This document shows positions 1 through 64,000 of a DNA stretch of 64,000 bases, in pieces (the first letter of the stretch is position 1; each line of letters begins with the position of its first letter). Position numbers and translations under genes: made by a program. Origin of the DNA: Paraneptunicella aestuarii (GTDB lineage Bacteria > Pseudomonadota > Gammaproteobacteria > Enterobacterales > Alteromonadaceae); contig NZ_CP074570.1 in assembly GCF_019900845.1 (NCBI RefSeq), positions 1,674,001 to 1,738,000 of the forward strand, read 5' to 3'. The notes below the pieces were generated by a model. That model was not told the origin of the DNA, did not search any database, and was given only the letters and a program-made list of their open reading frames with translations.

Positions 1-11
1 GAATCTTATAT

Positions 12-743
12 TTAAACTTCAAATTGCATTGTTTCCAAAGTGATCTCGGTTGGGGTCACTTTTAGCATGCTGCCCTGTGTATACCAATCACCTAGCACGA
101 TGCGCTGTGCCGGTTCAGAGTTGATTTCCAAATCGTGAATTGCTGGCCTGTGAGTGTGGCCATGAATCAGCCTTTTCACGCCATTGTCTTGCATTACCCT
201 GACGACTTCCTCTGGTGTAACGTCCATTATATCGAGCGAAAGAGTGGACTGGTTTTGCTGGCTGATCTTGCGTCCGCGAGCTGCTATTTTGCGTCGTACT
301 GAAAGGGGAAGCATGAGAATTAATCTCGGCCACCACCAACTGCGCGCTTTACGGCGAAATCGTTGATAGGCTTCGTCCTTGGTACAAAGTTCATCACCAT
401 GCATAATCAAGGTGGCTTCGCCGTATAAGTCAATCACATCTGATTCCGGTAGCAGCGTCATGCCTGCACGTTTTGTGAAAGCCTTGCGGATCAGGAAGTC
501 CCGATTGCCATGAATAAAATAAATAGCCACGCCCCGTTCAGATAACTGCCTGAATGCCTGAGTGACTTCCTGAGTAAAGGGGTTGATGTCATCGTCGCCA
601 ATCCAGGCTTCGAATAAATCACCTAATACATATAACGCGTCAGCATCAACAGCTTGAGTCGTTAGAAAATGCTTTAGGCAAGTTGTGATTTCCGGATGTT
701 CCGGGCTTAAGTGTAAATCGGCAATAAAGTAGGTAACTGGCAT
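12..743 (-). CDS. lpxH: UDP-2,3-diacylglucosamine diphosphatase LpxH
   Basis: Removes UMP from UDP-2,3-diacylglucosamine to give lipid X, the fourth step of lipid A synthesis, at the inner face of the cytoplasmic membrane. The 243 residues match the usual family length (about 240). The dimetal phosphoesterase motifs are all visible: D9 and H11 (ADLHL), D42 (GDLFEAW), N80 and R81 (HGNRD), H115 (HGDEL), and H196/H198 in GHTH. It lies 56 bp downstream of ppiB on the same strand, an arrangement common in gammaproteobacteria, so the two are probably cotranscribed. Nothing is missing from the catalytic set. Confidence 0.97.
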   Translation of the reverse strand: MPVTYFIADLHLSPEHPEITTCLKHFLTTQAVDADALYVLGDLFEAWIGDDDINPFTQEVTQAFRQLSERGVAIYFIHGNRDFLIRKAFTKRAGMTLLPESDVIDLYGEATLIMHGDELCTKDEAYQRFRRKARSWWWPRLILMLPLSVRRKIAARGRKISQQNQSTLSLDIMDVTPEEVVRVMQDNGVKRLIHGHTHRPAIHDLEINSEPAQRIVLGDWYTQGSMLKVTPTEITLETMQFEV

Positions 744-799
744 GCGAGTGATTCAGGAAGAGAAATTAAGGAGCATCATGAGATGCTCCCAGCACACCA

Positions 800-1294
800 T
801 TATTCGGTGATTTCAGCTTTTTCGATAACCACGTCTTCGACAGGAACGTCTTGGTGGAATCCATGCGAACCCGTCGCAACAGCTTTGATTTTTTCAACCA
901 CGTCCATACCGTCAGTGACTTCACCAAATACACAATAACCCCAACCATCCATTGATTCGCTACGGAAGTTCAGGAAGTCGTTGTTGTTCACGTTAATGAA
1001 GAATTGCGCGGTTGCAGAATGTGGATCATTGGTACGCGCCATTGCAATGGTGCCCATTTTGTTTTCCAGGCCGTTGTTGGCTTCGTTTTCAATTGGGTCG
1101 TTTGTTGCTTTTTGCACCATACCCGGTTCCATACCGCCACCCTGGATCATAAATCCATTAATAACGCGGTGGAAAATAGTGTTGTCATAGAATCCATCGC
1201 GTACATAAGACAGGAAGTTTTCAACTGTTTTGGGGGCTTTCTCAGCGTTCAACGCTAATGTAATTTTACCAAAGTTGGTGTGTAGAGTGACCAT
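800..1294 (-). CDS. ppiB: Peptidyl-prolyl cis-trans isomerase B (cyclophilin)
   Basis: Cytoplasmic cyclophilin that speeds cis-trans isomerisation of X-Pro bonds. The 164 residues, from [13 protein letters not shown], fit the family. The active-site block [13 protein letters not shown] and the downstream [17 protein letters not shown] segment are intact. The open frame extends 17 codons upstream to 1345, but family proteins begin at the MVTLHT methionine, and an AGGT motif sits about 8 bases before that ATG, so the start is placed at 1294. It is divergent from cysS and upstream of lpxH, the usual gammaproteobacterial order. Confidence 0.95.
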
Positions 1295-1623
1295 TGCTAT
1301 ACCTGTGTGTTTTTCTAAAAGTCTGCGCATTCTAGCGGAACTCATGCACTATAAAAAGTATCGATGATATTTTGCTGTTGCTTTGGGTAAAAAGCTTGAG
1401 AGTCGTCATCAATGGGTGATAATATTTTTACCCGATTTGTTAACCCTATGAGTGCTATTTAAATCAAATGCACGAGGGGAAACATTAAGCAACGTAAAAT
1501 TAAATATCAGTGAAATGGACCATTCATATTTTTACTGACGTATAATTTGCCGCTGACTTTCATCAAAATCCGAACAGGGTTCCAGTTGCGAGCATGTTCA
1601 CAACAAAATAATCAGGATCGTAG
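1295..1623. other. Divergent intergenic region between ppiB and cysS
   Basis: AT-rich spacer holding the promoters of two divergent genes. A TATAAT hexamer at 1541-1546 is the best -10 box for cysS. No further gene or stable RNA structure is evident. Confidence 0.6.
1516..1546 (+). promoter_or_regulatory. Candidate sigma-70 promoter of cysS
   Basis: The -10 hexamer TATAAT at 1541-1546 is perfect. The best -35 candidate, TGGACC at 1516-1521, is weak and 19 bases away. It lies about 80 bases upstream of the cysS ATG. This is motif evidence only. Confidence 0.4.
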
Positions 1624-3003
1624 ATGTTACAGATTTATAATACTCTCACTCAGGAAAAGCAGGAATTTAAACCCCTAGTCCCCGGAAAAGTGGGTATGTA
1701 TGTATGCGGGATTACTGTTTACGATCTCAGTCACATGGGGCATGCCCGTACCTATTTAAGCTTCGATTTAATGGTTCGATACCTGCGCCATAAAGGTTAC
1801 GACGTAACTTATGTGCGTAATATCACCGACGTTGACGACAAGATCATCAAGCGCGCTATTGAAAATAACGAAACGGTTGATCAATTAACCGAGCGCACTA
1901 TCTCCATGATGCATGAAGACTTCAAGGCCATTAATTTGTTGGATGCCGACATTGAACCTCGCGTCACCACTCATATGGATGAAATCATCAATGTAATTCA
2001 GCGTTTGGTTGATAAAGGCTACGCTTATCAAGCGAATAATGGCGACGTGTTGTTCGAAGTGAACTCCTATAAAGACTATGGTCGTTTGGGCAAGCAAGAT
2101 TTAGAACAATTGAATGCCGGTGCGCGTGTTGATGTTGATGAGAATAAAAAAGCACCACTGGATTTTGTATTGTGGAAAACGGCAAAACCCGGTGAGCCTA
2201 GCTGGCCTTCTCCGTGGGGCGATGGTCGTCCGGGCTGGCACATTGAATGTTCTGCCATGAACCACAAACATTTGGGTGAGCATTTCGACATTCACGGTGG
2301 CGGTTCTGACCTGATTTTCCCTCACCATGAAAATGAAATCGCGCAATCATGCTGTGCATTCGACACCCCTTACGTGAACTATTGGGTTCACTCCGGCATG
2401 GTGCAAGTGAATCAGGAGAAAATGTCCAAGTCTTTGGGTAACTTCTTCACATTGCGTGATGTATTGCAAGACTACGACCCAGAAACGTTGCGTTATTTCT
2501 TGATGTCGGCGCATTACCGTAGTCAATTGAACTATTCAGAAGATAACCTGAAACAGGCGAAAGCCGCGATGGAGCGTTTCTACACCGCATTGCGTGATGT
2601 TGAAGCGGATGAATCTGTTGATTTAGCTCACGGTGGTTATTTAGCCCGCTTTGAAGAAGCGATGGATGACGATTTCAATACGCCAGAAGCTTTCTCTGTG
2701 ATGTTTGATTTAGCCCGAGCTGTGAATAAAGAAACTGACGCTTCTGAGAAGTCTAAATTGGCAGGTGTGCTGAAAAAACTCGGCGGCATTATTGGACTGT
2801 TGCAGTTGGATCCTGCTGCGTATTTGCAAGGTGGTTCAAGCGGCGGCGATGATGTGGCTGAAATTGAGGCGCTAATCAAGCAACGTAACGATGCGCGCCA
2901 AGCGAAAGATTGGGCGGCAGCAGACGATGCTCGTGACAAATTACAAGCGATGAATATCGTCTTGGAAGATGGGCCTCAAGGGACAACATGGCGTCGAGGC
3001 TAA
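1624..3003 (+). CDS. cysS: Cysteinyl-tRNA synthetase
   Basis: Class I aminoacyl-tRNA synthetase charging tRNA-Cys with cysteine in the cytoplasm. At 459 residues it is the normal bacterial length. Visible signatures are the first zinc ligand C28 (MYVCG), the HIGH-type motif in SHMGHART, the WHIECSAM and [15 protein letters not shown] zinc-site blocks, and KMSKSLGN near residues 266-273. The C-terminal DALR-like helical domain and the tail are intact. It is divergent from ppiB and followed by a strong intrinsic terminator, so it is likely a single-gene transcript. Confidence 0.98.
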
Positions 3004-3036
3004 GCTTTTTAGCTTGTTCTTCTTAAAATAAATTTA

Positions 3037-3062
3037 AAGAGCGCTCAATTGAGCGCTTTTTT
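3037..3062 (+). terminator. Intrinsic terminator of cysS
   Basis: Stem AGCGCTC / GAGCGCT with an AATT loop (3040-3057), an A run before it and six T after it. It begins 33 bases after the cysS stop. Confidence 0.85.
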
Positions 3063-3438
3063 ATGCTTAAAAATTGAGCTTTTTCTCATTCTGTGAGAGC
3101 TTGCATGGGCTCGTCGGTACAGAGCTGGAGCTCAGATTTTGTTTGTTCCAGAATCATGATCCTGCACTTTTAAAATTTTCTATAAGTCCCGTATCTTGCG
3201 GCTTTTAGAAACTTTTAGTGTCTATTCTCATTTTCAATCGGTAGCTTGAATGACGTGGTCAGGTTGTTTTTCAATGGATGCGATTTTCAAAGGAAGGACT
3301 TTTCAAGGAGCTTTTGCCAAGCACGCTTGTTTATCGCGGAAACAGTTGTTTAGTGCAAAGTAAGACAAGGAAAACCGAGCCACACGTTTTTTGTTTAAAT
3401 AATAGGTTTAAGTAACAATTTACTGTTAAGGAATAAAG
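3063..3438. other. Intergenic region upstream of small Cys-peptide gene
   Basis: About 375 bases without a convincing longer gene. A 29-codon frame at 3274-3363 lacks a clear ribosome site. The region presumably holds the promoter of the small gene at 3439, but no clear -35/-10 pair could be chosen. Confidence 0.4.
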
Positions 3439-3615
3439 ATGATGAAAATGAAAAAATTGGCAGTGTTGGTAATGGGTATTGGAATGTCTATCGGTGTCGC
3501 TACTAATGCATTTGCTCGCCCAAGCCCAGAACAATGTGAACTTCAATTAAAACCCGCTTGTGAAGCCGGTAATCAAAAGGCTTGTGTTGAGTACAATTTA
3601 TGGTGTCTTGAGTAA
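3439..3615 (+). CDS. Small secreted four-cysteine peptide, unknown function
   Basis: A 58-codon gene. It starts ATG ATG AAA ATG after an AAGGA-containing leader (TTAAGGAATAAAG) and ends just before a strong terminator. The product has a basic N-terminus, a hydrophobic core and a likely signal-peptidase site after NAFA (residues 23-26), leaving a mature peptide of about 32 residues with four cysteines (C33, C41, C49, C56). The spacing around PACEAGNQKACVEY resembles one helical hairpin of Sel1-like repeats, but a single unit does not prove this. It is probably periplasmic with possible disulfides. The next gene is glutaredoxin-like. I do not recognise the family. Confidence 0.72.
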   Translation: MMKMKKLAVLVMGIGMSIGVATNAFARPSPEQCELQLKPACEAGNQKACVEYNLWCLE

Positions 3616-3662
3616 TCACCCGCGCAAAAAAGCGTAAGCACATGATAAAGTAAATAATGTAA

Positions 3663-3684
3663 GGGGCTAAATTCAGCCCCTTTT
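3663..3684 (+). terminator. Intrinsic terminator after small Cys-peptide gene
   Basis: Stem GGGGCT / AGCCCC with loop AAATTC, then TTTT. It sits 48 bases after the stop at 3615 and upstream of the next gene, which supports the small gene being a separate transcript. Confidence 0.75.
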
Positions 3685-3712
3685 GTGTTCGTTAATAACA
3701 AGAGATGTTGAC

Positions 3713-4102
3713 ATGTTAAAAACCGTGTTGAGTTACGGATTATATTTGATTGTTGGACTGGCTATTGGCATTGGAGCCTCTAAGGGATACCAATGGATGA
3801 CGGCTGCTTCAGAATATACCATTGGTGATTTTGCTGAATATCACGCGGTAAATAATTCCAAGGTGATTGTGTTGGGTACTGCCTGGTGTAAATACTGTGC
3901 CAAAACACGACGCTTGTTTGAAAGTCTGAATGTGGAATACCAAGACTATGATGTTGAAAAGAATAGCCAATATCAGTCCATTTATCAGGAGCTAGGCGCA
4001 GGTCCTGTACCCATTATCTTAATTGACGATGTGAAAATAGTCGGCTTTAGAAAAGAGATCATCATGCAATTCCTTACAGCAAAAGGGTTACATCAAGGCT
4101 AA
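3713..4102 (+). CDS. Membrane-anchored glutaredoxin-like protein
   Basis: A 129-residue protein from the ATG at 3713; the frame can be read from 3683, but that part overlaps the upstream terminator and has no ATG. Residues 5-24 form one hydrophobic segment, probably an anchor or uncleaved signal. A thioredoxin-fold domain follows with a CXXC centre, WCKYC (C59, C62), and the cis-proline region GAGPVPIILID, as in glutaredoxins. Likely role: thiol-disulfide exchange or handling of mixed disulfides at the membrane; the side on which the domain lies is not clear. It directly follows a small secreted cysteine peptide gene, which may be coincidence. Confidence 0.8.
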   Translation: MLKTVLSYGLYLIVGLAIGIGASKGYQWMTAASEYTIGDFAEYHAVNNSKVIVLGTAWCKYCAKTRRLFESLNVEYQDYDVEKNSQYQSIYQELGAGPVPIILIDDVKIVGFRKEIIMQFLTAKGLHQG

Positions 4103-4161
4103 GTTGAGCTTTTGCTGGTGGCTCAGGAAAAGCTTGGCGATATGGATGACCAAAGCTAAAT

Positions 4162-4199
4162 CAAACGCTTAAGCCAAACGCTTAAACCAAAACTTAAAC
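4162..4199. repeat. Short degenerate tandem repeat (13 bp, three copies)
   Basis: Three adjacent units, CAAACGCTTAAGC, CAAACGCTTAAAC and CAAAACTTAAAC, fill the convergent spacer between the glutaredoxin-like gene and the permease gene. Function unknown, possibly replication slippage. Confidence 0.55.
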
Positions 4200-4218
4200 A
4201 AACCACTAAAAGCAGTCC

Positions 4219-5946
4219 CTAAAGCCCAAACTTCCACTTGAGCAACAACAACACTGTGGTTGAGTAGAGGATCGAAATAGGCACGCCTGCCTTAATAAAG
4301 TCTTTAAAGCGGTAGTTTCCGGCGCTGAATACCAGTAGGTTGGTTTGGTAGCCGTAGGGTGAGATAAAGCTGGCGCTGGCGGCAAAGGCAACAGCCAGAG
4401 CGAAGGGCATAATCGACACGCCCAAGGATTCAGATACGCCATAGGCAAAGGGGAACATTAAGGCGGCTGCGGCGTTGTTGGTGACCATTTCGGTCAGTAA
4501 TAATGTCGCTAGGTAAACAGTCACCAAAGCCATAAACGGGCTACCACTTTGAATAATAGGCGCCAATAGGGTGGTGATTTTCTCAAGCATACCTGATTTT
4601 TCCAGCGCCATGGCCAGGCTCATGGCGCCTACTATGATGGATATCAGGTTGATAGGCATGCTGCGTTTTATTTCTGTACCACTAATGACCCCGTAAAACA
4701 CCAGCAGCGATAGCAAACATAGCAGTGCAATCGGCAGGCTAAGCCATTGTAGAGCGGCGATTAGCACTGCCAACAAAAAGCCGCCAATGGTGAGCCATTC
4801 CTGTTTGAATGTGAGTTTTTTGGCGATGCTGACTTCCGACACCATAAAGAAGTTGTTCTTTAAGTTGTGACGATTCTGGAAATCTGGGCCTGTGGCTAAC
4901 AATAAGAAGTCACCGGCTTTGAGTTTCAGCTCTCCCAGCTTTCCTGACAGGTTTTCACCATCGCGACGAATGGCGACTACAGCAGCATCGAAAAGCGCTC
5001 GGAAACCCACTTGTTTAAGCGTCTTACCAATTAACATGGCACGGTTGGACACAATTACTTCGGTCAGGTTTTCGCGCAGCAGGCCGTTACTGTCGGCGAA
5101 CAAAGTTAAACCGTCGATATGGCTGAGAGTATCTACGCGCTGAATATTGCCGGAGAAGATCAGTTTATCGTCTCTTTCCAGAATAATATCTGGAGCAACC
5201 GGGGTGATCAGTTTGTTGTCTCGCACGATTTCCACCAGAAACAATTCTGGCAGGTTACGCAAATGGTTTTCTTCGACGGTTTTACCGATAAGCGATGAAC
5301 CCCAGCCTACTTTGGCTTCGATGATGTAGTGCTTGTATTGGTCTTCGGAGACTTCGATTTTGGGTAGAAAACCGGAGGTAACAAAAAGCAATAAGCAGCA
5401 CACAAGGCCAGCGCTGAGACCGTATAAGGTAAAGTCCCAGAACGCGAATCCGGGGTGTCCATGCTCCACCAGAAAGCTATCGACAATCAGGTTGGTGGAT
5501 GTACCAATAAGTGTGACGGTGCCGCCTAAAATCGCTGCGTAAGACAGGGGTAGCAGTAATCGGGAAGCAGGGTGATGCTGATTCTGTTTTACTGGCCCTG
5601 CCAGGCTGGCAACGATGGCAGTATTGTTGAGTAGGGCAGAGCTAAAAAAGGAGACGCCCAATAGCTTGCCTAAACTGCGCCGATAGTCGCTGCTGATTAA
5701 TGTTCGGCCAATAGATTTGATAAACCCGGTTTTATCAATGGCGACACTAATGATTAATAAAAGAACCAGTGTTACCAGCCCCGGGTTTGCCAGGTTGTGA
5801 AAGACATCACTAAGAGTCAGCTGATTGGTTAATAGCAGCGATAGTGTCGCCATCGAGAAGATGAACGCAGTGTTTTTATTCGAAAATATTAGTAAACCGA
5901 TAGTGCCGACAAACACGAACAATGTAAAAAGCGCATCAAATCCCAT
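4219..5946 (-). CDS. SLC13/DASS-family anion permease with two RCK-C domains (probable sulfate transporter)
   Basis: A 575-residue membrane protein. The N-terminal half has several membrane segments and the SLC13 substrate-loop signature GTSTNLIVD. Two soluble TrkA-C/RCK-C domains follow (around residues 205-290 and 295-375, each with an IGKT motif). The second membrane half contains TNNAAAALMFPFAYG and ends in NLLVFSAGNYRFKDF. Family members carry sulfate or dicarboxylates with sodium. It is the last gene of the cysD-cysC-cysQ-cysN run, 30 bases after cysN, which argues for sulfate uptake feeding the same pathway. Substrate is inferred from context. Confidence 0.9.
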   Translation of the reverse strand: MGFDALFTLFVFVGTIGLLIFSNKNTAFIFSMATLSLLLTNQLTLSDVFHNLANPGLVTLVLLLIISVAIDKTGFIKSIGRTLISSDYRRSLGKLLGVSFFSSALLNNTAIVASLAGPVKQNQHHPASRLLLPLSYAAILGGTVTLIGTSTNLIVDSFLVEHGHPGFAFWDFTLYGLSAGLVCCLLLFVTSGFLPKIEVSEDQYKHYIIEAKVGWGSSLIGKTVEENHLRNLPELFLVEIVRDNKLITPVAPDIILERDDKLIFSGNIQRVDTLSHIDGLTLFADSNGLLRENLTEVIVSNRAMLIGKTLKQVGFRALFDAAVVAIRRDGENLSGKLGELKLKAGDFLLLATGPDFQNRHNLKNNFFMVSEVSIAKKLTFKQEWLTIGGFLLAVLIAALQWLSLPIALLCLLSLLVFYGVISGTEIKRSMPINLISIIVGAMSLAMALEKSGMLEKITTLLAPIIQSGSPFMALVTVYLATLLLTEMVTNNAAAALMFPFAYGVSESLGVSIMPFALAVAFAASASFISPYGYQTNLLVFSAGNYRFKDFIKAGVPISILYSTTVLLLLKWKFGL

Positions 5947-5976
5947 GGCGACTCATTTTTATTAGAATTGGCGTTA

Positions 5977-7386
5977 TTAGAGTTTGCTAATATCCAGACT
6001 TTGCCAATGTGGGAAGTGCTTTCTTACCAATGCGTTCAGTTCTAATTCGAATTCTGAGAACTCAGTGGTTTTCACTTCTGAAGTGCATTGATCCACGATC
6101 ATGCCCGCGCCCACTGTGCCGTTAGTCATTCTGTCGATGATAATAAAGGCACCAGTGCTACGGTTTTTACGATATGGATCGCACGCTACACGTTGGGTTA
6201 GTTTGACTTTCGTCAATGCGATTTCGTTCAAATTCAAACGTACCGCTTCGCAGTGTTCCAGTGTATTCACATCAATCTGATATTCAATGCTACTGATACT
6301 ACCGGTTGTCTGTTTGGTCGCAAACTTAATACCATATTGCTTGTTTGGCAACATGGGTTCTTCCGACATCCACACAATGGTTGCCAAAAATTCGTTACCA
6401 ACGAATGGTGTCGCATCAGCTTTAACAATGGTATCGCCACGAGAAATATCAATTTCGTCTTCAAGCGTTAGCGTGATGGCTTGTGGTGCATAAGCGTACT
6501 GCAAGTCACCATCGAAAGTCACAATCTCTTTCACTCGTGAGGTTTTACCAGAAGGTAATACCTTAACGTCATCGCCGACTTTAATTTCACCAGACACTAC
6601 GTTACCGCAGAAGCCTCGGAAGTTCAGGTGAGGGCGGTTTACGTATTGAACCGGGAAGCGGAACTCACCGTCGCTTTTCTCGCGATTGACTTCGATGGTT
6701 TCCAGCAAGTGCATCAACGTATCGCCTTCGTACCAGCTCAGGCTTTCGCCGCGATTCACAACGTTGTCGCCGACTAATGCTGACATAGGCACAAAGCGAA
6801 TGTCGTCAAAATCCAATTGTTTGGAGAATTCCAGATAATCAGAGCGGATGCGCTCAAAAACGTCTTGACGATAATCCATCAAGTCCATTTTGTTGACGGC
6901 AACAATAACGTGTTTGATACCCAATAAGGAAACCAGAAATGAATGGCGACGAGTTTGAGTTTTCACGCCTTCACGGGCGTCAACCATCATGATGGCTAAA
7001 TCACAGGTTGAAGCGCCTGTTACCATGTTGCGGGTGTATTGCTCATGCCCTGGAGTATCAGCGATGATGAACTTACGCTTGTCAGTCGAAAAGTAGCGGT
7101 AAGCAACGTCGATGGTGATACCTTGTTCACGCTCGGATTGCAGACCATCAACCAGTAAGGCCAGGTCGACCTGTTCACCCGTTGTCCCCATCTTTTTGCT
7201 GTCTTTAACAACGGCAGCCATTTGATCTTCATAGATCATTTTGGAGTCGTGTAATAGTCTGCCGATGAGTGTACTTTTTCCGTCATCAACACTACCACAG
7301 GTTAAAAATCTCAGGAGATCTTTCTTTTCGTGTTGTGCCAGGTAGGCCAGAACATCGTCCTGCAATAATTGGTTCTCACTATGCAT
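5977..7386 (-). CDS. cysN: Sulfate adenylyltransferase subunit 1 (GTPase)
   Basis: Regulatory GTPase subunit of ATP sulfurylase; GTP hydrolysis drives formation of adenylyl sulfate by CysD. The 469 residues match CysN without a fused kinase. The EF-Tu-like motifs are clear: P-loop [15 protein letters not shown], switch [11 protein letters not shown] and specificity motif NKMD. Two beta-barrel domains follow. The cysQ stop lies 3 bases upstream and cysD is three genes up. Unlike the E. coli cysDNC order, cysC and cysQ sit between cysD and cysN here. Confidence 0.97.
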
Positions 7387-7389
7387 GGA

Positions 7390-8187
7390 TTACGCGCTCA
7401 CTAAAAAATAAGGGTTTAAAATGGATTCTTTCTGGTTGTAAAGCAGTGGCTCGCCGGAATCGACATAAGACGATTCGGCATCGGAGCCTTTATTCAAAAT
7501 GGTGACTTTACCGCCGGCTGCTCGCACAATGGCGTGTGCCGCTGCGGTATCCCATTCTGATGTGGGGCCAAGTCTTGGATACAAATGTGCTTGCCCTTCC
7601 GCTACCAGACATAACTTCAACGAACTGCCCATCGACAGCATTTCTGTTTCGCCGGGAATATTGGCCAAAAACGCTGCAATGTCGGGACTTTGGTGCGAGC
7701 GACTTCCAACCACTTTACATACTTCATTGTCGCTACGTACCACGGCCTTGATCGCTTGTTTGCCTTCGGATGTGACTTTATAAGCCCCTTCCGCACTGGC
7801 GATATACAAGGTATCCAGAACAGGCGCGTAAACCACACCCATCACAGGCTGACCTTTATCAATCAAGGCGATATTCACGGTGAACTCACCGTTTTTCTTA
7901 ATGAATTCTTTGGTTCCGTCCAGTGGGTCGACAAGCCAGAACTGTTGCCAGTTTTGTCGTTCTTCCCAAGTGATATCCGCAGACTCTTCTGACAGGATTG
8001 GCAGGTCAGAATAGCTTTTCAGCCCTGCAACAATCACTTCATGCGCTGCTAGATCAGCATCAGTTAACGGACTACTGTCAGACTTTTCATAAACGGAGAA
8101 ATCTTTGTTGTAGATCTCCATAATAGCCTGACCCGCTTGTTTGGCGGTCTGTGCTACTTGTTCCAGTAGTTCAGATGAAAACGTCAT
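7390..8187 (-). CDS. cysQ: 3'(2'),5'-bisphosphate nucleotidase
   Basis: Hydrolyses 3'-phosphoadenosine 5'-phosphate (PAP), the by-product of PAPS reduction, to AMP and phosphate. The 265 residues carry the Li-sensitive inositol phosphatase fold signatures: LSEESADITWEER, the metal site WLVDPLDGTKEFI, and EWDTAAAHAI near the C-terminus. Its ATG shares one base with the cysC stop, showing translational coupling. In E. coli cysQ is unlinked; here it is inside the activation operon, which couples PAP disposal to PAPS production. Confidence 0.95.
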   Translation of the reverse strand: MTFSSELLEQVAQTAKQAGQAIMEIYNKDFSVYEKSDSSPLTDADLAAHEVIVAGLKSYSDLPILSEESADITWEERQNWQQFWLVDPLDGTKEFIKKNGEFTVNIALIDKGQPVMGVVYAPVLDTLYIASAEGAYKVTSEGKQAIKAVVRSDNEVCKVVGSRSHQSPDIAAFLANIPGETEMLSMGSSLKLCLVAEGQAHLYPRLGPTSEWDTAAAHAIVRAAGGKVTILNKGSDAESSYVDSGEPLLYNQKESILNPYFLVSA

Positions 8188-8786
8188 TACTTGATATACC
8201 CCTTCGCAACAAGTTGGGTATACAGCTGTTCCACAGCCTGTTCAGCTGAAGAACCGTCATACTTTAAGTGAATTTCCGGATTCTCTGGTTGCTCATAAGG
8301 TGAGTCGATACCAGTGAAGTCTTTGATATCGCCTTGACGCGCTTTTTGATACAAGCCTTTGGGATCGCGTTTTTCACATTCTTCCAATGGGGTATCAACA
8401 AAGATTTCTACAAATTCGCCTGCTTGTAATAAGTTACGACAGTAATCACGGTCGGCTCTAAACGGCGAAATAAACGCAGTAAGCACAATCATACCTGCAT
8501 CGACGAAGAGCTTCGCGACTTCGCTGATACGGCGGATATTTTCAACGCGATCTTTGCTGCTAAAACCTAAATCGCCGCATAAGCCGTGGCGAATATTGTC
8601 GCCATCCAGCAAATAGGTGTAGTGGCTGCGCTCAACCAGCTTTTGCTCAAGCAAATTAGCCAGTGTTGACTTGCCAGAACCGCTTAAACCGGTAAACCAG
8701 ATCACTAATGGACGTTGCTGCATTGCTTCAGAACGAACTTGTTTATCAACTTTATGTTGATGCCAAACGATGTTTTTGTTTTCCAT
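8187..8786 (-). CDS. cysC: Adenylylsulfate kinase
   Basis: Phosphorylates adenylyl sulfate to PAPS in the cytoplasm. A free-standing 199-residue kinase with Walker [11 protein letters not shown] near residues 34-43, the APS-binding region [16 protein letters not shown], and the later [18 protein letters not shown] segment. The first base of its ATG is the last base of the cysD stop codon and its stop overlaps the cysQ start in the same way, so cysD, cysC and cysQ are tightly coupled. Confidence 0.97.
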
Positions 8787-9700
8787 TAGAAGTAACCCTC
8801 CATTTTCTTTTTCTCCATGGAGCCTGATGCATCGTGGTCGATAACACGACCTTGACGCTCAGAGGTTTTGGTTAACAACATTTCCTGAATAACTTCAGGT
8901 AAGGTACTGGCGGTAGATTCTACAGCCCCTGTTAGTGGGTAGCAGCCTAGCGTTCTAAAGCGAACCGATTCCATCTTCGGCTCTTCGCCAGGCAACAATG
9001 GCATACGGTCGTCATCAATCATAATTTTGATGCCGTCGCGTTCCACAACGGGACGCTCTTTGGAAAGATATAAGCCAGGGATTTCAATATTTTCTGAATA
9101 GATATATTGCCAGATATCCAGCTCAGTCCAGTTTGACATGGGGAAAACACGGATGCTTTCGCCTTTGTTAACCTGTGAGTTATAGATGTTCCATAATTCT
9201 GGACGCTGGTTTTTTGGATCCCAGCGGTGATGTTGATCACGGAACGAGTAAACCCTTTCTTTAGCGCGAGATTTTTCCTCGTCACGACGAGCGCCACCAA
9301 AGGCCGCATCAAACTGATATTTGTCTAATGCCTGCTTTAATGCCTGGGTTTTCATGATGTCAGTGTACTTGCTACTACCGTGAGTGAACGGCGTTATCTT
9401 ATTACCAGCGCCTTCCGGGTTGGTATAAACAAGTAACTCAAAACCATGCTGTTTAGCCATGCGATCACGGAACTCGATCATTTCTCTGAATTTCCATGTG
9501 GTATCCACATGTAATAAAGGGAAGGGGATCTTGCCGGGGGCGAAGGCTTTACGGGCAATGTGTAGTAATACCGAGGAGTCTTTGCCAACCGAGTACAACA
9601 TAACCGGGTTTTCAAATTCGGCAGCCACTTCACGGAAGATGTGAATGCTTTCCGACTCCAACTGTTTTAAATGAGTAATACTGGGAATATTGGTAGACAT
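8786..9700 (-). CDS. cysD: Sulfate adenylyltransferase subunit 2
   Basis: Catalytic subunit of ATP sulfurylase, forming adenylyl sulfate from ATP and sulfate with CysN. The 304 residues contain the PP-loop motif [11 protein letters not shown], the conserved [17 protein letters not shown] block, and the C-terminal [11 protein letters not shown] segment of the family. It is the first gene of a five-gene leftward operon. A short palindrome about 70 bases upstream of its start may be a regulatory site. Confidence 0.97.
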
Positions 9701-9766
9701 CTTGGCCCTAATCTATAACTTTTATGCAAAAGAATTATATGATTATGACCATAACACAAAATATAG

Positions 9767-9785
9767 AATAAGGATTATGCTTATT
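9767..9785. promoter_or_regulatory. Palindrome upstream of cysD, possible operator or terminator
   Basis: AATAAG and CTTATT are separated by seven bases, with a further TATAG/CTATA match outside. It lies between the end of the EAL/HDOD gene and the start of cysD. It could be a binding site (sulfur genes are commonly activated by CysB) or a weak transcription end. Neither can be decided from sequence. Confidence 0.3.
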
Positions 9786-9805
9786 GGCTATATAAAATTA
9801 GTATT

Positions 9806-11026
9806 TTATTCAGTGAACTCGGTTCTTTCTATTGCCCATTTAACTGCTTCTAAATGACACTCTGCGGAGAGGTCAAAATCGACACTGATTCTGTCAGCAA
9901 GCAAGCAGGCATTTGCCCAGTTAGCAGCCTCAAAGGCTTTACATAATTGCAGGTAGGTTGCTAGCTCACCTTCGCCTTCAATGAGTGGAATTTTGATACT
10001 GTCTGACAGGGGCAACTTGTTAAGCAGGTCTTCAAGATTGGTATCCAGCATAGCATCCAGCAAAGATAGCAGCCCAACCAGAAATGCTGTGGCGAAAGCG
10101 GGTTTTTGCCCCGGGAGTTTAGCCAGTGACTCACAAAAGCGAGCGCGAACCAAAGACATGGTGGTTAATTCAGCCGGTTTACCCGAGGCAAATTGAGCGG
10201 TAAACAGTAGTGAAACAAAGCGACGCAACTCTTGTTGGCCCAGAAATACAATGGCCTGTTTGATATCGGATATTTCATTGCGACGTTTAAAAAAGGAACT
10301 TTGAGCGTAGCGCAGTAATTTAAAAGACAGGTTAACATCGCTCTCAAAAGCTCGGGTGATCATGTTTATGTCAGGATCGGGAGAAGCCATTTCAGCCATT
10401 AACTCGGCAAGTGCAATATGCGAGGATTCCAGAGAGCGGCTCTGCATGACTTCCGGTTTGCTAAAGAAGAAGCCCTGAAAATAGGCAAATCCCAGTTCTT
10501 TAGCGATTTCAAATTCTTCGTGAGTTTCTACTTTTTCAGCCAGTAACCTGATATGCGGGAAGTCTCGAATATCCCGAATAACCTGTTTGATTTCATCCAC
10601 TGACATTGCAATCCAGTCAATTTTGATGATATCGGTGAAAGGGTAGAAATACCGCCAGGCCGGATCGTGAATGTAGTCATCTAATGCAATTTGGAAGCCA
10701 TGGGCTTTTAATTCTTTTACCGCAGTTAATAAGCGTTTACCCGGTTGCACTGTTTCCAATACTTCCACAACAACCTGATCGTTAGGCAACATCAGAGGAT
10801 AACGATTGAGTAACGTGTCTTCAGTGAAGTTGATAAAGGCAAGCTTATTTTGTGTCAGGCTATCTAGCCCAAGATTGAGGTGTAAGCCTTCCAGCATTTT
10901 GGATGTGGCTTCATCATCGTCTATGTTTGGGAATACGTTTTCCAGACTGTCTCTGAATAATAATTCGTATGCGTATACGTCCTTGTTAATGTCTAAAATG
11001 GGCTGTCTTGCAGTAAAAAAAGCCAT
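9806..11026 (-). CDS. EAL-like plus HDOD signalling protein
   Basis: A 406-residue cytoplasmic protein. Residues 1-205 form an EAL-type fold (FTARQPILDINKDVYAYELLFR, LDDY, KIDWI, AEKVET, YFQGFFFSKP). Residues 200-400 match an HDOD domain (SFKLLRYAQSSFF, AIVFLGQQELRRFVSLL). The EAL signature reads YELLF and most metal ligands are absent, so cyclic-di-GMP hydrolysis is unlikely; related proteins such as Vibrio CdgJ affect motility. It appears to be a single-gene unit between putP and the cys operon. Confidence 0.9.
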   Translation of the reverse strand: MAFFTARQPILDINKDVYAYELLFRDSLENVFPNIDDDEATSKMLEGLHLNLGLDSLTQNKLAFINFTEDTLLNRYPLMLPNDQVVVEVLETVQPGKRLLTAVKELKAHGFQIALDDYIHDPAWRYFYPFTDIIKIDWIAMSVDEIKQVIRDIRDFPHIRLLAEKVETHEEFEIAKELGFAYFQGFFFSKPEVMQSRSLESSHIALAELMAEMASPDPDINMITRAFESDVNLSFKLLRYAQSSFFKRRNEISDIKQAIVFLGQQELRRFVSLLFTAQFASGKPAELTTMSLVRARFCESLAKLPGQKPAFATAFLVGLLSLLDAMLDTNLEDLLNKLPLSDSIKIPLIEGEGELATYLQLCKAFEAANWANACLLADRISVDFDLSAECHLEAVKWAIERTEFTE

Positions 11027-11242
11027 TATTTGATACTTCCTATCCTGGGGCTACTCAAAAAACTGTTGTGTATCTGTGCCTGAAACAAGGCTGGTTGAGG
11101 CTTACTAATAAAGCATATTTTTCAGAAATTCGCATTGCTTTTTAAAATTTGAATCATAAAAGAATAGCGACTCATCAGCAACGCTACCTCAACCTGTCAA
11201 TGTACTACCGTAAGTGTAGTGTATGAATCGCATTTTCAAATA

Positions 11243-12730
11243 CTATTTGTGAATTAAAACAGTTACTTTTTCATGGCGTTCAAGGATATCACTGGATGGC
11301 GAGGTGGTTATCTTACTTACTATCCATATCATGGCTGATGCTGCAATAAATCCAGGAACCATTTCATACATGAGTGAACTTAAGGATTGTCCATCAATGT
11401 TGACAGGGGCGTATATCCAGATCAAAACAACGAATGCACCCGTTATCATGCCTGCAATAGCACCAAGGCGTGTCATATTACTCCAGAACAATGAAAACAA
11501 TATGACAGGCCCGAAGGCTGAGCCGAATCCTGCCCATGCATTGCTGACAAGGCTTAATATTGAACTGCTGCGGTCGTAGGCTAAGCCAATCGCCACGATA
11601 GCCACCAGAGCAACGCAGACACGGCTGATCAATAATAATTCTTTCTGTGTGGCTTCTTTACGTAAAAAACGATGATAAAGATCGCCCGCCAGAGAGCTTG
11701 AAGTGACGAGCAATTGCGAGGAAATGGTACTCATTATTGCCGCTAAAATAGCCGCAAGCAGGAAGCCTGTAATAAGCGGATGAAACAGAATTTGGCTGTA
11801 TACGATAAAGATAGTTTCCGGGTCTGTGAGTTCTATTTTATTCAACGCAACAAAGGCTACGCCCGTTAATCCCACCATTAATGCACCTATGATAGAAACA
11901 ATCATCCAGCCCATACCGATATTACGTGCAACAGGGACTTCTTTAACAGAGCGGATTGCCATAAAGCGCACAATAATATGAGGTTGACCAAAATAACCCA
12001 AGCCCCAGGCCATGCTGGATATGATGGCAAGGATGCTGGTGCCGCTGAGCATGGCCAGTAAATCGGGGTTAATGGCTTCGATCTGATTGAAGGTATTACT
12101 AACGCCACCCATGTTTAATATGGCAACGACAGGAACCAGAATAAGGGCGATAAACATGATGCAGCCTTGTACGAAGTCGGTCATGCTCACGGCCATAAAG
12201 CCACCAAACATGGTGTAAGCCACTACAACGCCAGTGGTAACGTACAATCCTGTGTAATAGCTCATGCCAAAGGCGCTTTCAAACAACTTACCGCCAGCGA
12301 CAACGCCTGACGAGGTATAAAGGGTAAAGAACACCACGATAACAATTGCGGAGATAATTCTTAAGGTGTGGCTGCTATCTAAAAAACGGTGCTCAAAGTA
12401 GTCGGGAATGGTTAGTGCGTCTGCTAACTCGGTATACACCCTGAGCCTTGGCGCCACCAGTAAATAGTTACAAAACGCACCAATGACTAATCCGATGGCT
12501 ATCCATGTGCTGGACATGCCTGAAATGTACATGGCGCCGGGCAATCCCATCAACATCCAACCGCTCATATCGGACGCTCCGGCGGACAGGGCGGTAATGG
12601 CCGGGCTGACTTTTCTACCTGCCAATAAAAAACCTGCGACATCGGCTTCTGATTGTTGGTAGGAATAAAGGCCGATTGCGAGCATGACCAAAAAATACAG
12701 TGCTAAAGAGGCGAGAGTGTATGCATCCAT
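11243..12730 (-). CDS. putP: Sodium/proline symporter
   Basis: Sodium:solute symporter family (SSS) protein of 495 residues with about 13 membrane segments, for sodium-driven proline uptake. Characteristic blocks include AGGRKVSP-like AGRKVSPAITALSAGASDMSGW, GLPGAMYISG, ADALTIPDYFEHRF and FGQPHIIVRFMAIRSVKE, all typical of PutP. No putA lies nearby in this window. The start MDAYTLASLALYFL places the first helix at the N-terminus as expected. Confidence 0.93.
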   Translation of the reverse strand: MDAYTLASLALYFLVMLAIGLYSYQQSEADVAGFLLAGRKVSPAITALSAGASDMSGWMLMGLPGAMYISGMSSTWIAIGLVIGAFCNYLLVAPRLRVYTELADALTIPDYFEHRFLDSSHTLRIISAIVIVVFFTLYTSSGVVAGGKLFESAFGMSYYTGLYVTTGVVVAYTMFGGFMAVSMTDFVQGCIMFIALILVPVVAILNMGGVSNTFNQIEAINPDLLAMLSGTSILAIISSMAWGLGYFGQPHIIVRFMAIRSVKEVPVARNIGMGWMIVSIIGALMVGLTGVAFVALNKIELTDPETIFIVYSQILFHPLITGFLLAAILAAIMSTISSQLLVTSSSLAGDLYHRFLRKEATQKELLLISRVCVALVAIVAIGLAYDRSSSILSLVSNAWAGFGSAFGPVILFSLFWSNMTRLGAIAGMITGAFVVLIWIYAPVNIDGQSLSSLMYEMVPGFIAASAMIWIVSKITTSPSSDILERHEKVTVLIHK

Positions 12731-12810
12731 AAGATTTTCTTGCTTTTTTTATGTCTGGACGGAGGTCAGAGTCTAGCGGTCAATGCGGGTTTGAGTAAAG
12801 GAGAAATTTG

Positions 12811-12834
12811 CAAACGCTCAGGATTGAGCGTTTG
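12811..12834. other. Perfect 10-bp hairpin upstream of putP
   Basis: CAAACGCTCA / TGAGCGTTTG with a GGAT loop. It lies between putP and the palindromic element at 12873. There is no T run on either side, so it is not a clear terminator. It may be an operator or part of the adjacent repeat. Confidence 0.45.
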
Positions 12835-12872
12835 GCTTGTAACACGAATACCTAAATACCAGTTCCAAACTA

Positions 12873-13002
12873 TCAGTCACCTGTAGAGAATTAGGAGCAA
12901 ACCCTCAGCCCTGCTTTTCACTTGATGAATCGACGAAGCGGCTGTGGAGCCTACATGGAAGTATCCACGGCGAGTTTGCGATAAATCTCTATGGGTGACT
13001 GA
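12873..13002. repeat. 130-bp imperfect palindromic intergenic element
   Basis: The ends TCAGTCACC (12873) and GGTGACTGA (to 13002) belong to a 17-bp inverted repeat with two mismatches. Nested inside are GCAAAC (12897) / GTTTGC (12974) and GTGGA / TCCAC around GCCTACATGGAAGTA. The whole spacer folds as one branched hairpin. The layout suggests a dispersed structured repeat or small non-autonomous element; no second copy is visible in this window. Confidence 0.6.
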
Positions 13003-13019
13003 CAATTAAACACAGCTAT

Positions 13020-13730
13020 TTAGATCGAAAACAGCATTTTGCCTCGTACTTCGTCCATGCTTTGTTCTGTCGGTTTGGCTTTTTCTGCCAGTACGACCAC
13101 ATTCATCTTGCTGGTTTGCCAGGCTCGTCCAAAGTAGTTTTCGTCTTCAAAATGCCCTGTAAAGATTTCGTTGTCTTCCTTGGGGGTAATAAATACGGTG
13201 AATTTGTCTGCGCCGTTGCCCAATACCAAATGTAAAGAACGTTGTTTGTCGAACAAGCAATAACTCGCGAAATATACGCGTGAAAACGGTTCTTTGAGTT
13301 CGCCACCAAATGACGCCAGCTTGGCATTGACATCAGCCAAAGGCACATTGTCGTCGACCGACAAGGCATAGTCTGCTTCGTGATACATATGACGCAGAGC
13401 CACATCGCTTAATTCATAGATGGTGGGCTGTCTGTTAAATAATGTGAAGCTTAAACCAATAACAAAGGCAACAGATGCCGCCAGTGCGATGTGCATTCGA
13501 TTACGACTACGATCGCGGTTATGGCTTTCTATTGATTGGCGCAAAATGAGCCTATGAGCCAATTCGCTGGGTACAGGCACGTCCAGTGCATTTTCGATGT
13601 CACTGTTCATGCTTTTCATTTCGTCCCAAAACTGTTGCTTGGCGGGATCTTGAGTTGCCGCCTCTAATAATGCGGGATCTTTGCTGCCAGGATCAGCATA
13701 AACCTGACGGCGAAATTCTAAATCATCCAT
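13020..13730 (-). CDS. DUF3379 membrane protein, probable anti-sigma factor
   Basis: A 236-residue protein with a cytoplasmic N-terminal region of about 80 residues, one membrane segment (HIALAASVAFVIGLSFTLF, about residues 81-99) and a periplasmic C-terminal domain. The N-terminal part resembles short zinc-free anti-sigma domains. Its start overlaps the end of the sigma factor gene by 8 bases, the classic sigma/anti-sigma pairing. Inferred role: hold the ECF sigma factor at the membrane until an envelope signal is received. The signal is unknown. Confidence 0.82.
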   Translation of the reverse strand: MDDLEFRRQVYADPGSKDPALLEAATQDPAKQQFWDEMKSMNSDIENALDVPVPSELAHRLILRQSIESHNRDRSRNRMHIALAASVAFVIGLSFTLFNRQPTIYELSDVALRHMYHEADYALSVDDNVPLADVNAKLASFGGELKEPFSRVYFASYCLFDKQRSLHLVLGNGADKFTVFITPKEDNEIFTGHFEDENYFGRAWQTSKMNVVVLAEKAKPTEQSMDEVRGKMLFSI

Positions 13731-14280
13731 TCGCTTTCCCCATCATGTTAGAGTCATTTTCGATAGCTTCTTTCAACTGATTTCTCGCCCTAAATAATCT
13801 GGTCATTACGGTATTTTTGTTGAGTCCCAGTTGTTCTGATATTTCCTCACCACTAAACCCAAACATGACTTGAAGGATTAATGGTTCTCTGTATTCTTCG
13901 TTAAGTGCCGCGATATGACGACGTAATTCTCTATTCTCAATTTTACCTTCCTGAGAGACATCGTTATCCATCAATACCACATCATCCATATCGACCACAT
14001 CTAATTGCTTGCGTTCAAAGCGGCGTGCATTTTCTCTTCTCAATATTGTGATAAGCCAGGATTTCGCTGCCTTTTCGTCATTGAGTGAATCTAATGATTT
14101 CCAAGCGCGCAGAAATGCCTCTTGCACGATATCTTCTGCAATATGTTTGTCTTTCACCAACCAGTAGGCGTACCTGTATAGGTCTGCATGGTAGGTGTGT
14201 ACGAGCGCTTCATAGCGCTTTTGTTTATCAGCCATGTTTTGAGAGACCGTGCTTTGCTGATTTTGCTTTCGAGAAATCAT
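13723..14280 (-). CDS. ECF-type RNA polymerase sigma factor
   Basis: A sigma-70 family extracytoplasmic-function protein. Region 2 is visible as YRYAYWLVKDKHIAEDIVQEAF plus the AWKSLDSL segment, and region 4 as LNEEYREPLILQVMFGFSGEEIS followed by a helix-turn-helix. The longest frame gives 185 residues. An internal ATG at 14235 (MADKQKRY) would give 170 and matches usual ECF length; neither has a strong ribosome site. The overlapping downstream gene encodes the likely anti-sigma factor. Target genes cannot be named. Confidence 0.93.
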   Translation of the reverse strand: MISRKQNQQSTVSQNMADKQKRYEALVHTYHADLYRYAYWLVKDKHIAEDIVQEAFLRAWKSLDSLNDEKAAKSWLITILRRENARRFERKQLDVVDMDDVVLMDNDVSQEGKIENRELRRHIAALNEEYREPLILQVMFGFSGEEISEQLGLNKNTVMTRLFRARNQLKEAIENDSNMMGKANG

Positions 14281-14378
14281 TTTTTTATTTGATCCGGCTA
14301 TCTACAAGCTAAGAGTCCAAGCCCATTGTAAACCCCTTTGGAGTTACGACAAGCCCCGGGTTAAGCTGGAGCCTTGCT

Positions 14379-14421
14379 AAAAAAAAAAGCCGCCAGAATC
14401 GATGGTGGCGGCTGTTTTTTT
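14379..14421 (-). terminator. Intrinsic terminator, probably bidirectional, after DUF885 gene
   Basis: Stem AGCCGCCA / TGGCGGCT (14388-14395 with 14406-14413), with an A run on the left and a T run on the right. On the minus strand it ends the long Bat operon transcript and separates it from the sigma factor gene. Confidence 0.85.
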
Positions 14422-14439
14422 AATTAGGGAAGCCCTTGA

Positions 14440-16314
14440 TTAAGCTTGTTTTAATTGAGCAGCCCATTTGTTCAGCTTTTCTTCTAACAAGTTCAATGGA
14501 ACCGGGCCATCTTTCAGGATTTCATCGTGGAAACCACGAATATCGAATTTATCACCCAGTTCTTGTTTTAAGCGCTCACGAATTTCGACAATTTTCAGCT
14601 TACCAATCATGTAGGCTGTTGCCTGACCAGGCATTGCAACATAGCGCTCAATGGCTTTACGCGCATCTTCTTCCGGGTTGGGTGTATTGTCGATTAGGTA
14701 TTGGATTGCTTTTTCACGGCTCCACTTTTTAGCGTGAACACCAGTGTCTACAACCAAACGACAAGCACGCCATAGTTCCATGGAAAGGCGACCAAAATCG
14801 GAATATGGGTCACGATAGAAGCCCATTTCTTTCGCTAATTGCTCAGTGTATAAACCCCAACCTTCGGTATAAGCAGTAAAGTTAACAAACTTCTGGAATT
14901 CAGGAACGCCTTCCAGTTCAGTGGCAATCGCTAATTGCATGTGATGTCCCGGAATACCTTCATGGTAAGCCAGAGCTTCCATTTGGTAGGTCGGCATAGA
15001 ATTCATGTCGTATAGGTTTGCATAGTACACACCTGGACGTGAACCATCTGGAGCCGGGCGTTGATAGAAAGCTTTACCTGCTGACTGCTCGCGGAATGCT
15101 TCAACACGTTTTACGATCATTGGCGCTTTCGGTAACAAACCAAAATAATCTGGCAGCTTGGTACGCATTTCGTCTACTAACGCAGTGGCTTCCGCCATAT
15201 AACGCTCACGGCCCTCATCGGTGTTTGGATAGTAGAACTGTTTGTCGGTTCTCATGAACTCGAAGAAAGCGGGTAAATCACCTTTAAAGCCCACTTTATC
15301 TTTGATGGCCATCATTTCATTGTGAATGCGGTCAACATGCTTTAAGCCCAGGTTATGAACATCATCGGCTGTTAAATCTGTGGTGGTGAACCATTCCAAA
15401 CGGTTTTTATACCACTTGTCGCCTTCTGGTAAGCGCCAGACGCCATCGCCTTCAGGTGACAAACCAGCATGTTTATCAAGTTCTTTAATCAGTTTTTGAT
15501 AACCTGGCAATACCGATGCAATCAAGGCGGCTTTGGCATCGCTCAACAACTTGTTGCGTTTCTCATCGCTGATATCCAGTTTGCTGACTTTACCTTTAAA
15601 GTCGTCCCAGATAGTAGAGTCCTGCTCTGAGTCATCAAAAGGTTGACCTGTGATGACATTATTAGAAGCCTGAACCATTTGTTCGTAAGACCATTTCGGT
15701 GGGAAAATGCCTTTTTCTTCACGAATGCGCAGTTGATCAATAACTTGATCAAATAAATGGTCTACTTTTTGTAGACGGCCTACATAGGCTTCTGCATCGG
15801 AAAGGTCGTTAACCTGATGAATGTTGATCAGGAAGCTTGGGACAATGGTATGAAAACCACGGAACTGATGCATGATGTATTCTTGATGACGGAATTCATC
15901 ATTAGCCAATTGGCGTTTGGTATCTAATTCATAGATGGTTTTACTTAGTAAATCTTGTTCTGTCAGCTTGCTGGTATCGAAAGCTGCCAGTGTTTCCAAG
16001 CGTTGTTGCAAGCGAGCAACGTATTCGTCTGCACGTTCTTCGGTGATTTCATCCCATTTATCGTAATCCCATTTAATGCCCAAATACGATTGGTATAAAG
16101 GCGATTCTTTAAGATCTTCCTGAAATGCGTCTGCAAAGAACTTGGCTAAGCGCTCTGATTCAGTCATCGGCTTTTCAGCTTCTGCACTAACAGTCTGCTC
16201 AGTTTGAGGTTTTGCTGCTTGGGTGGTGGTCGATTCTGGCTCTGCAGCTTTTTGACAACCCGCTAACCAGAGTGCCGACAGAGTGGCAACAACAAGTGGT
16301 TTTAATTTCATCAT
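14440..16314 (-). CDS. DUF885 family lipoprotein, predicted metallopeptidase
   Basis: A 624-residue protein with a lipoprotein signal (ALWLAGC, C20) and a linker rich in T, A, E and Q, so it is likely anchored in the cell envelope. The DUF885 core contains HEGIPGHH at about residues 451-458, followed by FTAYTEGWGLYTEQLAKEMG; the HExxxxHH-type site suggests a zinc peptidase, though the substrate is unknown. It lies 12 bases after batD and ahead of a strong terminator, so it probably belongs to the Bat/MoxR transcript. Either of two consecutive ATGs may start it. Confidence 0.9.
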   Translation of the reverse strand: MMKLKPLVVATLSALWLAGCQKAAEPESTTTQAAKPQTEQTVSAEAEKPMTESERLAKFFADAFQEDLKESPLYQSYLGIKWDYDKWDEITEERADEYVARLQQRLETLAAFDTSKLTEQDLLSKTIYELDTKRQLANDEFRHQEYIMHQFRGFHTIVPSFLINIHQVNDLSDAEAYVGRLQKVDHLFDQVIDQLRIREEKGIFPPKWSYEQMVQASNNVITGQPFDDSEQDSTIWDDFKGKVSKLDISDEKRNKLLSDAKAALIASVLPGYQKLIKELDKHAGLSPEGDGVWRLPEGDKWYKNRLEWFTTTDLTADDVHNLGLKHVDRIHNEMMAIKDKVGFKGDLPAFFEFMRTDKQFYYPNTDEGRERYMAEATALVDEMRTKLPDYFGLLPKAPMIVKRVEAFREQSAGKAFYQRPAPDGSRPGVYYANLYDMNSMPTYQMEALAYHEGIPGHHMQLAIATELEGVPEFQKFVNFTAYTEGWGLYTEQLAKEMGFYRDPYSDFGRLSMELWRACRLVVDTGVHAKKWSREKAIQYLIDNTPNPEEDARKAIERYVAMPGQATAYMIGKLKIVEIRERLKQELGDKFDIRGFHDEILKDGPVPLNLLEEKLNKWAAQLKQA

Positions 16315-16326
16315 TAGACTTACCTT

Positions 16327-18072
16327 TTACTGCGTGTTCGGATAAAGAGGGTGTAACTGTGTACCCTTGATTACCGGTTTATCCCGGCTTTGTTTCCGTA
16401 ATGTTATTAGTAGATCCTTCAATGCAGAGAACAACTCATTGCTGTTTGTTGACTGGTGGTTACTACCTCCAAAACGATTACCAAACAGCGTGTCCAATAG
16501 GGCTTTTAATTCACCGTTTTGCAGTTGTTCAACGCTTTTCGCTAATGATTGTTGTGGATTTCTGCATATTTCTGCAAGCCAGGGTTGCAAATAATTTGTA
16601 AGATTTTGCGCATCCTGCTGTTGAACAACCTGCTGTAATTGTTGCCACAGTTGTTTTTCCGTGTAATTGCCATGTGTTTCACTGGTCGTGACTAGAGCCT
16701 GCTTTTTCCGGCTACTTAACCACCAGAACATCAGTGTGGCTAACCATAGCACCAGTAAAATCCAACTGCTTATTGACCACCATTGAGGAGCGATGGGGGC
16801 GGATGTTAATGGCGCTTGAGCCAATGGTAGTTGGGGCGCTTGCTGTTGTGCCACGGTTGCTGGATCTGGTGCTTGAATCGGTGCTGGTGTTGTTGTGGTT
16901 TGAGCCGCTTTTACCGTTAAACGCTTTTCCGGCAAGGTAGCAAATTCAGTTTTGCCAGTAACCACATTAAACCAGGGAACGCTCACCGCAGGGATAATCA
17001 GTACACCGGCCTCATTTGGAATAATCGCGGTGCTTTCGTTACGCTGTGCGACAAAGGTGCCATTGCGCTGAACTGTGGTGGTTTCTGCCTGATCCGGGTA
17101 AGTCTTCACTTGTTCTGGATAGTCACCACCGATTTCTGGTAGCTGAGCTTCAACCACACCTAGTGCAGTCAGGGTGATGGTTCGTGTGACAGGTTCACCA
17201 ACGGTTAGCTCGCCTTGCAAGCCTTGCCACTCGTCGTGGATTTCAACGTGTTCGCTGGGTAACCAGTGATGTTTGAAATCAGTAGGAATAGGGCGCACTT
17301 TCAAGAAGATGTTCTTGCCCACTTTGTTGATGGTGCGAGTACGGTTAAAGAAACCGAAGGAGCGGCGGCTGTTGTCTAATACTTCACCTTCAAAATAGGG
17401 AGCTTGAATGGTAAATTCGCCACTTTTCTGAGGAATAATCGAGAATGTCCTTTCAATTATGCGATAACGACGGCCATTGATAATCTCTGAATATTCCTTG
17501 TCTTCACCAACCTGTTCAATTTCCCCATCTTGCATGCTAGGCGCTGACAGGCTGCCGCGCTGCAAATCCATGGCAATATGCAGTTTCACTGTGTAGCGTA
17601 CCTGCTGTTGCAAATACACTTCTTCCAAATCGACTTCGGTCGTCAGATAGACATCTTGCCCTTGTGCCGCTTTACTTTGCGAAACCGGTAACACTTCGAG
17701 TCTGACAGGCTGACTGCTTTGACCTTCAATGGTGAAGGAAGGAATGGTATAGATACCTGGTTGACGAGGAATTAACACCGTCGACCAGCGCGTGGTTCTG
17801 CTGGTATCAAAATTGATGATTTGTGTTTGATGGCTGGTGGAAGTGCGACCAACCACAAAGTCTTTCAACAGTGGTGAAGTGTCTAGTGCATCTGCGTCAA
17901 CGCTATCATTAGCGATGATCTCCAACACAAAGGATTCATCCACCATCACCGGGTTGCGGTCGACGGTTGCGGTGACTTGCGTGACATCCGCATATACATA
18001 AAGGGGAGCCGTGAACAAAACGGCTAACCATAGCATGCATTGCATTGCTGTTTTTCCGATTTGCTTATTCAT
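16327..18072 (-). CDS. batD: BatD-family protein
   Basis: A 581-residue envelope protein with an N-terminal signal segment (residues 10-28), repeated beta-sandwich regions of the BatD type (VTQVTATVDRNPVMVDESFVL and later QPGIYTIPSF), a proline/glutamine-rich linker, and one membrane segment (ISSWILLVLWLATLMFWWLSS) near residue 450 followed by a cytoplasmic tail. Bat proteins were named for Bacteroides aerotolerance; their biochemical role is uncertain. The start shares one base with the stop of the preceding VWA/TPR gene, showing tight coupling. Confidence 0.92.
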   Translation of the reverse strand: MNKQIGKTAMQCMLWLAVLFTAPLYVYADVTQVTATVDRNPVMVDESFVLEIIANDSVDADALDTSPLLKDFVVGRTSTSHQTQIINFDTSRTTRWSTVLIPRQPGIYTIPSFTIEGQSSQPVRLEVLPVSQSKAAQGQDVYLTTEVDLEEVYLQQQVRYTVKLHIAMDLQRGSLSAPSMQDGEIEQVGEDKEYSEIINGRRYRIIERTFSIIPQKSGEFTIQAPYFEGEVLDNSRRSFGFFNRTRTINKVGKNIFLKVRPIPTDFKHHWLPSEHVEIHDEWQGLQGELTVGEPVTRTITLTALGVVEAQLPEIGGDYPEQVKTYPDQAETTTVQRNGTFVAQRNESTAIIPNEAGVLIIPAVSVPWFNVVTGKTEFATLPEKRLTVKAAQTTTTPAPIQAPDPATVAQQQAPQLPLAQAPLTSAPIAPQWWSISSWILLVLWLATLMFWWLSSRKKQALVTTSETHGNYTEKQLWQQLQQVVQQQDAQNLTNYLQPWLAEICRNPQQSLAKSVEQLQNGELKALLDTLFGNRFGGSNHQSTNSNELFSALKDLLITLRKQSRDKPVIKGTQLHPLYPNTQ

Positions 18073-19925
18073 TACCAGTTCCTCGTTGCTTGACTTGGTA
18101 AACGCTGTCTTTTACGTCGTTCTTGTTCTAATAGCATTTTGCGCTTTAACAGATAAGCCGGATCATCAGGCACCTTACGTAGCAAGGTTTGCATTTTCTG
18201 TTGTTGCTCCTTTTGTTCATCAGTTAACTCTTCCTGCTGCATTTCAGCTTGCTGCTCTTGTTCCTTCTCTGATTCTTCTTGTTCGGATTGTTCTTGTTCC
18301 GATTTCTGCTCTTGCTGTTCCTGTTGCTCTTTTTCCTGTTCAGACTGGTTTTGCTGATCTTGTTCTTGCTGTTGATCGCTATTTTGCTGGTCTGAATTTT
18401 CTGAATCGGACTGCTGCTGGTCTTGCTGCTCTTGATCTTGTTGCTGCTGAGAACTATCGGACTGATCCTGATTTTGAGACTGCTCCTGCTTGTCTTGTTG
18501 TTCTTGATTGTCCTGGTTTTGCTGATCTTGCTGGTTCTGTTGTTCCTGCTGTTGTTGCATTTGTTCCAGCAATTCCTTGTTTATTTTTGCGTCCTCATGA
18601 TTCGGATCCTGCTGCAATGCCTTTTTATAGGCTTCAATGGCTTGCTCCAGATCGCCCGCCTTCGCCAAGGCATTACCCAGATTGTAATTGGATTCAGCGG
18701 TATCCAATTGCGAGAAGGCTTCAATGGCTTGCTCATAATCGCCATTACGATAGGCAGCGCTGCCTTTCCACATAGGGTCATCAAACTGAGCGCTGGCGTC
18801 GGCGTAGTTTTCTTTATTGAAGGATTGCATGCCTTGTTGATCGGGTCGTTGCCACAGATCACTCCACCAATCCGCTTTGGCTTGCGGTGGCGCTAGTGGC
18901 AGCATAACGCACAAGAGCACGGCTAAGATTCCGCGTCTAAATGCATAGGCGGCAAAAGGAAGAATAAACAAGATAAGATAAGGCCCCATTTCCTTCCACT
19001 GGTCGCCAAAGTTGCCTTCACTGCCTTCGTTTTGTTCAACATTCCTTTCCATTAGCTCTTGTTCAATCAGGTATTCGATATCCTGATCGGTGGGCTGCAT
19101 GTCGATGTAACGGCCTTTGCCTTTTCTTGCTAGTAACTTCAGTGGGCTGCTTTCGAACTGAGGAATGACAATAGCACCACGTGAGTCTTTCATTAATTCA
19201 TTGTTTGGCAATTTGATTGGCGCACCTTCTTCCGTGCCGATGCCCAAAATCGACAAGCGATAGTCATGCTTGGCAATCATTTGAGTGATAGGTGCTACTT
19301 GCGTAATGTCTACGCCGTCGGTTATCCAGAATATCTCGCCTTTTTTGTAGCCTGCGCTGTCGAGCAATTTAATGGCTTCTTCCATGGCATACTGCGGCTC
19401 ACTGCCGGGCGTTGGCATGATTTCCGGAGCAAGGCTTGGGATCAAGGCTGTCAGGTTTTGAATGTCACTGGAAAGCGGGCTGATCACGAAGGCATCACCT
19501 GCGTAGGCAATCAGACCAATTTCACCTTCACCGGCTTGTTTAACCAAATCAATCGCTTTGAATTTGGCTCGACTTAGGCGATTGGGTGTGATGTCAGTGG
19601 CTCGCATCGACATGGACATATCCATGACAACCACTTTGCCGGTATGTAATTGATACACCGGTTGCGGTAAACGCTCCCAGGTTGGCCCTGCCAAAGCGAT
19701 AGAGGCGAGTACCCACCCAAAACCTAACAGAAACAATGGCGGGCGTTGTGTTTTGCCACCTTTGACACTGATCAGATGCTGATACAGGTGGCTTGCGATA
19801 ACCCCTTGCCATCCGGATTGTTGTTTTTGAATGTACTTTAAGCCCATTACCAATAGCAGCAATGGCACAATGGCGAGCAGCCACATGGGTCTGATAAAGT
19901 GAAAATCTTGCAATTCTACTAACAT
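18072..19925 (-). CDS. BatB-BatC-like VWA and TPR fusion with Q/E-rich tract
   Basis: A 617-residue membrane protein. Two N-terminal membrane segments are followed by a von Willebrand A domain with MIDAS motif DMSMSM (about residues 97-102), a further membrane segment near residue 325, two TPR-like repeats (about residues 385-450, GNALAKAGDLEQAIEAYKKAL), and a highly charged Gln/Glu/Asp/Ser tract of about 113 residues (454-566). The first part corresponds to BatB and the TPR part to BatC of other bacteria, here in one chain. It shares a base with the genes on both sides. The low-complexity DNA (18228-18566) also explains long spurious frames on the other strand. Confidence 0.9.
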   Translation of the reverse strand: MLVELQDFHFIRPMWLLAIVPLLLLVMGLKYIQKQQSGWQGVIASHLYQHLISVKGGKTQRPPLFLLGFGWVLASIALAGPTWERLPQPVYQLHTGKVVVMDMSMSMRATDITPNRLSRAKFKAIDLVKQAGEGEIGLIAYAGDAFVISPLSSDIQNLTALIPSLAPEIMPTPGSEPQYAMEEAIKLLDSAGYKKGEIFWITDGVDITQVAPITQMIAKHDYRLSILGIGTEEGAPIKLPNNELMKDSRGAIVIPQFESSPLKLLARKGKGRYIDMQPTDQDIEYLIEQELMERNVEQNEGSEGNFGDQWKEMGPYLILFILPFAAYAFRRGILAVLLCVMLPLAPPQAKADWWSDLWQRPDQQGMQSFNKENYADASAQFDDPMWKGSAAYRNGDYEQAIEAFSQLDTAESNYNLGNALAKAGDLEQAIEAYKKALQQDPNHEDAKINKELLEQMQQQQEQQNQQDQQNQDNQEQQDKQEQSQNQDQSDSSQQQQDQEQQDQQQSDSENSDQQNSDQQQEQDQQNQSEQEKEQQEQQEQKSEQEQSEQEESEKEQEQQAEMQQEELTDEQKEQQQKMQTLLRKVPDDPAYLLKRKMLLEQERRKRQRLPSQATRNW

Positions 19926-20920
19926 CAGGATTTCAACTTCTGGCTAATCATGGTTAGAAATGGCGTGCAGGCAAGCAAGAGTGACAGGCACAATGCCAAT
20001 GCCAGCGGATAATAAAACAAGGCTTGTAGCGGGCGCATTTGTCGAGTGTCGCGTTCAACTGGCTCTAACTCGTCCAGCGTGGCGTAGATTTCCTGTAACG
20101 ATTCTGTATCCCTGGCTCGGAAGTATTTACCTCCAGTGCTTTGCGCGATGCCTTGCAACATATCTTCGTCCAGTTCTTGAGAAGGGTTAATTCGACGTGT
20201 ACCGAACAGGCTGCGCATGAGCATTTGGTCGGCACCGACACCAATGGTGTAAACCGTAATCTTCTCTGAAATCGCCAGTTCTTTTGCTTGTTCCGGCGTA
20301 ATATTACCAGCGGTGTTTTGTCCGTCGGTTAAGAGGATCAGCACGCGGTTGGAATCCTCTTTTTGCTGGAATCGTTTTACCGCCAAACCAATAGCGTCGC
20401 CGATGGCAGTTTGCTCACCGACCAGCTCTATCACGGCTTCATTCAGAAATTGCTCAACTGTGTCTCTGTCGTAGGTGAGAGGCGTTTGCAAGTAAGCGGT
20501 ATCGGCAAACAGGATTAAGCCTAGACGGTCGCCGACACGGCGTTGAATAAAGTCTTTCATAACGTGCTTGATCATGACTAGACGATCAACTTGCTGACCA
20601 TTTACTTCCATGTCTTCCATTTTCATACTGCCGGATAAATCCACCGCTAACATCAGGTCTCGACCTTCGGCGGGAATGCTTACTGGTTCACCTAACCATT
20701 GTGGACGAGCTGCGGCTGTGACTAAAGCGATCCAGGCTAGAGTGGCGATCAATAAGCGCCATTTGCTGGTGCCGGTTTTTCCGGTGGAAACTGCAATACC
20801 GCTGGTGAGCTTGGGGACTTTCAATGCTGCGAATTGCCCTTGCTTCTTTTCGGGGATTAAGCGGAACAGAATGGGTAAGGGAAGGGCGGCAAACGCCCAC
20901 AACCAGGCAAACTCAAACAT
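19925..20920 (-). CDS. batA: BatA-like VWA-domain membrane protein
   Basis: A 331-residue protein with an N-terminal hydrophobic pair of helices, a VWA domain with intact MIDAS DLSGSM (about residues 94-99) and LLTDGQNTAGN, and a C-terminal membrane helix (ALFYYPLALALCLSLLLA). VWA domains bind ligands through a metal; here they are probably exposed to the periplasm. It follows the DUF4381 gene with an 8-base overlap and precedes the second VWA protein, a paired arrangement typical of Bat operons. Confidence 0.92.
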   Translation of the reverse strand: MFEFAWLWAFAALPLPILFRLIPEKKQGQFAALKVPKLTSGIAVSTGKTGTSKWRLLIATLAWIALVTAAARPQWLGEPVSIPAEGRDLMLAVDLSGSMKMEDMEVNGQQVDRLVMIKHVMKDFIQRRVGDRLGLILFADTAYLQTPLTYDRDTVEQFLNEAVIELVGEQTAIGDAIGLAVKRFQQKEDSNRVLILLTDGQNTAGNITPEQAKELAISEKITVYTIGVGADQMLMRSLFGTRRINPSQELDEDMLQGIAQSTGGKYFRARDTESLQEIYATLDELEPVERDTRQMRPLQALFYYPLALALCLSLLLACTPFLTMISQKLKS

Positions 20921-21434
20921 GCTTTACCTCTCTCTTTGCTTCCCTCTTTACTGCCAGGCCAGCTTTTGCTGAGCGAGATGGTTTAAAGTTGTTTAACCAA
21001 GACATTGCGGAACTTCTGATTTGTTCAAAATCCACCTGTTCGGCATTGGCTTGATACAAGCTGTGCTGCCAAGGGGTCATAGTTTCAATAAATGGCTCGC
21101 GTTTCTTTTCTGGCAGTTGAGCCGCAAGAAACTGAAGCCATTGTTCACCATATTGTTTCGCGACTTGTTCCTGAGGGAAGTAACTAATACATAGGCGCTT
21201 TAGTAGCTCATTCAGTTGGGCTGGCCAGTCGGATTGTGAACTATCTAATTGAGATAGAAGGACTTTGGTGTCGCGCTTGGCTTGCATAAAAAAGCGATAA
21301 TTACGCCACCAGCGAACTAATAGAAAAACGCCAAGTAAACTCAGAACAAGCAATATCCACCAGCCATACGCGGGTGGCCAGGCACTGACTTGTTCCGGCA
21401 GATGGATATCTTTTAATTGGTCTAATGGATTCAA
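20913..21434 (-). CDS. DUF4381 domain membrane protein
   Basis: A 173-residue protein with a single membrane segment (AYGWWILLVLSLLGVFLLVRWW, about residues 22-43) and a basic cytoplasmic region. The family regularly sits between DUF58 and VWA genes in Bat operons and has no known activity. It is 1 base after DUF58 and overlaps batA by 8 bases. The C-terminus is rich in Lys and Arg. Confidence 0.87.
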   Translation of the reverse strand: MNPLDQLKDIHLPEQVSAWPPAYGWWILLVLSLLGVFLLVRWWRNYRFFMQAKRDTKVLLSQLDSSQSDWPAQLNELLKRLCISYFPQEQVAKQYGEQWLQFLAAQLPEKKREPFIETMTPWQHSLYQANAEQVDFEQIRSSAMSWLNNFKPSRSAKAGLAVKREAKREVKHV

Positions 21435-21435
21435 A

Positions 21436-22440
21436 TCAGCTTCTCCCTGTGCGTCTGGTTTGCCCGTTGAGTTGTTGTTCCAGAGGCAATGCGGCGCTGA
21501 TTTCCATATGTTGAACCATGCATTTTTGCAAACTGGTGCGAATGTAATCGCTCATTTGTGCATGTGCGCTGGCATATTGTTGCGCGGTTTTTTCTTCGCC
21601 CAAAGTAATGGTTTGCGAGTTAAAGCCATCGGTGAGCGAGACATTATGTGGTACAGATACTTTGGGCAATTCGTGTTCAAAAGGGTCTGTGACTTGATAG
21701 GCGACCAGTTCACAGTGTCGTGCGATACGGGAGATGTGTTGAGTTGCAATATCATCCAGATGCATAAAATCACTGATTAAAAATACCAGGCTGCCAGGGC
21801 GAGCCAAACGGCGTAAGCGAGCGCAGGCGTCGCTAAAATAGCCGGGGTTAGTTTGATGGATAGCGTGTGGAGCTTTTTGCGGTTCTTTTTTTTGCGCCTG
21901 ATGCATATCCACGATACCGCTGAGTAAGGCCAGAACGGCTTTTTGTCGCGTTAGTGGTTTGAACTCATGGTGTTCATGCTCGTTGAACAGTAAGCCGCCA
22001 ACTCTATCGCCTCGCTTCGCTGCCGACCAGGCAATCAGTGATGCGAGGTGCGCTGTTTGCACTGATTTGAATAGAAGTTGAGTGCCGAAATACATGCTGG
22101 AAGAGAAATCCGCCAAAATGAACACCGGGCGCTCTCGTTCTTCACGATACAGCTTGGTGTGGGTTTTCCCGGTGCGAGCGGTGACTCGCCAATCAATGGC
22201 GCGAATATCGTCGCCGGGTTGATAATGACGAGCTTCGTCGAACTCCATACCGCGACCTTTGGTTTTGGTCACGTAGCTGCCCGCCAACTTTGCCTGAATA
22301 GTGCGGCGAGGGTTGAGGTCGATAAGCGCTGTTTTACTGCGATATTGCAGTAACTCTTTTATGTTGAGGTTGCAGCCATCGCTGAAATGCGTCTGCAACC
22401 ATTGCTGTGCGTCTAGCATTGCCAATTTGTCGTTCATCAT
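21436..22440 (-). CDS. DUF58 domain protein of the MoxR/Bat operon
   Basis: A 334-residue soluble protein matching the DUF58 family, including GRGMEFDEARHYQPGDDIRAIDWRVTART and a degenerate VWA-like fold (VFILADFSSSMYFG, LVFLISDF). Such proteins accompany MoxR ATPases and are thought to be their clients or adaptors. The MoxR gene ends 19 bases upstream and DUF4381 begins 1 base after. The start has two consecutive ATGs and either could be used. Confidence 0.92.
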   Translation of the reverse strand: MMNDKLAMLDAQQWLQTHFSDGCNLNIKELLQYRSKTALIDLNPRRTIQAKLAGSYVTKTKGRGMEFDEARHYQPGDDIRAIDWRVTARTGKTHTKLYREERERPVFILADFSSSMYFGTQLLFKSVQTAHLASLIAWSAAKRGDRVGGLLFNEHEHHEFKPLTRQKAVLALLSGIVDMHQAQKKEPQKAPHAIHQTNPGYFSDACARLRRLARPGSLVFLISDFMHLDDIATQHISRIARHCELVAYQVTDPFEHELPKVSVPHNVSLTDGFNSQTITLGEEKTAQQYASAHAQMSDYIRTSLQKCMVQHMEISAALPLEQQLNGQTRRTGRS

Positions 22441-22459
22441 GAAAACGTTGTGAAAAACC

Positions 22460-23416
22460 TTATGGCACTGGGACCAGTTGTAAAATGCGATCCAGAATTT
22501 GATCCGGAGTCATGCCTTCTGCTTCGGCTTCGTAAGTACACAGTACACGGTGGCGCATACAGTTGTGGAAGACGGCCTGAATATCATCGGGGCCAACAAA
22601 ATCTCTACCTGCTAACCAGGCATGGGCGCGAGCGCACTTGTCCAGTGCGATAGTGGCACGAGGGCTGGCACCGAATTCAATCCAGTTGGCCAGTTTGTCG
22701 TCATAACGTTGTGGTTGACGGGTGGCTATGATCAATTGCACCAAATACTGTTCCAGTGGTTCGGCAAGATGCATTTCCAGAATGGATTTACGAGCAGCAA
22801 AAATCGTATCTTGAGTAATAGGTGTAGGCTTTGCCACCTGATTGCTAATGGCTTCGCCACGAGTTAAACGTAGAATTTCCAATTCTGTAGCCGCTCCCGG
22901 ATAGTCGATGTTCAAATGCATCAGGAAACGGTCAAGCTGAGCTTCAGGCAACGGGTAAGTACCTTCCTGTTCAATGGGGTTTTGGGTGGCCATAACCAAA
23001 AACAGTTCGGGCAGTTTGTAGGTTTTGTTACCTACAGTAATTTGACGTTCTGCCATGGCTTCCAATAGCGCCGATTGCACTTTGGCTGGAGCACGGTTGA
23101 TTTCGTCGGCAAGTACCAGGTTGTGGAACAACGGCCCTTGCTGGAAGACAAACTGCCCGGTTTCAGGACGATAAATATCCGTGCCAGTTAAGTCGGCGGG
23201 TAGAAGATCCGGGGTAAATTGAACCCGGTGAAAATCACCTTCGACACCGTTTGCCAGCGCATTAACGGCGCGGGTTTTAGCAAGTCCGGGTGGGCCTTCA
23301 ACCAAAAGGTGGCCATCCGCCAACAGGGCAATAAGGATATTCTTGGTAAAATCGTGTTGACCAATAACTTGAGAATCAAGGTACTGTTTTAAATGATTAA
23401 ATGCATCTACAACCAT
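22460..23416 (-). CDS. MoxR-family AAA+ ATPase
   Basis: A AAA+ chaperone-like ATPase of 318 residues from the ATG at 23416. Walker A is GPPGLAKT and Walker B LVLADEINRAP; sensor 1 is VMATQNPIEQEG. MoxR proteins act with VWA-domain partners in metal insertion or complex assembly; here the partners are encoded just downstream. The frame can be extended to a GTG at 23479, but that part is basic, unlike family N-termini, and MVVDAFNHLKQYL matches the expected start. First gene of the seven-gene leftward operon. Confidence 0.95.
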   Translation of the reverse strand: MVVDAFNHLKQYLDSQVIGQHDFTKNILIALLADGHLLVEGPPGLAKTRAVNALANGVEGDFHRVQFTPDLLPADLTGTDIYRPETGQFVFQQGPLFHNLVLADEINRAPAKVQSALLEAMAERQITVGNKTYKLPELFLVMATQNPIEQEGTYPLPEAQLDRFLMHLNIDYPGAATELEILRLTRGEAISNQVAKPTPITQDTIFAARKSILEMHLAEPLEQYLVQLIIATRQPQRYDDKLANWIEFGASPRATIALDKCARAHAWLAGRDFVGPDDIQAVFHNCMRHRVLCTYEAEAEGMTPDQILDRILQLVPVP

Positions 23417-23785
23417 GACGTACTGTCGTTTCCTGTTATGTTTGCCTAGGGCACGCCCTAATAGTTCTAATACCGACACTTTATGCGCCGATGTCGGTGT
23501 TGCCGAGCCATATCCTGTAACAAATGGTGTGAGGGTTAGTAAATTCCTCTTGCTATCTCGGGGAGGAGTGATTATTTTCCGCCCACCGAGCCAGAGATAT
23601 TGCTCTTGCTAAAATTCCATGCAGATGCTGCATGTTGTGACTTAACCAAAGCTTAATGGGGTATTTTTGCGGTTTATCAAGCTTGATTTAACCCATTGAA
23701 AAGAAACCAAACCGTGCTAATTCTTGTGAACGATGTTAATCAAATGTTTTCATTTGTGTTCGCAATGGGTACAATCCGACCTTTA
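23417..23785. other. Divergent intergenic region between moxR and fadI
   Basis: About 370 bases carrying promoters in both directions. It contains an inverted repeat ACCGACA / TGTCGGT (23472-23498) near moxR and a perfect palindrome CATGCAG-ATG-CTGCATG (23618-23634) in the middle. No gene was recognised in it. Confidence 0.5.
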
Positions 23786-23802
23786 AACAGGTCAGACCAC
23801 TT
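23786..23802 (+). promoter_or_regulatory. FadR-like operator in front of fadI
   Basis: AACAGGTCAGACCACTT has the palindromic core GGTC-A-GACC of the FadR consensus (AACTGGTCNGACCAGTT). It lies just downstream of a TACAAT -10-like hexamer (23770-23775) and directly upstream of the ribosome site, the position expected for repression relieved by long-chain acyl-CoA. The assignment rests on motif similarity and target gene. Confidence 0.6.
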
Positions 23803-23813
23803 AGAGGTAGATG

Positions 23814-25124
23814 ATGGCACCTAAACAAAACCTGACAACCCAAGCAGGGGATCGTATTGCAATTGTTGCCGGGCTACGCACACCGTTCGCCAAGATGGCG
23901 ACCTATTTCCACGGTGTACCGGCGGTTGATTTGGGCAAAATGGTGGTTAACGAATTAATGGTGCGCAATAACTTGTCACCTGAATTGGTTGACCAGGTCG
24001 TATACGGACAAGTTGTTCAAATGCCTGAAGCGCCCAACATTGCGCGTGAAATCGTGCTTGGCACGGGGATGAATGTAGGCACTGATGCTTACAGCGTTTC
24101 TCGCGCATGCGCCACCAGTTTTCAAGCCACAGTAAACATTGCCGAATCCATGTTGGTTGGTAATATCGACGTGGGTATTGCAGGTGGTGCAGATTCAACG
24201 TCTGTTTCGCCTATTGGTGTTTCCAAGAAGTTAGCCCGTGCTTTGGTTGATTTGCAGAAAGCGAGAACGCTAGGTCAGCGTTGGGGTATTATCAAAAAGC
24301 TGGGCTTAAAAGATCTTTTACCTGTTCCTCCTGCTGTTGCTGAATATTCTACTGGTTTGTCGATGGGGCAAACTGCCGAGCAAATGGCGAAAACCCATGG
24401 CATCACCAGAGAGGCGCAGGATGAGTTAGCACATCGTTCTCATTCATTAGCGGCAGAAAGCTGGAATGAAGGCAAGCTAGCCAATGAAGTGATGACAGCT
24501 TATGCCGAACCTTTCAAAGGCGCACTGGATAAAGACAATAACATCCGTTTTGATTCCAAACTGGAAGGCTACAAGAAGCTGCGTCCTGTTTTTGATAAAA
24601 AACACGGTACGGTGACTGCGGCAAACGCAACGCCTCTTACTGATGGTGCATCCGCGATTATTTTAATGACAGAATCGAAAGCAAAAGCTTTGGGTTACAA
24701 GCCAATCGGCTACCTGAAAAGCTATGCCTTTGCTGCCATTGATGTATGGGAAGATATGTTGATGGGGCCGTCTTATGCGACACCGATGGCATTGGATCGT
24801 GCTGGCATGACGTTGAACGACCTTACCCTGATTGAAATGCATGAAGCCTTTGCAGCGCAAACGCTAGCGAACGTGAAGATGTTTGCCAGTGATAAATTCG
24901 CCAAAGAAAAACTGGGGCGTGATAAAGCTACAGGCGAAATTGATATGGATAAGTTCAATGTAATGGGTAGCTCCATTGCTTACGGACACCCCTTTGCGGC
25001 AACCGGTACGCGCATGATCACGCAAATGTTGAATGAGCTGAATCGTCGTGGTGGCGGAACGGGTTTGTTAACCGCATGTGCAGCTGGTGGCCTGGGTGCT
25101 GCTATGATTGTTGAAACTGAATAA
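23814..25124 (+). CDS. fadI: 3-ketoacyl-CoA thiolase FadI
   Basis: Thiolase of the FadI type, cleaving 3-ketoacyl-CoA to acetyl-CoA and a shortened acyl-CoA in beta-oxidation. About 436 residues. The nucleophile region [11 protein letters not shown], the [15 protein letters not shown] block, [17 protein letters not shown] and the C-terminal [13 protein letters not shown] hold the catalytic Cys/His/His/Cys set. Two ATGs are in tandem (23811 and 23814); the AGAGG motif at 23803-23807 gives better spacing to the second. It forms the alpha2beta2-type complex with FadJ, encoded 18 bases downstream. Regulated by the FadR-like site just upstream. Confidence 0.96.
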
Positions 25125-25142
25125 ATTTACCGGATAGCTGTT

Positions 25143-27272
25143 ATGACAGAGACTAATAAAAGCGCATTTACGCTAACCAAAGGTGACGATGGTGTAGCGA
25201 TCTTGCTCATGGATGTCCCCGGTGAATCCATGAATACTTTGAAGGCTGAATTTGGTGATGAAATCACCAAGATGCTGGATGACATCGAAGCGGATAAAAG
25301 CATTAAAGGCGTGGTGTTAGCCAGTGGCAAATCCAGCTCATTTGTAGCGGGTGCCGATATCACCATGTTGGCGGCGTGCAAAACGGCGGCAGAAGCGGAA
25401 GCCTTGTCCAAGGGCGGTCAGGAAGTGTTTGACCGCATTCAGAATATGAGCGCTACCTTTGTTGCAGCCATTCACGGGCCTGCATTGGGTGGTGGATTAG
25501 AGCTGGCGTTGGCTTGCCATTATCGTGTTTGTTCTGATGCCAATAAAACGGTTCTGGGTGTGCCTGAAGTTCAATTAGGTTTGTTGCCGGGAAGTGGTGG
25601 CACACAACGTTTGCCTGAATTAATTGGTATTCAGCAAGCCATGAAGATGATGCTGACCGGTAGTCAGGTTCGCCCAAGCCAAGCCAAGAAATATGGCATT
25701 GTTGATGATGCCGTTCCGCAAAGCATTCTAATGGATGTGGCAAAAGAGTTTGCGCTTAAGGGTAAACCCAAGCGTAAAGGGCCAAAATTGAACTTTGTTG
25801 GCAAAGTTCTGGAACGCACCACTTTTGGACGTCAATTCCTGTTTAAGCAAGCTCGTAAGCAAACCCTTGCTAAAACTCGCGGCAATTATCCTGCGCCAGA
25901 AATGATTTTGGATGTGTTAGAAGCCAGCGCTGGTAAAGCGTGCAAGCGCGGTTATCAATTGGAAGCCGAGTTCTTCGGTAAGTTGGTAATGACCCCAGAA
26001 TCTGAGCAGCTTCGCAATATCTTCTTTGCAACCACTGAAATGAAGAAAGAAACCGGTGTTGAAGGTGTTGAGCCTGCTCCGGTGAAAAAGGTGGGTGTGT
26101 TGGGTGGTGGTTTGATGGGCGGTGGTATCGCCTTTGTGACTGCGACTAAAGCGGGCGTACCTGCACGTATTAAAGACGTGCGTCCAGAAGGCATAGCTAA
26201 CGCAATGAAGTACACCTTCGATTTGCTCAATAAAAAGGTAAAACGCCGTTTTATGAGCAAGTCACAAATGCAAAAGCAAATGTCATTGTTGACCGGCACG
26301 CTGGATTATTCTGGTTATCAGGATGTGGATTTGGTCATTGAAGCGGTGTTCGAAGATTTGGATCTGAAACAGCGCATGGTGGCTGACATTGAAGAGAATT
26401 GTCAGGAATCAACCGTGTTCGCGACCAATACCTCTTCGATTCCCATCGGCAAGATTGCAGCCAAAGCGAAACGTCCTGAGAAAGTAATTGGTTTGCACTA
26501 CTTCTCTCCGGTAGACAAGATGCCGTTGGCTGAGGTTATCGTGCATGAGGGAACGTCCGACGAAACCGTGTCTACCACGGTGGAATTTGCTCGTCGTCAG
26601 GGTAAGACGCCAATCGTTGTTAAAGACGGAGCGGGTTTTTATGTAAACCGCATTTTGGCACCTTACATGAATGAAGCGGCTAATGTGTTGTTGTCTGGTG
26701 AGCCAGTTAAACATCTTGATGATGCTTTGGTTAACTTCGGTTTCCCTGTTGGGCCAATGAAGTTACTGGATGAAGTGGGCATTGATGTAGGCTCCAAGAT
26801 TTCTCCCATTCTGGAAGCTGACTTGGGTGAACGTTTTAAAGCGCCGGATGCTTTCGATAAGTTGTTGGCTGATGATCGTAAAGGTAAGAAGAACAAACGT
26901 GGTATCTACCTGTACAGCGGCAAGAAGCCGGGTAAAAACGTGGATGAAAGCGTTTATAAATTGCTGGGCATTAGCGTTAAGCAAACCTTGTCGAAAGAGC
27001 AAATTGCTGAGCGTTGTATGTTGTTGATGCTTAACGAAGCGGCAATGTGTTTGGATGAAGGTTTGATTCGTTCCGCTCGTGACGGTGACATCGGTGCTAT
27101 TTTCGGTATCGGCTTCCCGCCATTTTTGGGTGGCCCATTCCGCTATATGGATACGCTGGGTATTAGCCATGTGCTCGCTCGTTTGGAGCACTTCCATGGG
27201 CAGTTTGGTAATCGCTTCGCACCTGCTGAGATCCTGAAGAAAATGGCTCAGGAGGGAGCTACTTTTTACTAG
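25143..27272 (+). CDS. fadJ: Multifunctional fatty acid oxidation protein FadJ
   Basis: A 709-residue fusion. The N-terminal enoyl-CoA hydratase domain contains ASGKSSSFVAGADI and HGPALGGGLELALACHYR. The 3-hydroxyacyl-CoA dehydrogenase domain begins near residue 315 with the NAD loop GVLGGGLMGGGIA and includes NTSSIPI and GLHYFSPVDKMPLAEVI. It catalyses hydration and oxidation in the beta-oxidation spiral and passes the product to FadI. It ends at a strong terminator. FadJ-type gene order (fadI first) distinguishes this pair from fadBA. Confidence 0.96.
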   Translation: MTETNKSAFTLTKGDDGVAILLMDVPGESMNTLKAEFGDEITKMLDDIEADKSIKGVVLASGKSSSFVAGADITMLAACKTAAEAEALSKGGQEVFDRIQNMSATFVAAIHGPALGGGLELALACHYRVCSDANKTVLGVPEVQLGLLPGSGGTQRLPELIGIQQAMKMMLTGSQVRPSQAKKYGIVDDAVPQSILMDVAKEFALKGKPKRKGPKLNFVGKVLERTTFGRQFLFKQARKQTLAKTRGNYPAPEMILDVLEASAGKACKRGYQLEAEFFGKLVMTPESEQLRNIFFATTEMKKETGVEGVEPAPVKKVGVLGGGLMGGGIAFVTATKAGVPARIKDVRPEGIANAMKYTFDLLNKKVKRRFMSKSQMQKQMSLLTGTLDYSGYQDVDLVIEAVFEDLDLKQRMVADIEENCQESTVFATNTSSIPIGKIAAKAKRPEKVIGLHYFSPVDKMPLAEVIVHEGTSDETVSTTVEFARRQGKTPIVVKDGAGFYVNRILAPYMNEAANVLLSGEPVKHLDDALVNFGFPVGPMKLLDEVGIDVGSKISPILEADLGERFKAPDAFDKLLADDRKGKKNKRGIYLYSGKKPGKNVDESVYKLLGISVKQTLSKEQIAERCMLLMLNEAAMCLDEGLIRSARDGDIGAIFGIGFPPFLGGPFRYMDTLGISHVLARLEHFHGQFGNRFAPAEILKKMAQEGATFY

Positions 27273-27333
27273 GCTGGACGTTCTACTAAGGTATTCGTTG
27301 CCGCAAGTTATATTGCTGCAATCCTTAATTTAC

Positions 27334-27372
27334 AAAACCCGGTGTCTGGCATTTGCTGCACCGGGTTTTTTA
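27334..27372 (+). terminator. Intrinsic terminator of fadIJ
   Basis: Stem AAAACCCGGTG / CACCGGGTTTT (27334-27344 with 27359-27369) followed by more T, about 60 bases after the fadJ stop. Confidence 0.88.
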
Positions 27373-27548
27373 ATCTTACAGCTCCTTTTTTACTACTCAA
27401 TTTCTACTGCTTAATTCCTTTTGCTTGCAATTTAATCACATTATTGAAATTTGAATTACACTCTAAATAGAGTGTTTTAGTTATTTGGAGTTTCAGCCGA
27501 ATATGTTCGGGTTGTGTAAAGCTCCGTTAGCAACATAGGTACGAAATT

Positions 27549-28625
27549 ATGGGATTTTTTAACCGCTTATCATCTGAACCTGCTGTTGATATCAACCCTT
27601 TGAAGGAACAAATTGCGCTTTTGGAAAATGCAAAAAGGCAGCTGGAAAATGAGGTAAATATTACGAGGTCTGAAAACGATGACACTCGTAGAGAGCTTGA
27701 TTTAGCGGCAGGAATTCGAGATTTGCTGATGGAATCAACGGAAGCCATGAACACGATCCGCGAAACGGTGGCTGATGCCGCTGATATTCTTAGCGAAGAG
27801 CATCATAAGTTAGTCGACCAGGGAACCGACTTTGATAAATGTACTACAGTTCTTTCCGGTATTTCTGAAGCCTTGGCGGGCATCGAGAATCAAGCGAAGG
27901 AAAGCTGCGAGGGAGTGAATAGTCTTCGAGGCTTAACTGAACAAATCACCAACTTTGTCACTATCATTCGGGGTATTTCAGAGCAGACTAATTTGTTGGC
28001 ATTGAATGCTGCTATTGAAGCGGCTCGTGCTGGTGAACAGGGTAGAGGATTTGCGGTAGTGGCTGATGAAGTGCGAGCCTTGGCGCAGCGCACTAATACA
28101 ACCACCGAAGAAATCAGTCGGTTGGTTAATTCCATTGAAAAGGAAATGGTGACGGTTGACCATCGTATCAATGGCATGACAGACAATTGTCACAATGTCT
28201 CGGAGTCTAATCGTGAGGTGCTTTCTACCGTTAAAGAGGTGCTGGATCGTTCTAAAAACTTGTTCCAAATCGTTGAACGCTCTTACAAAGAAAGCTTTGT
28301 GCAAACGGTGAAAATGGATCATGTGGTATGGAAAGCTGATGTTTACCGGATGTTTTTGGGATTGTCTAAAAAGTCCATTAAGGAATTTTCCGATCATACC
28401 CAGTGTCGACTGGGTAAGTGGTATTACAATGGTGAAGGCGCTGAGCTTTATAAAAATACGACCTGCTATCAGCGTTTGGAAGATCCTCACAAGCGTGTTC
28501 ATCAAATGGGAATTGAAGCGCTGAAATGCGATAAACCGGAAGAGGGCATGGTGTTTCTCAAACAAATGGAAGAAGCCAGTATGGAAGTTCTGCGTTGCCT
28601 GGATGAAATGGCGATGAAGTGGTAG
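27549..28625 (+). CDS. Soluble methyl-accepting chemotaxis-like protein with CZB domain
   Basis: A 358-residue protein without membrane segments. It has an N-terminal coiled coil (residues 10-60), a chemoreceptor signalling tip ([41 protein letters not shown], about residues 140-180), and a C-terminal zinc-binding CZB domain with the pattern H258, C near 286 in QCRLGKWYY, and H..H near 314-318 (DPHKRVHQ). CZB receptors such as H. pylori TlpD sense oxidants, zinc or HOCl. The receptor is probably cytoplasmic and couples to CheA/CheW encoded elsewhere. Confidence 0.93.
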
Positions 28626-28713
28626 CCAGACCAATTTCATTCACGACCTGGTTTTAACTATGTTATTTTTGTCATCGAACTAAACCGCTCTAAGTAAACA
28701 TGGATAACGCGTG

Positions 28714-29178
28714 ATGATAAAAATAACCAAAATGCTTGTTTTAGGCTTGTTACTTGCCTGCTCTTTTCCGAGTCTTGCCGATGATAAAAGCGATTTAAAC
28801 CAGTTGCTTAATGATTTTCTCGACAACAAGGTGGGGGATGATTTCAAAAATCATAATCGGTTCTGGGCAGACGATTTGGTGTATACCAGTTCTGCCGGAA
28901 AGCGTTTTGATAAGTCAGTTATTATTGATGGCATAAAAGAAGAGAAGAAAGTAGGCAAGCGTCCGGATTCAAGTGACAATCCTGATCCCAAATACTGGGC
29001 AGAAGAAACCGATATTCGTTTGTACGGCACAACGGCTATTGTTGCATTTAAGCTTGGGGCTGAATGGCAGGAAGAGGGAACGACTAAAACTCAGTTTTAC
29101 TACAACACGGGAACCTTCCTGAAACGTGATGGTGTGTGGCAGGTGATTGCCTGGCAAGCAACGAAAATTCCTCAATAA
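28714..29178 (+). CDS. Secreted NTF2-like (SnoaL/DUF4440-type) protein
   Basis: A 154-residue protein with a signal peptide (LVLGLLLACSFPSLA, cleavage before DDKSD) and an NTF2-like fold suggested by LLNDFLDNKVGDDFKNHNRFWADDLVYTSSAGKRF and the final GVWQVIAWQATKIP. Proteins of this shape act as small-molecule binding or isomerase-like scaffolds; no catalytic residue can be assigned. The start at 28714 (ATG) is preferred over a GTG one codon upstream. No operon partner is apparent. Confidence 0.8.
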   Translation: MIKITKMLVLGLLLACSFPSLADDKSDLNQLLNDFLDNKVGDDFKNHNRFWADDLVYTSSAGKRFDKSVIIDGIKEEKKVGKRPDSSDNPDPKYWAEETDIRLYGTTAIVAFKLGAEWQEEGTTKTQFYYNTGTFLKRDGVWQVIAWQATKIPQ

Positions 29179-29179
29179 T

Positions 29180-29197
29180 TTAGGTCATAAGACCTAA
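29180..29197 (+). terminator. Possible weak terminator after the NTF2-like gene
   Basis: Hairpin TTAGGTC-ATAA-GACCTAA beginning just after the stop codon, followed by TACTTTTA. The T run is short, so the call is tentative. Confidence 0.4.
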
Positions 29198-29410
29198 TAC
29201 TTTTAGCGAAAGTTAATCTTGTCGTCATGCTGACGCAGGTCCGCATCTCTTAACATGTTGCCATTCATGCTTGTCGGCAATCTCACTCAACAAGTCCTTG
29301 TTTAATATAAGATCACCCTTGCATATGACGTGTTTTCTGTTGCCTGTTATTCTTACCCACGCTATCTTTAGGCTTTCCACACATAGACTTTCCACACAAT
29401 AAGCTGGTTG

Positions 29411-30472
29411 ATGCACATGAACGATTCTGATGATGACAACAATCAACCTTCGCGCAAGCGAGCGTATGCTGTGTTTGAACCGCCCGGTTCAAAAGAGAGT
29501 GGCAAGCCCAAACGAGGCATGCATACCACTATGATGGGGCAGGGGGTTGATGCCAAGCATTCCCAGATGAAAGGTCCCAAAACCATGAGTGAAGTGCTGG
29601 CACAGCATATTGGTCAGAATCAAAAGCAACGCAAGCATATCTCCGAACAGATTGGTCGAGTGAAACAAGGCCACAATAAGCGTATGGATGGTAATGACAC
29701 TGAATTTAAGCGATCAGTGAATTTGCTCGATAGCCACCAAAAAAAACTAGGCAAAGGTGGTAAAAAAGGCATGGAAGGACTGAATAAATTAAAAGGAGCA
29801 CAAGAGGCTTTTACTGCCGCCAAAGGGGTGCGTTCAGCGTTAGCTCCGTTTTTAGATAATGCCGATCATAAACAGAAAAACACCACTGAAGAGCAGCGCA
29901 AAGCCTTTGCTGATGCCATGAAACCCATGTTTGGCGCGCTAAAACAGTTTGGCGCAAAAGATCTGGGTAAGGACAACGGTCGTACCAAGATTGATCCAAG
30001 ATCGGGCAAGGAAATTCCTGACAATCCAAGAGCCGATGCCATGCGTTCTTTTGTAAATAATTTGGTAAATGACAAATCATTCAAAAGTATTGTTCCTTCT
30101 AAAGAGCAGCAGGAAGCCTCGAAGATCAAGGTGGAAACGACCGAAGGCAAAGATGGTAAAAAGCAGTATTCATTTTCCATGCAATCCACTCAGCCCAAAG
30201 ATCCAATGAAGGGGCTTCAATCCCTAATGAATATTGGCAATATGGCAAATAAAGCCATGAATACTGAGGCAATGGGTGTGAGCAAGAGCGATGCGAAGCA
30301 GCGCCAAAAGCAGATGCAAAATCTGGATAAACAGTTCGATAAAATGAAAGGGCTGAATATGTTTGCGCATCTGGACAAGCGTCAGCCTGTTAAAGTGGAG
30401 GTTAAGCCCCCCGAAGTGACTAAAACGCCAGATGCAGGCAAGGCGAAATCGGGTGGTTCGAGTGGGGAATGA
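29411..30472 (+). CDS. Basic, probably disordered protein of unknown family
   Basis: A 353-residue protein from the ATG at 29411 (an ATG two codons later is equally possible; no strong ribosome site is seen). It is rich in Lys, Gln, Gly, Met and Asp, has no signal peptide or membrane segment, and contains Lys-rich helices (KQGHNKRMDGNDTEFK, HQKKLGKGGKKGM) and a long low-hydrophobicity tail ending GKAKSGGSSGE. I do not recognise a domain. A 15-bp-period repeat of CTTTCCACACA (29373 and 29388) precedes it. It overlaps the MATE gene by up to 41 bases, so the two may be cotranscribed. Role unknown; possibly a cargo, scaffold or effector. Confidence 0.7.
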   Translation: MHMNDSDDDNNQPSRKRAYAVFEPPGSKESGKPKRGMHTTMMGQGVDAKHSQMKGPKTMSEVLAQHIGQNQKQRKHISEQIGRVKQGHNKRMDGNDTEFKRSVNLLDSHQKKLGKGGKKGMEGLNKLKGAQEAFTAAKGVRSALAPFLDNADHKQKNTTEEQRKAFADAMKPMFGALKQFGAKDLGKDNGRTKIDPRSGKEIPDNPRADAMRSFVNNLVNDKSFKSIVPSKEQQEASKIKVETTEGKDGKKQYSFSMQSTQPKDPMKGLQSLMNIGNMANKAMNTEAMGVSKSDAKQRQKQMQNLDKQFDKMKGLNMFAHLDKRQPVKVEVKPPEVTKTPDAGKAKSGGSSGE

Positions 30473-31820
30473 TTCTAATTCTTCCGTTAACCTGAATTTG
30501 TGGTCTTTAGCATGGCCAATTGGCCTTGAAATGCTATTGATCTATTCCATTGGTTTTATCGATGTTTTCTTTTTAAGTTTGGTGTCGATGGAAGCCGCCG
30601 CAGCATTTGGTGCCATTCAGGCGGTGATGGCGGTCATCATCATGTTGTTTAAGCAGATGGCTCAAGGTGGTGGTAGTGTCGCTGCACAGTTTCTTGGTGC
30701 TAGAAATAAAGATCAGGCTAATCATACTTTTACTGCGATTTTAATTATTAACACCTTGCTTGGCGTTGTTGTCGCTTTGGGGGTTTATCTGGTGCATCCT
30801 TTTGTGGGTGGTTGGCTGGGTGCTTCCGACGAGATTAGCACTCACATCAGCACGTATCTTTCGATTGTTGGCCCCGCGCTGTTCTTCATGGCGGTGCGAT
30901 TTGGTTATTCCGCTATTGCGGCATCATTGGGGAAAACGCGCTGGAATCTGGCTTCTTCTATCGTCTCCAATATCGTAAATGTGGTGTTGAATACTCTGCT
31001 TGTTGTTGGATTATTTGGCTTTCCAGAGTTGGGTGTTCAAGGTGTGGCGATTGCTACAGCCGTGGCTTATTTTGTGTACTTGCTGGTGTTGATGTTTAAC
31101 GTACACCGAAATTCTGATTATCGCTTTTCTCTGTCTGGTGACGTCTGGATGCAATTCAAAAAGCGTTTGCGCCCAATTATGCGTATTGCCATACCATCAA
31201 CGATGGAGCCAATACTGTTTAACGGGTTTCAGCTTGTACTGACGATTTTAGTCATTGAAATCGGTGATTTGGCTCTGGCTGCGCGTACCTTTGTATTACA
31301 GATATCGACGTTTATTTTGCTGTGGTCATTCTCTATTGCGCAGGCTAATCAGATTATTACCGCGCATCATGTTGGTAACGAACGGTTTGATTTAGCTGAT
31401 CAGGGCTTAAAGCGAAATACGGTGATTGGCGTTGTTGGTTCGATTGCCGTGACGCTCATTGTGATTGTTTTTTCTGAACCGATTCTTGGTATTTTCACCG
31501 GTGATGCTGACGTTATTAAGCTATGTACTGCACTTTTCTTTCTGGGGTTGATTATGGAGCCATCGCGTTCAGTAAATATGATCGTGGTGTTTTCTCTTGG
31601 TGCCTCGGGCGATGCTATGTTTTCGGCCAAGTTAGGGCTGATTGCAAGTTGGTTTTTTGCTTTGCCTTTGGCTTATTTCCTTGGAATTCATCTTGGTTAT
31701 GGCCTTATTGGTATCTGGGTCGCCATGATTTTGGAAGAGGCGTTACGAGCCTGCCTGAATTATATTCGTTGGACTCGCGCCCATTGGCAGAATTGTGGCG
31801 TGATTTCCTCGATAACATAG
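30432..31820 (+). CDS. MATE-family efflux transporter
   Basis: A membrane protein of up to 462 residues with about 12 helices and the two-halves arrangement of MATE exporters (LAWPIGLEMLLIYSIGFIDVFFLS in the first half, IAIPSTMEPILFNGFQLVLTI in the second). MATE proteins extrude cationic drugs, polyketides or peptides using sodium or proton gradients. The ATG at 30432 lies inside the upstream gene and lacks a clear ribosome site; GTG codons at 30453 and 30462 are alternative starts, so the first ten residues are uncertain. The flanking genes suggest a dedicated substrate, but this is inference. Confidence 0.9.
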   Translation: MQARRNRVVRVGNDSNSSVNLNLWSLAWPIGLEMLLIYSIGFIDVFFLSLVSMEAAAAFGAIQAVMAVIIMLFKQMAQGGGSVAAQFLGARNKDQANHTFTAILIINTLLGVVVALGVYLVHPFVGGWLGASDEISTHISTYLSIVGPALFFMAVRFGYSAIAASLGKTRWNLASSIVSNIVNVVLNTLLVVGLFGFPELGVQGVAIATAVAYFVYLLVLMFNVHRNSDYRFSLSGDVWMQFKKRLRPIMRIAIPSTMEPILFNGFQLVLTILVIEIGDLALAARTFVLQISTFILLWSFSIAQANQIITAHHVGNERFDLADQGLKRNTVIGVVGSIAVTLIVIVFSEPILGIFTGDADVIKLCTALFFLGLIMEPSRSVNMIVVFSLGASGDAMFSAKLGLIASWFFALPLAYFLGIHLGYGLIGIWVAMILEEALRACLNYIRWTRAHWQNCGVISSIT

Positions 31821-31899
31821 TGTTTATCAATTACTTAGAGCTCCTCCTTGACATGGGGCACGTCAATTACCTTTTTTCAATGATATAAGGTTAGCTGCA

Positions 31900-32823
31900 A
31901 TGGATATTAGCATTATCATTCCCACCTACAATCGAAGTACATTGTTGCAAGCGACGCTACAAACGTTAGCTCAGCAGACGCTTTCCAAGTCTTGTTATGA
32001 GGTGATTGTTGCCGACGACGGTTCTTCTGACAATACGCGGGAAGTTGTTGAAGCATTCAGCGACAGGTTATCGATTCAATACTGTTTTCAGGACGATTTG
32101 GGCTTTCGCGCTGCGGCTGCGCGTAATATGGGTATTAAGCGAGCGAATGCGCCGATATGTGTGTTTTTGGATACCGGAATGCTGGTGGCTCCCAATTTTG
32201 TTGAGGCGCATCTGCAAGCACATCAAAAGCAACCGGGTGCAACGGCTGTGGTGGGGTATGCTTACGGTTTTGGTGTTGAAGAGCAAGACAGGCAACAGCT
32301 CATTGATAGTATCGACATCAGGAACATGAAAGCAACTATTGAGTCGCTCAAATCCAAAGGCGTACTGTCTGATATTCGGGAATCGAAATTTTATCAGCTT
32401 TATGGAGATGACCTGTCTGAACAACCCGCGCCCTGGGTGTTGTACTGGACATGTAATGTGTCTTTCAGTACCGATGCATTAAGAAGCATTCAAGGATTTG
32501 ATGAAGAGTTTCGTTCCTGGGGACTGGAAGACATTGAGTTAGCGTATCGTCTTTTTTTATCCGGCGCGACCTTTGTTTTGGCGCGAGAAGCCGAGGCGGT
32601 GCATTACCCTCATGAACGCAATGATACAGAAAACGAGCGAACAGACTTTGAAAATAAGCAGTATTTTCATCGCAAGTACCATAATCAGGTTAGCGAACTA
32701 CTGCTTTTGACTCGTTACAATCTCAGGGTGAATGGCATGTTGCTGCATCTGGAAAACAGAATGGATTGCAGTGAGCTTTTTGCCGATGAGCCGGAGGTGG
32801 TCGCCAGACTTTCCCTGGATTGA
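31900..32823 (+). CDS. Family 2 glycosyltransferase with GT7-like C-terminal region
   Basis: A 307-residue GT-A fold enzyme. It begins with IIIPTYNRSTLLQATLQTL and VIVADDGSSDNTREVV (D39/D40), then FRAAAARNMGIKRA. The expected DxD position reads DTGML (D91-T-G93), so the second acidic residue is replaced. FRSWGLEDIELAYRLFLSG resembles the Glyco_transf_7C element (WGxED) of polypeptide GalNAc-transferases and chondroitin synthases. Acceptor and sugar are unknown. It follows the MATE gene by 79 bases and is convergent with the diguanylate cyclase gene. Confidence 0.88.
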   Translation: MDISIIIPTYNRSTLLQATLQTLAQQTLSKSCYEVIVADDGSSDNTREVVEAFSDRLSIQYCFQDDLGFRAAAARNMGIKRANAPICVFLDTGMLVAPNFVEAHLQAHQKQPGATAVVGYAYGFGVEEQDRQQLIDSIDIRNMKATIESLKSKGVLSDIRESKFYQLYGDDLSEQPAPWVLYWTCNVSFSTDALRSIQGFDEEFRSWGLEDIELAYRLFLSGATFVLAREAEAVHYPHERNDTENERTDFENKQYFHRKYHNQVSELLLLTRYNLRVNGMLLHLENRMDCSELFADEPEVVARLSLD

Positions 32824-32850
32824 ACTATTAGAACTATTAATAGATTGCAA

Positions 32851-34962
32851 TCAATCCTGACTAAAGCGCTGGCTGGCTGTGTTTGTTTTGTGAGACAGGC
32901 TGTCTGCAAGCAATAGCTTTTCAAATTTCGCGGCGCTTAAAGGCTTGCTGAACAAGTAGCCTTGCAGCATTTCACAGCCAAACTCGCTGAGCACTGCCAA
33001 TTGAGCTTCTGATTCTACGCCTTCTGCTACCACTTCCAGGCCAAGGTTATGGGCGATATTGATAATGGCTTCAACCATGTTTTTATCGGTATGGTTTTTA
33101 TCAATGTCTTCAATAAAGGCTTTGTCGATTTTCAGTGTGGTTATTGGGAAGCGTTTCAGGTAAGCCAGCGAAGAATAACCGGTTCCAAAGTCATCAAGGG
33201 CTAATTGAATGCCTTGAGCTCGTAGTGCCAACATCACGTTCAGCGCGTCTTCCGGGCTTTCCATCAAGGTGCCTTCGGTAATTTCACATTCCAGATGTTC
33301 TGGTGCCAGTCCGGTTTTATCCAGAATATTACGTACCTGAATGGCAAAGTCGGATTGTTTGAATTGTAATGCGGCGATGTTAATGGCAACTTTGCCTTTT
33401 AGTAAGCCTTTCGACACCCAACGAGCAGTATCTGCACAGGCCATTTGCAGCACTTTCTCGCCTATTTCCAGAATCTGTCCGGTTTCTTCTGCCATAGGGA
33501 TAAATTCGGCTGGGCTAACCAGACCATTTTCCGGATGTTCGAAGCGTACCAAGGCTTCCATACCACATAGCTGGCCGGTTTTTACGTCAACTTTGGGTTG
33601 ATAATAAACGCGGAATAGTTCGTGTTGTAGGCCGTAGCGGATCAGGTTTTCAGTATGTAACTGATTAACAACATCTTGATTTAACTGTTCCTGGAAGAAC
33701 TGATAGCGGTTTCCGCCCAGATTTTTGGCGAAGTACATGGCGGTATCCGCATTTTTAAGAATCTCTTGTGGTGACTTGCCGTCTGTTGGATAAAAGGCAA
33801 TACCGATACTGGCTTTCACCACGAACTCCTGACCATAAACATGGTAGGGCTGCGCCAGTTTATCCAGAACCGATTGTGCGAAGTGCGACAAGCGATGAAA
33901 TTCAGGTTTGCCTTCTATGATGATGGCAAATTCATCACCGCCCAAACGAAACGCAATCATGTTTTTGCGTATAAGGTTTTCCAGGCGACTAACCACCTGT
34001 TGTAAAAGCTGGTCGCCCGCCGTGTGGCCTACTGTGTCGTTGATTTTCTTAAAATTGTCCAGGTCAAAGCATAGCAATGCATGTGGTGCGCGGGTGCGGA
34101 TCAGGTATTGCTGATAAGAATGAAAATAGGAACGGTTAGGCAGTTGCGTTAATGAGTCAACATTGGCTAATTTTAACAGTTCTTTCTCGGTATTCTTTTG
34201 CTCCGTAATATCAGAAAACACACCTACGAAATGGCTGGTTTTATTGCTGTCGCCCACAATCGCGTCAATACGCAAGTTGATGGTCGATGTTTTTCCGTCG
34301 GCAGTAATGGTATCGAGTTCTCCTGACCAATGACGATGATTGGACAGGCTATTTTTTACTTCGACTTCAAAGTGTTTCGGATACTGCTTGAATTGCAATG
34401 GGGAGTTGATGACGTCGAAATGAGATTCGCCGGTGAATTTTAAATAGGCGTTGTTAACATAGACGATTTGGTAGTCGTTGTCGGCAATGAAAATACCATC
34501 GGATGTATTGTTTACGGCTTGCTGTAATAAATTGAAATTTTCTTTGGTATGTAGTGCTTGAAGTTGTTCACTCAGAGAGAAAGTTTCATGGTGTTCGCTT
34601 GGAGCTATGCGCAATTGAACGTCATGGCTTTCTGCAAGGCTCAGATGAGCCAGTGATGGTTTTGTTTCTTTATTAATTTCTCGCGCTTTGAATTTCTTAT
34701 GCTCTTTTTTCTTCTTCGTGGAGCGTCGGGATGATTGTTGAATAAACAATACGGACGACAACACGATCAGGACACATAACAGTCCAATGGTTGTCCACAG
34801 AAAAGGATTGCTTGCGGTTAATCCGGCGTCGCTAAATGAATGCGATTCTTGCGCGCTCACTGTCAGCGATAACATGGTTAAAAATAGCCCTGTTAACTTA
34901 CCTGTTGCACAGTAGTTCTTTATTTGGCTTATTTGTTGGCGAGTTTTTTGAACGAGGGACAT
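32851..34962 (-). CDS. PAS-GGDEF-EAL cyclic-di-GMP protein
   Basis: A 703-residue membrane signalling protein. Two N-terminal hydrophobic segments (near residues 21-40 and 55-75) flank a short periplasmic loop. A PAS domain (NTSDGIFIADNDYQIVYVN), a GGDEF domain with the intact RLGGDEFAII motif, and an EAL domain with GMEALVRFEH, ECEITEG and DDFGTGYSSL follow. Both catalytic motifs are intact, so it may make or degrade cyclic-di-GMP. The open frame extends 30 codons further upstream (to 35052) but that part has no family similarity; the ATG at 34962 is preferred. Confidence 0.94.
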   Translation of the reverse strand: MSLVQKTRQQISQIKNYCATGKLTGLFLTMLSLTVSAQESHSFSDAGLTASNPFLWTTIGLLCVLIVLSSVLFIQQSSRRSTKKKKEHKKFKAREINKETKPSLAHLSLAESHDVQLRIAPSEHHETFSLSEQLQALHTKENFNLLQQAVNNTSDGIFIADNDYQIVYVNNAYLKFTGESHFDVINSPLQFKQYPKHFEVEVKNSLSNHRHWSGELDTITADGKTSTINLRIDAIVGDSNKTSHFVGVFSDITEQKNTEKELLKLANVDSLTQLPNRSYFHSYQQYLIRTRAPHALLCFDLDNFKKINDTVGHTAGDQLLQQVVSRLENLIRKNMIAFRLGGDEFAIIIEGKPEFHRLSHFAQSVLDKLAQPYHVYGQEFVVKASIGIAFYPTDGKSPQEILKNADTAMYFAKNLGGNRYQFFQEQLNQDVVNQLHTENLIRYGLQHELFRVYYQPKVDVKTGQLCGMEALVRFEHPENGLVSPAEFIPMAEETGQILEIGEKVLQMACADTARWVSKGLLKGKVAINIAALQFKQSDFAIQVRNILDKTGLAPEHLECEITEGTLMESPEDALNVMLALRAQGIQLALDDFGTGYSSLAYLKRFPITTLKIDKAFIEDIDKNHTDKNMVEAIINIAHNLGLEVVAEGVESEAQLAVLSEFGCEMLQGYLFSKPLSAAKFEKLLLADSLSHKTNTASQRFSQD

Positions 34963-35164
34963 CTTTATTATTATTACTTCTTTGCAATTGACTATATACA
35001 GCACATGGGCCAATTTTGAGTCATCATACCAGATGTCTTTTCGATAGCACAATTTCTACCTGCATTGTTTAATTTTTAATTGTGTAAGCTGTTCACTACG
35101 CGAACAATTTAACAATGTATAGCATTGTAGAAAGTTGGATTTATCTTATTGTTTTACAATCGTT

Positions 35165-37939
35165 TTATTGTATGAGTTTTTCTTTCTGACGAAATTGCGC
35201 AAGATTCGTGAGTTCACGGGCTGGTAAATCCTGAGCTGTTCCTTTCGCTCCAACGCTTAAAAGACTTAAGGTTCCCATGTTTTTATTGATTAAATTGAAC
35301 AGGTATTCGGCAATGTCGGATCTTGTTAGTTGTTCAACCTTAGCGGTTAAAGACGCTTTGTCTGAATCTGTTTGATGACTGGTTTCAAGGGCTGTCCACA
35401 GTCTTTGGCACTTCATGGATAAATTCACGTCATGTGCGTTGAGTATGCGTGCCAGATTCTCTTTTAATTTTCTCCATCCTGAGTCATTGATACGGAATAT
35501 GCCGCTAGGCACCGTACTCAAAAAGCGTTGTGTTTCCAGGTAGAGTTCATCGGCGCTGGCATGGGGAGACTGAATATAGAGCGCTAAACCGGGATGTTCA
35601 CGATACGGCAGATAGCCACATCCCAAATGATAACCAAGTTGTTTTTTTGTTCGCATCCAATCGAAATAGGATGGCGATAAGATGTGCTCCAGCATCATGC
35701 ACATGAGAATGTCATAGGCGCTGTTATCTGGCGCCTGAATGTAATGAACCAGGGCCGAGTCATCATGCTGACAATTGACAAAGCTAAAATGAGATTCCAG
35801 CTCTCTTAACTCCAGAATTTTGTTTTCACATTGCTCAACGCCATTATTGTTAAAACGCTGAGCGATAAAGGCGTCCAGTTGTTCCGCTTCATTTTGCATC
35901 CAGTTGCCATAAATCAGGCTTTGCCAATGGCTTTGGAATAGTCTTTTACCTGCATTTTGAACATCTTCCATTGAAGAATTTAGCACGCTTTGGGTCAATT
36001 CTTCCGGCATGTAATTATGCTGCATGACGGTATTCAAAGCAGTGAACAGGCGATTTACCGGTTTGTTTAACAAGCTGTTCTTTAAGGCTTGTACCCGGCG
36101 TAATTTAACCTGATTGAAATAGGGTTCAATGCAAGGTGCCTGAGTCAGTTGCTCCAGTATGTCTTTAACCAAACTGAGTTGTTTGTCGGCAAAGCCACTG
36201 GTATGAAGTGAAACGCCATTCTGGTGCGGATACAAATGACAGTAAATACCAGCAACGCCCGCGTTATAAAACTCATTGTTTAAGTGTTCTTGAATGGCTG
36301 CGGCCCATAAACGTGTATGTGCGGCAGCATTAATATCAAGATTAAACTCAGGAGAAGCAAAGGTGATAAAGACTTCTCCCTTGGGAAGCCTGAATGTTTG
36401 ATCTTGACCGTACCAGCTTTCCCCATTCAGGTGTTGGCTAATGCGAATTGGAGAATCAAGTTCCGGATTAAGGGGAAGAAGAGATAAATGTTCTGGCAGA
36501 TAATGGTTTACAGAGGGGAGCGATAGTTCTTTTACAGGCGTTGGTGATTGAATTGCATTTACCCAGCCATCAGGAATGGGAGACAGGCTGTAAGGTGTGT
36601 TATACCACTTGGTCATATGCTCGGTACTGGCGGTAGGAGAAACCAGCTTGATGCGCATATTTTCTTGTTTCATTAATTGGATGAGTTGTCTGGCGGGTTC
36701 CGGAGAATGGTCATCCAGAACATACTCACCAAAGCTAATGTGCTCATCAGGATAATAATGCAATTGAATTGCCAGATGGTTGACCAGATCTGACGCTTTG
36801 ACATCATCCTGAAATTCGTAATTGAGCAGGTTGAGTTGTTGTTTTTCTTTAAATCGCCATTTGGGAAAGTCTTCGCCTTTTATTAATTCGATGTAATAGA
36901 AGACGGCGTTCAAAATGTCAGGTATCGCTTTCAAGCCTTTATTGGTCAAGTGAATGCTAACGGTATAGTCTTTAAAAGTTTTCCCTTGCATACCGCCGCC
37001 AGCAGCTAAATGGGTCGCCCAGCCGCGATGCTTAAAATAGTCCAGTAAGCTACCTTCACCTTCATGTCCAAGCATTTGACTGATGATGGTTTCAGGCTTG
37101 TTGCGATACCATTGGTGAATATCTGGCAAGATAAAGCTTAATGTGAGTAGGTGAAGGTTTTTGAGCGGCTTGATTTCAATTTTCTGCGCCAGATTTTGTG
37201 GCAAATAAAGCGCTTCTGCTGCTTCGTCCTGACAGGTCGGTTCATTTGATAATATGTGGTATTCAGGCAAGAACTTGCTTTCCATATCATCCAAAGACTC
37301 GTTGGAAAGCATACATAAACGCATATTATCTGCTCGATACCATACATCATGATATTGCCTTAACATCTCGGCTACCTGATTCACAGGATATTGCTCAAAT
37401 ACATCCTTGTTACCCACAGAAAATTGGCTAAAAGGGTGATTCGGGTTACAGGTTTCTTTGTCTACCTGATAAATACGTCGTTGCTCATCTTGTTGCTTGT
37501 AGTGATACTCAGAATCAATAGCCTGTATTTCGTTACTGATAGCTTGTTCCGGGAATAGTGGATGCGCCAGCATATTGGCAAGCATGGCATTACAAAGGGC
37601 GAAATCTTCGTTGGGACAATCAATATGAAAACCTGTCATTTCCGCAGCTGTCCACGCGTTTATATGACCACCGTATGATTCTATATACTGATTAATTTGG
37701 TTTTCTTTTGGATAAGCCTTGCAACCCGAGAATAAACAGTGTTCCAATAGGTGAGATAAGCCGGGACATTCCTCTGGATCACGAAAATGCCCCGCAGCGA
37801 TAGTCATTGCTACCGCGCTTCTGGTCGCTTTGACATCGCTAATTAGCAATACCTTTAGTCCATTAGGCGAAGTAACGATTCGGTATTGCCTGTGGTCATG
37901 CTTACTGGTGATCAAAGGGCGCTCAAATAAATTATACAA
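35165..37939 (-). CDS. M16-family insulinase/pitrilysin-like zinc peptidase
   Basis: A 924-residue peptidase with the inverted zinc motif HLLEH (H63, E66, H67) and E144, 77 residues on, as third ligand. The catalytic Glu is E66 between the zinc histidines. The middle and C-terminal M16 domains follow in the pitrilysin arrangement. E. coli PtrA (962 residues) has a signal peptide; this protein starts MYNLFERPLITSK without an obvious one, so it may act in the cytoplasm on short peptides. It stands alone and is divergent from sixA. Confidence 0.92.
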   Translation of the reverse strand: MYNLFERPLITSKHDHRQYRIVTSPNGLKVLLISDVKATRSAVAMTIAAGHFRDPEECPGLSHLLEHCLFSGCKAYPKENQINQYIESYGGHINAWTAAEMTGFHIDCPNEDFALCNAMLANMLAHPLFPEQAISNEIQAIDSEYHYKQQDEQRRIYQVDKETCNPNHPFSQFSVGNKDVFEQYPVNQVAEMLRQYHDVWYRADNMRLCMLSNESLDDMESKFLPEYHILSNEPTCQDEAAEALYLPQNLAQKIEIKPLKNLHLLTLSFILPDIHQWYRNKPETIISQMLGHEGEGSLLDYFKHRGWATHLAAGGGMQGKTFKDYTVSIHLTNKGLKAIPDILNAVFYYIELIKGEDFPKWRFKEKQQLNLLNYEFQDDVKASDLVNHLAIQLHYYPDEHISFGEYVLDDHSPEPARQLIQLMKQENMRIKLVSPTASTEHMTKWYNTPYSLSPIPDGWVNAIQSPTPVKELSLPSVNHYLPEHLSLLPLNPELDSPIRISQHLNGESWYGQDQTFRLPKGEVFITFASPEFNLDINAAAHTRLWAAAIQEHLNNEFYNAGVAGIYCHLYPHQNGVSLHTSGFADKQLSLVKDILEQLTQAPCIEPYFNQVKLRRVQALKNSLLNKPVNRLFTALNTVMQHNYMPEELTQSVLNSSMEDVQNAGKRLFQSHWQSLIYGNWMQNEAEQLDAFIAQRFNNNGVEQCENKILELRELESHFSFVNCQHDDSALVHYIQAPDNSAYDILMCMMLEHILSPSYFDWMRTKKQLGYHLGCGYLPYREHPGLALYIQSPHASADELYLETQRFLSTVPSGIFRINDSGWRKLKENLARILNAHDVNLSMKCQRLWTALETSHQTDSDKASLTAKVEQLTRSDIAEYLFNLINKNMGTLSLLSVGAKGTAQDLPARELTNLAQFRQKEKLIQ

Positions 37940-38046
37940 GTGCGTTTCTACTTTTAAGCATACACATAAATGAATCGTTAATTAGAGGTTTTTTCAAATT
38001 ATTTAATTCGCTTGGAATTTAAGCCTTTTTAAAGTGTTGTAGAACT

Positions 38047-38514
38047 ATGCAGTTATTACTGATGCGGCATGGTGAAGCCGAGCCTTTTAAAGCAGACGAC
38101 AAATCGCGCAATTTAACACCATATGGTGTGGAGCAGGCTCGTAGAGCCGGTGATTGGTTGAATGCTGAATTGGGTAGCATTGATGTTGCTATGGTCAGCC
38201 CTTATGTGAGAGCACAACAGACACTCACTTCGCTTGCTGAACAAGTGAATGTGTCGCGGGTTATGACCAATTACGACATAACGCCGTCCGGCAACCCTTC
38301 TCTTGTACACGATTATGTCGATGCGTTTCTGTTGGACAACCCGGATGTGAAGAGCTTGTTGTTGGTGTGCCACATGCCAATAGTTAGCTTTTTAACTGAC
38401 AACTTCTGTCAGCAACATCAATCGATGTTGTTTGCTACTTCAGCCATCGTCAATATTGACTATGAAGTGAATAAGAGCAAGGGGGCGATTTGTCGTTTTT
38501 ATAATCCGGTCTAG
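38047..38514 (+). CDS. sixA: Phosphohistidine phosphatase SixA
   Basis: A 155-residue histidine phosphatase. The catalytic RHG motif is in LLMRHGEAEP at residues 7-10, with a second histidine near LVCHMPIV. SixA of E. coli removes phosphate from histidine phosphotransfer proteins, notably the nitrogen phosphotransferase NPr. It is divergent from the M16 peptidase gene. The start is the ATG at 38047. Confidence 0.94.
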   Translation: MQLLLMRHGEAEPFKADDKSRNLTPYGVEQARRAGDWLNAELGSIDVAMVSPYVRAQQTLTSLAEQVNVSRVMTNYDITPSGNPSLVHDYVDAFLLDNPDVKSLLLVCHMPIVSFLTDNFCQQHQSMLFATSAIVNIDYEVNKSKGAICRFYNPV

Positions 38515-38614
38515 AGCGTGTAGAGCTGGGTTTTGGCAGTTTTTAAATTAATATCTAAAATATAGTTTTACTTTTTGCGATTCCCACCGATATAGAATGC
38601 GGGAGGACACCAGT

Positions 38615-38800
38615 ATGGCAAGCAATAGCTTACCGGCTAATTTGCAAAAGGTGCTTGAGAACCATGTGGCTCAGTCGGACTTGGCGGACGATGATGAGTT
38701 GCGCGGTATCATTGCCCGGTTAGCCAAATTAAATGAATCGGTTGAGCGAGTGAAAGCGTCGATTATGACCAAGCGAGCTCAAAAGCAAGCAGAAGGCTAG
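38615..38800 (+). CDS. Small helical protein of unknown function
   Basis: A 61-residue protein starting at the ATG at 38615, eight bases after a strong GGGAGG ribosome site; the six codons upstream would place the start over that site. The sequence is hydrophilic and predicted helical (ELRGIIARLAKLNESVERVKASIMTKRAQ), suited to a coiled coil or dimer, with no signal peptide or cysteine. Not recognised. It lies 100 bases after sixA. Confidence 0.7.
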   Translation: MASNSLPANLQKVLENHVAQSDLADDDELRGIIARLAKLNESVERVKASIMTKRAQKQAEG

Positions 38801-38912
38801 AATAGAATAAACTCTGTTTATAATCGTTCTGGCCTTTTTTGCTGTGTCTGTCACGCCTGCGATATCTGTATAAATCCTTCATCCCTGTTATACAACTCCT
38901 TCGTTACTGCTA

Positions 38913-40190
38913 TTACTTTTTCGGCGCTTTATAAAACTCAGGAATGACTCTGACGGTTTTCACTATGTTGTCTTTCATTTCGACTATTTCGATAGGATAA
39001 CCGGCGAGTCGGAAGCTGATCTTCTCTTGAGGAATATATTCAAGGTACTCAACAATAAGACCGTTAAGTGTTTTAGGGCCTTCGGTGGGAAGTTTCCACT
39101 TCATTTCCTTGTTAAGTTCCCGGATGTTTGTGGTTCCATCAACCAAAATACTGCCATCTTGCTGCTTGATAATGTCTTGGCTGAGTTCTTCTGGGACGTT
39201 AGTGGTGAAGTCACCCACGATTTCTTCCAGAATATCTTCAAGCGTTACCAAACCTTGAATGTCTCCGTATTCATCAACAACCAATCCAATGCGCTCTTTG
39301 GCTTTTTGGAAGTTCAATAACAGCATATTTAACGTAGTGGTTTCTGGCGTGTAATAGATCTCGCGTACGGCGCGTAACAAAGTAGCTTTGTTGAATTGAT
39401 CCTTTGAGAGTAATCGCAACGCGTCACGCATATGAATAATGCCAACCGCATCGTCGATGGTGTCTCTATATAATAAAAGCCGAGTGTGCTGGGCATTAAT
39501 TAACTGCTTTTGGATGATTTTCCAGTCATCGTTGATATCAATGCCGATAATCTCATTGCGCGGCACCATAATGTCCTCAGCCGTTACTTTCTCCAGATCC
39601 AGAACACCTACCAGCATTTCCTTGTGGCGCTTGGGCAGCATTTTGCCAGACTCGTAAACCGCAGTGCGTAATTCTTCTTTGCTTAGGCTGTGGCCTTCGT
39701 TGTCTCTGGCTTCAATTTTAAATAAAGAAAGAATGCCGTTGGTGACCAGATTTACTGAATAAACGAAGGGGTAGAATAGCTTCATTAATGGCATCAGGAA
39801 TATTGACGCAGGAAACGCAATTTTCTCCGGATATAAGGCCGCCAATGTTTTCGGCGTAACTTCGGCGAAAATCAGAATAACGATGGTTAACAGGAATGTG
39901 GCGATAGCAATACCTACGTCGCCAAATAGTCGTAGACCAATAATGGTTGCAATGGCTGATGCGGCGATATTAACCAGGTTGTTACCGATAAGGATTAAGC
40001 CAATGAGGCGATCGGGTCGGGAAAGTAGTCTTTGAACGCGCTTGGCACTTTTCAATCCTTCTTTTTCGAGGTGTTTAAGTCGATAGCGGTTTATCGACAT
40101 CATGCCTGTTTCAGAACTGGAAAAAAACGCAGAAAGTAAAACTAAAACGGCGAGTATTCCAAATAACGCGCCCGTCGATATATCGTCCAA
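38913..40190 (-). CDS. CNNM/CorB-type transporter with CBS and CorC domains
   Basis: A 425-residue protein of the HlyC/CorC family: a DUF21 membrane domain with four segments (residues 5-185, including FFSSSETGMMSINRYRLKHL), a CBS pair (VTAEDIMVPRNEIIGID ... LVDEYGDIQGLVTLEDILEEIVGDF), and a C-terminal CorC_HlyC domain. Members are linked to magnesium or cobalt efflux. It neighbours ypjD and ffh, a conserved block in gammaproteobacteria (E. coli yfjD-ypjD-ffh). Confidence 0.93.
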   Translation of the reverse strand: MDDISTGALFGILAVLVLLSAFFSSSETGMMSINRYRLKHLEKEGLKSAKRVQRLLSRPDRLIGLILIGNNLVNIAASAIATIIGLRLFGDVGIAIATFLLTIVILIFAEVTPKTLAALYPEKIAFPASIFLMPLMKLFYPFVYSVNLVTNGILSLFKIEARDNEGHSLSKEELRTAVYESGKMLPKRHKEMLVGVLDLEKVTAEDIMVPRNEIIGIDINDDWKIIQKQLINAQHTRLLLYRDTIDDAVGIIHMRDALRLLSKDQFNKATLLRAVREIYYTPETTTLNMLLLNFQKAKERIGLVVDEYGDIQGLVTLEDILEEIVGDFTTNVPEELSQDIIKQQDGSILVDGTTNIRELNKEMKWKLPTEGPKTLNGLIVEYLEYIPQEKISFRLAGYPIEIVEMKDNIVKTVRVIPEFYKAPKK

Positions 40191-40321
40191 TTAATTGTTC
40201 CTATGCTAAAAACCAGTAGCAAATTTATGTTTAAACATGTGATGCTTCAAGTGTCGATGACGATTTTTTTTGTCGATACCTATAACTCTATGATTTATAG
40301 GTGAAAAACATTCTTAAAAAC

Positions 40322-41119
40322 TTATCCTAGAATAATTTCTTTCACGATTCTGCTGCCGAAATAAGCAAGAGTCAGTAACACCGAACCTACAATGGTAGCG
40401 ATCACTACGCCGCGTCCACGCCAGGCAAACTTGTGATGCGCTGTGAGAATACCGACATAAAGCATCCAGGCAATAATTGACAGGATTGTCTTGTGAGCCT
40501 GTTTTTGAGCAAACATATCTTCCAGAAAAACAAAACCGCTCAGTAATGACATGGATAACAAAACCGTGCCAATCCATAAAATTTTGAACAGCGTTTTTTC
40601 CACGCTCATCAATGAGGGTAGGGAGGAGTGCAGTAAGGAAGCCTGTTTATGCTTGAGACGATAATTAATGTAGCTGAATTGCAACGCGTACAGTAGGGCA
40701 ATCATGAGGCCACCGTAAGCAAATAGGGCAAGGCTGATGTGTATTAATAAGCCGGGTTGAAGCTCAATATGCATTAAATGAGTAGCAGGGATCAGGGCGT
40801 TCATGGCGATAACAATCGCAGCGAAACCATAAACAACCGGCATCAGGAAAACATGAGTCATGCCAAAGGATATGATGGTCATGGATAAGGCCATCAACCA
40901 GGCAACAATCGACGCCACGTTGGTAATACTGAGATTTTGCCCCGAGCCTTGAATAATAATGTCATGGTGCAATATAAAGGCATGAGCCATGAGCGCGACA
41001 AGTGCAACATATCTTGATGTCTGGCTTTTTGGCCCGTCCTGATGGAACAGGCGTGACGAGATCAGCCCGGTTGCCACAAGGTATAGCAGGATGCAGATAA
41101 GGGTAAAAAGCCAAAACAT
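40322..41119 (-). CDS. ypjD: Cytochrome c assembly-like inner membrane protein YpjD
   Basis: A 265-residue protein with about eight membrane segments, similar to the CcsA/CcmC membrane fold (HISLALFAYGGLMIALLYALQ, LSGFVFLEDMFAQKQAHKTILSIIAWMLY and conserved HHK). YpjD is a conserved neighbour of ffh with no fixed function; membership of the haem-handling family is structural. It is divergent from ffh and has corB downstream on the same strand. Confidence 0.9.
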   Translation of the reverse strand: MFWLFTLICILLYLVATGLISSRLFHQDGPKSQTSRYVALVALMAHAFILHHDIIIQGSGQNLSITNVASIVAWLMALSMTIISFGMTHVFLMPVVYGFAAIVIAMNALIPATHLMHIELQPGLLIHISLALFAYGGLMIALLYALQFSYINYRLKHKQASLLHSSLPSLMSVEKTLFKILWIGTVLLSMSLLSGFVFLEDMFAQKQAHKTILSIIAWMLYVGILTAHHKFAWRGRGVVIATIVGSVLLTLAYFGSRIVKEIILG

Positions 41120-41262
41120 GGTATTGCTTGTTCCAAAGCTGGGTTCATTTATTCGCGAAGTATAGCGGTTTGTGTTAGCAGGGACTAGGGGCTGTTACCG
41201 CAATAACAAAAGTTAATTCCGGGAAATCAGCCAGAATATCCGGGTTTCTGCTGTTCGGTGGT

Positions 41263-41290
41263 TTGAATATCAGCCCGGCAGTATTATACT
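41263..41290 (+). promoter_or_regulatory. Candidate promoter of ffh
   Basis: TTGAAT at 41263-41268, 16 bases, TATACT at 41285-41290, about 98 bases before the ffh ATG. Consensus-type sigma-70 spacing, motif evidence only. Confidence 0.45.
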
Positions 41291-41387
41291 CTGCGCCAAT
41301 TAAATAAACTGTTCGGCACGCTCTGACGTTATGGCGTTACAGAATGTCGTGCCTGAAACTATCAGATACCTGAAAGGTTGTATCTAC

Positions 41388-42773
41388 ATGTTTGAGAATT
41401 TAACCGAACGCCTTGGACAAACGTTAAGAAACGTCACTGGTCGAGGTCGATTGACAGAAGACAATATTAAAGATGCCATGCGTGAAGTGCGCATGGCGTT
41501 GCTTGAAGCCGACGTTGCCTTGCCAGTTGTTAAGGAAGTGGTTGCCAACATTAAAGAGCAAGCACTTGGCGTTGAAGTCACTAAAAGCCTGAATCCTGGG
41601 CAGGTCTTCATCAAGATCGTTCAATCCCAACTCGAAAAGATTATGGGGGAAGTGAACGAAGGTTTGAATTTGGCAGCTCAACCGCCTGCGATTGTGTTGA
41701 TGGCAGGTTTGCAAGGTGCGGGTAAAACAACCAGTGTTGCCAAGTTAGCGCGTTTTCTGCAAGAGCGTCAGAAAAAGAAAGTATTGTTGGTCAGTGCTGA
41801 CGTATACCGCCCTGCTGCGATCAAGCAGTTGGAAACCTTGGCGAATGAGGTCAATGCTGGATTTTTCCCATCTTCGACGGATCAAAAGCCTGTCGATATC
41901 GCCAATGCGGCTATCGACCATGCGCGTAAGCAATTTTACGATGTTGTTATGGTGGATACTGCCGGTCGTTTAGCCATTGATGATGCGATGATGGCCGAAA
42001 TTCAGGAAATCCATAAGGCTATTAAACCCATTGAAACCTTGTTTGTGGTTGATGCCATGACAGGTCAAGATGCGGCGAATACCGCTAAAGCCTTCAATGA
42101 AGCCTTGCCACTGACCGGTGTGATCCTGACCAAAACAGACGGTGATGCGCGTGGTGGTGCGGCGTTATCTGTTCGTCATATTACCGGTAAGCCAATCAAG
42201 TTCCTGGGTGTTGGCGAGAAAACCGAAGCGTTAGAGCCTTTCCATCCTGAGCGTGTGGCTTCCCGTATTTTGGGCATGGGCGATGTACTCAGTTTGATTG
42301 AAGAAGTTGAACGTAAAGTTGATAAAAGCAAAGCCGCCAAGCTTGCTCAAAAGGTGCAAAAAGGCAAAGGCTTTGATTTACAAGACTTTAAAGAGCAACT
42401 TGAGCAAATGCGTAATATGGGCGGCATGATGGGTATGTTGGACAAGCTTCCAGGTATGGGGGCGATGACCGACAAGATTAAAGATCAGGCTAATGAAAAG
42501 AGCTTTAATCAAATGGAAGCCATTATTAATTCCATGACCCCTGCCGAACGTGAACGCCCTGACATTATCAAAGGTTCGCGCAAGAAGCGTATTGCAGCCG
42601 GTTCTGGTACTCAAATTCAGGATGTGAATCGTCTGTTGAAGCAATTTACTCAAATGCAGAAGATGATGAAGAAAATGTCGGGTGGCGGCGCCAAGAAGAT
42701 GATGCGCCAGATGCAAAGCATGATGCCTCCGGGCGGTTTACCCGGCGGTTTGGGTGGAATGTTCAGGAAGTAA
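41388..42773 (+). CDS. ffh: Signal recognition particle protein Ffh
   Basis: GTPase that binds signal sequences of nascent inner-membrane proteins and delivers them with FtsY. It has 461 residues from the ATG at 41388 (MFENLTERLGQ, the standard N-terminus); a 19-codon extension upstream is rejected. It contains the N domain, GTPase loops GLQGAGKTTS, DTAGR and TKTDGD, and a Met-rich M domain (KMMKKMSGGGAKKMMRQMQSMM). It is divergent from ypjD and precedes the rpsP operon. Confidence 0.97.
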   Translation: MFENLTERLGQTLRNVTGRGRLTEDNIKDAMREVRMALLEADVALPVVKEVVANIKEQALGVEVTKSLNPGQVFIKIVQSQLEKIMGEVNEGLNLAAQPPAIVLMAGLQGAGKTTSVAKLARFLQERQKKKVLLVSADVYRPAAIKQLETLANEVNAGFFPSSTDQKPVDIANAAIDHARKQFYDVVMVDTAGRLAIDDAMMAEIQEIHKAIKPIETLFVVDAMTGQDAANTAKAFNEALPLTGVILTKTDGDARGGAALSVRHITGKPIKFLGVGEKTEALEPFHPERVASRILGMGDVLSLIEEVERKVDKSKAAKLAQKVQKGKGFDLQDFKEQLEQMRNMGGMMGMLDKLPGMGAMTDKIKDQANEKSFNQMEAIINSMTPAERERPDIIKGSRKKRIAAGSGTQIQDVNRLLKQFTQMQKMMKKMSGGGAKKMMRQMQSMMPPGGLPGGLGGMFRK

Positions 42774-42810
42774 GCCCACCTTTCCAATTTATCTTGCTAA
42801 TAGAGTTCAG

Positions 42811-42836
42811 ACGGCAAAGAGTAGACTTTTTGCCGT
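42811..42836 (+). terminator. Possible terminator after ffh
   Basis: Stem ACGGCAAA / TTTGCCGT with a loop of ten bases, about 37 bases after the ffh stop. It lacks a T tract after the stem, so the call is weak. Confidence 0.35.
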
Positions 42837-42929
42837 TGTGATATTCTGCTTTCAAACGCCAATAAAATGCTTTTGAAAATACTCAGTAAACCAGTCCCTG
42901 TATTAAAGTCCCAAAACAAAGATAATTAC

Positions 42930-42957
42930 TTGCATTAACAGCAAAAATCCGTACAAT
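42930..42957 (+). promoter_or_regulatory. Probable promoter of the rpsP-rimM-trmD-rplS operon
   Basis: TTGCAT (42930-42935), 16 bases, TACAAT (42952-42957), then a GC-rich discriminator GCGGCC, as seen in stringently controlled ribosomal operons. It is about 108 bases before the rpsP ATG. Confidence 0.55.
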
Positions 42958-43065
42958 TTCGCGGCCTTTTCTTGCGCCTGTCAGGTGTCGGGAAGGTAAA
43001 GTTAACATTAGCGTTAATGGGTAAGTTCACAAACCGAACTCACTAACAGCTAAATTGAGGCAATT

Positions 43066-43317
43066 ATGGTAACTATTCGTTTACAACGTGGTGGCGCTAA
43101 AAAGCGTCCTTTTTATCAAGTGGTCGTGGCTGACAGCCGCTGTCCTCGTGATGGCCGATTCATTGAAAACATCGGCTTCTTTAACCCAACTGCGCGTGGT
43201 CTGGAAGAAAAAGTTCGTCTTGACCTTGAGCGTGTAGAACATTGGGTTAGTCACGGTGCAGCTATGTCTGACCGTGTTAAGCGTTTGGTAAAAGACGTTA
43301 AAAAAGCAGCAGCTTAA
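43066..43317 (+). CDS. rpsP: 30S ribosomal protein S16
   Basis: An 83-residue basic ribosomal protein. [25 protein letters not shown] and [13 protein letters not shown] are diagnostic. It is the first gene of the classic four-gene operon, followed 23 bases later by rimM. Confidence 0.98.
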
Positions 43318-43340
43318 TTCTGTTGCAGAGGTATAGAAGG

Positions 43341-43871
43341 ATGGATAACTCAACAAATACAATTGTGGTCGGCAAAATTGGTGCACCTCATGGTATTCGT
43401 GGCTGGGTTCGAATCAATTCATATACCGAGGAATTGGAAGGTATTTTCAATTATTCGCCTTGGCTGATTTCAGTTCAGGGGGAAGTAAAGGAATACAAGG
43501 TAACAAGTTGGAAACTCCAAAATAAAAGTGTTGTTGCCAAGCTGGAAGGAATCGACTCTCGTAATGATATTGAGTTGTTAAAGAATGCCGATATTGAGGT
43601 TTCTGTTGAACAGCTTCCGGAATTACAGGATGACGATTACTACTGGCGTGATTTGATTGGCCTGAATGTGGTCACTGAATCTGGCTACGACATGGGCACC
43701 GTGGAACAATTATTTGAGACCGGTGCTAATGACGTCATGATGGTTAAGGCCAACATGAATGATGCTTACGGAGCGAAACAACGAATGATCCCCTACTTAT
43801 ATGATCAAGTGATCAAAAAGGTGGATCTGCAAGCTAAGTCCATCATTGTGGATTGGGATCCTGGCTTTTAA
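43341..43871 (+). CDS. rimM: Ribosome maturation factor RimM
   Basis: Assembly factor for the 30S head that binds S19. It has 176 residues from the ATG at 43341, nine bases after a GAGG; the TTG-based extension to 43323 is rejected. The N-terminal barrel ([22 protein letters not shown]) and PRC-barrel ([24 protein letters not shown]) are clear. Its stop overlaps the trmD start (TAATG). Confidence 0.97.
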
Positions 43872-44635
43872 TGACAACATCCAAATGGTTTGGGCTAGTC
43901 ACGCTCTTTCCCGAGATGTTTCATGCGTTTACCGAGCAAGGAGTGACAGGGAGAGCAGTGCAGAGTGGTTTGTTACAAGTAGAGTGTATTAATCCTCGCG
44001 ATTTCACTCACGACAAGCACCGCACTGTTGATGATCGCCCTTACGGCGGTGGTCCAGGGATGCTAATGATGGTGCAACCTTTAAGTGATGCCATTGAAGC
44101 AGCGAAACAGTCTGCACAAGGTAAAGCGAAAGTGATTTACATGTCGCCGCAGGGAAAACCCCTAACGCAACAGAAAGTGAAAGAGCTGGCTTTACTGGAT
44201 TCTTTGGTGTTGGTTGCGGGCCGATATGAAGGCATTGATGAACGAGTGATTCAAAGCCACATCGACGAAGAAATCTCTATAGGGGATTACGTGTTGAGTG
44301 GTGGTGAACTTCCTGCGATGGTACTGATGGATGCGGTATCGAGATTGGTTCCAGGAGTACTGGGACATGCACAATCGGCAGACGAAGATTCATTTAATAA
44401 TGGGCTGTTGGACTGCCCTCATTATACTCGTCCTGAAATATTGGATGGTGAGCCTGTACCGAAAGTGTTGCTTAGCGGCAATCATGAAAAAATTAGGCAG
44501 TGGCGTTTAAAACAATCGCTGGGAAGAACCTGGCTTAGACGTCCTGAATTGTTAAGTAATCTAGCTCTGACTGAGGAGCAAGAGCGCTTGTTGAAAGAAT
44601 ATCAACAAGAGCATTTGCAGCAAAATGACAGTTAA
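43871..44635 (+). CDS. trmD: tRNA (guanosine(37)-N1)-methyltransferase
   Basis: SPOUT-family methyltransferase adding m1G37 next to the anticodon of tRNAs for Leu, Pro and Arg, preventing frameshifts. The 254 residues from 43871 fit the family; signatures are [28 protein letters not shown] and [14 protein letters not shown] (trefoil knot, S-adenosylmethionine site). The start codon overlaps the rimM stop; the six codons upstream are rejected for that reason. Confidence 0.97.
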
Positions 44636-44653
44636 CTAGGAATCGAGGTTAAG

Positions 44654-45013
44654 ATGAGCAAAGTTAATCAAGACATCATCAAGCGTATCGAAGCAGAACA
44701 ATTGAAATCTGATGTACCGGCATTTGGCCCTGGTGACACAGTTATTGTTCAAGTACGCGTTAAAGAAGGTGAAAAAGAGCGTCTTCAGGCTTATGAAGGC
44801 GTAGTTATTGCCAAGAAGAATCGCGGTCTACACTCAGCGTTCACAGTTCGTAAAATTTCTGGCGGTGAAGGCGTTGAGCGTGTATTCCAAACTCACAGTA
44901 AATCAGTTGCTTCAATTGAAGTGAAACGTCGTGGTGCTGTACGTCGTGCCAAGCTGTACTACTTGCGTGGTCGCACTGGTAAGGCTGCTCGTATCAAAGA
45001 GAAGTTGAACTAA
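44654..45013 (+). CDS. rplS: 50S ribosomal protein L19
   Basis: A 119-residue ribosomal protein. [35 protein letters not shown] and [22 protein letters not shown] are diagnostic. It is the last gene of the operon, with a GAGGT site upstream of its ATG, and it is followed by a strong terminator. Confidence 0.98.
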
Positions 45014-45040
45014 GAAATTCCATTGCTGATGTTAACTTTA

Positions 45041-45066
45041 AAAAAGCCCGCGAAAGCGGGCTTTTT
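45041..45066 (+). terminator. Intrinsic terminator of the rpsP operon
   Basis: Stem AAAAAGCCCGC / GCGGGCTTTTT with a GAAA loop, ending 53 bases after the rplS stop. Confidence 0.92.
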
Positions 45067-45182
45067 GCTGTTTGTTCTTATGCAATTAGTTTTGTTCCGT
45101 CTCGACATCTTCTAAATCATATATGCCACAATTTTGATGACTATTGTGATGTAGTTGTTTCTTGTCATTTCCTTGTTTGACA

Positions 45183-45404
45183 CGTCCTTTGGACGCGCCA
45201 GTCACTTTTCTTGTCTCTGAACAAGAAAAGTAACCCAAAGAAATCAGCCCCAACGGTTAACTGATTCCTGTGCTTCTCGAATATTGAAAGCCGGTCTCAC
45301 GGTGCATTCATGCACCGAGCAGCCCTAATTCATCATCCCTGATGAATTGCTCTCAATATTCTTGCGTTTTGCTCATTTAGTCAGGGAGTTAACCGAGGGG
45401 ATTA
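45183..45404. repeat. Nested multi-hairpin intergenic element
   Basis: Several stems fit together. A short CGTCC/GGACG hairpin (45183-45195) and an 11-bp hairpin ACTTTTCTTGT / ACAAGAAAAGT (45204-45231) stand at the left. An outer stem pairs CCCC (45248) and CGGTTAACT (45254) with AGTTAACCG (45387) and GGGG (45397). Inside it, GAATATTGA (45279) pairs with TCAATATTC (45353), enclosing two perfect hairpins, CGGTGCA-TTCA-TGCACCG (45300-45317) and AATTCATCA-TCCC-TGATGAATT (45327-45348). The result is a cloverleaf-like structure of over 150 bases. Similar CTTTTCTTG/CAAGAAAAG blocks are known in repeats of many gammaproteobacterial genomes. Function unknown. Confidence 0.65.
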
Positions 45405-45697
45405 GGCCATTCTTCAATCTTGATAATGCAGCAATTAGACAGTTACTAATTCCTGGCAATGCGAAAGAGACAAAAAATTGGAATAGCTCCTATTCAGGAA
45501 TAGTAAAGTGGTATTAGCTATTCGAGTAGTATGAAAACAATCAAAACACTGTTTGCTTGTGTTTGTGATTAAGAGACATAGTTTAGAGTCACAACAATCC
45601 TGAAACATTTTTCTCTTGTCCCTTGTCTTCTTATTGCTTCTAAATAATGTATTCTGCTTGAAAATAATAAAAATCGCTTAGCTTTCAGGAGAATAAA
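45405..45697. other. Non-coding remainder upstream of MAPEG gene
   Basis: About 290 AT-rich bases without a convincing frame. A short palindrome CTATTC-AG-GAATAG occurs near 45490. It presumably holds the promoter of the MAPEG gene, whose ribosome site CAGGAG is about 8 bases before its ATG. Confidence 0.4.
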
Positions 45698-46126
45698 ATG
45701 GAGTCGAATATTGCTTTACTACAACCCGTGGTGTTGCTGGTGTTGTGGTCACTCATTATGTGGTTGTGGATGTATGCTACCCGCATTCCCGCTATCATTT
45801 CTGCCAAGATGAAACTGGATCCCAATGCCCCTTCGGGCTCTCAAATGGCGCAGCTACCTGCGAATGTGCGTTGGAAGGCCGACAATTATAACCATTTGAT
45901 GGAACAACCCACCATTTTCTACGCCATCGTGTTGGCTTTGGTTTTTCTTGGTAATAACAGTGACTTAAGCATATATGCAGCTTGGGCTTACACTGTGTTA
46001 CGCATTATCCATAGCTTGGTGCAAGTCACCATTAACAAAATTGAATTGCGATTTGCCATATTCGTTCTGTCGAACGTGCCTTTATTTGTACTAACCATCA
46101 ATGCGGCGTTAAGAGTTTTTGCCTAA
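45698..46126 (+). CDS. MAPEG-family membrane protein
   Basis: A 142-residue protein with four membrane segments (residues 7-28, 74-92 and two more) matching the MAPEG superfamily: RWKADNYNHLMEQPTIFYAIVLAL and AWAYTVLRIIHSLVQVTINKIELRF. Eukaryotic members conjugate or isomerise glutathione or eicosanoids; bacterial members are mostly uncharacterised, and a glutathione-linked detoxifying role is only inferred. A CAGGAGAATAAA leader precedes the ATG. Confidence 0.9.
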   Translation: MESNIALLQPVVLLVLWSLIMWLWMYATRIPAIISAKMKLDPNAPSGSQMAQLPANVRWKADNYNHLMEQPTIFYAIVLALVFLGNNSDLSIYAAWAYTVLRIIHSLVQVTINKIELRFAIFVLSNVPLFVLTINAALRVFA

Positions 46127-46327
46127 ACCACTTACCTGTTACCTGTAGTGAACAGTCAAATGCAGTGAAGTTTGCAGACAATTGCCAGTAAACAGTTGTT
46201 ATTTGACGCTAATCTGGCACACTTTTACGCTTTATTTTATTGGGTAAATGATTACCCTGATATCGCGATCTAACCTCAAATCCCGAATCGAGGTTATGTC
46301 AATAAAACAATAACAAGAAGAGGGTGT

Positions 46328-47860
46328 ATGGCAAGTCAATCTTTTGTAACCCGTGCCTTGGATAAGGTCGAGAAGGTGGGTAACAAGCTCCCGGATCCTG
46401 CTGTGATGTTTTTGATCAGCTTGATCATCGTGTGGGTGTTATCTGCATTACTTTCAGGAGTGAGTTTTTCCTCACTTGATCCACGAACTGGAGAAGCTGT
46501 CGTTGTTAATAATTTGCTGACAGGCGCTTCTTTAGCTGATTTTCTATCAAGAATGGTCACAATCTTCACTGGTTTTGCGCCATTAGGTGTTGTGCTGGTG
46601 GCGATGCTGGGTGTTGGTGTCGCTGAGCATTCAGGTTTTATCAATGCTGGTTTGAAGCGTATGCTCGATTCAACGCCTAAAGCATTGCTAACCCCTTCTA
46701 TTATTCTGGTGGCTTTGGTCAGCCATACAGCGACTGATGCCGGTTATGTACTGGTTATTCCTCTTGCAGGTGTGATCTTCTACGCCATGGGGCGTCATCC
46801 TCTGGCGGGTATTGCGGCGGCTTTTGCTGGGGTAAGTGGCGGATTCAGCGCTAACTTTATTCCATCGGCGATAGACCCATTATTGCAAAGCTTTACTCAA
46901 AGCGCGGCTCAAATTATTGATCCGGCTATTCAGGTCAATCCGTTGAATAACTGGTTCTTCAACTCTGCTTCAAGCATTTTGATCGTGTTGTTGGGTTGGT
47001 ATCTCACTGACAAGGTGATCGAACCTCGCCTTCAAAACACCGAAATTGACGGCGATCCTGCTGAAATCCCTAAATTTGAAGAACTGAACGCTCAACAAAC
47101 CAAAGCCTTGCGCGCAGCGACGGCTGTCATGGTTGGCGGTATTGTGGCCCTGGTCGCCATTCTTTGGCCTGCGGATTCTCCCATGCGTGCTGCCAATGGT
47201 GAGCTAACCTCTTTTGCTGCACCTGTTATGCGCTCAATCGTGCCTTTGATATTTTTGCTGTTCTTATTGCCGGGCGTTGTTTATGGCTATATTGCAGGAA
47301 CCTTTAAAACCACCAGAGACGTTATCGGTAGCATGACCAAAGCCATGGAAAGCATGGCCTATTATGTGGTCATGGCCTTCTTCTGCGCCTTGTTTATTGA
47401 TGCTTTCAGCAAATCCAATTTGGGAGCATTGTTGGCAATTGAAGGGGCTCAGGTGTTGAAAGCCATGAACCTGCCCAGCATGGTGACAATCGTTGGATTA
47501 ATCTTCTTAACTGCATTTGTGAACCTGTTTGTGGGCTCATCGTCTGCGAAATGGGCACTATTGGGGCCGATATTCGTACCTATGTTGATGCAATTGAACA
47601 TTTCTCCTGATTTAACTCAAGCTGCTTATCGTTTGGGGGATTCCTCTTCCAATATTATTACCCCATTAATGCCTTATTTCCCATTAGTGGTGGTGTATTG
47701 CCAGCGTTATGTGAAATCTACCGGCATTGGTACTTTGTTATCACTTATGTTGCCGTACTGCATCACTATTATTCTGGCGTGGACAGCCTTCTTGCTGCTT
47801 TATTGGGGCTTGGGTTTCCCTCTAGGTATTCAGTCCAGCTACATTTATCCAGCAGGGTAA
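46328..47860 (+). CDS. AbgT-family p-aminobenzoyl-glutamate transporter
   Basis: A 510-residue membrane transporter with about twelve segments. Diagnostic blocks are KLPDPAVMFLISLIIVW, VSHTATDAGYVLVIPLAG, GVSGGFSANFIPSAIDPLLQSFTQ and GSSSAKWALLGPIFVPMLM. Family members import p-aminobenzoyl-glutamate or export sulfonamides by proton drive. The hairpin just after its stop probably ends the transcript. No abgAB hydrolase genes lie beside it. Confidence 0.92.
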   Translation: MASQSFVTRALDKVEKVGNKLPDPAVMFLISLIIVWVLSALLSGVSFSSLDPRTGEAVVVNNLLTGASLADFLSRMVTIFTGFAPLGVVLVAMLGVGVAEHSGFINAGLKRMLDSTPKALLTPSIILVALVSHTATDAGYVLVIPLAGVIFYAMGRHPLAGIAAAFAGVSGGFSANFIPSAIDPLLQSFTQSAAQIIDPAIQVNPLNNWFFNSASSILIVLLGWYLTDKVIEPRLQNTEIDGDPAEIPKFEELNAQQTKALRAATAVMVGGIVALVAILWPADSPMRAANGELTSFAAPVMRSIVPLIFLLFLLPGVVYGYIAGTFKTTRDVIGSMTKAMESMAYYVVMAFFCALFIDAFSKSNLGALLAIEGAQVLKAMNLPSMVTIVGLIFLTAFVNLFVGSSSAKWALLGPIFVPMLMQLNISPDLTQAAYRLGDSSSNIITPLMPYFPLVVVYCQRYVKSTGIGTLLSLMLPYCITIILAWTAFLLLYWGLGFPLGIQSSYIYPAG

Positions 47861-47866
47861 GTGGTG

Positions 47867-49267
47867 TTAGCAAGCTGTGTGATTTCTGATGAGTTCACAC
47901 AGCTTGTTTAATTTCTCTCTAATTTTGTCATCTAAAGGCCATCCGGCGTTAATTCTTAAGCAATCCTGATACAGCGAAAGCGTGGTAAATGACGCACCAA
48001 TCCTGATATCCAGATCATTTTCCTGCGCGGCTTTTTGTAGCTTTTTGCAGTGCAAACCGGGTATTTGCAACCACAGCACTGTGCCGCCTTGGGGCGAACT
48101 AATAGCCGCGTTTTCCGGGAGTTGTTGACGCAGCAAGGCAATATACTCCTGAACATTTAAGGTTAAAAAGGTGCGTAGCTTGTTTAAGTGCTGTTGATAC
48201 TGCCCTGTGTTGATGAAGTCAGCCAAGCCCACTTGCACTGGCGTATTCAAACCTAGTTGGCTTACTGCGACTCTTTTGATCATGGCATCTTTGTAGATAC
48301 CAGGAATACACCAGCCAACCCTAAACCCTGGCGAGAGTGTTTTCGATACCGATGAACACCACAATATATAGCCACCTTTGTCCCAATATTTGGCAGGTAA
48401 AGGCATATTCTTACTATGAGAAAGCTCAATATAAACATCATCTTCAATCACTGGAAATTGATGCTTGTTAGCCAGTTCAGCCAATGCCTGTTTTTGCTCT
48501 TGAGACAGGCTCATGCCCTGCGGATTCATGTGCGATGTGCTAAATAATCCCGCTTGAGCATTGCCTTGTAGAATATGTTTTTCCAACTGAGTTAGATCGA
48601 TGCCTTCAGAGGTGCAGGGGAGTTCTATGACTTTTCTGTCCATCAGTGCTAACAGTTCCAATAAGCCACTAAAACAGGGGGAACTGATAGCCACGCTATC
48701 GCCCGGTTTTGTGGTGGCTTCCAGCGCGAATTGAATAGCATTGATACAACCATTGGTGATCACCAGATCATTCGCGAGGATTGGGAACCCGTGCGAGCTA
48801 AAATGCCTGGAAAGGACTTCGCGTAAGCGTTGGTTGCCTTGTGTTTCCGGGTATTCATGTAGTGCTTCGGCGAAGTTGCTAATGCTGCGTTTCAGGCTGC
48901 GCTGTAACATTAATGTTGGCATCAGTTCAGGCGCAATGCGGGATATGCCTAAAGGGCCAGATTGGCGAAATTCCTGATAGCAGCTTCCTGAATAATCATT
49001 GGCTGACAGGCTTTTTATCTGACTTTGAAACTGTGGTGTTTCGGGTGTGCTTTGATCCGATAATGGGCGAGAAATGTAAAAACCGGACTGCGGTTTGGCA
49101 ACAATCCAGCCCAATTCTTCCAACAGATGATAACTGTTTAGCATGGTTGTCATACTGACATTTTGCAGTTTGGCCATATGTCGTAGAGACGGCATTTTTG
49201 CACCAATATGCAGCTTACTGCTACGAATGTCTTGAATAATGTGCTCAGCGATCTCTTTATAGCGCAT
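47867..49267 (-). CDS. MocR/PdxR-type GntR regulator with aminotransferase domain
   Basis: A 466-residue fusion: an N-terminal winged helix of the GntR type (residues 1-75, MRYKEIAEHIIQDIRSSKLHIGAKMPSLRHMAKL), a short linker, and a fold type I aminotransferase domain with the PLP lysine in SSVSKTLSPGFRVGW. MocR regulators use PLP or an amino acid adduct as effector. It is divergent from the EamA exporter gene at 49428, which is its likely target. Its C-terminal codons overlap the hairpin that ends the abgT transcript. Confidence 0.93.
   Translation of the reverse strand: MRYKEIAEHIIQDIRSSKLHIGAKMPSLRHMAKLQNVSMTTMLNSYHLLEELGWIVAKPQSGFYISRPLSDQSTPETPQFQSQIKSLSANDYSGSCYQEFRQSGPLGISRIAPELMPTLMLQRSLKRSISNFAEALHEYPETQGNQRLREVLSRHFSSHGFPILANDLVITNGCINAIQFALEATTKPGDSVAISSPCFSGLLELLALMDRKVIELPCTSEGIDLTQLEKHILQGNAQAGLFSTSHMNPQGMSLSQEQKQALAELANKHQFPVIEDDVYIELSHSKNMPLPAKYWDKGGYILWCSSVSKTLSPGFRVGWCIPGIYKDAMIKRVAVSQLGLNTPVQVGLADFINTGQYQQHLNKLRTFLTLNVQEYIALLRQQLPENAAISSPQGGTVLWLQIPGLHCKKLQKAAQENDLDIRIGASFTTLSLYQDCLRINAGWPLDDKIREKLNKLCELIRNHTAC
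47871..47906 (+). terminator. Hairpin between convergent abgT and MocR genes
   Basis: Perfect 11-bp stem CAAGCTGTGTG / CACACAGCTTG with a 14-base loop, after the abgT stop and within the last codons of the MocR gene. It can act as terminator for abgT. The T run (GTTTA) is short. Confidence 0.55.
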
Positions 49268-49427
49268 GCTTTGCGGTTTCCGTATCTGGATGAATTAATG
49301 CATTGGCTAATGCAACTTTTTCAAACTGTATACTAAATAAATTAAAAAATTGATACTGTTATTTGTTTTGTGAACCTTTCATAGTGTGCCTCACGGTTTT
49401 GATAAATGTTGAACGCTTTGAGGATCT

Positions 49428-50342
49428 ATGAAACTGCGAGATTTAATCATTGCTATTGCTTTGATGTGTTTATGGGGTTTGAACTTTTCGGTCATTAAGT
49501 TAGGAGCCGATCAAATTAACCCGGTGTTATTAACCGCTATGCGTTTTATTTTTGCGGTATTTCCAGCCATCTTTTTTATAGCTCGGCCTAATGTCTCCCT
49601 AAAATATTTAGTCGCTTATGGTTTGAGCTTTGGTGTTGGCGTGTGGGGTATGATGACCTGGTCTATCACCTTGGGGCTTTCTGCCGGAATGGCTGGCGTG
49701 CTGTTGCAATTGAGTATGGTGTTTGGGTTGTTACTGGGTTGGCTTTATCTGAAAGAAACCATTCAGCCTCAGAAAAAGCTCGGCGCTATGTTAGCGCTTG
49801 CCGGGTTGGCGATGAGCTTTATGTTGCAGGATGGATCTGTGCCGCCGAGCGCTTTGATTTTCGCACTTATTGCCGGGTTTAGCTGGAGCCTGACGGCATT
49901 GATAGTGAAACTCTCTAAAACTACACAAGTCTTTGCTTTTAGTGTCTGGGGAATGTTGTTTGCGCCTGTTCCATTGTTATTTCTGGCCTGGGTTAGCCAC
50001 GGTAGTGAAGTATTTATTCAATTACCGCAACAAATGAATGGCACGGTCTGGTTTTCTATTTTGTTTCAGGCTTACCCAACCACATTATTAGGGTACTGGA
50101 TCTGGAATAAAATGGTGTTGAAGTATCCATTGTCGACCACTTCTTTGTTAACTACCTTGGTGCCTGTATTTGGTATTTTAGGCAGTGTTGTTTTTTATGA
50201 TGAGCAATTGGGCGCAACAAAGCTGGTCGCTTGTTTGTTGATCCTGTCCGGGCTTTTGGTTAGTCAGATACAGTGGTCTCAACTGGCAGCAATATTACGT
50301 GTAAAAAACAGACTGCGTAAAAGAGCGACAACCTCCTCCTGA
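49428..50342 (+). CDS. EamA/DMT-family exporter
   Basis: A 304-residue protein with ten membrane segments in two EamA repeats, close to E. coli EamA (YdeD), an exporter of O-acetylserine and cysteine. Evidence: MCLWGLNFSVIKLGADQINPVLLTAMRF, GLLLGWLYLKETIQP and the second-repeat FFLVYDEQLGATKL-like FYDEQLGATKLVACLLILSGL. It is divergent from the MocR gene and may be under its control. Substrate is unproven. Confidence 0.9.
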   Translation: MKLRDLIIAIALMCLWGLNFSVIKLGADQINPVLLTAMRFIFAVFPAIFFIARPNVSLKYLVAYGLSFGVGVWGMMTWSITLGLSAGMAGVLLQLSMVFGLLLGWLYLKETIQPQKKLGAMLALAGLAMSFMLQDGSVPPSALIFALIAGFSWSLTALIVKLSKTTQVFAFSVWGMLFAPVPLLFLAWVSHGSEVFIQLPQQMNGTVWFSILFQAYPTTLLGYWIWNKMVLKYPLSTTSLLTTLVPVFGILGSVVFYDEQLGATKLVACLLILSGLLVSQIQWSQLAAILRVKNRLRKRATTSS

Positions 50343-50367
50343 TTACGAATATTCTATTCCGCCTTTT

Positions 50368-50424
50368 ATCGTCATCATTGACTCTGGTTTAATTTGTGTC
50401 CATTAAACCTGTCATGATGACGAT
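50368..50424. other. Large near-perfect hairpin after eamA
   Basis: ATCGTCATCATTGAC at 50368 pairs with GTCATGATGACGAT at 50411 (one base missing), with an inner GGTTTA / TAAACC stem. It begins 26 bases after the eamA stop and may end or stabilise that transcript; no clear T run follows. Confidence 0.5.
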
Positions 50425-50540
50425 ATTTCAACATATTGAATTTATTAACCTTTTCTAAAAATCTCAAAATAACGCTTGTTAAAAGGAACGTGCAATGTTA
50501 GAAAGTCAAGCCTAGGCGCTTACATTGTGCTGGAAAGAAA

Positions 50541-50568
50541 TTGTTTTTAGTATCGTTTACTTTACAAC
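50541..50568 (+). promoter_or_regulatory. Candidate promoter of the aroF-tyrA leader transcript
   Basis: TTGTTT at 50541-50546 and TACAAC at 50563-50568 with 16 bases between, 30 bases before the leader-peptide ATG. A small CTTGC-TTT-GCAAG hairpin follows at 50568-50580. Confidence 0.4.
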
Positions 50569-50597
50569 TTGCTTTGCAAGAAAGAGGCTTGAGTAAA

Positions 50598-50654
50598 ATG
50601 AAACCTTGCGAACTCCTTCGCTACCCTCCTTATTATTATCACTATTATTGGTGA
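50598..50654 (+). CDS. Tyrosine-rich leader peptide of aroF-tyrA
   Basis: An 18-residue peptide, MKPCELLRYPPYYYHYYW, with six tyrosines in the last ten residues and two prolines before them. An AGAGG motif lies ten bases before the ATG. It stands 95 bases upstream of aroF, whose product begins tyrosine synthesis with tyrA. Such a peptide is the hallmark of ribosome-mediated attenuation, in which stalling at scarce Tyr-tRNA changes mRNA folding. Downstream, GGTAATG-CCA-CATTACC (50667-50683) forms a hairpin; its right arm can instead pair with TGGTGAT (50649-50655). A strong T-rich terminator is not obvious. Confidence 0.72.
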   Translation: MKPCELLRYPPYYYHYYW

Positions 50655-50666
50655 TATTAGCTTTTA

Positions 50667-50683
50667 GGTAATGCCACATTACC
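50667..50683 (+). promoter_or_regulatory. Leader hairpin downstream of the Tyr peptide
   Basis: GGTAATG-CCA-CATTACC, a 7-bp stem. The segment ATTACCA (50678-50684) may alternatively pair with TGGTGAT over the last Trp and stop codons of the leader, allowing two exclusive folds. Confidence 0.5.
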
Positions 50684-50749
50684 ACTCGCCGTCAGGCACC
50701 CACTTTTCCCAAAATTTAAACTGAATATTTAACTGAATTAGGTTACACA

Positions 50750-51841
50750 ATGAATATGGCGCACGTAGATAATGTCCACATCTCCTCAGAGAATGTATTA
50801 GTTACTCCTTTGCAATTGCAGGAAGAGCTTCCAGTTAGTGATAAGGCATTGGAAAAGATCGAAGAATCCAGAAAGATCATTTCCGATATTATTCATCGCC
50901 GCGATCACCGTTTGTTAGTGGTTTCCGGCCCTTGCTCCATTCACGATATTGAGGCTGCAAAAGAATATGCGCTGAAATTGAAAGAGTTGCATGAAGTCTG
51001 TAAAGACACTTTGTTCATTGTGATGAGAGTGTATTTTGAAAAGCCAAGAACAACGGTGGGTTGGAAAGGGTTGATTAATGATCCCAATATCGACGGTAGT
51101 TTCGATATTGAAAGCGGCTTGCGTAAAGCGCGTGAATTGTTGATTTGGTTGGCGGAGCTTGAACTGCCTGTTGCAACAGAAGCGCTGGATCCGATCAGCC
51201 CTCAGTATCTGGCAGAGTTTTTCAGTTGGTCTGCCATTGGAGCACGTACCTCTGAGTCTCAAACTCACCGTGAAATGGCCAGTGGTTTGTCGATGCCGGT
51301 TGGTTTTAAAAACGGCACTGATGGCAGCTTGGATATCGCGATTAATGCATTACGCTCTGCTGCGTCGCCACATAGTTTTATGGGCATTAACAAGCAGGGG
51401 CAGGTGAGTATTATTAACACTCAGGGGAACGGAGATGGGCATATTATTCTGCGTGGTGGAAAACAGCCAAATTATGACTCTGTGTGCGTGTCTGACTGCG
51501 AAGAGATTTTAAATGAAAACAAGTTGTCGGCAGGTTTGGTAATTGATTGTAGCCATGCTAATTCCTCCAGAGATTATCGCCGTCAGGTTCCAGTGGCCAT
51601 GAACGTGATTAACCAGATCCTGGAAGGTAATCAGTCGATTATCGGGATCATGTTGGAAAGTCATTTGAAAGAAGGTAGTCAATCAAGCACCAATAAGTCT
51701 AAAGATGAGCTGGAATATGGGGTGTCGATTACTGATGCTTGTATTAATTGGAAAACAACGTCCGATTTATTGCATCAAGCGCGCGAGAAATTGATTACAG
51801 TATTGCCTATGCGTTTGAATAAGCGTAATCAGGCGCTTTAA
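50750..51841 (+). CDS. aroF: 3-deoxy-7-phosphoheptulonate synthase (probable Tyr-regulated)
   Basis: DAHP synthase, condensing phosphoenolpyruvate and erythrose 4-phosphate, the first step to aromatic amino acids. The 363 residues match the AroF/G/H type I family: VVSGPCSIHDIEAAKEYA, KPRTTVGWKGLINDP, GFKNGTDGS and DCSHANSSRDYRRQ. Its place directly before tyrA, as in E. coli aroF-tyrA, and the upstream Tyr leader suggest the tyrosine-sensitive isozyme; the symbol rests on that context. Confidence 0.93.
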   Translation: MNMAHVDNVHISSENVLVTPLQLQEELPVSDKALEKIEESRKIISDIIHRRDHRLLVVSGPCSIHDIEAAKEYALKLKELHEVCKDTLFIVMRVYFEKPRTTVGWKGLINDPNIDGSFDIESGLRKARELLIWLAELELPVATEALDPISPQYLAEFFSWSAIGARTSESQTHREMASGLSMPVGFKNGTDGSLDIAINALRSAASPHSFMGINKQGQVSIINTQGNGDGHIILRGGKQPNYDSVCVSDCEEILNENKLSAGLVIDCSHANSSRDYRRQVPVAMNVINQILEGNQSIIGIMLESHLKEGSQSSTNKSKDELEYGVSITDACINWKTTSDLLHQAREKLITVLPMRLNKRNQAL

Positions 51842-51883
51842 TTAAATAATTGAAGAAACGCCCGAGTCACCGAGAGGAAGAGA

Positions 51884-53020
51884 ATGACCGATATTTCACT
51901 GGATGCATTACGTCAACAAATCGACCAACTGGATAGCCAGTTGGTTGAGTTGCTGGCAAAACGCTCGCAGCTAACACAGCAAGTGGGAAAATATAAAAGT
52001 CAGGTAGGGCTACCGATTTATGTTCCTAGCCGTGAAGCGGAATTGCTGGCTAAGCGACGTCAACAGGCGGAAGACAAAGGCGTTTCAGCCGATTTAATTG
52101 AAGATGTATTGCGACGGATAATCCGCGAATCGTATCAAACTCAGAACAACAGCTATTTGTGCGCTAATCCTGACGCTGGTCGAGTGGTTATTATCGGTGG
52201 TGGCGGTGCTTTGGGTAGCCTGTTTGTGAGTATGTTTGGTCGTAGTGGATATCAGGTCGACGTGATTGAACAGGACGATTGGGATAGCGCATCAGAAAAA
52301 TTCAAGCAGGCTGGACTTGTGCTGGTATCCGTTCCGATTCGAGTGACGCAACAGGTCATTAAACAGCTCTCAAACTTGCCTGAGCATTGTATTCTTGCCG
52401 ATATCACCAGTGTGAAGTCAGAGCCTTTGCAAGCCATGATGAAGGCGCACAAAGGCCCGGTTGTAGGCTTGCACCCAATGTTTGGCCCCGGCATTAAAAG
52501 CTTTGCCAAACAAGTTGTGGTGGCCTGTGAAGGTCGCAAGCCTGAAGAGTATCAGTGGCTGCTTGAGCAGATTAAGATTTGGGGAGCCGCAGTATTTTAC
52601 ACCGAAGCACAGCAGCATGACGATGCCATGGCGTTTATTCAGGTAATGCGCCATTTCAGCAGCTTTGTGTATGGCGCTCATTTGGCAGAAGAAGATCCGG
52701 ATTTGGATTTACTGGTGTCGCTCAGCTCACCCATTTATCGACTGGAATTGGCAATGGTAGGGCGCTTGTTTGCTCAGGATCCGGTTCTGTACGCAGACAT
52801 TATCTTTTCCAATCAGAAAAGCATTGGCTTATTAAAGCGCTTTAGAGAGCGTTTAGACAAGTACCTGAAACTGGTTGAATCCGGCAACAAAGAAGGCTTT
52901 ATTGAACAGTTTAGAGATATTGCCACCTGGTTTGGCGACTATTCAAAACAGTGTTTACAGGATAGCGAGAAGTTATTGCTTAAAGCGGATGACGATCGAA
53001 CGTTAAGTACCGGGATTTGA
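51884..53020 (+). CDS. tyrA: Bifunctional chorismate mutase/prephenate dehydrogenase
   Basis: Converts chorismate to prephenate and then to 4-hydroxyphenylpyruvate, committing to tyrosine. The 378 residues match TyrA. The AroQ-type mutase domain is N-terminal (residues 1-90, LRQQIDQLDSQLVELLAKRSQLTQQVGKYK) and an NAD-binding dehydrogenase follows (VVIIGGGGALGSLFVSMFGRSGYQVDVIEQDDW). It is 42 bases after aroF. Convergent pheA lies about 100 bases further on. Confidence 0.96.
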   Translation: MTDISLDALRQQIDQLDSQLVELLAKRSQLTQQVGKYKSQVGLPIYVPSREAELLAKRRQQAEDKGVSADLIEDVLRRIIRESYQTQNNSYLCANPDAGRVVIIGGGGALGSLFVSMFGRSGYQVDVIEQDDWDSASEKFKQAGLVLVSVPIRVTQQVIKQLSNLPEHCILADITSVKSEPLQAMMKAHKGPVVGLHPMFGPGIKSFAKQVVVACEGRKPEEYQWLLEQIKIWGAAVFYTEAQQHDDAMAFIQVMRHFSSFVYGAHLAEEDPDLDLLVSLSSPIYRLELAMVGRLFAQDPVLYADIIFSNQKSIGLLKRFRERLDKYLKLVESGNKEGFIEQFRDIATWFGDYSKQCLQDSEKLLLKADDDRTLSTGI

Positions 53021-53035
53021 TTTATCAGAAACAGT

Positions 53036-53069
53036 TTAATTAGCTGTAATACTTAATTAGCTGTAATAC
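53036..53069. repeat. Perfect 17-bp tandem duplication after tyrA
   Basis: TTAATTAGCTGTAATAC occurs twice head to tail between the tyrA stop and the shared terminator. Probably a recent slippage duplication. Confidence 0.85.
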
Positions 53070-53074
53070 TTAGA

Positions 53075-53098
53075 AAAGCAGGGAAGATTCCCTGCTTT
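53075..53098. terminator. Bidirectional terminator between tyrA and pheA
   Basis: Perfect 11-bp stem AAAGCAGGGAA / TTCCCTGCTTT with T-rich ends on both strands. It serves the convergent tyrA and pheA transcripts. Confidence 0.85.
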
Positions 53099-53124
53099 CC
53101 TATATTTAACCCTTTATTCTTTAC

Positions 53125-54303
53125 TTACTCTGATAATGCTTTAAACACAGGCACTTTGGTATGAGTAATGTCTTCTACCGGGTAGCAGCCTAATACTTTC
53201 AGGTATCGGGTAATGCCTTTTAGGTCTTCCAGGGCTTGTTGCATGGGGCCGTCCGAGGTATTGCCTTCAACATCCAGATAAAACATTTCTTCCCATGGGT
53301 TGCCGGTAATTGGGCGAGATTCCAGTTTGGTCATATTGATCTGGTTGTCTTTCAATACAATCAGGGCATCAACCAAGGCTCCCGGTTTTTGAATGGTGGA
53401 CATCACCAGCGTGGTTTTCGCAGGAATTTGAATCGGCACTTTCACTGCCTTTCTGGAAACCACAATAAAGCGTGTATGGTTTTCCTGCTGGTTAGCTAAA
53501 TCTTGCTTGATCGCGTTCAAGTTGTAGAAGTTGCCGCCTTCGATGCTGCCGATAGCTGCGATGTCGTCTCGTTCTGATTCGCTGACCAACTGCATTGCCG
53601 CAGAGGTGCTATCGCATGGGACTTTCTTCACATCATCAAGAGAGTCAATAAATACGCGACATTGCATCAAGGCTTGTGGGTGACCATAAACCTGTTTGAT
53701 ATTGCTGATGTCTTTTTGATTTTTAGTGAGCAGTGCATGCTTCACGGGTTGAGTGATCTCACCCACAATGGAAAGACTGGTGTGCTGCAACAAGTCATAG
53801 ACTTCGTTAATACTGCCCGATGTTGTATTTTCTATCGGTAGCACCGCATAGTCTGCTTCATTGCTTTCTACTTTCTCCAGAACCGCTTTGAAGGTTTTGA
53901 ATCCCATTTCATGCAGCTCGCCTGGACGTCGAGCAAAATAGCGTTGTGTTGCCAGATAACTATAGCTGCCGGGGTTGCCCAGAAAGGCGACACGATTAAG
54001 CGGCTGGCTGTGCTCCGGGTTCGCGCGCTCTGCCAACAACGCTTGTTGATTGAGTACCGAATTCTCAATGATTACGTGAAAGATATTGGTGACGTAGTGA
54101 GGATCCAGCCCCAATTTACTGCCTTGTTTTACCAATGAAACCAACAACTGTTCTTCGCGTTTAGGGTCTCGCACATCTTTATGAGTCGCGATTTTGGTTT
54201 CGGCTACCTGTTGGGTAAATCGCAGACGTTCTGCCAACAAAGATAAGAGTTTCGCATCAGTGTCAGAGATTTTCTCTCTCAATTCATCGAGGTTGATGGT
54301 CAT
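53125..54303 (-). CDS. pheA: Bifunctional chorismate mutase/prephenate dehydratase
   Basis: Converts chorismate through prephenate to phenylpyruvate, the committed step to phenylalanine. The 392 residues include the AroQ mutase domain (residues 5-90, LREKISDTDAKLLSLLAERLRFTQQVAETK), the dehydratase domain with VLPIENTTSGSINEVYDLL, and a C-terminal ACT regulatory domain with the Phe-binding ESRP element (LESRPITGNPWEEMFYLDVEG). It is preceded by a leader peptide and attenuator, so both transcription and enzyme feedback are under phenylalanine control. Confidence 0.96.
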   Translation of the reverse strand: MTINLDELREKISDTDAKLLSLLAERLRFTQQVAETKIATHKDVRDPKREEQLLVSLVKQGSKLGLDPHYVTNIFHVIIENSVLNQQALLAERANPEHSQPLNRVAFLGNPGSYSYLATQRYFARRPGELHEMGFKTFKAVLEKVESNEADYAVLPIENTTSGSINEVYDLLQHTSLSIVGEITQPVKHALLTKNQKDISNIKQVYGHPQALMQCRVFIDSLDDVKKVPCDSTSAAMQLVSESERDDIAAIGSIEGGNFYNLNAIKQDLANQQENHTRFIVVSRKAVKVPIQIPAKTTLVMSTIQKPGALVDALIVLKDNQINMTKLESRPITGNPWEEMFYLDVEGNTSDGPMQQALEDLKGITRYLKVLGCYPVEDITHTKVPVFKALSE

Positions 54304-54328
54304 GTGTCTGCCTAATATTCCAATTTAC

Positions 54329-54356
54329 AAAAAAAAACCTCCCGGTTGGGAGGTTT
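54329..54356 (-). terminator. Attenuator terminator of pheA
   Basis: Read on the minus strand: CCTCCC-AACC-GGGAGG followed by a long T run (the A run at 54329-54337 on the plus strand). The CCTCCC arm can instead pair with GGGAGG located four bases after the leader stop codon (plus 54380-54385), so the terminator and an antiterminator exclude each other. Confidence 0.82.
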
Positions 54357-54388
54357 CGTAACTTTCGCTCAAGCGCTAGCCTCCCGCA

Positions 54389-54433
54389 TCAGGATGGACT
54401 AAAAATGAGAAAAATCGCGCTTACAGTTTTCAT
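54389..54433 (-). CDS. pheL: Phenylalanine leader peptide of pheA
   Basis: A 14-residue peptide, MKTVSAIFLIFSPS, with two phenylalanines (F8, F11), ending four bases before the antiterminator segment of the attenuator. The geometry fits classic attenuation: a ribosome at the stop codon covers the GGGAGG segment and lets the terminator form, and a ribosome stalled at F8 or F11 leaves it free. It has fewer Phe codons than E. coli PheL (seven in 15 residues). Confidence 0.7.
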   Translation of the reverse strand: MKTVSAIFLIFSPS

Positions 54434-54481
54434 ATCCCGAAAGTAAAGCTTGAGCTGCGTTCTGTCAACATCAATACCGGC

Positions 54482-56881
54482 CTAATTTGGCATTAATGTT
54501 AATTCGTAGCGAGTTTCACCCGGTAATAAAGGTGTGGCTCTGCCTTTTAACCACTCTTCGTGTCCTTTACCAAAATAAGGCAATAAAGGATGCGCGGCCT
54601 GACTTGATGGCATATGCAAGATCCCTTTGTCTTCATGCCCAGGAGCGACAACAATGCGTTGCGATGCGCCAAAGTCACGTCCTCCCACTCTGGGCATCAA
54701 TGTATCGCCTGCTTGTGGCTCATGAGGCATGTCGGTTAACAACCCCAGAAACGGCACGTAAGGGCTCATTGGGTGCTTAATGGCTACGGCATTGAACTCA
54801 CCCCAGGTTAGGGTTTTCCAGTCACCAAAGTCTTTGTTCAATTCATCCAGAGATTCGTTTAATGCTTGCACCAGCAATTTGTCCCAAGAGGTATAGCGAG
54901 TGGGAAGCAAGTGCTCGGGCTGTTCAGTAATCATCGCCCACATCGGTTCCTCAACGTATTTACGCACTGAATTGAAGTTAAAGTGTTTATCCATGCTGGA
55001 AAGCTGGCTGACTAAATCAGCAAACAACAGATTACGTACTTTCAAGCGGAACTGACGAACAAGCAGATAACCCTGATCTTCTTCGCTGGCGCGCGCCGAC
55101 CAGTTTTGTAACGCTTTCGTTAGTGCTGCCTGATCTGGATGATTAGAGCTCGGTACGACCTGTTCCAGTAAGAGTTTATGCCAGCGTGTCAGGAAGACAG
55201 CACGATCATCTAACTGAATATCCAGCAGATCCTGTTCCGAGAATTGTTCCTTGGCGAACAGGTCATCGCGAATTTGCTTCGCTCTTGCGCCCAATGCATA
55301 GCCGCCATTGCCGATTTTGTCGAACATCTCGCCACCCACAACGCGAGAATTGGCTGTCCAGATACGTTGCTGTGCCGGGTTATACACTTTTGGGTATTGA
55401 TCGTGTGGCAAGTAACCCGACCAACCTTGAGTACCATCGCTCCAATCGCTGATATAGCTACCATCAAATCCGTAACGAACCGGAATGATACTGGTGATAA
55501 TCCAGCCAATGTTGCCGTCTTTGTCTGCAGTAACCAGATTCTGATTGGGCATTCCCAGAGTCGGGCCAATACTTAAAGCTTCTTCCACCGAGCTTGCTTT
55601 TTCCATGTTTAAAAAGTTCAGATTGGTGGCAATCTCATCATGGGCTGTCCAGCGATAAGCCAGCAGATTACCATCACCATCTTCGCCAATAACCGGCCCC
55701 CAAATGGTCTCTTTAATTTCATATTGCTCGGGTTGTTTTTTGGCTACCTGAATCGTCTCATTGGCTAAATCAAAGGCTTTGAAGCCTTCAGGAGTCAGGT
55801 ATTTATCGCCTTTGTCATTCACGGTTAAGCGAATGACATCGCTCCAGTCGCCATAACTATTGGTGAAGCCCCAAGCAACTTTGGTATTACTTCCAACAAC
55901 CAAGGTTGGTGCGCCGGGCAGGGTTAAACCTACAACCTGATGTGGTTCACCATTCTCCTGCCATTTCATATGGGCGCGAAACCAGATGTTCGGAACACGA
56001 ATACCCAAATGCATATCATCAGCCAGCATACCGCTGGTGTATTGGGTTAAAGCTCCAGATATCGCCCAGTTGTTACTGCCCGGGCTGAGGTCTTCTGGCT
56101 GCATGTCTTGATAGGCTGTTTCTTGTGATGTTTTTTCATGAGAAATGGCTGCCAGCTCAGTGCTTTGTTCAAGTGTTGGCCAGGTATTTTGTGGTATAGG
56201 AGAAGCTTCGCCTACCGAACCATCAATGGGGGCATCCCATTGTCCACCTTTGGGATGAACGAAGGCAAACAGGTCTTCGGGTAGTGCATCTCTCATTAAG
56301 GTCAAGGAACGTTCTGTTCTGCCATCATGTTCCTGTAAATCCAAATACATGCTGTAAACGGCTAGCAGTGAATCTTCGTCTTTCCATTGAACGGGTGACT
56401 TTCCTAACAGGCCATATTCCATCGGCGCGGATGATAGCTGGTTTAAACCTGCGTTAACGCCTTCGGTATACGCTTGAAATATCGCCAAATGTTCTGCTGG
56501 CATTCGTTGTACGCCTCGTTGGGCGCGCATTCTAAATCGGTGTGTACGGATTTTTTTGTCGTAGGAGAGGGCGGCATCGCCAAACAGCTCTGACAACTCA
56601 CCCGCTGAATTGCGGCGCAACAGATCCATTTGATAAAAACGTTCCTGGCCGTGAATAAAACCTGTTGCTCTGGCTAAATCTATTCGGCTTTGAGCGGTAA
56701 TGGTGGGAATGCCGTTGGCGTCTCGTTGCACTGTGACTGTGGCTGATAAGCCTGGAAGCGCCAAGCTGCCTTCCAGCATGGGTTTACTTTGTGATAACCA
56801 AAAATAACCTGTACTGACGGCTATCACCCCGACTGCGACTGTACCAATAGCCAAGCGTTTTACGATCTTGCTTTTTGACAT
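54482..56881 (-). CDS. Penicillin acylase-family N-terminal nucleophile hydrolase
   Basis: A 799-residue membrane-anchored or periplasmic amidohydrolase. The N-terminal segment (residues 8-30) is a signal or anchor. The Ntn-hydrolase nucleophile is S269 in SPGSNNWAISG, where autoproteolysis should create alpha and beta chains. Members hydrolyse side-chain amides of beta-lactams or acyl-homoserine lactones; quorum-signal acylase is possible but unproven. It is about 100 bases downstream of the pheA leader region but on its own transcript. Confidence 0.91.
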   Translation of the reverse strand: MSKSKIVKRLAIGTVAVGVIAVSTGYFWLSQSKPMLEGSLALPGLSATVTVQRDANGIPTITAQSRIDLARATGFIHGQERFYQMDLLRRNSAGELSELFGDAALSYDKKIRTHRFRMRAQRGVQRMPAEHLAIFQAYTEGVNAGLNQLSSAPMEYGLLGKSPVQWKDEDSLLAVYSMYLDLQEHDGRTERSLTLMRDALPEDLFAFVHPKGGQWDAPIDGSVGEASPIPQNTWPTLEQSTELAAISHEKTSQETAYQDMQPEDLSPGSNNWAISGALTQYTSGMLADDMHLGIRVPNIWFRAHMKWQENGEPHQVVGLTLPGAPTLVVGSNTKVAWGFTNSYGDWSDVIRLTVNDKGDKYLTPEGFKAFDLANETIQVAKKQPEQYEIKETIWGPVIGEDGDGNLLAYRWTAHDEIATNLNFLNMEKASSVEEALSIGPTLGMPNQNLVTADKDGNIGWIITSIIPVRYGFDGSYISDWSDGTQGWSGYLPHDQYPKVYNPAQQRIWTANSRVVGGEMFDKIGNGGYALGARAKQIRDDLFAKEQFSEQDLLDIQLDDRAVFLTRWHKLLLEQVVPSSNHPDQAALTKALQNWSARASEEDQGYLLVRQFRLKVRNLLFADLVSQLSSMDKHFNFNSVRKYVEEPMWAMITEQPEHLLPTRYTSWDKLLVQALNESLDELNKDFGDWKTLTWGEFNAVAIKHPMSPYVPFLGLLTDMPHEPQAGDTLMPRVGGRDFGASQRIVVAPGHEDKGILHMPSSQAAHPLLPYFGKGHEEWLKGRATPLLPGETRYELTLMPN

Positions 56882-56977
56882 GAAAAATCCTGAGAGAAGG
56901 AAATGACCAAATTCGCCAAACTAAAGGAATTTGCTTTATCTGGCAACATGTTGGCGAGAATTAGAGAGCCTTTAAAG

Positions 56978-57011
56978 GGAATAATAAAAGGAGCAGTAAG
57001 TTCTGCTCCTT
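56978..57011 (-). terminator. Intrinsic terminator after the dual-receiver gene
   Basis: Perfect 9-bp stem AAGGAGCAG / CTGCTCCTT (56988-57011). On the minus strand a U-rich tail follows. It ends the yciH-receiver transcript before the penicillin acylase gene. Confidence 0.8.
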
Positions 57012-57032
57012 CTCTAAAAGGGAATTGAGAGT

Positions 57033-57833
57033 TTAGTCACTCAGCAGTGCTGTTAGCATTCTGCGCACTTCCTGAGGCTCAAAAGGTTTGTCACACAAGG
57101 CATTGACCCCGGTTTGCTGAATGTTGCTCATGGTCGCGCTATTAGCCGCTTCCGAGGTAACCATAATAATAGGAATATGCGCGGTAGCAGGCGTAAAACG
57201 AATATATTCTGATAACTCGCGACCATCCATTTCAGGCATATTGTAGTCGGTTACGACCAACTCAAAAGGTTGATCTTTCAGCAGGGTTAAGGCGGCAGCA
57301 CCATTTTCTGCTTCCTGAATTTTGGTTAGCCCCATATTTTCCAATACGCGGCGAATATGATTACGAGCCAGCTTGCTGTCATCAACAACCAATACGCGCA
57401 CTTCTTTAATGTCGAACAATTCCAGCTCGACTTCTTCTTCGTTAATCAGGTCGAGAGAGGCTTTCAGAGCGCGCTGTAAATGCACTGGTTGAAAAGGTTT
57501 GGGCAAAATGGCAGCAATACCGGCCTGTTTGAATTCTTCCAGTTTGGATACTTTGGTTTCGCTGGAAACCAACATGAAAGGTGTAGAAGACATCTCAGGA
57601 TCATTTTTGATGTGCTGTAATAGATCAAGTCCTGTACCGTCTTCAAAGTACATGGCACTTACCACCAAATCAGCCCCATGGCTTCTTAGCGCGGTTTTTG
57701 CGTCAGCAACATTGGATACCACATCAATTTCACCCACATTTTCTTTCAGCAACAGAGTGCTAATGATTTTACGTTGCGTGTCGGAAGGCTCGACTAACAG
57801 GATATTAAGGTCTGAAAGAGTAACTGTTTCCAT
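57033..57833 (-). CDS. Dual-receiver response regulator without output domain
   Basis: A 266-residue protein with two CheY-like domains. The second (residues 140-266) is canonical, with D151/D152, phosphoacceptor D196 (VVTDYNMP), T226 and K249. The first (residues 5-125) is degenerate: the usual acidic pair reads EP (E15-P16) and the phosphoacceptor site is A60 in VVSAMYFEDG, although K112 (PKPF) is present. It may therefore bind another protein instead of taking phosphate. It follows yciH by 23 bases. Confidence 0.9.
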   Translation of the reverse strand: METVTLSDLNILLVEPSDTQRKIISTLLLKENVGEIDVVSNVADAKTALRSHGADLVVSAMYFEDGTGLDLLQHIKNDPEMSSTPFMLVSSETKVSKLEEFKQAGIAAILPKPFQPVHLQRALKASLDLINEEEVELELFDIKEVRVLVVDDSKLARNHIRRVLENMGLTKIQEAENGAAALTLLKDQPFELVVTDYNMPEMDGRELSEYIRFTPATAHIPIIMVTSEAANSATMSNIQQTGVNALCDKPFEPQEVRRMLTALLSD

Positions 57834-57856
57834 AGATATTCCAACCAGTGCGGGGG

Positions 57857-58180
57857 CTATCCCCCAGCTAATTTAACTTGAAATCCACGCTGTTCCAGCG
57901 TTGATTTGATTTTTTCGCGATTGTCTCCCTGAATTTCAATTACGTCTCCTTTGATGGCACCGCCAGTGCCGCATAATTTTTTTAAATCCTTCGCGAGTAG
58001 TTTTAATTCGTCGTCAGACAGATCAAACCCGGTTATGGTCGTTACTCCTTTACCTTTTCTGCCTTTTGTTTCTCGGCGGATCCTGATAATACCATCAAGA
58101 TTCTTATTTTTACTCGGAGAGTCTGTTTCAGTACGGATTCTCCCTGATTCTGTACTGTATACCAAAGGGTTATTCTGCAT
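57857..58180 (-). CDS. yciH: SUI1/eIF1-family protein YciH
   Basis: A 107-residue member of the SUI1 family, related to eukaryotic eIF1; E. coli YciH helps check initiation complexes and is suggested to act under stress. KGRKGKGVTTITGFDLSDDELKLLAKDLKKLCGTGGAIKGDVIEIQGDNREKI is diagnostic. It precedes the dual-receiver gene on the same strand and is divergent from the STAS gene. Confidence 0.92.
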   Translation of the reverse strand: MQNNPLVYSTESGRIRTETDSPSKNKNLDGIIRIRRETKGRKGKGVTTITGFDLSDDELKLLAKDLKKLCGTGGAIKGDVIEIQGDNREKIKSTLEQRGFQVKLAGG

Positions 58181-58384
58181 TCTTTGGGCTCAATGTATTT
58201 AGTTTACAAACATTACAGAGGATTTTATGAAAAAAATGTCAATATGCCTATGCTCTGCTACATTAACATATGATTCTTAATGTAAAAAACACCGTACCAT
58301 TTATCTGTAGTGTGTCGTCGATGGTATAGTTGATAAAGTGCGGTGATGGCTATTTGAAAAACTCAACAAACTAAGGGCTTTGCG

Positions 58385-58690
58385 ATGGGACTAGAAAGGC
58401 ATTTTTCTGAAGATGGTAAAGAGTTAACGATTGTATTGGATGAAAAATTTGACTTTGGGATGGTTCAAGAGTTTAGGGACGCATACACCAATGATGTTAG
58501 CGGTATAAAAGAAGTCGTCATTGATTTGGCGAATACAGAGTATATGGATAGTTCGGCTCTGGGGATGCTGCTAAATATGCAAAAGTCGTTACAAGAAAGG
58601 GTTGGGCGTTTCAGTATTGTTAACGCCTGCCCCAAGGTTGCAAAAATTTTGCAAATATCGCGTTTTGACAAGAAATTCGAAATTAGTTAA
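58385..58690 (+). CDS. STAS-domain anti-sigma factor antagonist (CrsA-like)
   Basis: A 101-residue single STAS domain. The phosphorylatable serines are S56/S57 in EYMDSSALGML, the conserved position in SpoIIAA-like proteins. In partner-switching systems the unphosphorylated form binds the anti-sigma factor and frees the sigma factor. It lies 38 bases before a receiver-phosphatase-kinase gene, the same pairing as CrsA/CrsR of Shewanella and HsbA/HsbR of Pseudomonas. Assignment by pairing is inference. Confidence 0.9.
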   Translation: MGLERHFSEDGKELTIVLDEKFDFGMVQEFRDAYTNDVSGIKEVVIDLANTEYMDSSALGMLLNMQKSLQERVGRFSIVNACPKVAKILQISRFDKKFEIS

Positions 58691-58728
58691 ATCTTACCTG
58701 TCTCCAGTTATAACAAGAGAATAGCCTT

Positions 58729-60375
58729 ATGCGAATTCTGATTGTTGATGATGAATCTATAAATCGATTCTTACTGCGTCATATTCTTGAAGAAGATGGA
58801 TATACGGAGTTGTATGAAGCTGGAGGCGGGCTGGAAGCGCTCAAAATTTTTGAACAGGTCGATCCCGACCTGATCCTGCTTGATGTTGTCATGCCTGACC
58901 TAAACGGCTTGGAAGTGGCGCGTCGTATGAAAAAACAGGCTACGCAACATTTGCCAATTATCTTCATTACTTCGTTGGATGACGAGGAAAGCTTGGCGAA
59001 CTGCTTGGAGGCCGGGGGGGATGATTTTGTATCTAAACCCTTCAATCGTGTGATTTTGTCGGCCAAAATAAAAGCACATGCCAGAACCCGGCAGTTGAGT
59101 TTGGATATTTATCAGCAAAATCTGGAACTCACCTACCACAACAACAACATTGCACGCGAGCACGCCATTGTTGAGCATATTTTTTCTAATGTGCTTACTT
59201 TAAGCAATAAGCTGACAAAACTGGTGGACTACCAAATTGCACCCGCATCAAACTTCAATGGGGATTTGTTCCTGATAGAGCAAAGCCCCAATGGCGGTTT
59301 GTTTATGCTGTTGGGCGATTTTACCGGTCATGGACTTGCCTCTGCTATAGGGGCTATTCCTATTGCGAGGGCATTTCAGGCTGTGGCGCAGAAAGGGATC
59401 ACCGTCTCTGAAATGGCTGCCACGTTTAATAAGACATTGTTGGACTTTTTGCCCGGAGACATGTTTTGTGCTGCGGCGATTATCGAGGTATCCGAGAATG
59501 GAAAAATGCTGGATATCTGGAATGGAGGCTTACCTCACCTGATTCTCATTGACTCTAAAGGTAATGTGAAAAAACGCTTTGAGTCCATGCATATGGCGCT
59601 GGGGATTTTGGAGCCTCACGATTTCGAATCTCTAACAGAACGTTATGATGCCGAATATGGTGATCGACTCGTAGGTTTTACTGATGGTGTCGTTGAAGTA
59701 CATGATGCAGATGGCAACATGTTAGGCGAAGAGGGGATTGAAAAATGGTTACTGGAGAACCCGAATATTACTGTTGAAGAAGTTTCAAGAAAGGCAGACG
59801 AGTTTAGTGGTGAATTGGAGCAGGCCGACGATGTCACTATTGTGAGCTATCTGTGTCAAACATTAGGGTTGCCTAAGAAACTACATAAAGCACCCGATCT
59901 CCCATTTGAGTTGAAGTTTGATTTGGATGCTCACTATATGCGCCAATCCGAGCCAGTGAGTGAAGTGATTGAAATAGTTTCCGGTACTGCCGCTTTTAAT
60001 GGTATTCGTTCCAGTTTATTTACTGTATTGAGTGAGTTATACAACAATGCACTTGATCATGGCATTTTGCGGTTAGATTCTTCAATTAAAGGAACTCCCG
60101 AGGGTTTTATGCAGTATTTTGAAGAGCGTAGTATACGCCTGGATGAGTTGCAGGAAGGTTCTGTGCAAATTTCCATTCGATATGAACCTTCACCTCCAAG
60201 ATTTTTGTTGGAGCTAAAAGATTCCGGCGAAGGGTTTGATTTAAGTGATGTGAAATCCAATAGGGACTCAGATTTGGGGTATGGACGAGGAATTGAACTA
60301 GTGCAAGGGCTAGCGAGTGAGTATTCATATTCTGAAAACGGAACCCGGGTTAACGTTGTACTGAATATTTCATAA
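58729..60375 (+). CDS. Receiver/PP2C phosphatase/HATPase fusion (CrsR-like partner-switching regulator)
   Basis: A 548-residue cytoplasmic protein. The receiver (residues 1-120) has D7/D8, phosphoacceptor D52 and K102-type KPF. A PP2C/SpoIIE domain (about 165-385) holds the metal aspartates in FNGDLFLIEQ and LLGDFTGHGLAS. The C-terminal kinase-like ATPase (about 395-548) has ELYNNALDHG and GYGRGIEL. In Shewanella, CrsR binds the stress sigma factor RpoS, the phosphatase acts on CrsA, and CrsA then pulls CrsR from RpoS. The present protein has all the parts. Partner sigma factor is inferred. Confidence 0.92.
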   Translation: MRILIVDDESINRFLLRHILEEDGYTELYEAGGGLEALKIFEQVDPDLILLDVVMPDLNGLEVARRMKKQATQHLPIIFITSLDDEESLANCLEAGGDDFVSKPFNRVILSAKIKAHARTRQLSLDIYQQNLELTYHNNNIAREHAIVEHIFSNVLTLSNKLTKLVDYQIAPASNFNGDLFLIEQSPNGGLFMLLGDFTGHGLASAIGAIPIARAFQAVAQKGITVSEMAATFNKTLLDFLPGDMFCAAAIIEVSENGKMLDIWNGGLPHLILIDSKGNVKKRFESMHMALGILEPHDFESLTERYDAEYGDRLVGFTDGVVEVHDADGNMLGEEGIEKWLLENPNITVEEVSRKADEFSGELEQADDVTIVSYLCQTLGLPKKLHKAPDLPFELKFDLDAHYMRQSEPVSEVIEIVSGTAAFNGIRSSLFTVLSELYNNALDHGILRLDSSIKGTPEGFMQYFEERSIRLDELQEGSVQISIRYEPSPPRFLLELKDSGEGFDLSDVKSNRDSDLGYGRGIELVQGLASEYSYSENGTRVNVVLNIS

Positions 60376-60426
60376 ATTCACGTCGATGAGATGTGTTATT
60401 CAGAATACGAGTTGCTTCATTCCATT

Positions 60427-60541
60427 GTCATTCCGCTCCCCACTTCCTCGCCATGCCGTTCCCGATCTCCTCGTCATTCCGCTCCCGACTTCCTCGTCAT
60501 TCCGCTCCCGAATTCCTCGTCATTCCGCTCCCGAATTCCTC
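60427..60541. repeat. 23-bp tandem repeat (five copies)
   Basis: Five head-to-tail units of 23 bp, each starting GTCATTCCGCTCCCGA and ending TTCCTC; copies 3-5 are nearly identical and copy 2 is most diverged. A sixth partial unit (60542-60550) runs into a hairpin. Frames through it give repeated Ser-Phe-Arg-rich peptides with no ribosome site, so it is not coding. Confidence 0.9.
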
Positions 60542-60544
60542 GTC

Positions 60545-60565
60545 ATTCCGAATTTATTTCGGAAT
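60545..60565. repeat. Hairpin closing the tandem repeat
   Basis: ATTCCGAA-TTTAT-TTCGGAAT, a perfect 8-bp palindrome of the dispersed CATTCCG/CGGAATG type common in bacterial intergenic DNA. It may also act as a transcription end after the CrsR-like gene. Confidence 0.65.
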
Positions 60566-60788
60566 CTTCAATAATATCAATCAGATACCAAGGTGAGTTA
60601 GGTGAGTTCAGTGTGACGTCGATATTATATACGCTCGCGAAATACTGGATGGCGCATCAAGTGCACCATGACAACGGACAAAGTGCTCTTGTAAAAAATG
60701 GCATAGTTTATGGGTACACCTGAGCGTCCGGATTTGCTTTCAATCCACGCTCAAAAGTACCGCAAACCACAAATACTACAACGCCGCC
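60566..60788. other. Possible decayed coding remnant
   Basis: One frame reads GELGEFSVTSILYTLAKYWM and runs to a stop at 60723. It has no start signal and opens only through the repeat, so it may be a residue of a lost gene. Otherwise nothing is recognised. Confidence 0.25.
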
Positions 60789-60818
60789 ATACCGGAAACG
60801 CGAAGCGTTGTCCGGTAT
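60789..60818. repeat. 13-bp near-perfect hairpin upstream of fbpA
   Basis: ATACCGGAAACGC pairs with GCGTT-G-TCCGGTAT around a GAA loop (one bulged base). It resembles REP-like hairpins; a single copy is visible here. Confidence 0.55.
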
Positions 60819-60897
60819 CCATTCATCAGCAATCCACAGCCCTGCGGTATGGCAAACAAAAGCCACCACGGATTATTCATTCTTTACAGTAAATTTT

Positions 60898-60916
60898 ATT
60901 GAGAATAATTCTCAAT
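60898..60916 (+). promoter_or_regulatory. Fur box upstream of the iron transporter operon
   Basis: ATTGAGAATAATTCTCAAT is a perfect 9-1-9 inverted repeat close to the Fur consensus GATAATGATAATCATTATC. It lies 97 bases before fbpA, as expected for iron repression. Confidence 0.82.
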
Positions 60917-61013
60917 TTCGTTAGTATCCGCGGCGAAAAGCCTGTCAGGTTTATTGATATTTATTAATCATCCCAATATCGCGGTTGGTTTGTCTGTGAA
61001 GGAAATAATAGTC

Positions 61014-62048
61014 ATGTCTATCTCCAAACATTTAGGTTTTCTTTTCGCTACTTGTTCAGTGTTGGCTTCTACCATGCTTCCATCTTTAGCATCGGCAGAA
61101 GAAGTCAATGTGTATTCGGCGCGTAATGAAGCGTTAATCAAGCCGATACTCGACAAATTTAGCGAGCAAACCAATATCAAGGTGAACCTGATTACGGGCA
61201 AAGCTGATGCCTTGATCTCCCGCTTGGAATCGGAAGGTAAACATAGCCCGGCAGACATTTTGGTTACCACTGATGTTGGCCGTTTACACCGCGCCAAATC
61301 TCAAGGCTTGCTACAGCCATACACCTCAGAGGCAATGCACAAAGCCGTGCCAAAAGCCCTGCGCGATGCCGACGATCAATGGTATGCCTTAACCTTGCGC
61401 GCACGCCCGATTATGTACGTACCTGAGCGAGTGAAAATAAGCGAATTAAGCACAATGGAAGATCTGGCAAGCGAAAAATGGCGTGGCAGAATTTGTATTC
61501 GTTCTTCCAGCAATATTTACAACCAATCCATGACAGCCGCTATGTTGGTGCAAAAGTCTGAAAATGACGTATTAACCTGGGCACAAGACTTTGTTGCTAA
61601 TTTTGCTCGTCCACCCAAAGGTGGAGACCGAGACCAAATTAAAGCCGCTGTTGCTGGCGTATGTGACCTGGCTATTGCCAATACCTATTATCTAGCTGGC
61701 ATGTTAACCGATACCGATGAGAGCAATCGTGCTATTGCCCAGCAGGTTAAAGTGTTTTGGCCAAATCAAAATGATCGTGGCACACATATCAACATTTCTG
61801 GCGCAGCCATTACCAAGCATGCTCCTAACCAAGCTGAAGCTCAAAAGTTAATGGCCTTTATGGTGACGCCTGAAGCGCAACAATGGTACGCGCAAACCAA
61901 CCATGAGTACCCGGTTGTGGAAGGCGTGGAGTGGAGCGATGTATTGAAAAGCTTTGGGCAATTTAAAGCTGAGAACATTGAACTGTTCAAAGTGGGCGAG
62001 TTGAATGGTGAAGCTGTTCGCGTCATGGATCGCGCAGGTTGGAAATAA
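61014..62048 (+). CDS. fbpA: Ferric iron ABC transporter, periplasmic binding protein
   Basis: A 344-residue binding protein of the FbpA/FutA type. The signal peptide ends at ASA before EEVNVYSARNEALI. The paired tyrosines in LAIANTYYLAGML are the usual ferric ligands. The start at 61014 follows AAGGA by ten bases; the frame can be read 20 codons upstream, but that part is not a signal peptide. It delivers Fe3+ to FbpB and FbpC, and the Fur box upstream indicates iron control. Confidence 0.95.
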   Translation: MSISKHLGFLFATCSVLASTMLPSLASAEEVNVYSARNEALIKPILDKFSEQTNIKVNLITGKADALISRLESEGKHSPADILVTTDVGRLHRAKSQGLLQPYTSEAMHKAVPKALRDADDQWYALTLRARPIMYVPERVKISELSTMEDLASEKWRGRICIRSSSNIYNQSMTAAMLVQKSENDVLTWAQDFVANFARPPKGGDRDQIKAAVAGVCDLAIANTYYLAGMLTDTDESNRAIAQQVKVFWPNQNDRGTHINISGAAITKHAPNQAEAQKLMAFMVTPEAQQWYAQTNHEYPVVEGVEWSDVLKSFGQFKAENIELFKVGELNGEAVRVMDRAGWK

Positions 62049-62079
62049 GCGGTCAGTAAATCACACTTGTTAATTTGTT

Positions 62080-63720
62080 ATGTCTATTAACTCAATGCCA
62101 CTGGATCGCTGGAACACCGGTATAGTGGCGTTGGCATCCTTTATTACGCTGCCATTGCTGGTGTTGTTTGGCAGTTGGGCTCAGCCCGATTGGTCTATAT
62201 GGTCGCATCTACTCGACACCGTACTAGCTGATTACGTCATCAATTCCATTATTCTTGCTGCTGGCGTTGGGCTTGGCACATTGCTGCTGGGGACATTATG
62301 CGCCTGGTGTGTGGTTCGATATCGCTTTCCTTTCAGAAACATTATTCAGTGGGCTTTGCTGCTGCCTTTAGCGATCCCGGGTTATATCATCGCCTACACC
62401 TATACCGGCATATTGGATTTTTCAGGCCCGGTGCAAACTCTAATAAGAGACCTGTCCGGATTGCGCTACGGTCAATACTGGTTTCCTGAGTTGCAATCCT
62501 TGTTTGGCGCTATTGTCATGTTGGTACTGGTGCTGTTTCCTTATGTTTATTTAATGGCGATGACAGCGTTTAAAGCGCAATCATCCAGCTTGTATTACGC
62601 GGCAAAAAGCATGGGGCTGAACAAGCGCCAATACTTTTTTCGAATCGCCTTGCCAATGGCTCGCCCGGCCTTGTTAACTGGGGCAGCTTTGACCATGATG
62701 GAAGCCTTTGCCGATTACGGTACAGTACAGTATTTTGGCGTGCCTACCTTCACCACAGGTATTTTTCGCGTCTGGTTTGGTATGAACAGCCCACTTGCCG
62801 CGGCTCAACTTGCCAGCGGCTTGTGCTTGTTTGTATTGGGGTTATTGTTATTGGAACAATATTCCCGACGTAAACAACGCTTCTATCAGCCTGGACAAAA
62901 AAGCGCAGAACTCGAACCGCAAAAGGTTTCTGGCGGAAAGGGCATACTCATGTCGTTGCTGGTTGCCACACCTTTCCTGTTAGGTTTTTTAATCCCGGTT
63001 TTGCAATTAATTCAGTGGTCATGGCTAACCTGGTCTTACATGCTCAATGCCGATTTTCTGCAATTGCTAAAGAACAGCTTTGTACTGGCTGCGGTTGCAG
63101 CGCTTGTTGTCGTGTTCTGTGCCTTGTTTGTTTCTTACGGTAAGCGCCTAAACCCCAACCGTTGGATGACAACCAGCACTCAGCTTGCGGGCATGGGATA
63201 CGCTATTCCCGGAACTGTAATCGCTATTGGTGTGATGATCCCCTTTGCCTGGTTCGATAAAAGCCTGAATGGCTGGCTGCTGGTGGCCTTTAATTATGAA
63301 CCCGGGCTTATTTTTTCAGGTACGTTATTTGTGTTGATTTTTGCTTATACAGTACGATTCCTGACCGTCGCCAAACACAATATCGATGCAGGTTTAGAAC
63401 GCATTAAACCCAGCATGGACGAAGCCGCACGCAATATGGGCAATTCACCCGGACAAGTGCTAAAACGCGTGCATGTGCCTTTGTTAGGAAGTAGTGTACT
63501 GTCGGCCTTATTACTGGTGTTTGTGGATGTAATGAAAGAGTTGCCAGCAACGTTGATTTTGCGCCCCTTCAACTTTAATACACTGGCGGTTAGAACTTAT
63601 GAACTCGCATCAGACGAGCGCTTGGCAGATGCCGCTTTGCCAGCCATGAGCATTGTTATTATGGGGCTCATTCCGGTCATTTTACTGGCTTGGGGAATTG
63701 ATAAACAGAAGGTAGGTTAA
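62080..63720 (+). CDS. fbpB: Ferric iron ABC transporter, fused permease
   Basis: A 546-residue permease with two similar halves, about twelve membrane segments. Each half has an EAA loop that meets the ATPase: MGLNKRQYFFRIALPMARPALLTG and MGNSPGQVLKRVHVPLLGSS. The stop overlaps the fbpC start by one base (TAATG). It begins 31 bases after fbpA. Confidence 0.95.
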   Translation: MSINSMPLDRWNTGIVALASFITLPLLVLFGSWAQPDWSIWSHLLDTVLADYVINSIILAAGVGLGTLLLGTLCAWCVVRYRFPFRNIIQWALLLPLAIPGYIIAYTYTGILDFSGPVQTLIRDLSGLRYGQYWFPELQSLFGAIVMLVLVLFPYVYLMAMTAFKAQSSSLYYAAKSMGLNKRQYFFRIALPMARPALLTGAALTMMEAFADYGTVQYFGVPTFTTGIFRVWFGMNSPLAAAQLASGLCLFVLGLLLLEQYSRRKQRFYQPGQKSAELEPQKVSGGKGILMSLLVATPFLLGFLIPVLQLIQWSWLTWSYMLNADFLQLLKNSFVLAAVAALVVVFCALFVSYGKRLNPNRWMTTSTQLAGMGYAIPGTVIAIGVMIPFAWFDKSLNGWLLVAFNYEPGLIFSGTLFVLIFAYTVRFLTVAKHNIDAGLERIKPSMDEAARNMGNSPGQVLKRVHVPLLGSSVLSALLLVFVDVMKELPATLILRPFNFNTLAVRTYELASDERLADAALPAMSIVIMGLIPVILLAWGIDKQKVG

Positions 63721-64000
63721 TGCTGGAACTGCATAACATAGGTATTCAATTTGGTGACACGAACATAGTGCAAGGTGTCAGCTTGCATATGCAAACCGGC
63801 GAGTTAGGTTGCTTGCTGGGCGCGTCGGGTTCTGGCAAAACCTCTATTCTTAGAGCCATTTCCGGGTTCAATACCTTATCTACCGGGCATATTGAAATTC
63901 GAGGCAAACAAGTAGCCAGCTCATCGGAAAACTTGCCGCCTGAACAGCGCCATATCGCCATGATGTTTCAGGATTTGGCGCTATTTCCTCATTTAAATGT
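63720..64000 (+). CDS. fbpC: Ferric iron ABC transporter ATPase (partial, cut by the window end)
   Basis: The first 93 codons of an ABC ATPase, beginning MLELHNIGIQFGDTNIVQGV. Walker A is GASGSGKTS and the Q-loop MMFQDLALFPHL is reached at the window end. The signature motif and Walker B lie beyond it. Its ATG overlaps the fbpB stop. Confidence 0.92.
   Translation, partial: MLELHNIGIQFGDTNIVQGVSLHMQTGELGCLLGASGSGKTSILRAISGFNTLSTGHIEIRGKQVASSSENLPPEQRHIAMMFQDLALFPHLN

Follow-up and report, generated by a model that had tools for sequence, protein, structure and literature searches.

The window, the 64,000-nucleotide stretch of Paraneptunicella aestuarii DNA analysed here, carries the genes aroF (DAHP synthase, 50750-51841) and tyrA (chorismate mutase/prephenate dehydrogenase, 51884-53020) on its forward strand, both identified by NCBIfam models over their cut-offs (TIGR00034 and NF009395 for aroF, NF008400 for tyrA). 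AroF has a single match in this genome. Ahead of the two genes lies a short leader ORF, MKPCELLRYPPYYYHYYW, at 50598-50654 on the same strand, identified by the ORF call and by conserved counterparts in relatives. It has 18 codons, opens with the ATG at 50598-50600 and closes with the TGA at 50652-50654. Codons 9, 12, 13, 14, 16 and 17 encode Tyr, which makes six of the final ten, and Pro-Pro precedes the Tyr run. From the leader stop to the aroF ATG at 50750 the distance is 95 nt. The peptide, the gap, the density of Tyr codons and the Pro-Pro pair had all been described in the original prediction, and each agrees with the sequence. The ribosome site that it assigned to the leader is present but weak, consisting by eye of the putative elements AGAGG (50583-50587) and GAG (50591-50593), forward strand. 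The ATG at 50756 is an alternative aroF start, and the sister species has a counterpart of this ATG only. Further upstream, a conserved block ending in GTTAGAAAGTCAA (50477-50509, forward strand), recognized by eye and present in leaderless relatives too, is a possible promoter candidate; it was not among the matches of the promoter scan.

Convergent with these genes is a gene at 53125-54303 that scores above the cut-off of the NCBIfam model for prephenate dehydratase and below that for PheA (chorismate mutase/prephenate dehydratase). The pheA leader contains a short ORF, MKTVSAIFLIFSPS, with two Phe codons (54433-54389 and 54328-54430, minus strand), after which CCTCCC..GGGAGG and then a T run read, by eye, as a classical intrinsic terminator. 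It matches the Rfam family Phe_leader with 32.8 bits, under the threshold of 55, and this is the sole Rfam match in 50000-54600; within that region the aroF leader has no match to Phe_leader or other families up to an E-value of 1. In this the pheA leader differs from the aroF leader, 3.7 kb away, which has no terminator.

Tyr-rich reading frames can arise by chance in A/T-rich DNA, and one reading of the locus is that the ORF is non-regulatory, its Tyr run accidental, and aroF controlled by TyrR alone. We consider this very unlikely. Short ORFs with at least four Tyr in eight codons occur in 35 of 210 distinct regions upstream of aroF homologues, compared with 1, 2, 2, 1 and 2 when the dinucleotide-preserving shuffle is run five times; lowering the level to three Tyr in eight gives 62 of 210 and 12-15. 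In the same 210 regions the counts for Phe, Trp, Leu, His, Pro and Cys do not rise above those of the shuffles, so Tyr alone of the seven amino acids is enriched. It is this enrichment, in size and in its restriction to Tyr, that argues against a chance origin of the leader. The regions, among which some genomes are present twice, once under an unnamed and once under a named locus, come from 98 relatives (88 matched), mainly from the best-scoring part of 246 family genomes, and from named loci in 80 of 590 relatives; the genomes added later were mainly top-scoring ones and are biased towards the Colwellia type. Twenty regions upstream of paralogous DAHP synthases served as a control: at least three Tyr in eight codons are found in five of the 20 and at least four in two, and the 20 regions have no shared motif or consistent leader. 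Genome-wide, the pattern YY..YY gives 42 matches and its reversed control pattern 94; of 30 YY..YY matches read in frame, 22, including the aroF leader, lie in frames shorter than 70 codons.

Retention of the Tyr run in relatives also speaks against chance. The sister species (L002) has a diverged leader, MKNRESYRCPPYYHYYW, at the same place, which differs from that of the window by an in-frame 3-nt change and substitutions and keeps PPYY-HYYW. Two leaders of another genus, on the Alteromonas side of the tree, end in GYYRTYFFYYC and GYYRTYFYYYC (L007, L231), and Colwellia-, Pseudocolwellia- and Thalassotalea-type leaders contain, for example, RYYYLPYFS, YYYLPFFC, RYYRYTYLYY and RYYRLYSFFK. A broad sample of 59 family genomes gave 53 AroF matches, and 21 of these 53 genomes have a Tyr leader as judged by eye, the weak cases L036, L045 and L047 included. 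Among the named loci from 80 of 590 relatives, 17 pass the level of three Tyr in eight codons and nine were taken as leaders, namely that of Alteromonas sp. a30 (L087) and eight from Colwelliaceae-named genomes. In these 80 there is no convincing leader at the Vibrio, Photobacterium, Aeromonas or Shewanella loci, nor, apart from Alteromonas sp. a30, at those of Alteromonas, Glaciecola and Paraglaciecola. The original prediction staked itself on conservation of the Tyr run in related species. The sister and the Colwellia- and Thalassotalea-type leaders bear this out, although many Alteromonas-type relatives do not have the run.

In total, 81 of 227 regions, a number that counts some genomes twice, were flagged for a Tyr ORF. 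Eighteen were dropped by eye as likely chance or of other architecture, some of them probably real (L045, L047, L137, L142, L198 and L207, and L083 and L086 of a second family described below). Removal of duplicates left 56 leader regions, and structure tests were run on 48 of them, grouped by eye; L029, L033, L179, L184, L193, L195, L203 and L213 lie outside the structure groups. On an AroF tree of 71 hand-chosen rows, built without bootstrap and with leader labels assigned by hand, the leader label needs five changes, compared with a mean of 21 for shuffled labels, and well-supported branches force two. The Colwelliaceae side has the leader in 23 of 29 rows, and the six leaderless ones all belong to a single subclade. 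The genus of the window branches among relatives that have no leader. Since its nearest relatives in the tree have no leader, the window leader is either a retained remnant or a separate gain.

Some observations favour the part of the alternative that concerns TyrR. A TyrR-type regulator is encoded in the window's genome and in 10 of 10 genomes tested, and many Alteromonas-type species live without a leader. We scored candidate boxes against the 12 positions of what we take to be the TyrR consensus, and a match at 10 or more of these positions counted as a box if it lay no further than 260 nt upstream of aroF at leaderless loci or 150 nt upstream of the leader at leader-bearing ones; shuffled leader-bearing regions reach 10 of 12 in 0 to 3.3 percent. 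Leaderless Alteromonas-type loci have such boxes in 18 of 21 cases. The window itself has a degenerate TyrR-box-like sequence found in the consensus scan, AGTATCGTTTACTTTACA (9 of 12, 50549-50566, forward strand), and its sister species a box of 11 of 12 ahead of the leader. Boxes accompany the leader at 25 of 25 loci in two Colwellia-type groups, 4 of 8 in a third group, where some loci have boxes further upstream, and 2 of 3 in a small group. Control by TyrR alone is hard to reconcile with the Thalassotalea-type group T (L031, L214, L216, L112, L122, L223, L225, L228, L215 and L027), in which none of the ten leaders has a box within 150 nt upstream; L027 has a perfect one starting 151 nt upstream of its leader. 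Seven leaderless loci (L187, L189, L194, L224, L226, L227 and L230) resemble one another in a T/G-rich stretch after the TyrR box, TTTTTGTTTTTGGTTGAGCTGTAGCC with variants, as judged by eye.

Leader control had been proposed as a solution different from the TyrR control known in E. coli. That proposal does not hold in its simple form: the TyrR-type gene is present, and because the sister species and the two Colwellia-type groups keep the box beside the leader, the leader does not merely substitute for TyrR. Instead, judging from the distribution of boxes and ORFs, the leader accompanies TyrR in several lineages, seems to stand by itself in one and is missing from others. The one in which it seems to stand by itself is group T, where the leader has apparently replaced TyrR.

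The end of the leader is associated with predicted RNA structure. In the window, hairpin P1 (50633-50660, forward strand) pairs the Tyr-His codons as its 5' arm with the last codon and the stop as its 3' arm, and is predicted in the sister species too. Hairpin P2 (GGTAATG-CCA-CATTACC, 50667-50683, forward strand) is predicted downstream and has no T run after it; its last base, 50683, is where the feature of the original prediction ended, and at its position the sister species has a different predicted hairpin of 5 bp. By eye, UGGUGAU (50649-50655) can alternatively pair with AUUACCA (50678-50684), an arrangement spanning 50649-50684 on the forward strand that would exclude P1 and P2 and is possibly the counterpart of the hairpin found in relatives; it is absent from the predicted folds of the window. 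Over the 201 nt from 50560 to 50760 the overall predicted structure is unremarkable (z -1.24, with 27 of 200 shuffles folding as well).

A stem of at least 5 bp with the stop codon in its 5' arm is found in 36 of 46 leaders, counting real sequences alone and leaving out the G-U-rich stem of the sister species, formally a 37th; L204 and L209 were left out of the 46 loci used for the hairpin and ribosome-site tests. In these 46 leaders the pair formed at the stop's third base is A-U in 29, G-C in 12 and G-U in three, and that at the base before the stop is C-G in 25, G-C in 11 and U-G in one. The hairpin's own arms fit each other better than arms swapped between loci, with a mean z of -1.0; the difference is weak at many loci, z being below -1 at 20 of the 46. 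By these counts the predicted stop-codon hairpin of the relatives is small, conserved and covarying. Covarying hairpins had been named as a check on the leader; they are seen in the relatives, but the window's own hairpins differ and are shared by two species only. In relatives at least, the covariation is a further point against a chance Tyr run. At L204 and L209 the leader stop lies five codons further upstream than at L202 and the hairpin has stayed at the old place. Their displaced stop provides a natural experiment on whether the hairpin depends on the stop.

Two outcomes had been suggested for the leader, Rho-dependent termination or control of aroF translation. Under the second, the aroF ribosome site would be covered by leader or spacer RNA and freed once a ribosome stalls on the Tyr codons, as in systems of the toiL or erm type. 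In some Thalassotalea-type loci the leader sequence UCCGAU is indeed complementary to AUCGGA at the ribosome site of aroF (z -2.3, -2.0 and -2.3 in the near-identical rows L031, L214 and L216, and -1.8 in L215), and in the predicted fold of the window AGGUU of the ribosome site is paired with AACCU, which lies close to the leader start. The comparison of own with swapped duplexes nevertheless gives a mean z of +0.18 over 48 loci, where the aroF start was mis-set in L172, L188, L202, L204 and L209, and of +0.38 over 46 loci with the starts of L172, L188 and L202 corrected. In addition, blocking the Tyr run raises the predicted accessibility of the site by more than 0.2 at two of 46 loci and lowers it at none. 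Own duplexes being no better than swapped ones in these predictions, a conserved role of the leader in masking the ribosome site of aroF was rejected, and translational control of this kind is improbable.

Termination is the other outcome. The absence of a classic terminator noted originally is upheld: 50340-50800 contains no terminator-like site, with 0.4 expected, and the sister species also lacks one. Downstream of the leader stop lies a C-rich, G-poor spacer (50655-50737, forward strand; 21 C and 10 G in 83 nt) that by composition is a candidate Rho-loading region. In 48 of 48 loci with a leader, the stretch from the leader stop to aroF contains an excess of C over G, with totals of 641 C and 250 G that include L204 and L209 with their mis-set aroF starts. 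In the stretch before aroF of leaderless loci, the C to G ratio is 145:131 in 13 of Colwelliaceae type and 328:254 in 21 of Alteromonas type, C exceeding G in 23 of 34; a rank test against the leader-bearing loci gives p = 7e-8 with kinship ignored. No such bias marks the 80 nt upstream of the leader, where 47 loci together have 502 C and 576 G. A rough test for C at regular spacing is positive in 12 of 48 loci, including the window and its sister. Of the two suggested outcomes, Rho is thus hinted at by the C-over-G spacer and pairing at the aroF ribosome site finds no backing in the swap tests. Such composition is a weak predictor of Rho action, and we tentatively offer Rho as the output step of the leader as a best guess. 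A stalled ribosome would fail to keep Rho off if loading were confined to RNA beyond the leader.

The Tyr leader could also be real and act through another output, namely through pausing of RNA polymerase, through the stability of the RNA or through an intrinsic terminator missed by the consensus scan. The conserved stop hairpin, covarying in relatives, is what would be expected of a pause or protection hairpin, and our own scan found terminator-like matches in 11 of 48 leader loci, the clearest in L228. These 11 are mostly the short stop hairpin with a T-rich stretch nearby. The window and its sister are not among them, and the hairpins are short and A/T-rich, with a T run seldom directly after. 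On this balance we regard such outputs as rather unlikely.

Returning to attenuation with Rho as the tentative output, the ORF has a mark of the attenuator class, being a short upstream frame with several codons for the end product (six Tyr in 18). It is probable, on the strength of the comparison, that the leader senses charged tRNA-Tyr through its Tyr codons and has aroF-tyrA as its target, most likely by ribosome-mediated attenuation. As far as sequence can tell, the aroF leader is of the kind that works like a leader-peptide attenuator but lacks the intrinsic terminator of the classical form. When tyrosine is plentiful, ribosomes would pass the Tyr codons and leave at the stop. With the ribosome gone, the stop hairpins would refold and the C-rich, G-poor RNA downstream would be left bare, which would let Rho halt RNA synthesis ahead of aroF-tyrA or soon after its beginning. 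Under a shortage of tyrosine, the ribosome would stall on the Tyr run beside the stop, keep the hairpin arm open and shield the leader end, and transcription would continue into aroF-tyrA. In this scheme the comparison provides the ORF, its retention in some of the relatives, the enrichment of Tyr alone, the relatives' covarying hairpin, the missing intrinsic terminator and the composition of the spacer; we infer the translation of the leader, the stalling and the whole Rho step.

Tyr-rich ORFs upstream of DAHP synthase genes are also found in a second family of the order, another point against a chance run. In a sample in which 37 of 38 genomes matched and 30 loci were compared, at least four Tyr in eight codons occur at 11 of 30 loci, compared with 0-1 in five shuffles, and at least three Tyr in eight at 17 of 30, compared with 0-4. 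Examples are NYYYWRFYNFR and RYYYYYSSSYNF. Ten of the 11 Tyr ORFs, those at L245, L254, L256 and L261-L267, end 11-37 nt before an in-frame DAHP synthase ATG, a gap too narrow for a terminator. The least distance for attenuation is about 40 according to the excerpted text of PMC4833913. Because their gap falls below this minimum, the second-family leaders probably act on translation, a different design.

These observations allow a broader, speculative proposal, which we consider possible, though on the doubtful side: Tyr leaders may constitute a widespread and undescribed DAHP synthase sensor, occurring in at least two families and in two designs. The window's family would use a stop-codon hairpin and Rho, with neither an intrinsic terminator nor masking of the ribosome site, and the second family would act translationally; lineages would switch at one operon among three states, namely TyrR, TyrR with leader, and the leader by itself. 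A conserved Tyr leader would complete the aromatic set beside the Trp and Phe leaders. The loci would also form a natural series (TyrR only, both, leader only) for a change of regulator at a single operon, and a set of leaders working without a recognizable terminator.

Control of aroF-tyrA by TyrR concerns the same operon and the same signal but operates at the DNA level. T-boxes bind tRNA directly and have no leader peptide. The likeness of a T-box to the aroF leader lies in sensing the charging of tRNA-Tyr, and Rfam finds no T-box in 50000-54600. For tyrosine genes in other bacteria, the excerpted text of PMC1262725 names T-box leaders. Regulon work places aroF-tyrA under TyrR or TrpR and lists gammaproteobacterial leader-peptide attenuators for Trp and Phe, as far as the available portion of PMC5343134 goes. 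Attenuation of E. coli aroF was hypothesised in 1980 by Camakaris et al., as cited in passages of PMC2659441 and PMC8632094, and the former, a Shewanella screen, annotates its prediction in the aroF 5'UTR as 'Attenuator sensing tyr-tRNA' with reference to the 1980 paper. Within the source portions covered by our literature search, no Tyr leader preceding aroF is described for these bacteria.

Two leaders before DAHP synthase genes invite direct comparison. In C. glutamicum, aroR precedes aroF with a Phe-Tyr-Phe leader that is reported, in the sections available of PMC11802643 and PMC4046766, to respond to limitation of Phe and not to availability of Tyr. It resembles the window leader in being a leader peptide before a DAHP synthase gene and in having a Tyr codon, and differs, so far as these sections describe it, in its Phe-Tyr-Phe motif and in the reported response to Phe. 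The uORFC-13-1 motif of Acholeplasma is, in the part of PMC8632094 available, a predicted uORF upstream of aroF with at least one Phe codon and an apparent intrinsic terminator adjoining. The position upstream of aroF is common to both uORFs; by that partial account, the Phe codon and the terminator belong to uORFC-13-1 only.

E. coli tnaC is a Rho-linked leader peptide that senses free tryptophan. In tnaC, and in toiL-topAI according to the excerpted text of PMC12121999, stalling on a uORF controls Rho-dependent termination without an intrinsic terminator, as proposed here for aroF. From the same excerpts, toiL senses antibiotics and pairs with the downstream ribosome site, a pairing that is not conserved at aroF. 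E. coli trpL and pheL, treated in the available part of PMC11802643, share with the aroF leader a short frame of end-product codons directly before biosynthetic genes and a hairpin that overlaps the leader end. The aroF leader differs from them in that its codons are Tyr, that it has no intrinsic terminator, and that in its relatives the hairpin holds the leader stop.
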